Below are positions 1 through 64,000 of a DNA stretch of 64,000 nt, piece after piece. Source of the DNA: Brachynemurus nebulosus. Its lineage: Eukaryota > Arthropoda > Insecta > Neuroptera > Myrmeleontidae. A program made the translations under genes and the position numbers. The number at the start of each line of letters is the position of its first letter. Positions within the stretch are counted from its first letter, which is position 1. Under the pieces are notes generated by a model. It had not been told where the DNA came from, did no database searches, and worked only from the letters and a program-made list of their open reading frames with translations. The stretch is from the NCBI GenBank assembly GCA_035578155.1, contig JAPWDM010000013.1, positions 6,721,527-6,785,526 of the forward strand, given 5' to 3'.

Positions 1-556
1 TGCAAATGTCACATAATGTATGTCCGACTGCCTATGTGTTTTAATAGTTATATTTTATTTTAATTATTATTATTCAGTAATTTAATATTAAACTTGTAAA
101 ATAGATGTGCAAGCAAATGGAGCTTGAAAATTATTCGACTGAGTTTGATGGCTAAAATACTTCCTTTAACTAGGTAAATAACTAATTAGATATTTAAGTA
201 GCTGTTAGAGTAATTGTTGATTTCAGTAGATCAATTTGGGAGTAATTTAGGCATATCAAAGACAAAAATGTTTTTCATCTTCTACCTCCAACCTCTTTTC
301 GGTAATATATCTAAAATTAAAAAAAAAAAAACTTTGTAGGTATAACCTCCAACAAATTCAGTCTCAATACGCTTAAAATTCAATTTTCTATTTGGCAAGT
401 TAATGGGGAAATAATTTAACCTGCGATTAATCGGCTATTTCTGCGCCATACAACAATCCCTGTACTCATGGCCTGTTTTATTTGCAATAGCAGCTGCTTT
501 TGTGTGGTAAGGTAGAAGCTTTAATTGTTAAGAACTTGCTTCGAGAAAAATTCGCC
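1..556. other. AT-rich DNA, no gene seen
   Basis: I see no convincing ORF, exon or RNA gene here. Short A runs and simple AT-rich sequence dominate. Confidence 0.5.
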
Positions 557-1260
557 GCCAATGGCGTGTGGCATACAGCTTCCTCGTACTTGTAAAAGAC
601 TTGAAAACAGTATTCTACCAAATATATATACCGTGAAATTATATTTTCGCCTTAAAGTTCATAAAAAATTGTTGTAACTCAAAATACATTAAGGCTAAAT
701 TATAAAATAATAGCAAACATATTTTAGAAACTAAAACCTAAAATACTTTAAAAATTTGAGCGAAATAGGACTAGCAGTAAATAAGATATTGATATTTAAT
801 GGGATTTCATGGTAGCGCCGTGGATACTATTACTCCGAATGCAATGAAATTTGTAGGGGACAATCTAAGAATCAGACCGCATAATTTCTGACAATTTCAT
901 AAAAAAGAATTGAATAGTTCAGAAATTATGCTACTTGGTGCAATTTTAGAATGACATGGTAGCGGGGTAGCTGCCGTTACTCCGATTTCGATTAAATTCA
1001 TAGGGGACCATCTAGAAACCAAACTGCATAATTTCTGAAAATTTCATTAAAAACAATCGAATAGTTCAGAAGTTATGCCACTTGGTGCAAACGGGCGACA
1101 TACAGACGGACGGACGGACAGACACCAAACCAAAATTGTTCAAGAAGCTCTAAAACGTAAAATGTGCGTAAAAAATTTTATTTTAGAGGGAAAAATTTTT
1201 TTATTTTTCAAATGCTTCACAATACTTCCGCTACTTTAGTAGGTATAGTCTCGGAAGCAA
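557..1260 (+). repeat. Dispersed repeat R1, copy 1
   Basis: This 704-bp stretch is matched in the same orientation by 58598-59289. Shared landmarks run in order: a GTGTGGCA start, AATATATATACCGTGAAAT, two related modules ending in GAAATTATGC/GAAGTTATGCC plus CTTGGTGCAA, a GACGGACGGACAGACACC block, and an end at GTCTCGGAAGCAA. No terminal inverted repeats or coding remnant were found, so the class is unknown. A diverged relative of its central part lies near 7049-7350. Confidence 0.75.
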
Positions 1261-1970
1261 TATGAGAACGCCGCCTTAATTCCGTATCTGTACAAACATA
1301 CTATACGATTATCTATCCATTTTATTATTAAAGTTCTTTGCACCAAGCCAAGCGTACGTAAGCTCTGCTACATCAATTTAATAAAATAAGTAGTTAGCCT
1401 TTTCTCCGAGAGGAAAAATATAGGTACAAATTGACATTGAAAGAATCAACCCATCACTACTACCACTCGGTGATATCACAAGCTGGTGCACTACTGTTTG
1501 TTATTGTCATCTACACCTCATCCGACTGACTCACCCGATGGCACGAAGTTCTCAATTGTTTCTGTCATCAGGGGCGTTATTGATGACAGCGTCTATTTGT
1601 TATGTCTGAATGTTGTCAAATACTGATATTGTATGTGAAGAGAACGCTTGAGGCTGAACGTAAAATGCATAAGCTCTGTCACAGCTTAATAATAACATAT
1701 TTGAAAAATTGATTCCTTTTTTGCAATACTCTTTCCGTACTTCTTTATTGAGATACATTTATCAAATCGACAATAATCATTTTGTAAAGTAAAAAATATT
1801 TTATTTTGAGTCCAATAATAAAGCAAGAGTTGATTACCAGTAATAATATTACAAGTGCTAGGTATTAGAAACAATGTCAACCATATCCGTGGTCTATAAA
1901 TTTTTTCCTGAAACATGTTTCAAAACATTGGTGTTAATCATATTCTTAATTCAGTTACTCAATTTTTTTT
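1261..1970. other. No gene seen
   Basis: AT-rich sequence without a supportable gene. A 76-codon minus-strand ORF at 1686-1916 has low-complexity composition and no splice or start context, so it is treated as chance. Confidence 0.45.
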
Positions 1971-2970
1971 CAGTCACGGTCCGGTAAAATCACGGTTTAT
2001 CTTGTGCGGACCGATCATATAATATGACAATTACCAATTTTCTAAATTACATTTATATTTTTTAATATGAAATGTCGTTTTCCGACAAATTTGTCGACCA
2101 GATAATTTAAATAAATACGGACACTCTTGTAGGCATTAGAGAAATGTTTGAAATCAATTCTTGTATTTTAAATGGAATCCTTGTAGCTGGAAAAAGTTTG
2201 GGCCATTAGTTGGCATAATATTTTGTCGTGTAATATGAAATGTCGTTTTGCGACCACTTCGCCTATCATGAAATTCAGATAAATATCGACACTTTTTTAG
2301 GCATTAGAGAAATGTTTGGAAGCAATTCTTGTATTGTAAATGGAATTCTTATAAACTGGAATCATTTCTGCCATTAAATGGGATGATGTTTGGTTGTGTA
2401 ATATGAAATGTCGTTTTGCGAACACTTGGTCTATCATTTAATTCAGATAAATATCGACACATTTTTAAGCATTAAAGAAATGTTTAAAAGTAGTTCTTGT
2501 ATTTTAAATGATACAAATGTTTAAAAGTAGTTCTTGTATTTCAAATTCTTGTAGCTTGGAATAATTTCGGCCATTAAATAGAATAACATTAGGTCGTGTA
2601 ATATGAAATGTCGTTTTGCGACCACTTCACCTACCATTTAATTCAGATAAATATTGACACTTTTTTAAACGTCAGAGAAATGTTTAAAAGCAATTCTTGT
2701 ATTTTAAATCTAATCTTTGTGGCTTGAAATTATTTTGGCTATTAGTTGGAATAACATTTAGTCGTGTACTATGAAATGTCGTTTTGTGACAATTTCACAT
2801 ACCATTTTATTCAAGTAAATATCGACATTTTTTTCAACTCTTTAATTTTAAATAGAATTAATTTAATTTGCAATCATTTCCGCCATTAGTTCGAGTGACA
2901 TTAGACCGTGTTATATGTAAGATCTGATAATTTCTGTGGACTGGTAAGGTATTTTTGCGGTCCGGCACTA
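1971..2970. repeat. 168-bp tandem array between candidate inverted ends
   Basis: The motif AATATGAAATGTCG recurs at 2064, 2232, 2400, 2600 and 2768 (last copy ACTATG), giving a 168-bp period. One unit is 32 bp longer through an internal duplication of the TTTAAAAGTAGTTCTTGTAT segment. A shortened unit ends near 2920. The outer edges are roughly inverted: CAGTCACGGTCCGG at 1971 and CCGGCACTA ending at 2970. This suggests the array lies inside a hAT-like non-autonomous element, but no clear TSD was found. Confidence 0.65.
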
Positions 2971-3076
2971 GTCTGCGTACCCATGGATGAGAAGTTCTGA
3001 CTTAATTCCATAAGCTACGACTATTTGATTAAGAAAATTCGGAAAAGCAACATCTTGTTACATATCGAGAAAATTA

Positions 3077-3305
3077 CAGTGTGTTCGTAACATTTTGAAG
3101 TGTCAATGACCTGAAAATTATCATATCTAGTGTATTTCATTTTTTGGCGTTGGTACTACCTTCGAAGTAGTAAATAAATATATGTACCTGTACCTATTTC
3201 ATGAAAAAATTGAACAAAAATGTATGTTATATTTTAGTGTAGCGGCAAGGTCACTTGGTTTATTTTTAAAGGTCATTGACACTTCAAAATATTACGAACG
3301 CACTG
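3077..3305. mobile_element. TA-flanked MITE (mariner/pogo-like)
   Basis: Terminal inverted repeats of about 40 bp face each other. The left end begins CAGTGTGTTCGTAACATTTT and the right end is the reverse complement of CAGTGCGTTCGTAATATTTT. Both sides are bordered by TA. The 229-bp body has no ORF, as expected for a non-autonomous Tc1/mariner- or pogo-type element. Confidence 0.75.
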
Positions 3306-5174
3306 TAAAAATTAATTTTGAGACAACTTAGAAGAGTATTCATTTTTATACGAAAAATAATATATTTCAATGGATTAATATTTATATATGTACTCAGTTT
3401 GTTACTCAATTATTATAATTAAAACCAAACGTATTTGAAATTATTATTTAAATATGTAAATAAAACAATAGCTGAGAACAAAATATCCACGAATAAGCGT
3501 ACATATTCATATATGTATCAACCAAACCATCATTCAAGTGTTGTGTGTATCATTTACAATAAAATAAACAATACAGAATAAAATGATCTGATATACATGA
3601 TGTTTACAGTTTACAAAGTTTACACAGATGTAATAATAAAATAGTAAGTAGACTATATGTATACGTTTTATACGAATATAATGTACAACAACGGCCAAAA
3701 ATAGTTTACAACATCTTTATGTAAGAGTGTGAACTTCAGATGGATTAGTCGACTTAAGGAGAATCAGAAAATCAACTCTATCGCAAGGTAAGAATACGCG
3801 ACAAAACAGAGATCAAATTATTGTAGAGCAATTATGTTGACATTCGCCTAAAATTTTGGAGAGAAGCTCAGAAAATCTTTACGAGCATCGCCCGCAGGGA
3901 ACCTACACTTGACCTACCAAAGGATTACAAATCGAAGAACACTTTAGTCATTCCATTAATTCCATATAATTCAATTATGACTATAATTAAATTATGACTA
4001 TCTTTCATCAAAACAGACTGAAGAAGTTTCTGAAACCTATTTAAGTCGTCGCGTTTTGGTCTTCTTGGATCAACTTTAAAAAAATTTTTCCAATCTGTGA
4101 TACTTTTCAACAATTCCTTAATATTTTTTTAACAAGGAAACTTTTAATTACGTGTAAAATTGTTACGTTATTTCTTAACAAAATATGAGTTTTAACATTT
4201 ATTGAGTGTAATTTTCATACTTTTTTTGCAAATACAATTTGTATTGGATTTTTTTGATTGCTTATATACAGACTGAGCCTGAAGACAGGCGCGTATGCAA
4301 GGATTTTCCGCCCTCTGGATAGTCAAAAACATCTGCTGGATATTATTACGATAAAGATTATTGAGTTAGTTGGCATTTTTTTCGTTGCTCGTCAAGTAAA
4401 TTTGAAGAGACATCAGAAATTTCTATTCCGTGATCCTCTCAAGAAAGTTTAATTTATTTTGAAGCTTATTCATTTCTTTTCATTTTCGTTCGTCAATTTT
4501 ATTTTATGGGGAAAAATCTTAAAAATTATGCTTAGCTCTTTTATTTCTTGTGCGATTTCCTGCTCCCCACGCCCAAAAAAGCTTTGTAAATTGATTGAAA
4601 GTTTTCCCTATACTTCTAATGGATGTAAAAACACTGTTTTGTTATTAAATTCCTAAAATATGATTTTTTTTGTAGAAATATTATAGTATAGGTATGTCTT
4701 ACCAAGTATTCACATGTTCACTCTGTTATGAGTGTTGATGTACAATTAAATATATCAAATTTAATAGCGTCGCGTTCGTTGGAATGGAACTGTAACACAT
4801 CAAGAACAATTTGTCATCAAATAATTCATAATGTCACAAAATCTAATTTATTACAGACCGAGAGTAATATAATTAAATATTTTGAAATTTTAGCAGGGCA
4901 TTTGTTGTCTATTATAATTTAATGGGAATTGTTCTACATGTGTAATACACACAAATGTATATGAAATTTCTGTAATAATTATGAATGAGTTGAGTGTTTG
5001 GGAAATATGAAGAGTAATGTACCATGTAAATAAAATATCATTAAAAAAAGTAATAAAAATATTAACACCAACAAAAATTTTCTATAACATTTTATTTTTT
5101 AAAATCATCGTAGCACATATATTAACACTTTACTGGCCGCTTTTCTTCGGAACACTAAAAAGTTAGTAATAGTA
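3306..5174. other. AT-rich stretch with short unassigned ORFs
   Basis: Several 60-65 codon ORFs occur (minus 3925-4113, plus 4258-4452, 4459-4656, 4728-4922). They lie in different frames without recognisable motifs, splice sites or a shared product. They could be decayed coding DNA, but nothing identifies it. Confidence 0.3.
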
Positions 5175-5371
5175 CAGTGGACTTTCGGAGATTGTTCAAT
5201 CGCAAATTGTCCATATTGCTGTGGTGGAGATTTAAACATGAGATGTTTACGTCATCCGAACTCCCAAAAATTGTGTGTTTGCAATGTTCGTGTAACGTAA
5301 AAATGTGATGTTTAAATCCCTATCACTGCAATATGGACAATTTGCGACTGGACAACTTCGAAAGTCTACTG
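5175..5371. mobile_element. 197-bp palindromic MITE, pogo/Tigger-like ends
   Basis: The left end CAGTGGACTTTCGGAGATTG and the inverted right end (reverse complement CAGTAGACTTTCGAAGTTGT) extend into the shared GCAAATTGTCCATATTGC, giving arms of about 45 bp. TA dinucleotides flank both sides. There is no ORF. Confidence 0.8.
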
Positions 5372-5703
5372 TAATTGATAACAAAATTTTTTTTTTTTTA
5401 ATTTTGATGAAAGCAAATACTAATTTTGAAAATGATACACATTTGGATTATTTATTTACTTGTGTTCGTAATATGCTTGTAAAAATACAAAATTAATCAA
5501 ACGTGTAGTAACCAAGAAATCACTTTTTAATAGATTTCATGATTCACCAATTGCGATGAAAGTCAGAGGGGACCATTTAGGGAATGACCAATATAATCAC
5601 TGAAAATTTCATCGAAATCGGTAAAATAGTTTCGGAGTTATGCGACCAACAGTGATGAAATCAAAAGTGTTCAGAAAAGTGATATTATTAATGTTTCTGC
5701 TAC

Positions 5704-6240
5704 CTTAAGGTAGTTGGTCCGTAAAGCGATTTTTCAAAGGATTTTAACGAAACTTCTCTAAATATTTATTTAATTTAATACCAATAATACGAGTCTATTC
5801 CGATTAAAGTTGACTACCCGAATTTTGAGATAAAAACGATTTCAAAGTTTTGTAATTTTAACACGGGCTCTTATAGAAAAACTCTATTTTTTTTTAATAA
5901 AATTTAATATGTTATAAAATACAAAGTTACAAACTATATTTAATAACAAATAAAAATTATTCACTACGCCGTTTTCGAAATAGAATTGATAAACATCATT
6001 TTACAAGAAATAAAAGGAACATTAGCAGTAATATATTTATACTTATATCATTTTAAAGCGTTTTTACAACGCTTTTTCAACAATGCTTTTATATTGCTAC
6101 AACATAAACGCGCGGAAATTAAAAAAAAAACAAGTGGCATACAAATGTAATAACTGAAGAATAATTAATATATTATTTAATTTTTGATAAAAGAAAATTT
6201 TTTCGCTGAGATATAGGTACTTTTGTACCTGACTATCTGA
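5704..6240 (-). mobile_element. MITE family M1, copy 1 (inverted)
   Basis: This matches 40107-40635 and 35358-36065 in reverse orientation. The intact end reads TTAAGGTAGTTGGTC. Shared internal landmarks include the GAAACTTCTCTAAATATTTA block, AACACGGGCTCTTAT, AACGCTTTTTCAACAATGC and GACTATCT. The distal end has lost its terminal bases. A diverged R1-like fragment (GGGGACCATTTAGG, GTTTCGGAGTTATGC) lies just before it at about 5540-5660. Confidence 0.75.
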
Positions 6241-7511
6241 CGTATTTTGACCGTCACGGTCAAAAAACTGTAGAAGTTTTTTTATAATCGAAAATTTCTG
6301 TTCCAGAACACTTTTAATATCAAATTCTATAGCATGGTATTGTAATGTATTTTACAATGTGACTTTCTCATATTTTGAAACAAGATGATCCTCCCCCTTC
6401 TTTTAGCATTCTGTAACTAAGAAATCAATTCACATCTTCTAACATATACACCGAAAACAAAAACTTAATTATAATTTGTCATATTTTAATAAATTTTAAA
6501 CACAATTTATCAATGACAAATCATTTTAAAATAATAATATTTTGTCTAGAAAAAAATTTAAAAATAAAATATGTCATTGGCAACCTTCTGTAATAAATGA
6601 CTATTAAATAAAATGACTACGAATGATTATTAAAAGCACATTCCATATGTTTTTAATAAAAACTACTAGTGTACAAATTTTAAGTAAGGTGGAATGCGGA
6701 TTCGAAAGTTCTTAAATATAAATTTAATACAAAAATTCATTTACAATTAATGTCGTTATTAAGAATGCCAAATTGACTTTTAAACGCTACACTTTATCTA
6801 AATTATATTAATAATTGGCAAATAAAATGTTAAAAATTCAAAAAATTCACCACGCAAATTTTTGTTTAGAGCTGAATATCGTGCGAACAGTTAAACCAAT
6901 TTTCAACAAATCTCGCGATAAGGGAAAAAAGAGCCACATTAAAATTAGTTAAGTCGGTTTGGAGATAAAGAGTAACAAATACGCAAAGATAACTAGCTGA
7001 TTGTATTGAAATTTATGCTTGTCTTATCTGGCCTAACCCCCAATACTCTCAAAATTTCCGTGAAACGGGACTAAGAGTAAGGTAGCGCTAGCGATATTCA
7101 ATGGAATTTCACAGTAATGTCGAGGCTAGCTACCATTACTCCGACTGCGTGATGAAATTCTTAGGACACCATCTATGAATCTAATCACACAATTTTCTTA
7201 AAAATTTCATTAAAAACGATCAGGCAGTTCCGAAGTTATGTCACTTGGCGTGATTTTTGGAAACACAAACGGACAAAGAGACACGAAATCAAAATTGTTC
7301 AAGAAGCTCTTAAATCTCGAGCAAACCAAAATTGGGTTTAGAACAAGTCTGTGGTAGAGAGGGTAGAACCTCTACAATGATGTATGGGAAGTGATATTAT
7401 TGAAAGTTGGTACGGTATAGACTTATCTTTCCTGGTGTAGTTTTTAGCATTTATACCACAAAATTTCCATCCAAATTTATAGTACGGTGCAGTTATTCAA
7501 AAAAACGGCCT
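6241..7511. other. No gene; decayed R1-like fragment
   Basis: Mostly AT-rich DNA. About 7049-7350 resembles the centre of repeat R1: GCTAGCTACCATTACTCCGA, a diverged GGACACCATCTATGAA, TTCCGAAGTTATGTCACTTGG, then ATTGTTCAAGAAGCTCT. Confidence 0.5.
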
Positions 7512-7807
7512 AACCTCAACATCCAAAGTAACAGTTTCACTCCAACTCTAAATTGTTCTATACAGTTCACATATTGTTTCGCAAAAAGTTAAACCATATT
7601 GAGCGTCGGGTTTTGGGGGGCAGAAGTAGGCAAATTAATGGTTTTTCTTAAATATTTTGCAAACTATGGTGTTTAGCGTAAAAAGTAACATGTACAAAAA
7701 TAATCTTCATTAAATTGCGAACAAAAATGGTCCCGTGCATAATCTTGCTAAAATGAACAGTTCCAGAGTTACGAAGGGTGTAAAAGTAGCAATTTTTAGT
7801 ATTTTTA

Positions 7808-7843
7808 GCCACTGCTGCACCTGGTGATAGGTGCAGCAGTGGC
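7808..7843. repeat. Perfect 15-bp-arm hairpin
   Basis: GCCACTGCTGCACCT, a GGTGAT spacer, then the exact reverse complement AGGTGCAGCAGTGGC. It sits at the inner edge of the left foldback arm, just before the cysteine-rich ORF. It is much more GC-rich than its surroundings. Confidence 0.85.
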
Positions 7844-7878
7844 TGAATAAGAAGAAGAATCCGCTCGAGTGGAGGTGA

Positions 7879-8121
7879 AAGAAGATTGACGATCACCTGA
7901 GACCAATTACAACAGCACGTCCTGCAGCTCCCGAGGAATTACTTTCGCTCATAGTGTGTGCTTGCAAAGACGAATGCGTCGGTAACTGCGAATGCAGAAA
8001 GAGTGGTCTAAACTGCTCAAGCATATGCGGTAATTGCTCAGGGCTAGGATGTGATAACAGGGATACGACCATCATAGACGAAGATTTAGAAGAGGAGGGT
8101 GCTATGTTTGAAGAGGACTAA
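7879..8121 (+). pseudogene. CXC-like cysteine-rich ORF remnant in foldback element
   Basis: An 80-codon frame is open from just after a stop at 7876-7878 to TAA at 8119-8121. It lacks an upstream ATG, so it is probably a coding fragment. Cysteines are clustered as C-x-C-x3-C-x3-C-x-C-x6-C-x3-C-x2-C-x4-C, around CACKDECVGNCECRKSGLNC and CSSICGNC, followed by an acidic tail (DEDLEEEG). This resembles tesmin/TSO1-type CXC zinc-binding repeats. My recollection is that similar cysteine tails occur in transposon-linked insect proteins. Its placement between foldback arms suggests capture of the last exon of some gene or element. Product and activity are unknown; the frame on the other strand here is a shadow. 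Confidence 0.5.
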
Positions 8122-8477
8122 TCGCAATTTTCTTTTACAAAACACAATCCTGTATAAGAAAAATTAGTTTCCTTAGTGATAATGTGTCATATTTTTTTTT
8201 AAAAAAATTTAAAAATACTAAAAATTGCTACTTTTACACCCTCCATAACTCTGGAACTCTTCACTTCAGTAAAATTATGCATAGGACTATTTTTGTTCGC
8301 AATTTAATGTAGATTATTTTTGTATAGACACTTTTTGCGTTAAGCTGCATAGTTTTCGAAATATTTAAAAAAAAACTGACGAAAACTGTTAATTTGCCTA
8401 CTTCTACCCTCCTCCTCTCAAAACCCGAATAGAAGAATTTGAATTGGAGTGAAACTGTTACTTTGGATGTTGAGGTT

Positions 8478-9856
8478 TGAGTCTAGTTGCAGCGTACTAT
8501 TAGAAAAAATTAGTCAAAAATTTCTTATGTCCTGATGTATACATTCAAGAGATATATTCAAGTCTCTAATGGTAGCGATTGTAAGTACAGATAGACTTAT
8601 TAAATATTCCTTTAGATGAACAAAATTAAATAAATTATAAAATTATAATTAGTTACTTCAAAAAAAAAAAAATAAAAATTTTCGTTTCACAGACGAAACA
8701 AATTATTTAATTCATCAAAGCAAATTAATAATTCAGTACGACATATTTAATAACACCGCTGGCACTAACTCCCATCAGCTTAAAAATGCTTAATTATTAA
8801 ACTATAGCGAAGAAAAAATATATCATTCTCGTCTTTTCTGTTTGATGATTAAATTTGTCTTTTGATGTTTCTGGATAGAAAGAAAAAAAAATCAGTTAGT
8901 TTTAACGACGCAGTCTTTGCGCTTCTAGCACACTACGGCGTCTGTGCACACATGCGTGAAAATCATCGTTGTAGATAATTTTCAGTAACGCTAATTAGTC
9001 CCAGGAACAATAATTAGTGTTGTGTGTGTTTCTGATAATTATTTGGCTTTTTGAATTTGACATTAAAATATATGTATGTATAATGTATAGGTACCGGGTT
9101 TCTTCGGACAGGTCAGGACCGTACTTATTTCAATAAAATTTTGCAACTAAATTACATTAAATTATGCACATATGAATGAATATAATTGGTCAAAAATTAC
9201 ATTTTTCACCATTTAGAATACTAACAGCATTTTTTATTAGACGAAAGTAAGAAAATTCAAAAAATCGGAAAAAAATTTTGTAAAATATATTGAAAAGTTG
9301 TTGAATATTTAGACGGTCCACTATAATAGCTAAGACGTACGTATTTACTAAGATTTTTTATTATTGAAAAACAAATTTTTAACACGCAACTATACTTCTA
9401 TCTCTCAAAATTGAAAACAATAAAAAAAGATGAATTTATTAAATTTAAATGACATGTCACATAAATCACATACATAATATAAACAAAAATACTTTTGATA
9501 GTCAATTAAAGTTACAGTGGCACTTTTCAATTGTGCAGGTAATAAATAAAAGAAAAAAAAGGATGTTTATATAAAATACGTATAAATAATATTTTGATAC
9601 ACATATGTATGTGTGTGTATGTAACTTGTGTACGTTGTTTTTATGAAAATATTTTAAAGTTTTAGTCACATTGAGTGCAATATATATACCTGCATATGCT
9701 AAAGACGAAACTGTCTGATCCGAAAGAAATCCGATACCTAATAATGTACAATGTACATCCCCAATTATTGAGTTTCAACGAGTTTTAACATTTTAATTAA
9801 TAGACAAACAAATTAGACGAGTAGGTAATTTGTAAAATTTTTTAGTTTGTAAATAA
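8478..9856. other. AT-rich DNA, no gene seen
   Basis: No supportable ORF, RNA gene or obvious repeat unit. Poly(A) stretches occur near 8650 and 8880. Confidence 0.45.
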
Positions 9857-9996
9857 TGCCTTGTTTACACGAGTTTAGTAAAGTCTTTAATAGTTGCTAC
9901 AAACACGCATAAAAATACGTTTAGTTTACTGTTTCAATGTGTTTAAACGGAATTTTACTGAACATTTGTAGTAGCTACTAAAGACTCGACAAGGCA
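9857..9996. mobile_element. 140-bp MITE with TAA duplication (PIF/Harbinger-like)
   Basis: The ends TGCCTTGT and ACAAGGCA are inverted, and the similarity continues through AGTCTTTAATAGTTGCTAC on the left against the complementary AGTCTTTAGTAGCTACTAC on the right. The left arm holds about 15 extra bases. TAA is present directly on both sides (9854-9856, 9997-9999), fitting the 3-bp TWA target of PIF/Harbinger transposases. It ends 11 bases from the 3' end of the tRNA gene. Confidence 0.75.
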
Positions 9997-10000
9997 TAAT

Positions 10001-10005
10001 AAAAA
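10001..10005 (-). terminator. RNA polymerase III terminator of tRNA-Val
   Basis: A run of five T on the minus strand begins three bases past the tRNA discriminator base, the usual Pol III stop signal. It lies between the tRNA and the TAA-flanked MITE. Confidence 0.6.
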
Positions 10006-10007
10006 TT

Positions 10008-10080
10008 TGTTTCCGCCCGGGATCGAACCGGGGACCTTGTGCGTGTGAAGCACACGTGATAACCACTACACTACGGAAAC
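10008..10080 (-). tRNA. tRNA-Val (anticodon CAC)
   Basis: Read on the minus strand, the gene folds as a full cloverleaf. The acceptor pair is GTTTCCG/CGGAAAC and the D arm lies within GTGTAGTGGTTATCAC. The anticodon stem TGTGC/GCACA holds loop TTCACAC, giving CAC at positions 34-36, which reads GTG. The T arm is CCCGG-TTCGATC-CCGGG, and the discriminator is A at 10008. The D-arm and T-arm also supply the internal A and B boxes for Pol III. There is no intron, and CCA is not encoded, as expected in eukaryotes. No other tRNA was seen. Confidence 0.95.
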
Positions 10081-10673
10081 TTATTGGTAGACAGCTGCTA
10101 TTTAGTAGTGATATAGCAAGTAGTACTATAGTAATGTTTAAATATTAAATGAATACTTTAACTATTAATACTTTTATCAATATTTTTAAAATATTTGATA
10201 ACAGAAAACAAAGACTTATATGGACTTACCTAATAAAGTTTCTCATATAATTTAATATTACTTACAACACTTAACTTGCAGTGATTATAATATTATGAAT
10301 TATATATTTTTATCAAAACTATTAAATTACAAAATTTAAATAATGTATGACTTTTACAACAAAAGGTTCTTTGATAGAATAATAAATCAAATTATGTACC
10401 TACAAAGTTTTGCAGTAGGTACAATTGTTTTGAAAAAGTGCATTGGATGCCACCCTTCATACGAATGACAAATCTACAAAATTTATTAATAGAAAATTAG
10501 GTGACTATTGTAATCAAATAGAAAATTTATTAATCTATTTGGGATTGAAAAATGATAAATACAGTACTGTCACAAAATTCTGAGACCATAAGTCTTATAT
10601 ACATTTTTTTGAAATAATATGATTTAAATTTATATACCTACATAGTAAACTAACTATATATTTTAATTTTTTG

Positions 10674-10835
10674 GAATATTAATAGATTTGAGCGTTACTT
10701 TATGGTATTCCATATTTGTAAATAATAAACAAATACTTTACTTTGCAAAATACCACTTTTATTTTTGAAACTGTGACAATATTGTTTCAAAAATAAAAGT
10801 GGTATTTTGCAAAGTAAAGTATATGTTTATTATTT
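10674..10835. repeat. Hairpin repeat H, copy 1
   Basis: A leader (TAGATTTGAGCGTTACTTTA, then TGGTATTCCATATTTGT) is followed by a near-perfect inverted repeat. The left arm runs from 10720 through AAATACTTTACTTTGCAAAA and TACCACTTTTATTTTTGAAAC. A 12-base loop separates it from its reverse complement, which ends about 10835. A second copy is at 21476-21640. It may be a remnant of an inverted pseudo-LTR of a Penelope-like element, but no coding part is present. Confidence 0.7.
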
Positions 10836-11376
10836 ATTAATTTTTTGGTTTTAAATTGGTGTAATTTTTTTAGATAATTTTCTAATTTTGTTTTACAAAT
10901 AAATACGAATATTAGTTCCGAAAATAGTCCGAGATACCTATCCGCTTCGATAGTTTCCGAGTAGAAATTAAATAAAGTACCTAAGCCTTAATTTGGTCCG
11001 GCACGGATTATGAACATCAGGAGAAGTACCTATTAGGCAATCGCATTACCCAAATACCCAAAGCCGGATATGGAAAATCTTACCACGGCAGACTGATCAG
11101 GGCCGAAAATACAAAAGCGTTACAGTGTGGATCTGGATCCTGGCTATAATCTGCGGTAAACTAGATTTAGGTTCCATTCTAGTCCGATGCATTGGAAACT
11201 AATATAAGGCCGTAATGACTTGATAGTGTGCGTCAAAACTGGACGGAGTTGTAGTGGATGTATGCCAGAAATTATTTTCATACAATAAATACTTAAAAAA
11301 TGATCTCTCAAATAAAGTTAAAATTTCGGTTCCCAAATTATTAATTCACAAAATGTTTAGTTCACATATTTACATA

Positions 11377-12229
11377 GGGTAAGTGCGGGAGAGATGTCGC
11401 AGTAGTCATAGTTCGTCCGTTGATTGATAGATAGCGCTATTAATGGATTATATGCTTAAAATAAGTTACTTATTTAAGCTGCATATGGCAACATTTATGA
11501 TTAGTCCATCAGTTTAGTAATTAAATTTTTATTATTGAAAAGTAAATTTTTTAACATAATAAAATATCAAGCATTTAATTCATTATAATTTAAGAGTGTA
11601 TATTTCATTGTTTTAATGAAAATGAGTTTTGTTATTAATTTAGGTATATTTTGAAAGTACTGTATAAAATTTTAGGTTGGAATTCCGCACTATGCTTGCT
11701 ATAACAACATGCGGCATCTATCTCAACAAAAAGGAGAGATGCCGCATTTAAAGTTGGTATAGATGCCGCATCATATTACATGTTAATAACATAGACTTAT
11801 ATACCTTAATTATGCAATTTTTTTTTTTTGACTGTAAATTATGCCACGTAAATATAAAGGATCCATTAATGGATCAGGAAGAGCTCTCATATTAGTGAAG
11901 ATAACGAAAATAATGGTGATTGCCTGTGTATTGAATGTTTTGAAAAGTACTCAGAAACAAAAAAAAAAAAGTTGACTGGTTAAGATGTGTAAAGTGCCAA
12001 AAATGGTTACATATAGCATGCATCATGTATGGAGATGTGTGTAAAATGCAAAATTTTTAATATGAACTATGCGACGTCTCTTCTAGATGTGGGAATAGAT
12101 GTGGGAGAGACGCCGCGTTGCAGGCTCTAGAAAAATGTCAATTATGAATCTATTTTAAATTAATTAAATGCATACTTTAAGAATTATCAAGTGTTTTCAA
12201 AATGTGCGGCATCTCTCCCGCATTCACCC
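11377..12229 (+). mobile_element. pogo-like non-autonomous element P, copy 1
   Basis: This 853-bp element has inverted ends GGGTAAGTGCGGGAGAGATG and (reverse complement of the right end) GGGTGAATGCGGGAGAGATG, with TA on both sides. Inside, an ATG begins MPRKYKGSINGSG, resembling the start of pogo-type transposases. It is followed closely by a C4HC3 PHD-finger-like remnant (CLCIECF, WLRCVKCQKWLHIAC, VCKM) that is broken in an A run near 11959-11970. The DDE core is missing, so the element is an internal-deletion derivative moved in trans. Copies 2 and 3 lie at 17087 and 19510. Confidence 0.8.
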
Positions 12230-13317
12230 TATATACCGACATGTTTTTATTCGCCAGGAGTGTATCCAAATTTTTGCAGCCGTAGTATATGTATCAACAA
12301 TAAATAATTTACAGATTTATAAACATATGAATTCTAATAAAACGTATTTCCATAATAAATTCATACTACACTGCTCGCAGTACCGGGTTGAATGTGAATA
12401 GCATAAAAGTAAGTGAATAAATAACGACCTGTTTGTCAATTTTGATAATAATCATGCTATTTTGTTTATTTTTCATAAGTGGGCATGAGGGGCGAGGGCA
12501 CAATATCCAGGGGGAGAAAACTAACTACCTTGATTAGTATACATATTCACCCTGTTTCCTAAGTGTACTTTATTGTAATATTCAGTTACATAACAACATT
12601 ACCATATTTTGCGGGGGGTTGCGGGCGCAGGTGACGGCAGGAGGGTACCTACGTGGTGGTGATGTAATGATTTGAGTGACAGAAACAGTTTGACTGTTCA
12701 CTCGCCGGGCCCTTCCGTCACCCTGTTTCGTAATTATTATACACTTGTTCGCTATATGACTGACGTGTCATATACACCAGGGAATCGGGCAACATTTTTT
12801 TTTCCAGATAATATGTACACCACGCGTTTTAATGATAAGTTCGAATATAGGGGGTTCGAACTGGGGGGCGTTCAAGTTGTTGTTAAAACGTTAACGGATG
12901 GCATTGAAGTGTAATGTCACTTTTATGAAATTTTTGTCTCTTTTAATATGTAATTAAATTGACGGGGATAGCATACTGTTGTTTGGATGGAAATAAGGTT
13001 CTTTGCTTTTTTGAAATTATACACCAAAATTATATATTATGTAAGTGGTTGAAGTAAAATGAATTTTATTTTTACAACGAAGTTTGTTTAATAATGAATC
13101 GAAATTATTTCCCCCCAGGCCTTTAACAAAATTAAAGTTTCTAGAAAATTACAGAAAAATACTTATATGCTGTTTCGAAAAATAGAAAGAATTGTACGAG
13201 TGGTTGAATGCTTTAGAGCGAGGCAGGGCTGGATTTATCCACACAAGGGCCTCTAGATAGTGTAAGTCTTGAAACCCGTCCTTGTAAATTTCTTCTATTT
13301 TATTTAAGCGAATTTCC
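12230..13317. other. No recognised gene; one unassigned ORF
   Basis: A plus-strand open frame at 12672-12914 (80 codons) starts at TTG and has unusually mixed composition for this AT-rich DNA, including FRNYYTLVRYMTD and FEYRGFELGG. It matches no family I know, has no signal peptide, and no splice context was found. It may be a fragment of a mobile element or chance. Nothing else was seen. Confidence 0.3.
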
Positions 13318-13422
13318 AGAATGGAATTCAGCTATTACAGCCACTGTCATGACGCAACTTGAACCCGGGACTATGACGGAAATTTGTTTTGAGGTCCTTA
13401 GAAACCGAAAATAATATTCACT

Positions 13423-13508
<86 letters not shown>

Positions 13509-13690
13509 CCGCGCGATAACTCTCGAACGAAATGTCTTACGTTTATGAAATTTGGCAAAAAACTAATTTTTTTCACGAAAATTGCCAGAAAAACCATGTT
13601 TCTGGCATCGAACGTGCCTGATTAACGAACTCATCCAACGGCTTAGGAGTTCCAATATTTTCACCAAATAACCAAAAATTCCTATAGTAC
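13318..13690 (+). repeat. Dispersed repeat R2, copy 1, with an AT microsatellite
   Basis: Landmarks are TTCAGCTATTACAGCCACTG, CATGACGCAACTTGA, ACCCGGGACT, then after the microsatellite GATAACTCTCGAACGAAATG, ACCATGTTTCTGGCATCG and AACGTGCCTGATTAACGAAC. Related copies lie near 37040-37460, 52553-52812 (inverted) and 56440-57050. An (AT)n tract of about 70 bp (13429-13504) has expanded inside it. No ORF. Confidence 0.65.
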
Positions 13691-14026
13691 AAAAATTCTT
13701 ATAATCCTTGAACCTTACGTTTTCTTTTTGGCATTATAATTATAGTCCCAATATTGACCCAATCTGTACAAAAATAATTTTAAAATATTAAAACGTATTT
13801 TCAATATATTCGTTTATTACCGAAAGTTTATCAAATTATTTTTTTATTACTTCATACAATTAGCTATTTTATCACTCTATGACTTTTCTTAATTGTGTCA
13901 CAAGATCAAATTTTATTTTACGAAAAATATAATTTATCATTGCTAAAGTATGCATATAACTGATTAAGCAAACAATATTAAGTTTTAATAACAAATAAAA
14001 GACATTTTCTGAATAATTTAATAAAA

Positions 14027-14080
14027 ATGGACAGAAGCTTCTATTATGTGTTTTTAATAGTTTTTGTGTCAGTCTTAAGT
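14027..14080 (+). CDS. Exon 1 of secreted six-Cys gene B (signal peptide)
   Basis: The ATG opens an 18-codon coding exon, MDRSFYYVFLIVFVSVLS, a short basic head followed by a hydrophobic core. It ends exactly at a consensus GTAAGT donor (14081-14086) in phase 0. The upstream AACAAATAAAAGAC may be TATA-like. No alternative signal exon was found between 15800 and the acceptor at 16123, so this is chosen as exon 1 although it is 2 kb away and on the far side of a gene on the other strand. Confidence 0.75.
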
Positions 14081-16855
14081 GTAAGTAGACTACTTTTCTT
14101 TATATTTTAGTAATTTTAATTCAATAATCATTGCGCAGATCGCAATATTGTAACAAAAATAAAGAAAGAAATTGATATTTAAGTAGATTTATTTTTATTG
14201 ATATCAGTTAAGTACAAGAAATACATTTTTTAGTAGAATATTTGAAAAAAAAAAAAAATTAACAAAAATCTAATTTGGGGCGTTTGTGCAATAAATGTCG
14301 GCAATATCAAATTGTTTCTCGTCCAGAATTTGATCGCGTAATTTTCCCAACTCCTGTTCGAGGCAATTATCATACTCGTCCATTTCGTCACGCAACAAAT
14401 CGACCGTATCTTGACAGTAACCTAAAATATTATTCGCCGAATAATCACGTTGAACTTTAAAATCCTCCGTGACTTTTGTGAAACAGAGGATGGCTCGATG
14501 TTCATACACTTCAACGGTATTGTCAGTTTTAAGTCGTAACGGTTGTAAACACTTTTCAATATCCGCCGGAAACGTGCTAATTGATATTTGTAAATCGATA
14601 ACTTCTTTAATCAATTTCATAAACACTGATTTCAAATTGGTGATATTATCCAAAAAACATACTAAAATCGGGCGAAATGTTAGGCGTGAAATGTCCGAGA
14701 CATTCTTACGTTTTGAACATCGCACGATTGTATCGATAAAAGTACGTAGCTCGTTTGTTTTTTGCCATCCAAATTGATCGATTTCACGAATTGAGTTATT
14801 TAGATCGCTCAATTCTTCGTCAATCAGTTTTAAATGTTTTTCGCTGAGTTCGTTAAAATTATCCAATACGTTCGATTTAAAAACGGGATAAATATTTGGT
14901 TCGTTTTGTGCTATCAGATCCGAAAGTGCTCTTAAATCGTTTCTCGCTTCAATGGTGCTGTCTGTGAGCACTTGCATTATTTTTGGATATTCGGGATTCG
15001 TGCGGGACGTTGGCAGCTGAAACAGACGAAAATAATAGTACACCTATACCTCAATTTGCGTCGTGGTTACGTTCCAAAGAAACACGACGCAAAGTGAATT
15101 ATGATTTTCTATCGCAAACCATGTAAAGATCGAAGATAGGTTTCAGGGTTACGAAAATACTACTTTTTAAAAAGAAAATTGAACAAAGTAAACATTTAAA
15201 AAACAATATAAAATTTTATTACATACATACAAAAAACAAAAAAAAAAAACAAATTCAATTAAACCAAAATAAAATAATCAATTAATTTATAAAAACAAAG
15301 TAAAAATTAGTCACTGTCTGATGAGTTCATAGTGGCTGTTGTCGTAAGTCGGCTTTCTTTCACAAAAAATTGGTCCAATGTTTGCGTTTATCCAAAAAAT
15401 TTCGAAAAAGAAATTAAAGACTCGAACCCAAAACAACGCAACTTCGAAAATCTAACAACGCACAGTGAAAATTAGTGCTAATTCAGCAGCGACGCAACTT
15501 CGAAAAAACGCAAATCTAAACGACGTAAAGCGAGGTATTGGTGTATATTATTACAAACCGAGAATCGTAAGTTTTTACTTTCTTTATACACTCTCAAAAT
15601 TGTTTCCTTGTTCAAATATTAAAAATACCTATCTCTTTGAATTAAAAAAACCTATTTTTTTGATTCAGAGAAATATTTCTTTGAGTATTAATAAAAAAGA
15701 AATCAAGGTTTCGAAAATAAATATTTTACTTACAGTTAAAGTAGCTCTTACACAGAAGGCTAATATAACAAAAATCAGCATATTTCCCATATTTGTTCAA
15801 AATCACTAACAATCAGAGACTGATGTGGTTCTATTACAAACTGTTTAAGTAATGAAGCTGAGTCATTAGTTACTTGTAATTAGATCAGGTATATACCTAT
15901 TCGTTTATTTTATAGGCGTTTTAATATCATAATTGAAATAATATGATAAATATTATATTGTAATATATTTTATAAACAATATTGTATTATATTACAAAGA
16001 ATATATTAACTAAATGAGTCGAACTGTTTAAATATAGCTTTGTTCCGTGAAATTGCGACAACTCACTAAACAAAAAAAATTTTTTTCATAAATATTCAAT
16101 AAATCCATTTGTTTCTTGTCTAGCTACCACATGAATCATTCAACGATGATTTCCCGAAAATTATGGAAGAATTTGTTAGCAAAGTAACTGCAGCCAATGA
16201 CGAAATTACCACAATCGCCGATGAAATAATACAAAATGAGCCAAATGTGCGTCCCATATTTGAATCACAGTTAAAATTGAGTTTTGAAGATTTGGTTGAC
16301 AATCGTCTCAAACTGATTCAAGAAGAAGCGGGCCGCCTACAAAATGCATTCACCGACCTCGAAAGTTATATAATCGAACAAGCCACAACATTTCGACTAT
16401 ATGTCGAGAATGTAACCGAATGTGCGGAGAGGAAAAATGTGGACGGTGTTTCGGATAAAACGTTTCGTCCAACAAATATGTGCTTTACGAGTTACGTGAC
16501 GGCAATCAAGAGTAATTACATGTTGTTATTGAATGATATTGCGAAGTTCCAAAAGTTGATCATGGCAGTGCCAAAAGATGTACGAAATTGTGTGGAGCCG
16601 TTGAAAATGAAACCGAGTGAAAAACAAGCCGTGAAATGTTTGACGAACATTTCGGAGAATTTTAAAGTTAAGCTAGACTATTATGCAAATAGTGTTATCG
16701 AATTAACGCAAGGGACAATCGGTCGGGTTAAAAATATGCAAAATGAATTCAGCGGATGTGTGGATGATGTAGTAAAAAAAATCCGTAGAAGTATTCTACA
16801 AGATAAGAATTTCGATATTAAAAAACTCACAGAATGTGAGACTGTAAGTGAATGA
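14027..16855 (+). CDS. Secreted six-cysteine protein, paralog B (host gene of nested paralog A)
   Basis: The coding parts are 14027-14080 and 16124-16855, joined in phase 0 across a 2,043-bp GTAAGT...TTGTCTAG intron. The product is 261 aa: an 18-residue signal peptide, then a mature part starting LPHESF. Cysteines at about 118, 138, 174, 190, 230 and 256 follow C-x19-C-x35-C-x15-C-x39-C-x25-C. Shared family motifs are PKIM, QNEPNVRP, KNVDGVSDKTFRP, CF and YYAN. Sequons occur at ENVT and TNIS. The sequence is otherwise predicted helical, with no transmembrane segment after the signal. It is six residues shorter between C3 and C4 than paralogs A and C. It is likely secreted; its function is unknown. 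The plan loosely recalls insect TsetseEP/DUF725 proteins, which are also secreted and cysteine-patterned, but I cannot confirm that. AATAAA follows 49 bases after the stop. Confidence 0.82.
14194..14199 (-). terminator. Poly(A) signal of gene A
   Basis: AATAAA on the minus strand, about 70 bases beyond the stop codon of paralog A. It lies within 120 bases of the gene B donor site on the opposite strand. Confidence 0.55.
14270..15790 (-). CDS. Secreted six-cysteine protein, paralog A, nested in intron of paralog B
   Basis: The coding parts are 15734-15790 and 14270-15016, joined in phase 0 across a 717-bp intron (GTAAGT donor, TGTTTCAG acceptor). The product is 267 aa: a 19-residue signal peptide, then mature LPTSRT. 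Cysteines at about 119, 139, 175, 197, 237 and 262 follow C-x19-C-x35-C-x21-C-x39-C-x24-C, with one extra Cys near 220. Motifs shared with B and C are PKIM, QNEPNIYPVFKS, CF, PADIEKC, YSANN and EKQFDI. The frame stays open into the intron as far as an ATG at 15043, but that short extension lacks a hydrophobic signal and ignores the acceptor, so it is rejected. The protein is probably extracellular, with no known activity. The whole gene lies in the intron of gene B on the opposite strand. Confidence 0.85.
15734..15790 (-). CDS. Exon 1 of gene A (signal peptide)
   Basis: Nineteen codons, MGNMLIFVILAFCVRATLT, end at a consensus GTAAGT donor in phase 0. A second phase-0 GTAAGA donor lies 18 bases earlier, after the codons for AFC, so alternative splicing could shorten the signal peptide. 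The stronger, later donor matches the exon lengths of the paralogs. Confidence 0.78.
15819..15823 (-). promoter_or_regulatory. Possible arthropod initiator (TCAGT) of gene A
   Basis: On the minus strand CACATCAGTCTC lies about 29 bases upstream of the gene A ATG. TCAGT is the arthropod initiator consensus. A weak TTAAAC lies about 28 bases further upstream. This would give a short 5' leader; it is a single weak match and only suggestive. Confidence 0.25.
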
Positions 16856-16903
16856 GATTAGATTAGGAAGAAATCTGTAAATAGAGTTATCGAAAAGTAA
16901 ATT

Positions 16904-16909
16904 AATAAA
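16904..16909 (+). terminator. Poly(A) signal of gene B
   Basis: AATAAA 49 bases past the gene B stop, followed by a T-rich stretch (TGTTTTCTT). Confidence 0.6.
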
Positions 16910-17086
16910 ATGTTTTCTTAACTTTTATATCCATTGTTCATAAAAAATCCCAAATAAGTATACATACTGTAGATAAATAAAAAGTAAAAAAAAATGTTTT
17001 TAAATCAAGTTTCTACTGGAAATTGGATTAAAAAGTATAAAATAATTATTGAATGAAGTTTAAGGCAATGTGCAACATAATTTATA

Positions 17087-18041
17087 GGGTAAGTACGGGA
17101 GAGATGCCGCGTCGGGAGTGATGCCGCAGTAGCCATAGTTCGTCGGTTGATTGACAGATAGCGCTATTGATGGATTATATGTTTAAAATAAGTTACTTAT
17201 TTAAGCTGTATATGGTAATATTTATGATTAGTCCATCAGTTTAGTAATTATCCAACTTTTTATTATTGAAAAGTACGTTTTTTAACATAATATTTTATCA
17301 AGCATTTAATTCATTAGAATTTAAGAATGTATACTTCATTGTTTTAATGAAAATGAGTTTTGTTATTAATTTAGGTATATTTTAAAAGTACTGTATAAAA
17401 TTTTAGGTTGAAATTCCGCACTATGCTTGCTATAGCAACATGCGGCATCTATCCCAACAAAAAGGAGAGACGCCGCATTTAAAGTTGGTATAGATGCCGC
17501 ATCATATTACATGTTAAAAACATAGACCTATATACCTTAATTATGCAATTTTTTTTTTTTGGACAGTAAATTATGCCACGTAAATATAAAAGATCCATTA
17601 ATGGATCAGGAAGAGCCCTCATATTAGTGAAGATAACGAAAATAATGATGACTGCCTGTGTATTGAATGTTTTGAAAGGTACTCAGAAACAAATAAAAAT
17701 TTGACTGGTTAAGATGCATTAAGTGCCAAAAATGGTTACATATGGCATGCATCATGTATGGAGATGTGTGTAAAATGCAAAATTTTTAATATGAACTATG
17801 CCGCGTCTCACCTTCTTTGATGCGGCATCTCTCCCATAGGTGTGGGACAGACGCCGCTTTGCAGGCTCTACAAAAATGTTAATTATGAATCCTTTATGAC
17901 TCAAAATTTACAATTATTTATAAATAATTGTAAAGAACAATGTTTAGATTTATTGTGTACTAAATTTCAAATCAATTAAATGCTTACTTTAAGAATTATC
18001 AAGTGTTTTCAAAATGTGCGGCATCTCTCCCGCATTCACCC
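17087..18041 (+). mobile_element. pogo-like element P, copy 2
   Basis: A 955-bp copy with ends GGGTAAGTACGGGAGAGATG and (inverted) GGGTGAATGCGGGAGAGATG, flanked by TA. It carries the same MPRKYKRSINGSG start at 17573 and PHD-like remnant (DCLCIECFERYSE, DWLRCIKCQKWLHMAC) with frame breaks. It also has about 100 bp near 17810-17960 that copy 1 lacks. It is almost identical to copy 3, including total length, so both are young. It lies about 230 bp past gene B. Confidence 0.85.
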
Positions 18042-18051
18042 TACACTCTCT

Positions 18052-18315
18052 AAACGATTTCTTGAATCGAAAATTAAAAATTTCTTTGAACAAAACAAAT
18101 ATTTCTTTAAATAAAAGAAAATATTTTTTTGATACAAAAAAAAAATTTCTAATTTTTTTTTCAGTAGTCAAAGAAATATTAAATAATATACCAAAAAATA
18201 CATATACCAAAATGTATTTTAAAAAAATAAATATACCAAAAAATTGTTTTTTTTTTTTTGGTTCAAAGAAAAAAAATTCAAAGAAATTTTTATTATTTGA
18301 ACAAAGAAATCGTTT
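18052..18315. repeat. AT-rich imperfect inverted repeat
   Basis: The left AAACGATTTCTTGAATCG and the right inverted AAACGATTTCTTTGTTCA face each other, both continuing into AAAATTTCTTTGAA. The centre is T- and A-runs. A MITE-like hairpin is likely; the long ORFs on both strands here are low-complexity artefacts. Confidence 0.45.
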
Positions 18316-18568
18316 TGATTTGTTTGTAGTCTTGAAGCATTTGAAAAATGCTTCAGACGTTTAACTAAGTTTGGTAACTAACTGACAGTGCTGTATGGAT
18401 ACTGCATAAAATGTAGCTAGATACAGATACAGATACTCAAAATAAATTTGTATCTAGATACAATGTATGTATCTAGATACTGATATACAGATACTTTTTT
18501 TTAGATACTTTTGAAAAATAACTATAGTATATTCCTTCGTTAATGCCGTTAAATATACAAAATAATTT

Positions 18569-18787
18569 CATTTTTAAATATTGAAAAATATTTAAAGTTC
18601 GATTACTTTGTCTATTTCACGAATTAAAAATTATTATATACCTAAATAAAAAAATAAATAAATAAATAAATATAAATATAAATAAATAAATAAATAAATA
18701 AATAAAAAAATTTAATTCGTGAAATAGACAAAGTAATCGAACTTTAAATATTTTTCAATATTTAAAATGGAGTTTCACAAAGTAGAT
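18569..18787. repeat. Hairpin with AATA microsatellite loop and PLE-like tail
   Basis: Arms of about 60 bp (TTAAATATTGAAAAATATTT, AAAGTTCGATTACTTTG, TCTATTTCACGAATTAAA) face their reverse complement across an (AATA)n tract at 18650-18710. The right arm continues into AAATGGAGTTTCACAAAGTAG. A very similar tail (ATATGGATTTTCACAAAGTAA) follows the large palindrome at 30.8 kb, so both may be Penelope-like pseudo-LTR debris. Confidence 0.6.
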
Positions 18788-19174
18788 CTCTCAACAGTGA
18801 GTTTCATTTTTATTATTCAAAATATGGAATATGAGAGGATAAAAAAACGCTTAATATTTAATTATACTTAAAAAAAAAATTATTCAATTTATTTGGTAAC
18901 ATTAATTTTACACATAAGAATCACACATATATTAAAAATTTCATTGACTGTATACTGTAGACGTAATAGGCTAACAATACTATAGGTGATAGTATAGCCT
19001 AATAGTATAATTTATAGTATAGGCGTATATTATAGACGATATTGACTAAGAAGAATCCATGAAATGGTTGCCACCGTCATAGAGCACCTTCTTAATTTAC
19101 GCAAAATTATAAAAAGGAAACCAGATGAAAAATAAATAAATAAACTAGCTTAAACCGTAAGTTTCTCTAATGTA

Positions 19175-19450
19175 TTATGCCTTCAACCAACTGTTATTTT
19201 TCAAAAACGATAAAGTTTCCAACATATTCTCTGATAGGGAATTTCTTCTCGCGGTAATAAATTGTCCAGCTGTATTAAATTGTCGTTCAACTAGAGCACT
19301 TGACGGTAAAATTGTATTATATTTTAAAAAATGAATAAACTTTTAGAAATTGGGACAATGTAGATAGAGTAGATTTTTCTTGTAAAAATCTAAGAGCTTC
19401 AACCTCTGTTGAATTAGAGTAAGTTTGTTTTAAATTATGTGTACAATCAT
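19175..19450 (-). pseudogene. hAT transposase C-terminal (dimerisation) remnant
   Basis: The minus strand reads LPSSALVERQFNTAGQFI, TARRNSLSENMLETLSFL, KNNSWLKA and stops. This is the conserved C-terminal dimerisation region of hAT transposases (canonical form LPSSAPVERLFS...). Just upstream, in another frame, STEVEALRFLQEKSTLSTLS is plausible transposase sequence. A one-base shift in the TTTTTTAAAATATAAT run separates the two. Only the end of the enzyme survives, so it is inactive. It lies in the hAT element at 18386-21033, whose upstream part was then split by a pogo-like insertion. Confidence 0.82.
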
Positions 19451-19509
19451 TTTAAAGAAATGGCCAACTGACCAATGAAGAATCTAGATACTTTATTCAC
19501 ATGCACATA

Positions 19510-20464
19510 GGGTGAATGCGGGAGAGATGCCGCACATTTTGAAAACACTTGATAATTCTTAAAGTAAGCATTTAATTGATTTGAAATTTGGTACACAATA
19601 AATCTAAACATTGTTCTTTACAATTATTTATAAATAATTGTAAATTTTGAGTCATAAAGGATTCATAATTAACATTTTTGTAGAGCCTGCAAAGCGGCGT
19701 CTCTCCCACACCTATGGGAGAGATGCCGCATCAAAGAAGGTGAGACGCGGCATAGTTCATATTAAAAATTTTGCATTTTACACACATCTCCATACATGAT
19801 GCATGCCATTTGTAACCATTTTTGGCACTTAATGCATCTTAACCAGTCAAATTTTTATTTGTTTCTGAGTACCTTTCAAAACATTCAATACACAGGCAGT
19901 CATCATTATTTTCGTTATCTTCACTAATATGAGGGCTCTTCCTGATCCATTAATGGATCTTTTATATTTACGTGGCATAATTTACAGTCCAAAAAAAAAA
20001 AATTGCATAATTAAGGTATATAGGTCTATGTTTTTAACATGTAATATGATGCGGCATCTATACCAACTTTAAATGCGGTGTCTCTCCTTTTTGTTGGGAT
20101 AGATGCCGCATGTTGCTATAGCAAGCATAGTGCGGAATTTCAACCTAAAATTTTATACAGTACTTTTAAAATATACCTAAATTAATAACAAAACTCATTT
20201 TCATTAAAACAATGAAGTATACATTCTTAAATTCTAATGAATTAAATGGCTGATAAAATATTATGTTAAAAAACGTACTTTTCAATAATAAAAAGTTGGA
20301 TAATTACTAAACTGATGGACTAATCATAAATATTACCATATACAGCTTAAATAAGTAACTTATTTTAAACATATAATCCATCAATAGCTCTATCTGTCAA
20401 TCAACCGACGAACTATGGCTACTGCGGCATCACTCCCGACGCGGCATCTCTCCCGTACTTACCC
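19510..20464 (-). mobile_element. pogo-like element P, copy 3, nested in hAT
   Basis: The reverse complement of copy 2, also 955 bp. It runs from GGGTGAATGCGGGAGAGATG at 19510 to CCCGTACTTACCC at 20464, with TA on both sides. Only scattered single-base differences from copy 2 were noticed. It interrupts the hAT element, so it arrived later. Copies 2 and 3 form an inverted pair 1.5 kb apart. Confidence 0.87.
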
Positions 20465-21273
20465 TATTAGCCACTACGGAATGTCATTACCACAACATAA
20501 CGAAAATGTTAAGTCTATTCTCGTACTATAAAAAATTATAAAACATCTAATGCACAATAAAAATAAAAATTAGGAAGTCGTTCGCGTACATTTTTTATCT
20601 TTTCTGATTATATTCAAATTTTAATTATACCTATAGTTGATGGTGTATTAATATAGGAATTTTAAGTGACGTAATACAATTATAAGAAGTCATGAACAGA
20701 CCCATTTATCCTAATGCTTTTACTTATAGATACAATTCACCTATGCAAATTCATACTTACGTAAACATATTTTGAAATTTAATAGTTTAAATTTGTTAAT
20801 CAAACTCATAATTCTCCATAAATAACCATAAATTTATATTAAAAAATTGCTAAGTAAGGTTATGAAATGTTTCTGTATCTAAAGTTTCTAAAAAAGATAC
20901 AAGATACACATCAAATGTATCTAGATACTAAATACAGATACTTAAAAATAATTGTATCTAGATAAAGATACAAGATACGTTTGTATCTAGATACTGATTT
21001 TAGATACTTGTATCTAGATACTAGACAGCACTGCTAACTGAGAAGTTAAGTAGCTGTTTACTTCTGAGACGGAAGTAAATCATAATAATGCCTCAAGCTT
21101 TTATAAATTATGTAGCACATTGCCTCAGAATTCTCTTAAGAACTATTTTATACTTTCTAGTGCATTTCTATCATAAATAGTAAAAGTTTGATTTCAAAAC
21201 AATTTTTTACTTTGAAAGGGTATGATGGCAAGTATATAATTTTTAAATTATTATAAATCTTTTCCACAGAGGG

Positions 21274-21297
21274 CTGAAGACGACAAAAAAGTCGAAA
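21274..21297 (+). other. Hammerhead-like CUGANGA...GAAA motif
   Basis: CTGAAGA, a short GAC/GTC hairpin with an A6 loop, then GAAAC. This has the layout of the hammerhead ribozyme core, whose seventh core position is variable. An extra C lies before stem II, and I could not find convincing stems I and III, so it may be a decayed or fortuitous copy. Hairpin repeat H lies about 180 bp downstream. Confidence 0.3.
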
Positions 21298-21475
21298 CTG
21301 GTAGCCTTTGGAAAAAGACACATTTTGTCTTATTTGATGACCATCACTCCTAAATACCGTTAAAAAATTTTTACTTTATTTTATACCTTTTAATCGGAAT
21401 ATTATTTATCTTAATTGAATTATTTAGTTGTAACTTTATTATTCCCATAGCTGGATACTAATGTTTGTTATTTCT

Positions 21476-21640
21476 AATATTAATAGATTTGAGCGTTACT
21501 TTATGGTATTCCATATTTGTAAATAATAAACAAATATTTTACTTCGCAAAAATACCACTTTTATTTTGAAACAATACTGTCACAGTTTCAAAATAAAAGT
21601 GGTATTTTTGCGAAGTAAAATATTTGTTTATTATTTGTTA
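21476..21640. repeat. Hairpin repeat H, copy 2
   Basis: The leader TTAATAGATTTGAGCGTTAC is identical to copy 1 at 10.7 kb. It is followed by inverted arms (CAAATATTTTACTTCGCAAA, ATACCACTTTTATTTTGAAAC) around a short loop that differs from copy 1. Within each copy the two arms match each other better than they match the other copy (for example TTTGCAAAA against TTCGCAAAAA), which suggests arm-to-arm gene conversion. Confidence 0.72.
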
Positions 21641-22060
21641 CTTCTATTCACTTAGAAGACTTCGAAAATTAGACACTAGATAATGTTGTTTTCTGCGACG
21701 GTTAAGGTATTTTATAGTAAATACATAAATAATATTCTATCAATTTCATAAATTATGTCAGTTGTAAATTTTTTTTTGGGACTGAAGAACAATAAATTGT
21801 TCGGAGGACTTATAATTTTGTACAGAAATTTCCTTATACAGAGTTCTTAAATTGCTTATTTTTAAATATCTTTCGGATCCATCATCAGATCTGCTCATCG
21901 ATTCCATCACATGATATTGTCATGTAAACTATACGTATGCAAAATTTCAGTTCGATCCTTTAATAGGAAATGAATTGAAATAAAAGTACAAATTTACGAA
22001 TACAGCAAGTTAAATAAATGCTTATAATTACAAAAAAAGGAAAAAAGGTTGCCTTGTAAT

Positions 22061-22066
22061 TTTATT
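22061..22066 (-). terminator. Poly(A) signal of gene C
   Basis: AATAAA on the minus strand 32 bases beyond the gene C stop; TTTTATTTC just before it may be a further weak element. Confidence 0.55.
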
Positions 22067-22097
22067 TTTTTGAAATAAAAGCACACAAAAGTCTTTT

Positions 22098-22957
22098 TTA
22101 GGCACTACAGCCAACATCCGTTATATCAAAATTTTTCGTATTCAAAATTTGTACCCGAAGTTTCTCCAATTCCGTATCCAGGCACACATCAAATTTATCA
22201 ATTTTATCTCGAATCATTTGCGTTGTTTTTTGACCAAACGTCACAATATTATTAGCGTAAAAATTCTGTTTACTTCGAAAATCGTCGCCCACTTTGGAAA
22301 AACATAGAATAACCATATGTTCAATGGTGGCTATCGTATGAGCCGTTTTTTGCCATAACGCTTCCGAACATTTTTGTACATCCGCCGGAAAGGTGGTAAT
22401 TAATATTTGAAGATCCATCACTTCTTTCAACAGATGCAAAAAGTTACTGCGTAAATCGTAGATGTGATCCAAAAAACAGATAAATGTCGGTTGAAATGTT
22501 TCTAGAGTTACGCCGTCAATATTTTTATATTTTGCGCATGCGGTTATATTGTCGACAAAATTGTGGAAATCGCTGGCTTTCCTTTGACCAAAATCGATTA
22601 CATCATCGAATGCGCCGATTAAATCGTTCAAGTGTTTCTCAATTTGTTCTAGATATTTTTCGCGCAGCTCATCGAAACTTGATTTGATGGTTGATTTAAA
22701 AATTGGATGGATATGTGGTTCATTTTGAGCGATTTGATTTGAACAATCTTCCAATTCTTTATTAACACTTCCAATAGTTTCGAGTAACTGTTCGACGATT
22801 TTTCGGTATTGGAATCCATCTTGATGCGGAGTGGGTAACTGAAACGGAAAAAATTCGTTAATGTAAAAGTTATATTAAGACAATTTGAAAAAATTCATAC
22901 GCTTAAAATAGACAAGAAGCTGAACACTAAAAGAATCCAAAATAAATTATTTGCCAT
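22098..22957 (-). CDS. Secreted six-cysteine protein, paralog C
   Basis: The coding parts are 22901-22957 and 22098-22838, joined in phase 0 across a 62-bp intron (GTATGA donor, CGTTTCAG acceptor). The product is 265 aa with a 19-residue signal peptide and mature part LPTPHQDGFQYRKIV. Cysteines at about 120, 140, 176, 198, 238 and 263 follow C-x19-C-x35-C-x21-C-x39-C-x24-C, as in gene A, plus an early Cys near 51. Shared motifs are QNEPHIHPIFKS, KNIDGV, PADVQKC, IEHMVILCF and NNIV. It carries the NIT sequon just before C1, as gene B carries NVT. It looks closest to paralog A. The frame has no ATG near its start, so without exon 1 it would be called too short. The short intron makes this the most compact and most certain gene model here. 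Likely secreted; function unknown. Confidence 0.87.
22901..22957 (-). CDS. Exon 1 of gene C (signal peptide)
   Basis: Nineteen codons, MANNLFWILLVFSFLSILS, end at a GTATGA donor in phase 0. The intron to the TTTCAG acceptor is only 62 bp, so the pairing of the two exons is unambiguous. Confidence 0.85.
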
Positions 22958-23443
22958 ATTCTAAAAAAGAATTACAGACACGTCTCACTTTACAAATTTC
23001 CTGTTGAATCATGGATTTTGATAATTTGTTAATATTATTCGCTAGTGAATTCGAATATGTTTCATTAATTTTCTAAGTCCACAAAAAATTTTCTAGATCT
23101 TTCTAATACGCATGGTTGTATATTTTCATAATTTAAATCGATTAATTGAATTATGACATTTCCAAAGACGCAAAAACTAATTTTTCAAATCATTTGTTTG
23201 TAAGAATTTTTTTGAAAAGCTGGTGAATATTTTCATTAATCGTTTCTAAGCAATTTAAATAACATTTACATAAATTTTGAAGGGCAGTGACTTGACAATT
23301 ACTGATACTTATTGGTTTTTCGTTTACCCTGTTTTCGTTTTTGATTAAATTAAAGCTGTAAATCTGAACTAAAAATATTTACAACACGTACAACACAAAT
23401 CAAAATTTTGCACTCAAAAATACCTACTTTGTATAAAAAATAA

Positions 23444-24412
23444 GGGTGTTGCTAGTCGTCCGATAATTGGACGAATAAAACAAAACTTAGTCGTCCGATA
23501 ATCGGACGAATAAAAAAAAACTTAGTCGTCCGACTATCGGATGAATAAAACAACCTAGTCGTTCGACTATCGGATGAATAAAATAAATTAATCATCCGAT
23601 AAATCTAATTATTCTAGAAATGGTATACTTACTATTTTATAATTAATAATTACATATTTGATTATAAAATATTACAGAAGGAATTAAATTTATAACATTT
23701 TAAATTTATTCGTGAAATTTCAAATTTTAAACCAACCTCATCACCTAGTTTTTATATCAAAAATCGAAATATATTGTTAAAACTAACTAAACGAACCTAA
23801 CCAAAACCAACCTCACCACCTAGTTTTTATATCAAAAATCGAAGTATATTGTCAAAACTAACTAAACTAGCCTAACCAAAACCAACCTCACCACCTAGAA
23901 ATAGTATGCTTACTAGGCAGTATCGATAAATTCTTGAAAAATATAACATTATTAAAAGTCAATACTAACCCGAAAGAATTATAATAAGCACACACACCAC
24001 TGAGTTTAATGAATTAACTTGTACACAAAGAGTGATAAACTAAAATCCTCGTAACTTTTAATTAATTATTTAATTCAAAACTATGAAGTCTATGTCTTTG
24101 ATAAAAATAATGAATCAATTGGAGTCGATTAAATCCATATTCACAATGAATTTAATTCGTCTTGGATTATAAGGAATTATTAACACTATTAATTTATTTC
24201 ATAACTAATAATTACATATTTGATTATAAAATATTACAGAAGGAATTATTATAACATTTTAAATTTATTTGTGAAATTTCGAATTTTTAACCAACCTCAC
24301 AAAATAATAAACATACCATTTCTAGAAGAATTAGATTTATCGGACGATTAATTTATTTTATTCATCCGATAGTCGGACGACTAAGTTTTTTTTTTTCGTC
24401 AGATAAATACCC
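23444..24412. mobile_element. Element with GTCGTCCGA repeat ends
   Basis: The left end holds four head-to-tail units of about 37 bp (CTTAGTCGTCCGATAATCGG, ACGAATAAAA). The right end carries the same units inverted (CGGACGACTAAGTTTT) and ends AAATACCC against GGGTGTT on the left. Between them are 90-bp direct repeats (AACCAACCTCACCACCTAGT, TTTTATATCAAAAATCGAAG; about 23738-23900) and a shared AATAATTACATATTTGATTA segment. It is non-coding and presumably non-autonomous; no TSD was settled. Confidence 0.65.
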
Positions 24413-25075
24413 ATATTCTGAAGCAGACAGAATATTTCCACTCAAACCAGTGGCGTCCGTCCGACCATGTGATGACATATTTTTGAAAAAAAGGCACGCC
24501 AATGATTTTTCCAATTTAAAAATATTTTTTCAAATGTCTGAGTATTTTGTCGCTTATGTAGCCGCTTTCAAGATAAAAAATAATTTTCCAGTTACTATTT
24601 TTACCACAAGATCGGTATGGGCTATCTAATAGCCCATGTTTTCGGACCTGGGTTATATGAACTTTTTTACTTAACAAAACCTCAGCAATCACCTGTTAAA
24701 ATCTTTCGCACTTATTCACTAGCACCGTGTATACTAATTTCTTCCAAATCCGTAATTGCCACATTTGATACTCCCCTTTGCTATGCGACAAATGGCCAAC
24801 CTTTACCTCCGCATCATCGAATTTCATCAACAAAGTAAACATATTGAAAGTTGTTGAAGACTTAATTCAATTGAAGATTACTTCATAACGAAATGAAACA
24901 TTTCATTGTATTTAATCTGACGCCACAGATAACATTCCTCGATAAATATATGTAGATATATTTAAATGTCACTTTTCATTTTAATTACTCGTACACGAAC
25001 GAAAACAATACCCATCAAGAGTGTATCCAACCATAATGAAGATATGTTCCTTGAAAATATTTCGAGTAATAAGTA
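24413..25075. other. No gene seen
   Basis: AT-rich DNA. CCAGTGGCGTCCGTCC near 24450 resembles a lone hAT-type end. A 73-codon ORF at 24617-24838 shows no family features. Confidence 0.4.
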
Positions 25076-25993
25076 GAGGAAGGTCGCCTAAAGCGGGTAC
25101 CCCTCTTAAAGCGGGTAAGCGCTTGTATATCGTTGTAACAAATGTTTTTGTCAGGTCGTGTGTATACCGAGATTAACCGAATCAATATCAATCAGTTGCA
25201 CTTGAACGCTTGTATCGTTTAATGTCCTAGTTATAAGCGGCATTAAATTTTTTTGTTGGTTTTGTTAAAAATTTTGACGATAAATATTCTGTGACTAGTC
25301 ACAAACCTTTTTATTTGTAATCTTTTTGGTATTACCGTACTATGGTTATCATTATTTGACTTTTAATGTAGAAAAAGATAGGCATGTATAGTCTTTCATT
25401 TTGAAATTATTCTAAGTTAACCAAATTACGTCTTTTTGGGCAAAGCGGCTAGACAAAATAGAAGCATCTTAACGGAAAAATCTGTTGGAAAGGGAAAAAA
25501 TAAAAAATCTTCTTTTTACGACGGAATGGGGGAAAAAGCTTATAAAATAATAATTCTACCTTATTTGTGGTGATTTTGATGTGGAACCACCTGAAGTAAT
25601 ATACTTCAATGTGGAGGTTATAAAGAAAGTTATAGTTAATTGTTAAAAATTGATTATTTTAGTCTTCAATTTTTTTTTTACTTAATTATTATCATTGTTA
25701 AGTTCTATATGATTAAGAAAGTTTATATTAAAAAATAATAACAGTATTTAAATACATAATGTACTTACCTGCTTTGCCCAAAGAGGATTACTCGCTTTAG
25801 GATACCTATACGGGCAAAGCGGGTTTTTGCAGAGGTTTCGTATTTTCTTTATTAAATATAAATATCGTATAAAAATTACTTAAGCGAAGTTTCATTTTAA
25901 AGTTCGATAACTAATCTGTCTGATAATATAAGAGTCAAAAGCCACTTTTTTAGGCGTTTTATTTTAGCTTACCCGCTTTGCGCGACCTTCCCC
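25076..25993. mobile_element. TA-flanked element with AAGCGGGTA ends
   Basis: The ends GAGGAAGGTCGC...AAAGCGGGTA and (inverted) GGGGAAGGTCGC...AAAGCGGGTA border a 918-bp non-coding body, with TA on each side. Variants of the CAAAGCGG motif recur internally near 25440, 25775 and 25815. Ends and target fit a Tc1/mariner/pogo superfamily derivative. A related left end is at 42508. Confidence 0.72.
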
Positions 25994-28966
25994 TAGCTTC
26001 ACTCCTTTGTGTTTCCTCCACGGCGCGGCGCCACGTTATTACCAACGTCGTCATGATGGTAAATATGCACCATATACAATATAGAAACAAAAGCTGCTGC
26101 TACCACCATCTTTTGCATGCACATTTTCATCATTTCATTCAAACAAAACATTCGGCCGAAAACGATTCGCCGACAATATATATGAATAAAATCAATCAAC
26201 AGCGAAAATACTCGTATATTGTTTACCAGTCTCAAGCAACGGCAGCACTGTCGACCAAGGCATCACAGTTTCGTTGTTTGCTTGCTGAAGAAGCTTCACT
26301 TTTACAATTTCTTCATCTAATTTATTATTCAACGACGAAAATTCCACGACTTAAACCCATTAAAGCCCGTTACTCAATCATTCATTCGTGACAGCGACGT
26401 AATCCTGATCCAATGCGCCTCCTGTGTTTTGCCGAACCACCCACAGAGAGGCATACAGAGGTAGTTTTGGTGGTGTATGAAAGAAACATGGGTGAAGAAA
26501 CGGCAGTGTGTACATTTTTGCCGTATTATCATTATCAAGTATTGTGTGTGCTGTATTCGATATACTCAAATAAAATGCCAAAATGTACAGTACATGTTCA
26601 ATTTTTATCATTTTGTTATTTTTTTAGCATAATTTAGAGTGCTCTAATTGTAACGTTTTTAAGAGTTATTTGCTAGGAAACAAAATATTATTTGTATAAT
26701 TTATTTGTACGTTAAATAAATCAAAGATATAAGTAAATCCGAGGCAGAGAATTAACTTTCAAATCATTGAAAACTAATTGAGACTATTGAATTCAGAGAC
26801 GTAGCGAGGGGGGTGTAAAGGGGTCTATCATGCACCGAACGCCACTCGCGAGGGGCACCAAATTTGCGCCAAAGAGAGGCGTCAAATGTGCCCAAAGGCG
26901 GCAGGTCTGGGGGGCGCTAAAAAATTAGGTATGAGGATTTTTCTTTTGCTCGTCACTTGTTTTTTGGGAGGAAAAAAACAGTATTTTTTTCTACAGGGGC
27001 GCCAGTAAAGTGTCGTGCCCCGGGCGCCGGTTATGTTCACTACGCCACTGCATTATATCGCTATGAACTTAATTTGTTTCTTGAAGTCTTACTTACTTAT
27101 AAAGATTACCTCTTTACCAGGAAGAACATATTTGTTTTGATAATTTCAAAAAACAGTCGTAAAGTCCCAAAATTAATGATTTTAGAAATGGATTTGATAT
27201 GGTCATTTTGTCATTCTGGGATACTGGAGAAGTTGATGTTGCATGTGACCTCTAGTGTTAAGCTCATCGTATAGTTTTCAGGAAATCACAGTATTTTTAG
27301 ACCCAAATTAAAAAATTCACACCCAAATAAATAATCCTGATTCATAGAATCATTCTAATTCAAATCACTTTCAGGAAGCTGGATTTGTGGGAAAAAGTAA
27401 GTTCTAATTTAATGAAGTCATAAAATTCGCTAAAATTTTTAAATATTTTAAAAATCGTGAACAGAACAATAGTATGATTTTTTTCATCTCGGGTAAAACC
27501 ACACCCGATGAACAAATAAAAAATGTTTCTTGTCACATCCGCCATAAATTTCGTCATTTTGACAGCAAAAATGAAAAATTTGCGCCCAGATTATCTGAAT
27601 TTGATACGTCATTTTAATTAAAATCGTTTCAATAAAGCTTGACTCCTCCTGTGAAGAAATTATTTAAGGTAGTAGTCTGGTAACTCAATCTGTTTTTCAT
27701 GCGTATTTTTAGGGGCATTTTCTTTTGAGAAAGAACAAATGAAAAGTTTTGAATTTTTAATATGGTTTTATTTACATCTTATGGTAACAAAAAAAATTTT
27801 TTTTGAATAAATTAAATTTGGTTTTATTATTACTATTATCACTTGAAGTTGGCGCCTCAAATAAAAACACGTGGATGGCTCGGTGATTTTGACTCTTGGG
27901 GACATCTGAAATCAAAAATTCTTAATTAGTCTTAATCTATAGATATGTCATTCTGGTCGGAACTAGAATTATGAAATTTTAACAAAAAATAACAAAATGG
28001 CGGACTTCGAAAAAAGTAGTCATTTTTTGTCGCACAAAAAGGGTTGTAAAATCGAAAGTTAGGGGTGAAAAATAATCATTCTAGTTCCGACGAGAACTAC
28101 AAGTGTGTCGAATAACCAGTCTAAGTTTGAGAACAATCGATTGAATAGAAAAAAAGTTATGACCAACCGCTTGTAGGTTTCCAATGTCGTTCCTTTAATG
28201 TTACTTTACATACATTTTTTTAAAATTATATGTTAAAAAGTGTATTATGAAACCTTAAAAAAAAAATGCGACCCTCTCCTAATTTCAGAACTGAATTCAC
28301 CCCTGATAGTATCTGAATAGTATTCTGAAGAGACGGCAAAATTCGGCATTGTACTGTAAGATGTAATTTTTCAATGTTTGTTTTCTTGTCTTCGTATTTT
28401 TTTCATACGAGAAATTTGAATAAAGTTTACGAAATAATAATATGTTGATGAACGCATGAACTATGTAGGATGAATGAGGTAAGAGGAGAAATAAAAACAA
28501 ACTAAGGACATTCAAACATGATGACGAGACGGCACTAACCGATAATCCTGCTACTACACACTCACTCTTCGGCACGGATGGATTCCAGGACCGTTTATTT
28601 CGTTGTAATAAATAAGTAATTAACGAAGTTTTATAACACGGATTTACCGGGGATTATTGTAATATTATTATTTTTTGTATTTTTTAAACACATCTGTCAT
28701 GTTTTACAGGCGTTTATCTTTTATATTTCGTGTACGTACCACTTTTTTACCTACTCATTCAGTCGGAGAAAATATGGTGGAATTATGGAAATCTGCTTAA
28801 GAAAAGTTTTTTTCTTGGAACTAGAAATTCTCTTTATAATTTTTATATTTTTTGAAACGAGATTCAAAAGATTATTTTTTTAATTCTTAATGCGTTTTTG
28901 TCACATAATAGTTTAGGTTTTGATGATCATTAGATTATAAGGTTGGAATTTGAATACACTATTGAT
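25994..28966. other. No recognised gene; repeat fragments
   Basis: The ORFs at 25978-26391 and 26413-26637 have no family features. 26792-27051 is a GC-richer decayed element whose ends (CAGAGACGTAGCGAGG and inverted CAGTGGCGTAGTG) resemble hAT termini. About 27850-28190 carries AAAATGGCGGACTTCGAAAA and TCATTCTAGTTCCGAC, which look like transposon debris. The rest is AT-rich. Confidence 0.4.
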
Positions 28967-29172
28967 CAGGGCTGGGAACTATTTAAAATGATTTCATTTT
29001 AAAAATGTATTTAAAATACAAAATAGCATTTTGCATTTTCTATTTTAAATAAGTTCGGTAAAACCATTTTCCATTTTGTATTTAAAATGACAATTTGAAT
29101 CCATTTTACATTTAAAATGAAAATGCATGCATAGGTACTCAAAATTATGTGTATATTTATAACACTTATGAC

Positions 29173-29758
29173 TAGAGATGAGCTAAACGGTTATTTTCTA
29201 ATAACTGTTATTGCAGTAACAGTTACTGAAAAATAACTGTTATTTATAACAGTTATTATAATAACTGGTATGGTATTTGGATATTTTAACATATTGTAAG
29301 ATATTCGATATGCGTATAAACGGTTCTGTTAGTGAAATATGTACAGATCTATAATACTGACGGATACTAAATAATCTACAATATCTGTTCAAATACTTGT
29401 GTATACAAGGATTTAGGCTTTATATACACAATTTTAACAATTTTATGGATACAAAATTACAAATACAAATAGATAACTATACAATAGACAATAGTTCATT
29501 TTTAAGGCTTTTTTAAATGTGCTACAATAGAAAATGTGTAACTTGCCTAGGGCGTTATTATTTTGAAGTTCTCCGTAGGTGGTTAAAATAAATTACTGTG
29601 ATCCTTGCTTTCGAATATGTTAATATTGACCTATGTTATCGATATTTCGAAAGGAGTTATTTAAGTAACCAGTACTGGGTATTGCAGTTATTGACGATAA
29701 CTGTAATCTTTCTATACTAGTTACAAAATAACAGTTATCGATATATCGATCATCTCTA
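29173..29758. mobile_element. Nested hAT-like MITE with TAGAGATGA ends
   Basis: The ends TAGAGATGA and TCATCTCTA are inverted, with flanks CTTATGAC (left) and CTTATGAT (right), an 8-bp duplication with one change. ATAACTGTTATT-type repeats fill both ends. The related element at 32471-33200 has continuous sequence here (reverse complement TTTTTATGACTCATATTAAT), an empty site that proves the insertion. Confidence 0.78.
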
Positions 29759-29990
29759 CTTATGATTCATATTAATCATAGAATTCGAACTGAACGCAAT
29801 CTAGCAAATTGTAAGTTAAATGTAAATTAATTCAATTGACTCAAATTTTTTATAACTCGACTTGTAGTGTTATTTGGGTTAAATTTGTTACTAGTTCTCT
29901 TGAGTCAAACTTTTCTGACTCAACTTGTGTGCTATTTTTTTTAAGAAAGTCGATAAGAAATGTTTTGGTATTTCGAATAGATAATTTTCA

Positions 29991-30801
29991 TAAATATGGT
30001 GTCGTTGCTTTGTCACTTTTCACAGCAAAATAACAGAAAAACACGAGTCGACTTTCGGCTTTTACACCATCATCAGGTGAAAAACTTAACTAAAAATTGC
30101 TCTTTTTGGCGAAAACTATTTATAATATAGATCGGAGCAAATAATGCATTGGTGGGGGATGCTAGAGACAGAGACAGAGACAGATACAATCACAGTATAC
30201 AATAAAATTAAAAATTTTTTGTATTGTTTGCAAAGGTAGTTTACAGCGAAATTTATTTTTAAAAACTGGTTAGGTCCAATATTATTAAATTGACCGGAGC
30301 ACACTGGGGAAAACCAGACACGTGAAAGCAGCGGCGAACGACAATTACCAGAAACAAAGGAAATCATACAGACATCTGTCTGGTGATATGCACCCCTCGT
30401 GCATATCAACAGACAGATGTCTGTATGATTTCCTTTGTTTCTGGTAATTGTCGTTCGCCGCTGCTTTCACGTGTCTGGTTTTCCCCAGTGTGCTCCGGTC
30501 AATTTAATAATATTGGACCTAACCAGTTTTTAAAAATAAATTTCGCTGTAAACTACCTTTGCAAACAATACAAAAAATTTTTAATTTTATTGTATACTGT
30601 GATTGTATCTGTCTCTGTCTCTGTCTCTAGCATCCCCCACCAATGCATTATTTGCTCCGATCTATATTATAAATAGTTTTCGCCAAAAAGAGCAATTTTT
30701 AGTTAAGTTTTTCACCTGATGATGGTGTAAAAGCCGAAAGTCGACTCGTGTTTTTCTGTTATTTTGCTGTGAAAAGTGACAAAGCAACGACACCATATTT
30801 A
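29991..30801. repeat. Near-perfect 811-bp palindrome
   Basis: Two 403-bp arms meet at a 5-bp spacer (CCCTC, 30394-30398). The only arm difference I noticed is one base near the centre (GGTGATATGCAC against GTTGATATGCAC). Identical 97-codon ORFs therefore appear on both strands and are not genes. The arms end in ATGGTGTCGTTGC and contain a CTGATGA...GAAA motif. The sequence ATAATTTTCATA occurs just left of the palindrome and again at about 30840-30851, consistent with a 12-bp target duplication around the palindrome plus a tail (ATATGGATTTTCACAAAGT). This fits a Penelope-like or other TPRT-type insertion with inverted copies. Confidence 0.8.
30716..30739 (+). other. Hammerhead-like core in palindrome arm
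   Basis: CTGATGA, a GGT/GCC mini-stem, then GAAA. The mirror copy on the minus strand is at 30053-30076. The core matches CUGANGA...GAAA, and Penelope-like elements are known to carry minimal hammerhead ribozymes in their pseudo-LTRs. One extra U precedes stem II and the outer stems are not obvious, so activity is doubtful. Confidence 0.35.
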
Positions 30802-31288
30802 ATATGGATTTTCACAAAGTAAACCTGTCTAGTATTAATTATAATTTTCATAGTTTTGAAGTCGTAGTTGTAGCGTAGCCAAGACTTGAATATGTCAATG
30901 TCAAGGTTGAATTGAATTTTACAATAATATTAAGTAATAATATTTCAAGAGTTAAATTTCATTTTCATAACATGCAAACTTTATAAAATTTTCTCAAAAG
31001 ACTGCCCTTATTTAATTTCAGTACGTTTGACATTTTCTTAACATTTTTTTTTATATAAATAATTATCCAAAGTGTCAATATAAATAATGATAAAAAAATT
31101 ATAGAATAAATTTAAAGTTCAAAAAGCATTTTGCATATTATAATCCATTTTAAATAGCTATTTTCCATTTTTTATTTTAAATATGTTCAGCAAAACTATT
31201 TTCCATTTTGTATTTTAAATGCATTTTTGGAACCCACTTTCCATTTTCTATTTTAAATGGTTTCTATGAACCATTTTTCCCAGCCCTG

Positions 31289-32470
31289 CTATTGATCCGC
31301 ATAGTGAATCAAAATTAAAATTTTAGATACATTTTAATATTTTTTGTTAAAAATCGATAGACCCCATCAAATTTATTAAAAGTTGCCAATGTAGCATTTT
31401 CTCCTAAAGCTTACTCTGATGAAATTTAATAGAAAATTTAGAATTTCTACTAAACCTTTAGGAATCCCACTTTGAAATTTACATAATGTAAATAATTTCC
31501 TTTGTCGCATGTCGCCCATTATTCAGTACTTTTAGCAAGCAATTTGAGTTGTAACTTATTTACTGGATAAATAGATCGAAAAAGTGCAAAAATGAGGATG
31601 TTTTAAAGTAAAGATTTGTATTTCTTTGGAGAGATTGTTTGATAAAAATTATCGGTATAAAACTGTACAATTTAATCAAGGCCGTGGAGAGGAATGGTGG
31701 GCCCCGGGAATAAACTGCACTTTTGTAAAAAATTTCCTCCGAAAAAAAGTAAGTGGTGAGCAAAAAAAGCTCTTAACTTTTTTCAGGACCCCCTACCGAT
31801 AACTACGGGCCCCCACCTCAAGCCCGGATCCCGGGGCTCCAACCTCGGCTACCCCATCCTCAAAAAATTCAAGAAAAGTTTACAAAAAAAATGCGTAATG
31901 TAACTAATACCTGTTTATATACTCAAAAACATTACACAACGTTTCAGTCGACTGCCTACATTCATACAACAATATAATGTGACAATAACTTTCCTTGAAA
32001 TTCATATGTACATTCAACATTTTTCTCTCCAAATATATTATTATCCAATTCAAAACGTAGATTTATCACGTACACCGTATTAAAAGACTGAATTTTCCCA
32101 ACTCCACCATAGAGATGCCGCTTAAAGGCATTAGTACGATAAATATAACAACCCCTTTGTCTAAATTATTTAAGTTAATCTATGATTTTGTGTCTATACG
32201 TCTGTCTATGCATATTACCACAATATTATAAGTAAAATTTGATTATATTTCTAAAGTGCGTTTATCATTTTATTCGCTGATAGGTGTACAGCGTGTAACA
32301 AACGCTAAAATTATAATTTGCTTAGATATAATTTAACTCATGTGTATCAAGTGCCAACAGAATATCAACAGAATATTGTAGTTTTCTCACTTTTACCATA
32401 GAAAAAAAAATTAGGACAAATTTTGACAGCGAAAAAAAAATGGTACAAAACATCTAATTGGTCAATTCAT
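31289..32470. other. No gene; GC-rich repeat fragment
   Basis: 31676-31860 (GGCCGTGGAGAGG, GGGCCCCGGGAATAAAC, CTCAAGCCCGGATCCCGGGG) is related to 56565-56740, so it is transposon debris. Its minus-strand ORF is rejected. The remaining DNA is AT-rich and featureless. Confidence 0.45.
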
Positions 32471-33200
32471 CAGGGCTGGGCAAAATGGTTCATAGAAACC
32501 ATTTAAAATAGAAAATGGAAAATGGTTCCCTGAAATGTATTTGAAATACAAAATGGAAAATAGTGTTGCTGAACATATTTAAAATAGAAAATGGAAAATA
32601 GCTATTTAAAATAGATTATAAAATACAAAATGTTTTTTTTTTTTTTTACTTTAAATTTATTCTTTAAATTTTTTTATCATTATTTGAATTAATTAAAATT
32701 AGTCTTGAAACATTATTTCTTAAAAATATTGTATAATTTAATTCAGCCTTGACATATTCAAACCTTGACTACGCTACGACTGCAACTTCTAAATTATGAA
32801 AATCATCTACTCGAAATACCAAACATTTCTTATCGACGTGTCTCAAAGGTAATAGCACACAACTTGGGCCAGAAAAGTTTGATTTGAGAGAACTGCAGCT
32901 TTAGTAACAAATTTAACTCAAGTGACTCAAGTTAGTGACTCAAAGACTTAGACTGCGTCCAATTCGAGTTCTGTGATTAATATGAGTCATAAAAATTAGT
33001 GCCATACATATACTGTACACATACATTTAAGTATACATGCATTTTCATTTTAAATCAAAAATGGATTCAAATTTCCACTTTAAATACAAAATGGAAAATG
33101 GTTTGACCGAACTTAGTTAAAATAGAAAATGTAAAATACAATTTTGTATTTTAAATACATATTTAAAATGAAATCATTTTAAATAGTTCCCGTAGCCCTG
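32471..33200. mobile_element. hAT-type element T2, relative of T1 without the insertions
   Basis: The ends CAGGGCTGGG and TAGCCCTG are inverted. The 730-bp interior aligns in reverse orientation with T1 at 28967-31288, including AGTCATAAAAATTAGT, ATTCGAGTTCTGTGATTAAT, AATACCAAACATTTCTTATC and TAGCGTAGTCAAGG on the appropriate strand. It shows empty sites for both T1 insertions. The 8-bp flanks (CAATTCAT, CATTTCAC) match only partly, so it is older or rearranged. Confidence 0.78.
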
Positions 33201-33344
33201 CATTTCACTGTAGGTATACACGATAAAAACGAAACAAAAATTCGTATTGGTAAATTTAATTGATTTCAGAACCATAGGTAACAATGTATTAATTAATAAT
33301 ATGAATTATACTAATTTATTTTATTCCTTAAATTGTCTTACCGT

Positions 33345-33527
33345 ATTACACTTGAGTTTTATATTTTTTATGAATAAATTTGTGTTTTTTACAACTCAAC
33401 TTTCTTGCCTAAAAGCAATTTAATTCGAAGAACTTCGCTGTCGTGGTTTTGTTAGTTGACAGTTCTTCTAGTTAAATTGCTAGGCAACAAATTTATTCGA
33501 AAAAACACAAACCTCTCGTGTAATAAT
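33345..33527. repeat. Imperfect hairpin MITE
   Basis: The left TTACACTTGAG...AATAAATTTGTGTTTTTT and the right AACAAATTTATTCGAAAAAA...CTCGTGTAATA are inverted. Inner arms GCCTAAAAGCAATTTAATTC and AGTTAAATTGCTAGGC also pair. There is no ORF. Confidence 0.55.
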
Positions 33528-35357
33528 AAGTGATAAATATATTTGCAATGTGTTGGTTCTTGATGGAACATCCTGTTTGTACTTTCGTTTATAATGATTA
33601 CAATCTTAATATAATTGTATCTGGTTGCTTAATATGACTACATAGCCGTTGTAATCAGCTAAAAAGTCGATAGCCGTAAGCAAATTTTTAGCCGTGTGTT
33701 TATGATAACAAATAGTGTTTGTGTTATCGTAATTGTATCATTTTGGAACGGTGTACATGCAAAAGTTCCTACGAAATCTTATGTTGTATGAAACTTTAAT
33801 TGTTGTTTTGTGAGTAAAATTAGTTGAAGCTATAAAGTTTCGTATTATTTATTGGTACCTTGAATTTTGCTAGATAAAATGAATTGGAGGATTAATTTGT
33901 GTTGCGTAAAAACGCTTACGGCAAAATACAAATTGACGCAAGGTAGATCTATTTATATTTTGTAATTATATTATTCGCAGAAACTAAGAAAACTCGAAAA
34001 AATATGAATTATTTCATTTTTATATTGTTTAAATAATCATTACAGAGGCATTTCACATCATTTATTTGTAAAAACTTTGCCTAAACGAAAACAATAACCG
34101 TAACCCAATTAAAAATTAAATAATTTTAGATATTTATAAGCTTTTAGTTAACTATTTTCATACAATTTCTTTTTAAATACCGTTAAAAATTATTTATAAA
34201 TCATTTGTTAGTTGAAATTGTATATAAAATTAACGTCAGAAAGCAGAAATATAAACAAAATATCTTTTGTTTACTCGAGTGATGATTGTTTTGCTACCAC
34301 TGGTGTACACCGATTGGAACAGCAGAGACGTACCGCTCAGAAAATCAATAATTTAACTTGTACTAACAGTTCAGCTCTTCTCTCATAGATAGCAGCACAT
34401 ATACTGTTTTTCAATTCTTTGTTCTTATTGAATTAATTCCTTTATGATAAATTTTTCTTTTTTTTCTTCTAAATGGATACATGTTTAGTATATAGGGTAC
34501 GCATATGTATGATTTATCGATACTGACCGGTTTTCAAGTCAAATTTTTTGTGTAAAAAATACTTTTTTCTTTTATTTTGCTACTAGAAGAATTATTTCTT
34601 TCAGTCAATGACTTTCTCAGTGGCCAGTATGGCTATTGGGAGCAAATCATTCACGAACGGGCCAAATTTTAAATAAGTAATCAACTGCTAACTTTGTAAA
34701 CCAATCAACAATTAGACTTACCACTGGTCACATTGTTATTAAGTTACTGTAGTTAGGAGTATGTTTAGAAGCTGTCAGGCCCGATGAGAGGGTGAGGGCA
34801 GCCGGGGCTGTAGCCCCAGAGCCCGGGTCGAAATGGAGGCCTGGAGTTATTGAAAAACCTGGAAGCTGTGAATTAGTTTCATCCTGATTGGCAAAAATAT
34901 TAATGCTCGGTCCAAAACTGCCGTAAGAATCTATGAATTTTTTAATTCCATTTTCCTCGAATGTTCGAAAGATAGTACTACGTTTCTGTATATACATGTA
35001 CATTCATTTGACAAAAAAAAAACATCACATCGAAAAACATAGAACAGAATTCGAAAGGGGAGTCTGTTCAAGTGTCACGTTTCATAATTTTAATGAGTGT
35101 TCAAACTGTTCCAGACCCATTCGTGTGATATTCCACAGTCTAAATTTCCGTGCAATGGAACGAAATAGATGTACTGAATGAATGAAATAGCGATAGTATC
35201 AGTATCTAACGATGTCACTTACTATTACAATATTCACCACTACTAATTATTGTCATCATCGCAGGATACGTTAGGATAAGGTGACCCTCTCCTTGATCAA
35301 AATTTGTTAATTTGTAATTCATAAGAGCCAACATTCAGCAGATTTACAGCACATACG
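33528..35357. other. No gene seen; GC-rich fragment
   Basis: 34728-35003 holds a minus-strand open frame (PGFSITPGLHFDPGSG, ATAPAALTLSSG). It lies in a GC-rich stretch (GCCGGGGCTGTAGCCCCAGA) that looks like repeat debris rather than a gene. The rest is AT-rich. Confidence 0.4.
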
Positions 35358-36065
35358 TTTAACGTAGTTGCACTGAGATAGTCAGGTACAGCTTGTTCAT
35401 TTCTACTTGACTGCTGGGCTTTGAACCTCACGCACACGCATATCTATATATGTGTTAGTGTGTATCAGCATATCTATAGAGTGTAAGTACACAAATACTA
35501 CCACAATACTACAACACTACTTACACGAATAGGTTTCTGCGCCGATTTTGTGACCCGCCAAGTTAAACTGAATAAGCTGTACAAAAGGATATCTCAGCGA
35601 AACAATTTTCTTTGTCAAAAATTAAGTAATGTATTTTAAATATTCTTCAGCTAACTTATTATATTTGTATACCACTCGTTTTTTTTTTTTAAATTTCCAC
35701 GCGCTTATGTTTCATCAATATAAACGCATTGTTGAAAAAGCGTTGTAAAAACGCTGTAAAATGTTGCTTATAATTTATATTTCAATGAATAATTTTTATT
35801 TGTTATTAAATATGGTTTGTAACTTTGTATTTTATAACATATTAGATTTTTATCAAATTCCTTTGACACGTTTTCATTTTATTCAAAAAAAAAAAAAAAG
35901 AAAAAACAGTTTTCCCATAAAAGCCCGTGTTAAAATTACAAAACTTTGTAATCGTTTTTCTCAAAATTGGGGTGATCATTTTTTTCGGTAATGAATTAAA
36001 TAAATATCTAGAGAAGTTTCGTTAAAATCCTTTGAAAAAATCGTTTTATCGACCAACTATTCTAA
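35358..36065 (+). mobile_element. MITE family M1, copy 2, interrupted
   Basis: It matches 40107-40635: TTTAACGTAGTTG start, GAGATAGTCAGGTAC, CACGCGCTTATGTTTC, AGTTTTCCCATAAAAGCCCG, TCTAGAGAAGTTTCGTTAAA, end GACCAACTATTCTAAG. A 189-bp insert at 35390-35578 splits its left arm. Confidence 0.78.
35390..35578. mobile_element. 189-bp nested MITE with GTAC duplication
   Basis: The ends AGCTTGTTCATTTCTACTTG and (inverted) AGCTTATTCAGTTTAACTTG are flanked by GTAC on both sides (35386-35389, 35579-35582). The related copies at 40.1 kb and 5.7 kb lack it, so the insertion is clear. The interior is CA/TA-rich and non-coding. The superfamily is not obvious from a 4-bp palindromic target. Confidence 0.75.
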
Positions 36066-37953
36066 GGAATCGATAATATTTGAAAATATTTGTTTATTAT
36101 TTATCTTAAGGCAGATATATGCACTTTCTATTTTGCGGGAAAACGTTTCTTTATTGATTTTTTTTTAGAGTAAACCATATCAAGAATATTTCCACAAATT
36201 TTTATAAGAATCGGAACGTGTTTGAAGACTACGAATTTTTAAAATCACAATTATTTTTGGAATTGATTCCCTACTAATGAACAAGAAAACTTACATTCTT
36301 ACAAATAACGTTTAGTCTTAAAATCATCTGAATCAGTAGTCATGATTTTGCCCACCCACGGTAATGAAAAATGTATTTTATTATTTCATTCACATTTCAA
36401 GTGACTGACACATGTTGGTTGCTGCTGTTCATACTTCATCATTGTTATTGAACATATCACATCAATAAGCATGGCTACGATATATGACGTTATATAAACC
36501 CTTCAATATTCCCTTATTATTTTATATGCATAGGGAATGGTTACCCTATCAAGGGTACATCGTCAGTAAGTCACATTAATAAATAATCGTGTAAAGAAAA
36601 ATAATATGTGTACCTATTACCTTTGTATTTCCCTATGGAAGCCACTTCGTGTACCTGTAAGCTCAGAATGCGTCAATAATTATCAGTGAAATCGGTAAGT
36701 CAAATCATGCAATTTGAGGTTGAAACAGGGTGTACTTTTTAGGTAGGTCCAAAGTTTAATCAAATTTTTTGAGAAAAGAGTTTACGCAATTGTTTTCGTT
36801 GTAAGTATATGAAAATAGCATTAAATGCAAGACAAAAATAATAGAAATCCACTAAATTTCGAATAGAATTTACAATTATATGCACCATTGAGTTTGATAG
36901 AAATGTTATCGTGTAAGTCAGGAGTCAGCAACCTTTTTTGGGTGGCGGGCCATTTTTAAAAAAAAAAATTTTAGCGGGCCACACAGTGAAATATTTTTCA
37001 ATGTAGTATGTGGCATAAGTAGGTTTTTTTGACGAATTTTCGAATTGAAAATTCAGCTATTAGAATCACTGTCTTGATGCTACTTGAGCCCGGAACTATG
37101 ATAGAAATGATTTATTTTGAAGTCTCTAGAAGCCAAAAATGACTTTTACTAAAATTTATATAACTCTCGAACGAAAAATCCTGTTTTTACGAAATTTGGT
37201 AAAAATATTGGAAGTCCAAAAAGTTGGACATGTCCGATGCCCGAAATGGATTTTTAGGCATTTTTGCCTAAAAAATTTTTGTGGAAAATGTGAATTTTTT
37301 GCCCAAATTTCCTCAAGTTTTTGCCATATTTTCTTAAATTGTTAGAAAGAGGAGAAAATAATCACATAAAAAAGATTTTTGAAAAATAATCCTATGTCAA
37401 GTAGTTTCCGAGAAAAACTAATTTTTGTAAACGGAAATTCGCTATATTATGCAGGATACTGCGACAGGGATATTTTCATTTTTTTTTTAACACAAATAAA
37501 TATAAATACATATTATTAAAAATCAACATGAGGAAAAATTTTTAGTACCTAACAGTTTTATCTACATGTTATAAAATATCGGAGAACAAAAAAAGTATAA
37601 AGTATGTTCAACTCTGCATAGGCAGAGCAAATTGTTCGAAAAGTTATAATGCTTGGCGGGCCGCATGAAAGCTTGCAACCGGCCGCAGGTGTAAGTAATA
37701 AAAAGGTAGGGTTGATAAGTAAGATGTATTTTACATGCAGCTGTACGAAATTTCGAACTTTACACACGCTTGTGTGTAAAGAACCACAGCTTATATGATG
37801 ATGAAACCTATACCTTCTTACCTAACAACTAAATGTTTTTAATAAATAATTCAATTCAATAAGTCAATTAACTTTAATTCCAAACTTTTGATTGTATCAT
37901 TCCGAACTATTTTAATGATCAAAACCAGAATGTCTAAGTTTTTTTTTTTTTAT
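36066..37953. other. No gene; decayed hAT-like element and R2 copy
   Basis: 36919-37689 begins CAGGAGTCAGCAACC and GGTGGCGGGCCA and ends GGCGGGCCGCATG...CAACCGGCCGCAGG, a decayed hAT-like inverted pair. Inside it, about 37040-37460 is a copy of R2 (TTCAGCTATTAGAATCACTG, CTACTTGAGCCCGGAACTAT, GTTTCCGAGAAAAACTAATT, TATGCAGGATACTGCGACAG). The rest is AT-rich. Confidence 0.5.
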
Positions 37954-37959
37954 TTTATT
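37954..37959 (-). terminator. Poly(A) signal of gene D
   Basis: AATAAA (within GAAATAAAATAAAA on the minus strand), 58 bases after the gene D stop. Confidence 0.55.
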
Positions 37960-38016
37960 TCAAAAGATATTACAACAATTATTCTTACATTTACAAAAGT
38001 CTTATTAAGGTGGTGT

Positions 38017-41000
38017 CTAATCAAAATCATCCGGTACATCTCTCAATCCATAATACTCAATCATATCATCCATATCCGAAACTTCTGGCACCACATATTT
38101 ATTACTACAGATTTTCGGCGCATATTTATCAATTTTATCGGACACACATTCGTGTATAATATCGGGCATACCTTCCAGCATATTATATTTTCCAATTAAA
38201 TCGTCCAAAATTGTCGAAGCATTCACCACCACGTCGTAGGCACCTTTGAAACAGTAGAACACCTTTTGCGCTTTATCGACAAATTTGAATATTCGCGATT
38301 TCATTTTTTTATATTTTTGTAGCGCTTTGGAACTGAAGTCGGACATTTTAGTGCGCATTTTTTTGAAATTGACTTTCATAAATGTGTAGATAATTTCGGC
38401 TTTTTTGCCAACATAGTGGCCCACAATTTTACTGTAACGCACCACATAGGTCCGAGCAGTTGATAGGCCATGTTTTGCTTTTTGATACACTCGTTTACTC
38501 TGATCCTTGACGGCGACGCCAAATTCACGCAAGCCACGTTTAGTGCGTGGCGGTGAGCGTAAACTTTTCAAATTTTCTTTACACTGTTTGTAAAAAGCGT
38601 ACGTATGGTTGGCGAATTGTTTAAGTTTGACCAGCGTGTGTAACGTGGAGTTAAATTTGACGAGGGCCGTTTTAAACTTTTGCGCAGAACATTTCACCGC
38701 AGCCATATATATTTCTGGTGGTATTTCTCGCACGGTTGTGTTCCAACAATGCTGATATCTAGCATTCGAGTAGGCAAGAAATGCTTTGTGTGCCTCCTCT
38801 TTTAAGTGTCGTTCAATTGTTTCGGGTGTACCTTTCAGACTGTGACTCATCATTTGAAAGAATTCCGCGTCTTTGAATTCATTTAAGGCCTTTGTCAAAT
38901 TGCCACCAAACATCCGGTTCACGTCTTGAGCCATCGCCGTGTAGTTGGTTTTCTTTTTCTCTTTCGCTTCGGCGGCATTGTCAAGCTAAACAGAAAATGC
39001 AGTAAATAATTAAATTCAAACTTAACATTTTCCAAGTTTTTGGAGCAGCATATGCTTTTGGTTTTTGAATCTTTTAAAGGGGGCATGTAAACATTTGAAA
39101 AATATTTGAAGATTTTGTGTAGACTCAAATTTATTTATGTTTTGTCTGACAGGAAAACTGGTAAAAATATCTTTTTATGTAGCTGAATTCCAATTTAAAG
39201 GGAGGTTTACTTGAGAGTCGTTAAAAAATCGATTTTTTTTTTGCACAAATTGGTAGCTAATTATGTGTAGAATAAGTTCCCAAAGTGATTTTGCTGAAAG
39301 TAATTTAAGGGAAGGTTTATTTGAGATTTGATAAAAAAATCGATTTTTTTTTGCCGAAATTGATAGCAAATTATGTGTAGAATATGTTCCCAAAGTGATG
39401 TTACTGAAAATAATTTAAAAACAAGATTCTTGCACTTTAAGCGAATCCAGCTTTCTATAAAAAAAAATTCAAAAAACGTAGTTCACGCAAAAATGAGTAT
39501 TAAATATAAAATTTTGAAAATACATTTCTTTATATATATTTTATAATATCTCGGAACTACATTTTTGGAACTGGTGGACACGATAACTCAAAAACTATTC
39601 GATGAATCCTTTTTTTAAATTTTTTATTTTAAAAATAATTTAATTCTTCGACACCTCTACCTAAGTTAGATACACCGTCAATATTTTTTTTTTTTAAATT
39701 TACTTTAAAGAGCGAAAAATAAGACAAAAATCGTAATCAAAAGTTCAAACATCCGCCATTTTTTTTTCTTTCAGCAATTTATTGATATTATAGGTAGAAG
39801 TGCCGGTACTCTTCATATATTTTATAAATCTTTTTTGTTTTTGGATTGCGGTGCTTTATTACCGGCGCTAGGATGTCCACCAACAAGACATTTGATTTTC
39901 GGATCGTCACACTTCACTATCTGTAAAATGGACACTTTTTTATATTTTTCTTTGAAAAATTTTTTGTTTGTGTAGTTTAATACTTAATAAATATGTACAC
40001 AAAATTTGAAATTTATATTTACTTCCGTTCTTGAAAAAAAAAAATTCTAGAAAAATACATAATTTTGAAGGACTCTCGAGTAAACCTCCCCTTAACTAAA
40101 TTCTAATTTAAGGTAGTTGCTCTGAGATAGTCAGGTATAAAAGTATAACTCAGCAAAAAAAATTTCTTTTATCAAAAATAAATAATGTATTACTATTCTA
40201 CAGTTATTGTATTTGTATACCACTTGTTTTTTTGAATTTCCGCGTGCTTATGTTGTAGCAATTTAAAGTAATTGTTGAAAAAGAGTTGTAAAAACATTGT
40301 AAAATGATGTTTTTAAATTATATTTCAAAAACGGCGTGGTCAATAACTTTTATTTCTTATTAAATTTGGCTTGTAATTTTGTATTAAATAACATATTAAA
40401 TTTTTATCAAATTCGTTTGACACGTTTTCATTTTATTCAAAAAAAAAAAAATCGAGTTTTCCCATAAGAGCCCGGGTTAAAATAACAAAACTTTAAAATC
40501 GTTTTTCTCAAAATTGCGATGGTGAATTTTTTTGGGGGTAAGGGCTCGAATTATTGGTATTGGATTAAATAAATATCTAGAGAAGTTTCGTTAAATTCCT
40601 TTGAAAAAATCGTTTTATCGACCAACTACCTTAAAGTTCTTTTCAAAAATTACAGGAAATTTTTAAATAACATCCTCTTAGACTGACAAAGCATTGTTCA
40701 AATTTCACGGTTAAAAAATTTACCAAGACTTACAGTAGGGGTTCCCAAATCTTGCAAAATAAGGAAAGATGATATTGGTCGATCTCACATTCTAATTTGC
40801 AAGTTGAAAAGAGGACTAGAGCTTAACAGAATAATCACATATGGAAAATAAGTGTCAATTTCTCAACGAACTTGGTTTTATTTACAGGAAAAATCAAAAT
40901 CTGATACACAAATTACTGATATATACAATTTATGTAATAACGATATAAATTCCATACAAAATATAATATTTTCTAACGGAAAAATGTTTAACTATAAATA

Positions 41001-41230
41001 TAATCAAATTTATAGGTTCTTTATTTAAAAAAAATTTAGCTAAATAAACATTACGAATTTGCGATTTAGTCTGTGCGCTGTACTTTGGACAACCCCTAAT
41101 TTAAAAAGTTAATATTCTTAGATTTTAATTTCCTTCAGAGAATTTTTTCAAATTATTTTAAAAAGCTACTTACATTTATTAAGTAAATTGCATATAAAAC
41201 TACAACAACAGATATAATTTTGAAGTTCAT
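38017..41230 (-). CDS. Secreted basic six-cysteine protein (gene D)
   Basis: The coding parts are 41174-41230 and 38017-38985, joined in phase 0 across a 2,188-bp intron (GTAAGT donor, TCTGTTTAG acceptor). The product is 341 aa: a 19-residue signal peptide, then LDNAAEAKEKKKTNYTAMAQ. Six cysteines at about 99, 118, 154, 264, 299 and 312 give C-x18-C-x35-C, then a long gap, then C-x34-C-x12-C; C4 is in the same CF context as the C4 of genes A and C. Between C3 and C4 lies a 109-residue Lys/Arg/Tyr-rich stretch with a possible dibasic or furin-like site (PPRTKR, about 164-169). Several N-glycosylation sequons occur (NLT, NTT, NST, NHT, NAS). The tail is acidic (DMDDMIEY, DVPDDFD). No transmembrane segment follows the signal. 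It shares exon layout and part of the cysteine spacing with genes A-C but little other sequence. Function unknown; an extracellular effector-like role is inference. Confidence 0.82.
39187..39420. repeat. Two-unit tandem duplication in gene D intron
   Basis: Two units of about 118 bp share TTAAAGGGAGGTTTACTTGA against TTAAGGGAAGGTTTATTTGA, then AAAATCGATTTTTTTT, AATTATGTGTAGAATA and GTTCCCAAAGTGAT. They lie just downstream of the gene D acceptor region on the plus map and have no coding role. Confidence 0.65.
40107..40635 (+). mobile_element. MITE family M1, copy 3 (intact ends)
   Basis: A 529-bp copy with symmetric ends TTTAAGGTAGTTG and CAACTACCTTAAA. It is the best-preserved member of the family at 5.7 and 35.4 kb. 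It is non-coding and sits in the gene D intron. Confidence 0.8.
40734..41099. mobile_element. Short-TIR MITE in gene D intron
   Basis: The ends AGTAGGGGTTCCCAAA and (inverted) ATTAGGGGTTGTCCAAA border an AT-rich, non-coding body. They are hAT-like in appearance, but no clear duplication was found. Confidence 0.5.
41174..41230 (-). CDS. Exon 1 of gene D (signal peptide)
   Basis: Nineteen codons, MNFKIISVVVVLYAIYLIN, end at a GTAAGT donor in phase 0, matching the size and phase of the first exons of genes A-C. The exon is joined to 38017-38985 because the acceptor there is also phase 0 and no closer signal exon was found. Confidence 0.72.
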
Positions 41231-42507
41231 TTTTTTTTTTAAATAATATTAGTAACTTAAACTAGAAACAGAAATAATATTATCAACTTAAAACATATAT
41301 CACTATTCAAATTTTTTAACTATTTATTAAATTATTTGAAAAAAGATATTTAAAAAAGAAAGAAGTTGCTGATGAACTTCTTCAGTCCATCAGTCTAAGA
41401 ATTTTTCTTGGTTGTATACGGTCTTAAGAAACTAAAACTAAACTAAAAATTTGGCAATCGACTAATGTGTCGATTTTAAAAATTTATTTTTTTCTTGACA
41501 TTTGACCCATCAAAAAATATTTTTATTAAAGGAGTTATCACAAAAAATTTAAAAACACATTTTTTTTTGTACATATAAAATTTAACCCTTTCAAGAAATT
41601 TCTTAGTAAACTAATAGAATGGTTCTTGGGTAGAAAATCATTTTCAAGATTATTCAAAATACCTAAAAAAATTTCCAAAAATTAAAAATCTTGTGGTTTA
41701 AGACCGTTATTTTGAAATCCGTGTATTTTAAAGTAAATTATATAAAAATATATTAAAAAAAATTTTCATGGCTAACTTGAGAAATAGCTTTCTCCATTTG
41801 AATAATAATACTACAATTATTGGATATTAACTGTATATTCATTTTTACAGAATTTCTTAATTTCTCTACAAAAATTTTAAAATTTGAGGAGCCGTAACTC
41901 AGGAGCGAAATTGAATTTCAAAATTCGGAACACGTTAGGCGACCCATAGAGTCATCCTCTATTGGTAGACACTTTCCTTGTCGGAATTTGTCAAAAAATC
42001 TTTGCTACGAACATTTTCCTATGATTTTTTTTAGAATTCGGGAACAGAAGTGCAATAGTCAAAAATTTAGAGCAAAATTTATTGCTAAGAAAGTTTTAAC
42101 AAATGATATCTGTGATGTAACATTTCAAGGCTAAAATTTCAAAAGTGAGTTTGGTCTTATCAAAATTACAGTTTATCACATTAGTATGTTATAATACCAT
42201 ATATACTGTAATACATATTATCAAAATTACTCTAAATGAAAACAAAAATAAAGAAAGAGAGAATGAAGTAAATAAAAGACCAATTTTTATGAGTTACACA
42301 GAAACGTAGGTCTCTGATGATTTTCTTAGACACCAAAGCGAAGGGGTAAATATTATTATTTTACTAATGGAAAACAAAAGAAAATTCGGAGAACACTTTT
42401 CTATAATCAGTATTTTCAAGGACGATCATCTTGAAAAAAATATTTTCAGAATCATGCACCGAAAAACGTGATTCTGTCTTTGTCACAATTTACTAAAAAA
42501 ATAATTA
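41231..42507. other. Upstream of gene D; no further gene
   Basis: It should contain the gene D promoter, but no clear TATA or initiator was singled out. About 41880-42060 (GCCGTAACTCAGGAGCGAAA, AGTCATCCTCTATTGG) looks like a repeat fragment. Confidence 0.35.
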
Positions 42508-42590
42508 GGGGAACGTCGCCTAAAGTGGGTAGCCGCTTGTACACCAATGTATCAGACAGTAAGGTCAAGGCCAGTGTGTGAACATTAAGC
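42508..42590 (+). mobile_element. Left end of an AAGCGGGTA-type element
   Basis: TA is followed by GGGGAACGTCGCCTAAAGTGGGTA and CCGCTTGTA, closely matching the left end at 25076. I did not find its right end, and the PIF-type element at 42598 lies directly after it, so this copy is probably interrupted or truncated. Confidence 0.5.
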
Positions 42591-42597
42591 CGGGTCT

Positions 42598-43494
42598 ACA
42601 ATATAGATATAACGAACGAACGCGAACAAATGCGAACAAACGTAAACAAATGGTAGCGAACAAACATAAACGAACAAATGTGGACGTAGTCACGAAAGCG
42701 AACAAACACGAACAAACAGTTTCGAACACTCACGAATGTTTTCCTTTTATTGTCGGTATATCAAAGAAAAAGATTCGTTCGTGTTTGTTTGTGTCTGTCA
42801 GATGTGGACGATTAAAAATTATTCTAACAATAAATTAAGATAGACAGTTTAAAATAAATTCAGTTAACAATTTAAAATTGATAAGATTTGAAATTTTATT
42901 TCGATGTTTTGGAATGTTTTAGATAATTTTTACAAAATTACCGGAAAAAGAAATGACGTGTGGGAATCTTTGGAGGGAAAATTTGATTAACAGAAGTCGC
43001 AATGTGTAATGATATTGAAGTCTTTCTTTAACAGGAACTGCTTTTCGATAATAAGTGTATTTGTTTAGATATATTTGGTCCAACTATTTCAGTTAAATTT
43101 TCGAAATCTGATAGTGACGATCTTGTAAAATTTCCAAAAAATTAGGAATTTTCACAAATTAAATTAGTTAGTAAATTAGAGCCATCATAACGAGTTTTGC
43201 TTTTATGAAAAAAAACCATCTACCAACATCTTTTTGATTTGTTAGTTTTTAAAGATTGCATGATAAAACTGGCGTCTTAATGTGGGCGATATTAGCAGAC
43301 CATAAAACTCTTACTGCAATAACTTTTCATTTCAAAATTTATTGTGCAGCCGGAACATAAACGAACATCAACGAATTGACGTTGATTGTTCATTCGCGTT
43401 CGTTTGTGTTTGTTTTTGTTTGTTCATGTTCGTTCATGTTCGTTCACGTTGGTTCGCATTCGTTCGCGTACGTTCGTTATATGTAGACCCGGCT
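42598..43494. mobile_element. PIF/Harbinger-like element with CGAACAAA arrays
   Basis: The ends AGCCGGGTCTACA and TGTAGACCCGGCT are perfect inverts, flanked by TTA on both sides (42595-42597, 43495-43497). Inside each end is a dense array of about 8-10 bp units: GCGAACAAA, ACGAACAAAC and similar at 42610-42735, and the inverse TTCGTTTGTG, GTTCATGTTC at 43385-43475. The 3-bp TWA duplication indicates PIF/Harbinger. Open frames in the arrays are repeat translations, not genes. Confidence 0.8.
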
Positions 43495-44273
43495 TTAGAG
43501 TCGTTGGACGTTTTAATCAAAAATAAATTTATCAAAAGGCCACAAGCCATTTTTTGGGATCTTTACCCGTAATTTACCCAATTTGGTCAATTTGAACTAC
43601 CTTTCTCTAACTCATAGTATTATATCTTCACTTCTACGATTTATAAAATCAATTGTAACTCAATTTTTTTCCACATAATATTTATTTTTCCATACCTTAT
43701 ATTTATTAACTCTAACATTAATATTTATTTAAAGAGACAATTTCTCGGAAAAAATAAATTGTAACTGGAAAATTGAAATTGAAAATTTTCATGTGTAAAA
43801 CATTGAGAGAAAATAATAATAGAAACAAATTTTCATGAAAATTGCCAAAGTGATATATATGTATAAATATGAAAATATGAATATTCGAAATGCCTGCCAA
43901 GTTATATTTTGAAGACGAGATTGATATTGTTTTTCCTTTTGTTTGTTTGTTTGTCAGTCTGTTTATTACAATATGTTTTATAAAATGAAAAAAGAAAAAT
44001 GTGTACACATATATAGATAAGTGAAGATGAAAAACACTCGTTGATATTTTTCATATGAAAGAAAATGCAGAAAATTTTTGTAAATTGTTCATCATTATAC
44101 ATTATCGCCGACATATAAAAACTTACATTTGCTATTTTAGTGTTCCGTACAAAAATTGACAAAATGGAACACTTATGTAATCATTTTGCTGTCTGTCCGT
44201 AAGTCACAGGCGAAAATTTGAAATTTAACACAAAGATAGAGTGAGGTAGCCCGATTATAGATACACGGAGAGA

Positions 44274-44485
44274 AAACATATTGAATATTAGAGTGTGTAA
44301 CACATTGGTGACTTACACAGTAAGTAAAGATTAGAGTGCCAGTACTTAAAAAAGAATAATTTATTAAATTATTAGTGCTGGCACTCTAATCTTTATTATG
44401 TAAGTCAAGAATAATTTTAGAATATTTTGTCTGTGATCACATTAGTGTGCTGCACATTAAATATTCGATATTTTTTCTCTCCGTG
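44274..44485. mobile_element. 212-bp palindromic MITE, CACGGAGAG ends
   Basis: CACGGAGAGAAAA and its inverse TTTTTTCTCTCCGTG are flanked by TA. Inner arms (AGATTAGAGTGCCAGTACTT and AGTGCTGGCACTCTAATCTT) also pair, so almost the whole unit folds on itself. It shares its ends with 46736-47562. Confidence 0.78.
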
Positions 44486-44487
44486 TA

Positions 44488-46735
44488 TGAAGTTAAACTT
44501 CGATTCTGGTGGTTAATTTCAGGGGATAACTTGAAAAGTGGGAAAAATTTGAAAATTGCTCGGGCCGGCTCTTATTACTGGAAGGATCGTTCACAAAAAT
44601 CTGAAAAAATTCATGCACATTAAGAATGAGGTGTAGATTGAACGAAAATTATCGAGACTGAGTTTCTTATGTAATTTTTTTGGTCTCTAAAAAGAAGTCT
44701 TGATGACACCTTTTCATTTGATCAATGCTAACTTCAGCCTGTATTTTGGTAAGTTTTTTTTATAAAATGAGTTCTAGAAATTAATGAAGAAGAAATAATT
44801 GATAAACCAACTCACGAAAAGTATATTAGGAGTACAATTTCTGTACCTCAATATTATTTAGTATTTGTAAAATTTTGTTACCGTAATATCTATGAAAATA
44901 ATAAATTCAAGATACTTATTCAAAGAAATTAAGGGGGGAGTTCACGCCAGAAACGGCTAATAAACTAATTTTTTTCGAATCTCGTTTTTTGTTTTTATTT
45001 CGTTCTGTGGTTCTTTACAAACACGGTGATATATAAAACATGGCCAAAAAAATTTTTTTTTCAAGTAGAAAAATATTTATTTGTGAGTCGCTGCACAGCC
45101 AAGTTGCTGCTCCTTTGCAGATAACGCTCGCCCCCCCCGTCGCGATTTGTTCAGTAATATTTAATTTTGGTGTGTACATGAGTTATAGTATGCACTGAGA
45201 TAATGTTCTTTTATTTGTATGCCTTTGTAGACGTTTTAATAAACAGTGAGTAAACCGCTTCTTTTGTTATTATTTTTGTTTTTACCGTTTCCCAAAAGTT
45301 GTGTTTTTCCCGACAAGGAAATTAATATCTCAAGTTCTAGAAAAGATAGAGACTAAATTTTTTTTAAATTTTGTTCATAAACATATTGCGCATAAAGTGG
45401 AGTATGCTTTTTCCATTTGAACAGTTGAAACTATTTTTAAACATTTCTTTTTAACACAAAATTGGGTTTTATAATTTCTAGAACTTTGGGATTACAATTT
45501 TATAGTTAATTTTTAAAACTACCTGAAACCCATACTCAGCTTTATGGACAGGTCCTTTAGGAATAAAATAATGAAAAAACATTTAAAAAATATTCATTAC
45601 TTTTTGAGATATGGCGTTCCTTGTAAAGGCTTAAAAACTTGTGAAAAAGGGCCCCCTCTTCCCACAGGGAAGAGTAATGAATGTTTCAAAAACAAAATTT
45701 GCTATTTAAAAGTATCCTTAATTTGAAAAAAATTTCAAATTAAACAGTAATATAACAGTAAGATATTTAAATAATTTGTTGATTTAAAATTATAGAAAGA
45801 AAAATAGATAGTGAACGTTGATACATTCAGTAAATATCTCTTTTTTTCTGGTAAGTGTAAACAGGCCAAGTTGGGAATAAAATTTATTCGTCAGTAAAAA
45901 TAATTTCTCTACTTTCATATGCTACATTACATTAAATCCATAAAAATCACTAATTGTACGGAACATTATTTGCGCAAGTATAATTTGCACTTTACAACTT
46001 GTATTTTTTTTTTTACAAAGTATTGTGACACTTGAAAAAATTGTACCGTTCATACTTTCAGTTTCTCTTATGAAAAGTTGTATCAATTTTTTTGCACGAT
46101 AGTGATACAATAAATACATATTCAAAGTAACATAAAAATGTATACACCTTTTTTCTGGAGGTTCTGACTAGCGCTGATGCGTATTGTGTTTCCGTAGACA
46201 GGAGACAGTTCCCGCGGGAGTTATAAGCGCGCGATGAAACAATATACGTGAAGCTTATAGTCAAACAAAAATAAATATGTAATACATCACTAAAAATGTA
46301 TAGAAAATGAATCTTTACAAATTGCTGCATACCATGTTTGTGCTTTACGTCTATTGAATTCAAAAGATATATATTGTAAGGTGGTGTACACATGAGCGAT
46401 TCGATTGTAGTACGATATAGTTGGATCGAATATCAGTTTCGATGAGCGACAGAAATTGCAGGTTTGTAGGTACCCTTACATTTCTTTTAAAGATGAGCAT
46501 ACATTTTTCAACTAAAACTACACTTTACTTGTAGCTTCGAGGGAACATTATTATATAAATAGATCTAAAAATTTCGGCATTTCCAAAGTTTTATATCGGT
46601 GGGCTAAATTGTAAATACCAAAATATTTGATGGTCGAGGAAGCAATTTAAAAATAAGGATGGCCACAAAAGGGGAATGAATTGGTTTACCAAAATAAGCT
46701 TCGAAGTTCCGGTGAATAAACTGCATAAGACAATG
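44488..46735. other. No gene seen
   Basis: AT-rich DNA with short chance ORFs (45544, 45922, 46058). About 44935-45135 is slightly GC-richer and contains a C8 run. Nothing was identified. Confidence 0.4.
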
Positions 46736-47562
46736 CACGGAGAGAAAAATCATATAATTTTTGTAGATAAAATTCCAGAAAAATTACCATGCTCTCTTAT
46801 AATTCGTGCGCGATCGATGACCAAAATAAAAAATATGTGCTAGCATGGTAAAATTTAATGTGCTAACACAACTTTTATCACACTCTTATGCATATATGTT
46901 ATAGTTTAATTCTTGTTGTCGTACTCTTTCATTTGCGTATCTGACCCGCAGCCTTATGTTGCTTGGACGGTACCTGTAAAAACTTCGAACCTGTAAGAAC
47001 TTTATTATGCATACAAAAATGATTGCCAACAATATATTCGAATACTAAAGAAAGTGAAGTAACAAAATGATGAATTAAACGGTGACATCCCCGTCCTCTA
47101 ACACAATGTAATGAATACTGTTTGCTGCTTGTAACACAGTCTAATGGATCAAGGTGCTTGGTCCGACCCGTCCGACCAAGTTGGACGTCCAAACCTATGG
47201 TTGGCTATGTGACTTGCTATGAGTGAGGTACATTTCAACAGCATTCACAACACACACAACCTTCTTTCTCTTTTTTTCTTTCTATTATTAGTAGATAGCA
47301 TTTCAAATATTATAATACAGCATGGTAATTTTTGCAATAAAAACAATTAAAAACTATTTTTTTGTCGGCAATGGAACTTTTTACTGTGCTGTTTTACAAA
47401 TTTTACGGAACTAACATTATGGAAACAATATTCTATCCTTTAAATTTTCTATGATTAATTATAATTTTTATATTTTTACCGTACAAAATTGAATATGTTC
47501 GCCTTTTACACGTCGATTGTAGTGTTGAGCACAGTAATTTTTATATGAACTTTCTCTCCGTG
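46736..47562. mobile_element. Longer element with CACGGAGAGAAA ends
   Basis: The left CACGGAGAGAAAA and the inverted right TTTCTCTCCGTG match the 44.3-kb MITE termini. TA borders the right end; the left flank is TG, so it is imperfect there. The body has no coding remnant. The minus ORF at 46929-47192 shows no family signature. Confidence 0.55.
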
Positions 47563-48577
47563 TAGGAACTTATATGCAGTCCTTATTTAACAAACTAAAC
47601 AAATACCTTCAATTTTGATCATCCTTTCTTGCAACTACACTTTTTTAGATTCTACACATCAAAAACTATATATGAAGCAATCATTATTTTACTTGTTGTG
47701 CATTATTTGGTAAAGATTGGCCATTTTTTGGCGCTCTCCTTGGTGACGTGTTAAAACTAAATAAACCGTAATTTTATTATTATTATTATTAGATACTTCT
47801 CGTATCTAAGTTTTGCAATTTCCAATATTCAATTTACTCAATCAAAAATGGATTTATTTGTCGCTGAGAAAAATATTATGTTAATGCCATTGAAACACTT
47901 CAGTCACAATCAGATAGAACGAACGAGGGACACCTACACAAAAATACAAAAATAACAATTTAAAATAAAATGACATATTATTTTTAAAAATTTTTTAAGT
48001 GGGTCTAATAACATAGACATAATTTTATTCATAATATTCCGTAGCGGCTTATTCAAATCTGGCTCTCTAGGCTGCGCTGTCGTTGTTGTTTTTTTTTTCA
48101 AAAACAGTAAGCATACTGGGCTTGTTTGTTTTTTGTTTTTTATTCATTTTTTTTAGATGTCATGTATATTTTTTTTTTCAAATTTGATTCTCACATTAAA
48201 TCATCAAGGTAAATTTGAGAATAAAATTAAGTTAAAGACCGTATACGGTCGATGTAACAAATTTTTTTTAAGTCAACTTAACTTTGTGTTGAACTAAATG
48301 TAGTCTCCAAGTATTCTATTCATTCATCTATTACAATTATTGCCTTGTAATGTTTACAAAATTTCTTAATGTATGCACCAAAAATTTAAATGATGGATTA
48401 ATTATGTAAAGATATTTGAAGTCTTTGAAATTTTGTCTCTTAATGTGACAGCTGTATAGGAGAGTATGCTAATTTTTTTTATATTACTATTTTACGATAT
48501 TTTTACATGCATAACATTTATTTATTGTATTATTTTAATTTTGTTTTTCTCCATATGCAAATATGTATCTACGCTGT
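47563..48577. other. No gene seen
   Basis: AT-rich with long T runs. No ORF or repeat could be supported. Confidence 0.4.
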
Positions 48578-48676
48578 AAAATAGTATATTGTGCAATAAG
48601 TGCGGGAAATTGTCGATTGCGCTCATTCGCTTGAGTGGGGCAATCGACAATCCCGCACGAGTTGCACATACTATTT
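48578..48676. repeat. 99-bp GC-contrasted hairpin
   Basis: AAATAGTATATTGTGCAATA, GTGCGGGAAATTGTCGATTG and its inverse CAATCGACAATCCCGCAC, TTGCACATACTATTT enclose a short loop (TCATTCGCTTGAGTG). A compact palindromic MITE or a structured RNA/DNA element in otherwise featureless AT-rich DNA. Confidence 0.7.
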
Positions 48677-49909
48677 TTTGTTACGAATTTCACATACTTT
48701 TTTCTATTATTATTACTATTTTTGACATTTTTATTACTTTTTAAAATAATATTTTTAAGTGTTCGTCTTTTTTTTTCTGAATTAAGTATTGTTTAAATTA
48801 CTTTGCCGGTGGTTTCTATAGATATAATTATGAAATATTTATTAAATGAAAAATTAAGAGGCGGCTTTGCGTGTTTTGATTAAATTTTGCGTGTTTTATT
48901 GTCAATTTGCGTGTGGAAAATTAGTTTCCACATGCAAAAAAGTATGCGAGAAGAGTACAGTGGGTAAACGGCTATTTTGCGTACAGAAATGTGTGGGCTA
49001 AGTTAGTACTTCTCCCGCATGAGTAATAAAAAATTTTTCGCTTTATTAATCAATCAATTTAAAAATTATCCATTTTGTAACCTATTTTTTTACAGTGTAA
49101 TCCAAACATTAAAAAATAACGAATTTATATCAATAAATAAAAATTGAGCAACAGTCTCTACAAATTATTCAAAAGGTAATTTCATTTTCAAGAGGAATAA
49201 TTTCAGTTGGTAAATTCTGAATTTAAATTTTTAGTTTTAAGTTACAAGATAGATATAACTGAAAATTTGTTACTTTAATTATACTTTTTGTCTTTTCTTC
49301 TTTTTATTTATGGTGAGATAATCGTGCATGCCAAAAGTTCAAGATCACTTTTAAAATAAAGTTGATAACCCTGATTATGGTAATTTCAAGGCTGTTCATA
49401 TTTATAAAATTTGATACATTTATATTATTACTTTTTTATTAACAAATAGACAAAATTTATAATGCGAATTAACATACTGAATTGCTCGGATCCAGTAGGT
49501 CAACCCTAGGAATATTATCTCATCAAAAAAGCGATCTCTGTGACTTAAATTGTGAGTTTAACAACTACTAATTTACTAAGTCGTTACCCAGACGAATCTT
49601 TAGATCATCTAAATTTAACTGAAAGTTGTCTTGGGCAACTGGAAACAATGTTTCTGGCTTACAAGAGAGACAAACTGTCCAGATTCTATTGCTTATTTAA
49701 AATTATAGATGTGATTCGATTGCTTGAATTAAAGTGTCTTGAAAATCCGGAAAATTTAATCATTACACTTATACGGCTCTAATGTTCCTACCTAGAGAAA
49801 AACCTAGTTCTATAAAACTATTTTTGAAATTTTCCAAATAACATTAACAACATGTGAATTTAAATACAAATAAATTGGCTAAAAATAAATCAAGTTTTAT
49901 ATCGAGATA
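48677..49909. other. No recognised gene; one odd ORF
   Basis: A plus frame at 49552-49782 (NLLSRYPDESLDHLNL, ESCLGQLETMFLAYKRDK, ENPENLIITLIRL) has protein-like composition for its length but starts at GTG and shows no splice context or family. It may be a relic of a mobile-element ORF. Confidence 0.3.
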
Positions 49910-50301
49910 CCGGATACTTGTGAACACGGACATTTGGGTACAGTCTAGCTAGGATGATCGCCCGTTTATCACTGACGATAAAATTTAATTGTGATACTTA
50001 TCCTGCGTTTCCAAACTCATAGATAAATAAAATAATATCGTTCAAACTAAAGAGTATTTCGGTTTTTTTTTTTTTGTTCAGAATGCAAATATGAATCAAA
50101 TTTATGTAACAAATTTTGGCGTGTCTTAAATCATACTCTTCAATTAGAGATACAATCAAAAATTTTGCCAAATTATAAGACGAATAATCAATAATAATTT
50201 GAAGGAGTACGCAAATATGCAGGGTTCATATAATTATATTATTTGTAATCGTGTCAGTGAATGTATTGTGTACGCAAATATCCATGTGCCCAAATATCCG
50301 G
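49910..50301. mobile_element. 392-bp MITE with CCGGATA ends
   Basis: Left CCGGATACTTGTGAACACGG, ACATTTGGGTACA against right (inverted) CCGGATATTTGGGCACATGG, ATATTTGCGTACA give TIRs of about 35 bp. ATA is present on both sides (49907-49909, 50302-50304). Non-coding. Confidence 0.65.
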
Positions 50302-50530
50302 ATACCATATATTATGATTAATTTCATATTTTAAAACGTATAAATAAAACAGAGTTATAACTACAATTATATTTTCATTTAGGTAGGAATTTGTAATTAA
50401 AGCCGTATAGTTCCTACTTTTTTTTTTGAAAAATTAACATTATTACTACTGATAAATAATTATTAAAACAGAATTAATGTTTTTGTATCGTATTAGTGAG
50501 TTAATATTATCTGTTTTGTTCAATAAAATA

Positions 50531-51440
50531 CACAGTAAAAAATGTTTGTTCTGCGTAAAAAAAAACCAGTGATTAAAATTTTTGTGTTAAATAAGTAACA
50601 CAACCCTGCGTTAATGTAACATTTCGTGTTTGTGTTAAATGAAAATATTAACACAAATTTCGATTTAACGGATTAAAAATGTTAACCTGTTTTGAACAGC
50701 AAGCAAGTAACACAATATATATATAGAGCAAAAGAATGCTATAAGTACCTAACTTACGTTAGAATATATATCTACCAAAATATATATAATAAAAAAGATG
50801 AGATTAGTTCTTATTATTATTAAACGTTTAAAAATGAAACAATTTTCTTACATTTTAAGGTTATTTTGTTACAGATTCAGTTACAAAAAATCATGTAAGC
50901 TTACTTGAGATTGTATTATATAGTATACAAACTCGTAAGCTTACATGATTATTTTGTAACTGAATCTGTAACAAAATAACTTTACCTAAAATGTAAGAAA
51001 ATTGTTTCATTTTTAAACGTTTAATAAAAATATATTCGTCAATAACTGGAAAAACTTAATTTTTCGGTTTTGTTTAATAATAAGAACTACTCCCATTTTT
51101 TTTTTATTATATATAATTTGGTACATATATATGGAAACAAATAAGAATTTTTACAAAGACTGACTTACTTTGCTTACTATGAACAAAATCGTTATAATTT
51201 TTGACGATTTTCAAATATCTTAAGTGGAAGTAAAATATTGAATAAAAAAGTTTAACAACTAACTCTGATAAATCTGAAAAAATTAACACAAAATATATGT
51301 CCTCTTGTGTGTTAAATCATTGACACAAATCTTGTGTAAAGATTTGACACATATGCTTTGTGTTAAAATAACACAAAAAATTGAGTGGTCCGTTCTGGAA
51401 ATGTGAAATGTGTTAATTTTAACACAAATATTTCACTGTG
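50531..51440. mobile_element. 910-bp TA-flanked element with CACAGT ends and inner hairpin
   Basis: The ends CACAGTAAAAAATG and TTTCACTGTG lie between TA dinucleotides. Both halves are rich in TTAACACAAAT-type repeats (50585-50700, 51290-51430). The centre is a strong hairpin: 50820-50903 (AAACGTTTAAAAATGAAACA, TTTTGTTACAGATTCAGTTA, CATGTAAGCTTAC) pairs with 50936-51027. No ORF. Confidence 0.7.
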
Positions 51441-51442
51441 TA

Positions 51443-53474
51443 GGACTGATATTACAAAACTTTTATAATCATACAGGATGATTCGTTAATAGTATAAGAA
51501 TTACATATATATAAGCAAAAGCTCTCCGTAATTTAAAGATAATGAGATAATTATGATAAAAAAAAGGAGGCGTTTGGAGCTTTTTCTGCTAAATTTAAGG
51601 GTAAAATATTGCATCGTTTTATTTTTTTTTTTTTCTTTTTTTTAGCGAAAAAATTCGTAGAGGTTTTTTAAGGGGCTTAAAAGGTTTGATTTCATAGAAC
51701 TTGCTTACATTTGTTACCAGTACCAATCTGGTTTCTCTAGTGTTAGGACTAATACCCACTAATAATTCATATTATTTTTCCTCAAAATTTCATTGACGTA
51801 CTCCAGAGAACTCCATTTTTCTTACGTTCGGGTCGGTACATATAATTAAATATTAACCCATTTATTATTTTGAGGGATTTTATATTCATCTGGAGACTTA
51901 TTTTTTTCATAGTTGGCAACCCTTAGTTCATTCGCTCTGTTCTTTTACGTGGAAACTTTGGATTATTCGATTCGATAATTGACAAAAAGTACTGATATAA
52001 GTGAAATATCGATAAGAGACTATATCGACTACAAAACTATCAGTATTGAAAGGAAGAAAAATATCCGATACTTTTCCCCTCTCCCCAGGTACTCTGCTAG
52101 TATCAAGGCCGTCAACATACATGCTAGTGTAGAAAAGAAGTACGCCAACCAACATCACTTCAGTAATATTAATTCACAACTTTGGATACTTACATATCCC
52201 AATAATAGGTACTACATGAACATCTTGTATGCATCCGATATTTTTATTGAATACACTTCACATGTAAATGAAGATAAATAAAATTTAAACATGAAGAATA
52301 TACAAAATTGTATATTATGTTTGTGCAAATTGCATTTATATACCTTTATGTATAAATACCCCTGTCGCAGAATCCTGCATAACATAGCGAATTTCCGTTT
52401 ATAAAAATTAGTTTTTTTTGAAACTATAGTTGACATTGAATAATAAGTTAAAATAATAGAATAAGTTTAAAGACCTCTTTTATGTGATTTTTGTTCCTCT
52501 TTTCAATGGTGTAAAAAAATTTCACAACAATTTTTGAATAAGAGAAAATTTTGGCAAAAAACTAATTGTTTTACGAAAAATACCACAAAAACCATGTTCC
52601 GGGCATCGGACGTGCCTGGCTAACGAACTTGTCCAACGGTTTGGGACTTCAAACAATTTCACCAAATTTTGTAAAAGTAGGGCATTTCGTTCGTGAGTTA
52701 TCGTGCGGACATATTATTTTTCGGTCTAGGGACCTCAAAACAAATTTCTGCCATAGTCCCGGGCTCAAGTCGCGTCATGACAGTGGCTGTAATAGCTGAA
52801 CCCATTCTGGAAATTCGCTAAAAGCCATAATATATCAGCATTTAATGAAATATGTATTCATTTATATATGCATATATACATACACATATATTCAACCATT
52901 ATCAAGTATTTTAATGATTATTAATAATTTTAGTATGTAATAATCACTGTTTATTAATTATGATTATATTTATGAATATTAATTATATAAAATAATGTAA
53001 AATTATTATTATGTGTAGCCAATATTTTTTTTCAACTGTTAAAATGGCTATGTATTTAGTGCAATAAAATATACGAAAAATTGTTTATTATGTGTTTAAT
53101 ATTTATAATTAATTCAATAATTGCAAATATCTACTTTATTTGTATATTTAAATATATATGGAATAATTGAAAATGGTTTATGTAGATGAAAGAATACCGT
53201 TAGGGAGGTGTTTCGATATTGGGTTAGTTTATTTAGGTTAATTATTTTCGAAAGTCATTGTTACCGTTGTTGAAAAAATGTTGAAAAAATTAAAATAGCA
53301 CCCAAAAAACTACATGAAATACAATTGAAAGCTTTTGGGAAACTGTTTAGAGGTTATAATTTATCTTGATGACCTCACCAAGGTTATTTATATCTTTACA
53401 TGACAGGATTTTTGATTAAAGTATAGTTGTAAAACAGTAAAACTGGCCCATAAATTACTACCAACATTCATATA
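51443..53474. other. No gene; inverted R2 copy
   Basis: 52553-52812 is repeat R2 on the minus strand relative to 13.3 kb (ACCATGTTCCGGGCATCGG, AGTCCCGGGCTCAAGTCGCG, TCATGACAGTGGCTGTAATA). The other sequence is AT-rich without a supportable gene. Confidence 0.5.
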
Positions 53475-54028
53475 CTGGGTGTCCCGTTCGGATGTACACA
53501 TACGATTTACAGGTCAATTGATAACATTGGATTTCCATAAGGAAAAAAATTATGTCACAAGAGTGCTTTGGATAAACATATTTATCCAAATTGGTAATTT
53601 TATTTTATAAAGCAATTTTTTTCTACCAAATTATCTGCATTATTTCTTCAACAGAAATATTCTTTCGATATTTTTATTATTTTAATACTTATTTCCAAGA
53701 GAATAAAAAAATTTTTTTTTAACTTACAGGAAATTTACGGAAATTTACGGAAATTTACGAAACATTTATTACGTAAAAATGTGAATTACTTCAAAATTGT
53801 GACATTCATTTCTTTATTTTACTGCATTATTGTTGTTAAAGCGACAGTAACAGTAGTTACCTACAATATTAAATAATTGATTTTATTATTTTGCTCAAGG
53901 GAAATAACTCTTATCCTTTTGAGGGGTGACGCGACTGTTAATTCCGAAAAAATTCCTGCGGCTTTAGTGTCTACAGGGTGCTATGAATCACCCCACAAAA
54001 GGACGAGAGTTATTTGTTTTACACCCTG
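53475..54028. mobile_element. Mariner-like MITE (CTGGGTGTCCCG end)
   Basis: Left CTGGGTGTCCCG and inverted right CAGGGTGTAAAAC are bordered by TA. The inverted identity is short but the TA targets and end wording are mariner-like. No transposase remnant was found. A partial GGGTGAC/GGGTGCTATGAATCACCCC cluster near 53930-53990 forms inner repeats. Confidence 0.5.
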
Positions 54029-57000
54029 TATATAAAATACATCTTTTATTTAAAGTATAGACGTGAGATTTATAAATTCGATTTTTATCGATAACTAGGA
54101 ATTTTAACAGTCGTACATAAAGCTTTGTATGCAACTTGTACATAATTTGACTTTATTTATTGCACGGCTCGTTCATAAAGATCTTCATTATGTACTTGTC
54201 GCATAAATAGCTTTTATTTTTAAAAAATTTTCTATTTAATGTTATTCTAAGCTACGCAGAGAAAAGCTATTAAAAACCAATTTATCGATACAAACAACTT
54301 CAAACGCATTTTTATGTTTACCAATAAAATAAAAAAACAAAAGCTGATCAAGCTTGTGATTCTTTTTTTTATATAAAAATAAAACAACAGAAGCTGGAAA
54401 ATATAAGCATAAAAATTATGTCAATAGGTATAGAAAAAAAAGCGTTCTGGTTTTTGAGGTAGCAAAATATAAAATATGTTGATGTAACTATGTTTATATA
54501 TGCTTTTAATCTTTTCTAAATCTGTTCAATTATCTGTATGTATGTAAAAAAGTACAACCATATGGATATACATAGAGATTAATTGAGAAAATAGTAATTA
54601 AAAAAATTGCGGAATTATTCATTTTTTTTTAGGTTATATTCATTGTGTTTTGATAAAAGCAAATGGAAAAATAATATACCACTAGATGGCATGCACGTAT
54701 ATTAATGACTAATGAAGAAACATGTAAATAAACAGAAACCACAAAATCCACAATTTTTTTGCAGTAAAAAAATAAAATTGTAACTTTACTAGAGCAATGT
54801 TACAGTAGAATAAAAGGCACAAAGAGCTACAATTTCCATAAAATTTCTATTTAGAACAATTTAATTTTCGTGAAAATTTTACGCATCATTTTGTAAAATT
54901 AACTGCCTTCAAATATATTTATTTATTGTTTAATGAAAATAATTTTCCGTTTGCGAAAATTTTCATAATATTGGCAAATTATGAATTTTCTTCTATTTGA
55001 TAAAATATTTTAATTTGACCGTATTATTTTATGGTGAGTGAATTTTAATGGTAAAAGCTTTTATAATTAGAAATATATTTTGTATAATCATTGTTCATTT
55101 AATGGCCATTATTAATTTACTCGTAAAGTACTAGATACGCAGGGTCACATGTTACTCAGCAGGGTCAAAGACACAGAGAGAATTTAAACAAATTATATCG
55201 TCACATTTTCTAAATTTTATTCAGAAAATTATAAAAATACTCTTTTTTGGGAGAAACCTTGACTTAATGAATATTTTCACCTGACCTTGACACCTGGTTT
55301 TTAAAAATTTTATGTTTTTAATATAAATAAAATAATGTATACGAAGATTTTAAGAATCCACCATAAAAATATCAGTACGATAAATTACAGTACGATATGA
55401 AAACAAAGTAAGCAGCCAAATTAATAGAGTATCTGCCAGTAATTTCTCAGTATACGTGCCAGCAAAAAATTGTGAAAATTTATATTTCCATAGATTAGAT
55501 ATGACCCAAAACAAACGAAAATGACCATAACATTTGGCGGTCATGTTTAATTTTCAAAATATTAAAAATTTAATTTCCATACATTTAGAAAAAAAACATA
55601 TACCTGGGCCATTCCGTCTTTTCCGCCAAATTTTAATTTTTTACGATAAGAAAGTATCGTTACGTTTTACGATAAGTCACTCAAATTCTCCATTATCATT
55701 TCCACTCGTCAAAATGCTGATTCAGTTAATCATATCCCTTTAAAATTTCCAACAATGATACTTGCATTAGCATCAACAATCGACTTCATAAAATTAGGGA
55801 AACCTTCTTCAGAGAATATTATTAAAATAATTAATAATCACTTTTTTATCGTCCCTCAAAGTAACTCTGGCACATTATCTTTCAAAAATATTTCACTTTT
55901 TGTAAGCGTACATGTTGTATACAATAAAGAGAAAATCTTGTGCCTGTCAGTTTTGACTTATTTGATGGGAAAATCATTGAAGATTTTACACTTAGTTGAC
56001 AGTTTTATTTACATCATTTTCAGCTAACGTAAATGTATTGAATAGGTATACTTCGTACCATAAGCTATAACCTACAAACATAATAGCAAAAGCTCATCTC
56101 CGCGCTAATATTAATCATAAATATTATATATGAAGATGTAAGAGATGATATAACACTTTATTAAGCGAGTGATTTGATAAATGTTCTTTACAGCGTGTTT
56201 GAATTGAAAGGATTTTGTGTCTTCATTGTGCTATAGACAAGGTGAATGAAATTGTTAGTCTTGCAAGGAATAGGGAACGCCAGATATAAGTCTTGAATGA
56301 AGTACTAAATGCGTACGCCAAATTTTAAATTTCGACAGACGTTTAAGATCTCATAAGCGCTGAGCAACTGTTGCGATTCAAGATTATAATTTTTTGAGTT
56401 TTGTACTACAAAAGGAATATATTATGGTCAAGTGTTCGAATCAAAAATTCAGCTATTAAAGCGACTATCATGACGCGACTTGAGTTCGGGACTTGGATAG
56501 AAATATGTTTTGAGCTCCCTAAATGGTGGCCAGACAGTTTTTATACGCTTAATTAGGGTCGTGGAAAAAATGGCGGGCCCTGGGACTAAAACCGTATTTT
56601 CTAAAAATTTTCCTCCCCCAAAAATAGGCGATGGACAAAAAAAAGCCCTTAACTTTTTTTCTGACTTTCTACGGACAGCTACAGACACCCTCCTTAAGCT
56701 CGGGCCGCGAGGCTGTAACCGTGGCTACACCACCCTCTCGTCGGCCCTACTATTAATAAAGAAAGTGCGTTTTCAGGGCTGTGAATTCATGTGAACAATG
56801 TCACCCGAAAACACGTCTGATGCACGGAACTTGGTTTTTTGAACATTTTTCATGAAAAAAATACTTATTTTGCCAAAATTTCCCCAAGTTCAAAAGTTTT
56901 TGAGATATTTTTTACACCATTAGAAAGACGAGAACAAATTACATAAAAAAGTTCTTGAACTGTTATTCTATGTGACTCGTTTCCGAGAAAAATTAATTTT

Positions 57001-58597
57001 AGTAAACGGCAATTCGGTATGTTATGCAGGGTACTGCGACACGGCTATTTTTCATGTAACCCTTCTTTCCTTGTTTGTTTCGAAAAAGGTTCCAATTTAT
57101 ATTCATACAGTCTACATTTGATTTAATAACTAAAAGTTTGGTTATCTGATATCTAATTTAGAAGGAAAGTTAATCGCAAGGGACCAAACTAGAATGTCTA
57201 TCAAACTCTTCCACTTGTCGCCAGTGGGTGACGTAAAATCTCCCCACTATGTTGCGTACGTACACACTGTTTGCAATGGTGTTGGTTTAGTGTTTTGCAG
57301 TAGTGCGCGTATTCACACACACTACTACAAAACACCTACTACGGGACAGACCAATCTGTTCAATTCAAGTAACAATGTCTAACAATGTATTACAATGTAC
57401 TGTGTGTTCGGCGACGGACACCGACTGACTACATGTCTCAAGTCGTGTCGAGCACACTCTGGGCTCACCACTAGTTACAATTTTCTACACTTACGCTGAG
57501 GACTTGGTTAGTCGTTTCAAGCCTTCAAATATCTCCCTACTAAAATTTGCAAAACGAAACGTTTACTTTACTAGAAATCACTTTTGCGTCTGTCCGTCCG
57601 TCTTTCACCCCAGGCGACTTTCTCTGGAACTATTTGACGCTAAAATGATGGGCTAATTATAATCGTAGCCTATAAAAAGTTAAATTTTAATCTTGCGAGT
57701 TAATTTTAACGGGTCAAATGAGAAATTCGAAAGAAATATTACATTAAGACGATAAGTCTTATTGTAATAGGATTTTTTTCACCAATTTACGGAAGACATC
57801 TGGTACCCCACGTCTGATAATTACTTTTAATGACGTCAGATAATAAGTTAATCGAATATTTAATAACGCCGAACATATATACACGACAAATATGTACCCG
57901 TAATGAAGTCAACGTGTTCGGCTCCACTCCACGTTTGGCTAAAACAGCCGAATGAAGAATGAAAATGTACTATATTAATGGGGAAATTCACACAAAAGAC
58001 GTACACGAGTATAGAAAACATGATAGATATTAAAAAGGAAATGTCTTTAAGCAATTTTATTATTAAGGCTTTTCTACATATAATATTATGTATAATGTTA
58101 TAAGGTGGCGGGGGGGGGGGTTGGGGTAGAGATATCTATCAGTAAGCATCCATGTCATGGCACACAGCACACAGCACAGCACAGTGTGTAACGAACATAT
58201 AAAGAGAATTTTATATGGTTGCAATAAATTTATTTTGTGCGAATGATTTGCGATTCCGCGAAGTCATCTCAATGTCATTAATCAGCTTACGCTCGCTCAC
58301 GGTTCGTTATGCTGAATGTGCGTTATTATTACCATGTTCAACGTCATAGTTATGCTTCGAGCTCGGTGTAACTTTGTCTCGGGATTGTGCAGTTAAGAAG
58401 GGAGGATTTGTTTGAGTTTATTGTGAGAAGCTGGGTTGACTGTTAAGGCACTTAAAAAATTAGTGATTTTTAGGTAGGTTGTTAAATATGTTAAAAATTT
58501 ATCTAGTTTTTCTAAATTTTTAAGGAGCAACATCACTCTGTATATGATTTTTTATTTGCCCTAACAATTCTGATTTTGTCAAAAATAAAAATACACT
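54029..58597. other. No recognised gene; R2 copy and GC-rich patches
   Basis: 56440-57050 is repeat R2 (TTCAGCTATTAAAGCGACTA, CATGACGCGACTTGAG, TATGCAGGGTACTGCGACAC). A 175-bp piece inside it (56565-56740, GGGTCGTGGAAAAAATGGCG) is related to 31676-31860. 57190-57520 and 58260-58410 are GC-richer (for example GTTGCGTACGTACACACTG) and could be promoter or untranslated-exon DNA, but no coding exon was identified. A G13-class run and CACAG repeats occur near 58110-58185. Confidence 0.4.
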
Positions 58598-59289
58598 GCC
58601 AATTGGGTGTGGCACACAGCTTCTTCGTACTCGTAAAAGACTTTAAACCAGTATTCTACCAAATATATATACCGTGAAATTATATTTTCTCCTTAAAGTT
58701 CGTAGAAAATTGTTGTAACTCAAAATACTTAATGGTTAAATAATAAAATAATAGCAAAAATATTTTAGAAACTAACCCCCAAAATACTTTAAAAATTGAG
58801 CGAAATGGGACTAGCAGTAAATAAGATATTGACATTTAATGGGATTTCATGGTATACTATTACTCTGAATGCAATGAAATTTGTAGGGAACCATCTAGGA
58901 ACCAGAGCGCATAATTTCTGGCAATTTCATAAAAAAGAATTGAATAGTTCCGAAGTTATGCCCCTTGGTACAATTTAGTATATTAATGGAATGACATGGT
59001 AGCGGCGTAGCTACCGTTACTCCGATTTCGATTAAATTCATAGGGGACCATCTAGGAACCAAACTGCATAATTTCTGAAAATTTCATTAAAACCGTCTAG
59101 TAGTTCAGAAGTTATGCCACTTGGTGCAAACTGGCGACACGCAGACGGACGGACAGACACCAAACCAAAATTGTTCAGGAAGCTCTAAAACGTAGAATGT
59201 GCGTAAAAAATTTTATTTTGGAACAAAAACTTTATTATTTTTCAAAAGTGATCACAATGCTTCCGCTACTTTAATAGTCTCGGAAGCAA
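58598..59289 (+). repeat. Dispersed repeat R1, copy 2
   Basis: Same orientation as 557-1260, with small indels (for example GGTATACTATTACTC instead of GGTAGCGCCGTGGATACTA) and the same ends. The 60-codon ORF within it is repeat sequence. Confidence 0.75.
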
Positions 59290-59477
59290 AAATTGCAGTA
59301 ACGAAAATCTATGAGCAGCTTCAAATTTTATGTTTCTACCATCAATATTAAAAATATGATTTTTGGAACTAATAAAACTTTAGTGTATATAATGACGTCA
59401 CTACGTCCAATTTTTGTTTTTAAATTAGTAGTTATAAAAATGGTATAAATCAGATCTGTTAGTGAAATTTCGTTAAT

Positions 59478-59681
59478 ATGAGTGCCAAATTAGACCGGTC
59501 ACCCACTTCCTGTAACTTCCTGTATGACAGGTGCACCTTCTTAAAGTCATTATTCAAGTATAATATGAAAATTCGGGTCGAAAATTCTACGAAAAAATCA
59601 CTGATTAGTAAATTTTTCAATAAAGCTAAAAGAAATAAAAGAGAAGGTAATAATAATACTGAAACTACTTCTATTATTTAG
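59478..59681 (+). CDS. Possible small ORF or terminal exon, unknown product
   Basis: The frame from ATG 59478 to TAG 59681 encodes 67 aa with a basic, polar C-terminus (NSTKKSLISKFFNKAKRNKR, then EGNNNTETTSII). Its codon mix is less biased than the nearby chance frames. A possible acceptor (TTCCTGTATGACAG) at about 59530 leaves the downstream part in frame, so it could instead be the last coding exon of a larger spliced gene. AATAAA lies near 59865. No signal peptide, motif or family was recognised. Low certainty. Confidence 0.22.
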   Translation: MSAKLDRSPTSCNFLYDRCTFLKSLFKYNMKIRVENSTKKSLISKFFNKAKRNKREGNNNTETTSII

Positions 59682-59689
59682 ACACTATT

Positions 59690-62600
59690 AACTCAAATTT
59701 TTGTATGGATGGTCACTGCGCACTTAATTCTCACGATAAATTTATTCTTGTCAAAGTATACTAGCTTCGTTTCGTAATAGCTACGATATATTTTAGCATT
59801 ATATAGATATATAATATTTCTACGCTGTAAGTAAGCATATTATTATGTAGGTCTATTTTAAGAGTGAATAAACTTGAGAGAACTGAGTAGAAAAGTTGAG
59901 TTTCATTCGTTCGTTCGGGCTCAATCGTTCAATATTTTCACATCATTTACACATAACGTTTCATAATATCTATATAATGTGTGTGTTATATAATTTAATA
60001 TATACAGGATGTACTAAGTGATCAAGGTAAGTTGCATTCATCATTGATATTGATCGAGTTTGAACAAAAGTTATATCGAAATTTGAAAAACTTAATGTAA
60101 TTATTTTACGAATTTATTACTTGAGAGGTTTTGTATTTTTTCGGCTAAATATTTATGTATAAATTTAATTCAGTTTAACGAAAAAACCGTAAACTATCAA
60201 AAACACGACAGTATAAATTTGAAGTGTTTTTGGTTCACAGTTCTCCAAGATAAACTGTTTTTAGGCAACAAATATAAGTTGTTGAGAACAGTTGTGTTAC
60301 TGACGCATTTGGTAATTTAAATTGCTCCATTTGAAGTTCGTAAATAAAGTATTATGTAAGAAAAATTTGTTTTCGAAGGTATTACTGTCACAGCTAACTT
60401 ACGAGGTTTCCATTTGAATGATGGAGTACAGTATAATAATCTGATATTAATTGTTTATTCGCTTTTATATCGTTCAATTTCTTTCAATTTCTTTAAAATT
60501 CAGGCTTCATTAGGCCACCCTTGGGGTTATTCTCTGTTGACAGATATCTCATTTTTCGAAATCCGTTAAGTCACCTTGGCGGTACATGCTTTTAACAAAA
60601 TTTTTCCTTATTGTATTATACATACAGAGAGATATTTCATTACTATGGTTTTGAAAGTTTATTAATACAAATTTTGTTTTATTTTTATTGCAGTGAACAT
60701 ATTATATATTATATTATATAGACTGATAATATAAATGTGTAATTGAGGCAACCAGTTACGGCCATATTCCGACCTTAGTAGTATCTTGTTATATAGTAAT
60801 GGATTTGTATCCATAGTTACGTTTTCAAACAATTATTGTCGAAATATAATATTGATAAAAAAATTTTACTTTTTTGAGAAGAAACTGCAAAATTTTGAAA
60901 GAAGAAAAGTGGTATTCGCTTTGTTTTCAAAATACGTACGTACCTATACAAATTATGTCCTGCAATAATTATAGTCGCATTTGCTCAAAAATTGACATTA
61001 TATTATTTCATTAAATTTCACGCGTCTCCCCCTTGTTACGTGCTTCAAGAAAAATGCCGAGAAACTAACTTTACGCTTTGTCTAGTAGTATAATATAATA
61101 GTGTTCATTGGTCTGCGGTTTCCTACCATTTTTTTCGCTGTAATAATCTCTCCCAACCTTTTTTTATGGCGCAAATAAAAAAGTGGAAAAAACTACAAAA
61201 TTTTTGACTTGAGGAGAAAAGACTTGATACACATGCGTTAAATTGTCAACAAAAATTAATTGTTCTGACAACGGGAATAAAACCTTCGAAATCGCTATAA
61301 AGTATACATTACATGGATAATTAAACTACCCGTATATTTCGTTAAATAAGTTCGAAATATATTCAACAACATAAAATTTCATTACAAGTGTAATGGTGGG
61401 TCCAGACATGGTTCGATAAATTCTTACCGTTTCCATTAATCACTCCTCATACTAAAATTGTTATAATAAATACAAATGTGGGAATATGTATCTGAAATCC
61501 ATATTCATGTTGCGGAATGATACCTGTCTGGGGACACCATTATATAGATAGGGTTGTTGCATTCACGTGAATAAGAAAATAATGCAAAGTAAGCAAGTCA
61601 TATTATAATCATTTGTGCATCATATATCATTTATTTTGTTTCATATTCATCGAGAAATTATGTGTAGGATATATATTTATATACAGGATTGATCAAAATA
61701 TTTGTAATATGTATATGTATAATTCAGCGCTTCCACTATCATTCTCAGTTATGCTGTTTGCGGCTGCTTTGATGTACATATTTTAGTTTCGTCTTCAGTC
61801 AAATAAAACTTCTTAAGGCGTTTATATTATTTTGAAGAAAACTTTTTTTCTTGTCTATTTTATTGACTTAAATGGTGTGCTAACATTTCTAGAATAATAT
61901 TTAAGAAGAACCCAATTTCTGAAATGGCTGCGCGTTTAAGTAGTAAGGTAGACGCGTTTTGGAGTCTCCCAGCTTCGTCGATAACTATTTTTTATTAGAA
62001 GTCCGTTATAATTCCATAAATGACTCACAGATGGTGTTAGTAATAAGTATAATACGATATAATGAAATAAAACGATGAACACGTTTTAAAAATTAGTACA
62101 TACGTTTTTCAAATCGTTGGGTAAGAATGATAACTCAAGCAATTTTAATCCGATTCACTTGAAAATTTACCTGTTGGTTTTTTGGGTAGATTATACAATA
62201 ATAACAAATTTTCTTTTCACTTTCACAATTAACACTTTCTCTATCGCTTAGTTCGATCCTCTATCACTTTACGTAAAATACATACTTTAATCTAATCTCT
62301 CATATAGAGTATCAACTTTTCAAAATATTCATCCAATTCGTAGTAAATAAAATTACAGACGTCCTTTAATATTTGAAATTATATTAATACAATGTAATTT
62401 ACGCAAGGTATATTGCATTTTAAGTAAGTATAATTTTACTTACTCTCTCAAGTCATAGTGACTTAATATGTACATTCTCTTAATAACTTTCGAAATATAA
62501 ACGTATTCTTGGGTTCTTATATAATTACAACATGAACATTATAATATAATTGCTCTCACTACAGTAATGTCTGTACAGAATTAAACTGCAACAAAAGTGT

Positions 62601-63147
62601 AACAGGCTGTAACAGACTGTAACAGATATGGACGTTACACGTACTGTAACCTCTGTAACATAATGAAGCTATGCATAATTCTCTATATTCCTCTATAATA
62701 TTATCATACTTGAAGTTCATATATTATAATATGTATAACAAAGCTGTGTTGAAATAGACAGGTGCTTAAATGACACTGAAAGCACATCCGTCAGAATTTA
62801 CCGACTAATTTTGATTAATTACATAAAAATATGATGGTGAGTCTCGTTAGTATCGTGATGAAAATTTGGACAGGTGAAAAGTGTGCCCTTAGTGATGAAA
62901 AATTTTTAATCGAATTTTAGTCTAACTCTGACTGTTTTAAAAAATAGGAGGTAAGGAAAAATATAAGACTGTTTCCGAAATATTTACGGTTTATTAAGAC
63001 GCTACATGTTGCTGCTTTGCTAAAAAATGCGACAGTATTGTGTACATTATGACACAGGAACTAAGCCAGAGTGGTTTAGTGGTACCTATTTGATTACATG
63101 TGGAATTAACGCTTAAAATTGCATTTTGCTGACTTTACCAGACATTG
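59690..63147. other. No gene seen; minor repeats
   Basis: AT-rich DNA. 62588-62660 holds spaced TGTAACAG/TGTAACA units (GTGTAACAGGCTGTAACAGA). TATACAGGATGTACTAAGTG near 60001 and ATACAGGATTGATCAAAAT near 61681 look like lone mariner-like ends. Confidence 0.4.
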
Positions 63148-63150
63148 TTA

Positions 63151-63316
63151 AGGAGTCTCCACATTCACGCCGAGGTTGGACGAAACGAGAATATAGAGGG
63201 TCATTTCGTTGTGTCTCGCGGTTGGTGTTTTAATGCTATTCATATGGCTGAGCCAACCTCAGCGAGGAACTCGACGAGGAACCTCGTCCAACCTCGGCGA
63301 GAATGTGGAGACTCCT
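63151..63316. mobile_element. 166-bp MITE with TTA duplication (PIF/Harbinger-like)
   Basis: The ends AGGAGTCTCCACATTC and GAATGTGGAGACTCCT are perfect inverts, continuing into CGCCGAGGTTGGACGA and TCGTCCAACCTCGGCG. TTA flanks both sides (63148-63150, 63317-63319). Inner CCTCG/CGAGG motifs add more pairing. It is markedly GC-richer than its surroundings, so it looks young. The overlapping ORF is not a gene. Confidence 0.85.
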
Positions 63317-63319
63317 TTA

Positions 63320-64000
63320 ATAAAATTTTTAAAAGAGGTCCAGTACGACTTATTATGTCCAATATGAATTTATAATTTACTAAAATTGTTGAGAACTTCG
63401 TTCATCGCAACAATCTAACAACAAGACCAGCCTTGCTTTTGCAGAATTTTCCAGAAAACAATCAAGACCACGGCGAAACTCAAGATTATTATTTAAACAG
63501 GTGAACAAGACCAAAACTACTAGGGCTTTGGTCTTGGTCACACACTTTCCGATTGTTATCTCTTTGTTAGTCAGTAATTATCAATTTCTTATATACCTAC
63601 ATGTGGTATGCATCTAAACAAATAAAAATACTTATTGCTTATTTGTGATTTATGACTCTGAAGTGACCTCATTTGATATCTTGACAAACTGCGAACAAGC
63701 TCCCTTAGTACTGGAGTTTGATTTTATGACTTATAGACGATTTCGTTCAGATTTTTGGGTATAGAGTCTGATAAAGTTTAACATTTTGACCTTCAATTTT
63801 CCGTGCTAAAGTCTTCCTACTTAATTACTTACATTAATTTCTAAAATTGATTTTGTTAGTATGGTTCATTTCAGTTAAATTTAACCATGCTTCGTAACTT
63901 TGGATTTAAATAATTTCCGTTTTTTTGGCTTTATCTCTTTTATTATTGTATTTATGTAAATTTTAAATTTGCAGTTTACATTTAGAAAAGAATAGAAGAT
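63320..64000. other. No gene seen
   Basis: AT-rich DNA to the window edge, with no supportable feature. Confidence 0.4.

Follow-up and report, generated by a model that had tools for sequence, protein, structure and literature searches.

Three genes, here called A, B and C, lie within a window of 64,000 nucleotides (the whole stretch of DNA analysed) of the genome of Brachynemurus nebulosus (Neuroptera, Myrmeleontidae), and a preliminary description, made from the letters of this window, took them for a secreted six-cysteine family, possibly undescribed, which raises the question of where these proteins belong. Each gene consists of two exons, namely a signal-peptide exon of 54-57 nt and one large exon, separated by a phase-0 intron just before the residues 'LP', and the spliced products of A, B and C count 261, 267 and 265 aa, respectively (Table 1). 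The intron of gene A holds all of gene B on the opposite strand. Exon 1 of gene A is the sole hydrophobic ATG exon with a donor agreeing at four or more of six consensus bases in the 6 kb scanned upstream of exon 2, while exon 1 of gene C is the least certain of the three, an alternative upstream exon (23949-23887) having scored equally. The layout of a signal exon followed by an intron recurs in 17 of 22 loci checked outside the window, and secretion is predicted, as judged by hydrophobicity, from the N-terminal exon of A, B, C and 17 of the 22 other loci.

Table 1. Exons of genes A, B and C, with positions counted from the first letter of the window.
Feature	Positions	Strand	Content
Gene A, exon 1	14027..14080	+	Signal peptide MDRSFYYVFLIVFVSVLS; donor GTAAGT
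Gene A, exon 2	16124..16855	+	Mature protein (243 aa, then stop) with six shared cysteines; open frame
Gene B, exon 1	15734..15790	-	Signal peptide MGNMLIFVILAFCVRATLT
Gene B, exon 2	14270..15016	-	Mature protein (248 aa, then stop) with six shared cysteines and one extra
Gene C, exon 1	22901..22957	-	Signal peptide MANNLFWILLVFSFLSILS; weak donor GTATGA
Gene C, exon 2	22098..22838	-	Mature protein (246 aa, then stop) with six shared cysteines and one extra

The spliced proteins bear out the six-cysteine pattern with the spacings that had been claimed, C-x19-C-x35-C-x15 (A) or x21 (B and C)-C-x39-C-x25 (A) or x24 (B and C)-C. Gene B has two added cysteines, C13 in the signal peptide and C220 within the x39 gap, and gene C has one, C51. 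The motifs named in the preliminary description were likewise found in all three proteins: QNEPxxxPxF, placed there near mature residue 40 (QNEPNVRPIF, QNEPNIYPVF and QNEPHIHPIF in A, B and C, respectively), a PKIM-like motif (PKIM in A and B, RKIV in C), and CF at the second shared cysteine. Between these anchors the proteins have diverged heavily, as had been proposed, with B and C sharing 32 and 33% identity with A, respectively, and the two-exon plan is kept in all three. In the tree, A groups with (B, C) in a supported clade (98/96). According to the explanation that we favour, and to which as a whole we give somewhat more belief than disbelief, A, B and C arose by old duplications in a large secreted family.

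The genome contains at least 53 distinct related loci, 47 of which fall within one array of 0.81 Mb, and A/B/C align with 21 other members beyond chance (hhalign E 4.3e-32). Three proteins that served as informal negative controls, the ORF at 38017-38985 (-) and two L044 proteins, have no detectable relation to the family (hhalign scores 15.2-26.1). Among the 18 closest paralog pairs, none of which includes A, B or C, dN/dS ranges from 0.37 to 1.04, in agreement with the earlier view of a fast-diverging secreted family. Protein database searches with three profiles (A1, the family profile A2, and A3, built on four 'bridge' proteins that this genome also encodes, L028, L047, L048 and L049) gave no match at E <= 1; since the genome holds dozens of relatives and the database yielded none, the latter probably lacks animal proteins of this kind, and the empty outcome says nothing about how rare the family is. 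The 'invariant spacing' of the preliminary description is not upheld across the wider family, the C3-C4 gap being variable, and six cysteines proved not to be the commonest state: over 29 aligned rows, bridge proteins included, both cysteines of an extra pair are present in 20, both absent in eight and split in one, with A, B and C lacking the pair.

Structure prediction, which had been proposed as a check on the pairing of the cysteines, gave an all-helical AlphaFold2 model for gene C (pLDDT 89, pTM 0.80), and two models derived from alignments without any common sequence have a similar order of helices and similar cysteine positions. The pairing itself is proposed because cysteines are lost in pairs: locus L025 is without C2 and C5 and L047 without C3 and C4, which, on the basis of few loss events, suggests nested disulfides C1-C6, C2-C5 and C3-C4, with an optional fourth. 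For fold identification, nothing stood clearly above the helical-bundle background, and a fold that goes unlisted proves nothing. Foldseek against the PDB returned no match at E <= 0.001; by sequence, gene C found no relative in the PDB, and the best hit of a second search was a designed helical protein (E 0.0024).

Among the Pfam matches listed (in one scan, the best 25 of 79 sub-threshold families), none exceeded the curated cut-off for any member scanned, so that the spliced proteins have no strong listed match to a well-characterised family. A more distant relation is suggested in two hops, the first of which, from the family to the bridge proteins, is significant. Profiles A2 and A3 align with an hhalign score of 75.9 (E 1.2e-10); by comparison, reversed profiles reached 23.8, and none of 160 controls with shuffled columns exceeded 19.8. 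A/B/C alone match A3 at E 5.2e-6 over 213 columns and C alone at E 5.5e-6, A alone and B alone giving no significant match to it, and all 25 members match the single bridges L049 and L048 at E 2.2e-9 and 8.2e-7, respectively. Used as a query, L028 finds L047, L048 and L049 (E 7.8e-9, 1.6e-6 and 0.005, respectively); its own score against A2 (26.8) is on par with that of an unrelated L044 protein (26.1). A search of viral contigs with the L028 protein gave no match.

The second hop leads from the bridges to DUF725 (PF05267, curated cut-off 22 bits), which we take to be the same domain as IPR007931 of InterPro, and this link to a known family, drawn from sequence comparison, is suggestive but short of proof. 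DUF725 is the best Pfam match of whole L028 (19.6 bits, E 9.2e-4), and the cysteine-bearing half of this protein (residues 111-279, N-terminal helices omitted) clears the cut-off by 0.1 bit (22.1 bits, E 1.6e-4), whereas the reversed and two shuffled versions of L028 yielded no DUF725 match and nothing below E 0.088. The bridge consensus matches DUF725 at E 0.0062-0.014, which proves little because helical consensus matches are noisy, unrelated families reaching E 2.5e-5 against the family consensus and apolipophorin-III reaching 5.6e-5 against the reversed bridge consensus. The reversed and shuffled controls consequently weaken the consensus evidence and strengthen that from L028. DUF725 ranked seventh of 11 for the C-terminal half of the family consensus (E 0.048), and the matches listed for the whole consensus, L047 (best 25 of 36 families), L048 and L049 do not include it; the best place in a DUF725 search of the genome scored 19.7 bits, no place, that of L028 included, reaching the cut-off. 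The TsetseEP/DUF725 lead of the preliminary description therefore gains indirect support from the family-bridge similarity and the near-cut-off score of L028, but none from A, B and C themselves, for which no score over 22 bits was obtained, DUF725 being absent from their matches as listed to E 10.

These figures also bear on the reading that the family is separate from DUF725, the bridges being related to A/B/C and the L028 match a helical coincidence. The sub-threshold score of whole L028, the lack of DUF725 among the matches listed for the other bridges and the window genes, and the level of helical noise all speak for it; the rank of DUF725 as best match of L028, the 0.1-bit excess of the cysteine-bearing stretch and the silence of its reversed and shuffled versions speak against it, and we hold it to be unlikely. 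Far less credible is a helical lipid or ligand carrier with an apolipophorin-III-like function, in spite of weak matches to this family from the family consensus (E 0.01, 16.4 bits), L047 (E 0.0012, 19.5 bits) and L048 (E 0.0028) and to PDB entry 1eq1 (E 0.11), as all of these lie far below the PF07464 cut-off of 36.3 bits and the reversed control did better. The matches listed for A, B and C do not include PF07464, and apolipophorin III is not known to have such a cysteine clamp. Least probable of all is a helical protein of the HlyE/AhlC or BAR kind, acting on membranes by pore formation or bending, since the structural matches concerned are all within what the tool itself states to be helical-bundle noise, and BAR proteins are cytosolic, in contrast to the signal exons and cysteines found here.

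A family of feeding effectors, from saliva, venom or another source, whose products leave the animal for food or host and whose array diversified against the host instead of gut microbes, would fit the signal exons, the large tandem array, the dN/dS values and the lack of a listed Pfam match over a curated cut-off equally well. Nothing in the sequence indicates saliva, however, and the DUF725/TsetseEP proteins described in the sources consulted are mostly located in the gut or peritrophic matrix (PMC2832768, PMC3998921, PMC5865745, PMC9113746, PMC13308108), so we consider effectors an improbable alternative. We favour, with moderate confidence, the view that the large family of A, B and C, made up of secreted, all-helical, disulfide-clamped proteins, belongs to the TsetseEP/DUF725 superfamily as a distant, rapidly evolving branch. 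By analogy with the published relatives, they are probably secreted into the gut, where the midgut lumen or the peritrophic matrix would be the destination. There, a helical scaffold held by the disulfides would resist proteases and expose a surface for binding microbes, parasites or ligands from the diet; as tandem copies accumulate and diverge quickly, one scaffold would come to carry many variants of this surface. That the array amounts to a lineage-specific gut defence repertoire, with at least 53 diversified helical recognition proteins, Pfam-unrecognised, presenting variable surfaces on a conserved scaffold to microbes or parasites, is a speculative and rather doubtful extension.

If the relation to TsetseEP/DUF725 is real, the helical model, predicted with confidence, and the disulfide scheme, which is open to testing, provide a structural hypothesis for the TsetseEP domain, at least one lineage has diversified this domain into a big array, and the Pfam DUF725 model may cover only part of a superfamily. 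The family described here is likewise secreted but differs from that domain in its size and mostly single-array arrangement, and in that most of the members read carry an extra cysteine pair; no such expansion is described in the titles and abstract openings of the TsetseEP/DUF725 literature, a body of text with most subscription journals outside its scope. Set beside A, B and C by description, the Glossina tsetse EP is also secreted, a midgut protein of 35.7 kDa with a signal peptide, whereas its Glu-Pro repeats, over 40% of the protein, have no counterpart in the three sequences; the same source further reports that knockdown raises trypanosome establishment by a mechanism left open, and that neither a defined domain nor orthologues in Anopheles, Aedes, Apis and Drosophila were found (PMC2832768). 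A similarly remote case, again compared by description, is Cb-TsetseEP, a midgut protein of the leaf beetle Colaphellus bowringi, which received its TsetseEP label on a low identity of 20.7% (PMC13308108).

Genes A, B and C share a layout in which a signal-peptide exon is followed by a phase-0 intron and a single large exon, and the six-cysteine pattern and QNEP motif attributed to them in the preliminary description were both recovered in the spliced proteins. The exon at 14027 is the sole plausible signal exon for gene A within 6 kb according to the scan used, so the opposite-strand gene B lies complete inside the 2,043-nt intron of gene A, the whole of gene A spanning positions 14027-16855 of the window. 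Exon 1 of gene C is less certain, an alternative upstream exon (23949-23887) having a similar score.

Coordinates of genes A, B and C and of other features in the window
Feature	Position	Strand	Basis or description
Gene A	exons 14027-14080, 16124-16855	+	splicing of window sequence
Gene B	exons 15790-15734, 15016-14270	-	splicing of window sequence
Gene C	exons 22957-22901, 22838-22098	-	splicing of window sequence
tRNA-Val (cac)	10008-10080	-	the only Rfam hit across the window at gathering scores
Inverted arms	17084-18043, 19508-20467		960 nt, 99% complementary, 1464 nt between; lie between genes A and C
Tandem array	23453-23602		35-nt units, core near-palindromic
Two near-identical frames	30116-30466; 30326-30676	-; +	116 aa
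Open frame	38017-38985	-	322 aa, with cysteines, without Pfam match

The window occupies positions 6721527-6785526 of contig C25 in a genome of 960 Mb (138 contigs). A search of this genome gave 23 matches with protein C and 51 with the diverged member L017, counts that are lower bounds and that merge into at least 53 loci. Contig C1 carries 47 of the 53 at 19.46-20.27 Mb and a further one at 134.997 Mb, and a single locus is on C52. The remaining four are on C25: A, B and C themselves and, beyond the window, a neighbour roughly 17 kb from A. The sequence-level comparison took in 23 of the 50 places outside the window, corresponding to 22 loci; in 17 of these a signal exon and a phase-0 intron were identified, and for L012, L024, L030, L036 and L037 the strict scan gave none. 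The tree of 25 rows supported the clade A + (B, C) (98/96) and grouped the fourth C25 member, L011, weakly with it (67/80), with five long branches placed uncertainly. Synonymous sites are saturated among A, B and C (dS 2.7-3.1 or undefined), which marks them as old duplicates and makes dN/dS among them uninformative. The 18 closest paralog pairs, all with dS <0.6 and none including A, B or C, showed Nei-Gojobori dN/dS values of 0.37 to 1.04, which is rapid evolution and does not prove positive selection.

Among the matches listed, none exceeded a curated Pfam cut-off for A, B and C, for L030, L036, L037 and L017, or for the 22 aligned members, whose listing (best E 4.1e-5) covers the 25 commonest of 79 families and gives curated cut-offs for member 1 alone. 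The gene C protein had no sequence match in the PDB, where the best match of the family profile was a designed helical protein (E 0.0024). The secreted family is confirmed as real and large, with no match to a curated Pfam family. An unconfirmed lead named in the preliminary description was TsetseEP/DUF725 (PF05267, which we take to be the same domain as IPR007931). A genome-wide search with DUF725 returned one place, L028, below the cut-off; L028 in turn retrieved L047 (E 7.8e-9), L048 (E 1.6e-6) and L049 (E 0.005), and these four are referred to as bridge proteins.

Judged by profile comparison, the relationship between the family and the bridge proteins is firm. The 22-member family matched the four with a probability of 97% (E 1.2e-10, score 75.9; 72.6 without L047), compared with scores of at most 19.8 in 160 shuffled runs (40 per profile and scheme, for two profiles, with either all columns or all but those of the cysteines permuted) and 23.0-23.8 for reversed profiles. 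Against the bridge profile, A, B and C together gave E 5.2e-6 across 213 columns and gene C singly E 5.5e-6; single A and single B were not significant (E 0.014 and 0.038). The 25 rows matched L049 at E 2.2e-9, L048 at 8.2e-7, L028 at 5e-4 and L047 at 0.0011. L028 alone scored 26.8 against the 22 rows, no better than the unrelated protein pair of L044 (26.1), so the evidence for this link comes from L049, L048 and the joint profile. The motifs of L049 (ECAK, C, VPEDCNKC, C, GGQC, C, YGFDITKC) follow the order found in the family.

The further step, from the bridge proteins to DUF725, is suggestive: residues 111-279 of L028, with analyst-chosen boundaries, passed the cut-off of 22 bits by 0.1 bit (22.1 bits, E 1.6e-4; whole protein 19.6 bits, E 9.2e-4), the C-terminal half of the family consensus reached just E 0.048, and DUF725 was not among the matches listed for L047, L048 and L049. 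Reversed L028 and two shuffles gave no DUF725 and no match of any family below E 0.088. The bridge consensus matched DUF725 profile positions 22-118 of 121 at E 0.0062 when shortened and at 0.014 when whole, second in its list. Such helical consensuses are noisy, since the family consensus matched DUF7217 at E 2.5e-5 and the reversed bridge consensus matched apolipophorin-III at 5.6e-5; the match of L028 itself is the better evidence. The likeliest reading is that the family is a distant offshoot of an already known superfamily, not something categorically new.

The AlphaFold2 model of mature C (22 sequences; pLDDT 89, pTM 0.80) contains helices at 8-39, 44-104, 112-123, 127-163, 169-235 and 242-245, and that of L049, from its own four-sequence alignment (pLDDT 72, pTM 0.64), at 27-73, 75-138, 149-154, 156-197, 202-265 and 270-274, with short ones at 12-15 and 278-291. 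In both, cysteine C1 lies three residues before the second long helix ends and C3 to C6 occupy corresponding places, whereas C2 falls in a short helix in C and at the start of the following helix in L049. All 29 rows (25 from the family and four bridge proteins) have C1 and C6; C2 and C5 are both missing in L025 only, and C3 and C4 in L047 only. An additional pair (columns 102 and 250) is complete in 20 rows and wholly absent in eight (A, B, C, L011, L030, L028, L047 and L048), the status of L030 being alignment-dependent because it has a cysteine near column 250; L049 retains the second cysteine only. Co-occurrence of this pair gave a Fisher p of 2e-6, ignoring relatedness of rows. Because cysteines are lost or kept in pairs, the comparison points to nested disulfides C1-C6, C2-C5 and C3-C4 with an optional fourth, each loss representing one or a few events and C1-C6 being assigned by elimination.

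By analogy with TsetseEP/DUF725 relatives, A, B and C may have a gut role. Tsetse EP is described as a midgut protein whose knockdown increases trypanosome establishment, with apparent oligomers and weak agglutination (PMC2832768), and as present in the tsetse peritrophic matrix (PMC3998921). A DUF725 protein is listed in a mosquito peritrophic-matrix proteome (PMC5865745), an IPR007931 protein is given as the most disparately expressed gene of Anopheles proventriculus and anterior midgut (PMC9113746), a leaf-beetle midgut protein is labelled TsetseEP (PMC13308108), and a Drosophila mucin is noted to carry DUF725 (PMC2515642). According to the study of tsetse EP, none of Anopheles, Aedes, Apis and Drosophila yielded an orthologue (PMC2832768), which, by the methods of 2010, is at odds with a wide superfamily.

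Within the window, the inverted arms resemble the very long terminal inverted repeats of a DNA transposon, the two 116-aa frames imply a near-perfect inverted repeat, and the 322-aa frame has no detectable relation to A, B and C. The L044 pair, near the L028 gene on contig C74, consists of tandem cysteine-bearing proteins of 304 and 308 aa (frames from 688 and 6678), the first without a Pfam match over the cut-off. Beside the C1 array, L033 (C1:19420001-19430000) carries a Ty3-type gag frame identified by Pfam and a second long, putatively env-like frame, and L031 (C1:20270001-20280000) has an ISXO2-like (IS1595) transposase domain in an open frame. Convergent inverted pairs occur at C1:19752282 (+) and 19755169 (-), with identical frames, and at C95:21413679 (+) and 21418048 (-), with identical scores.
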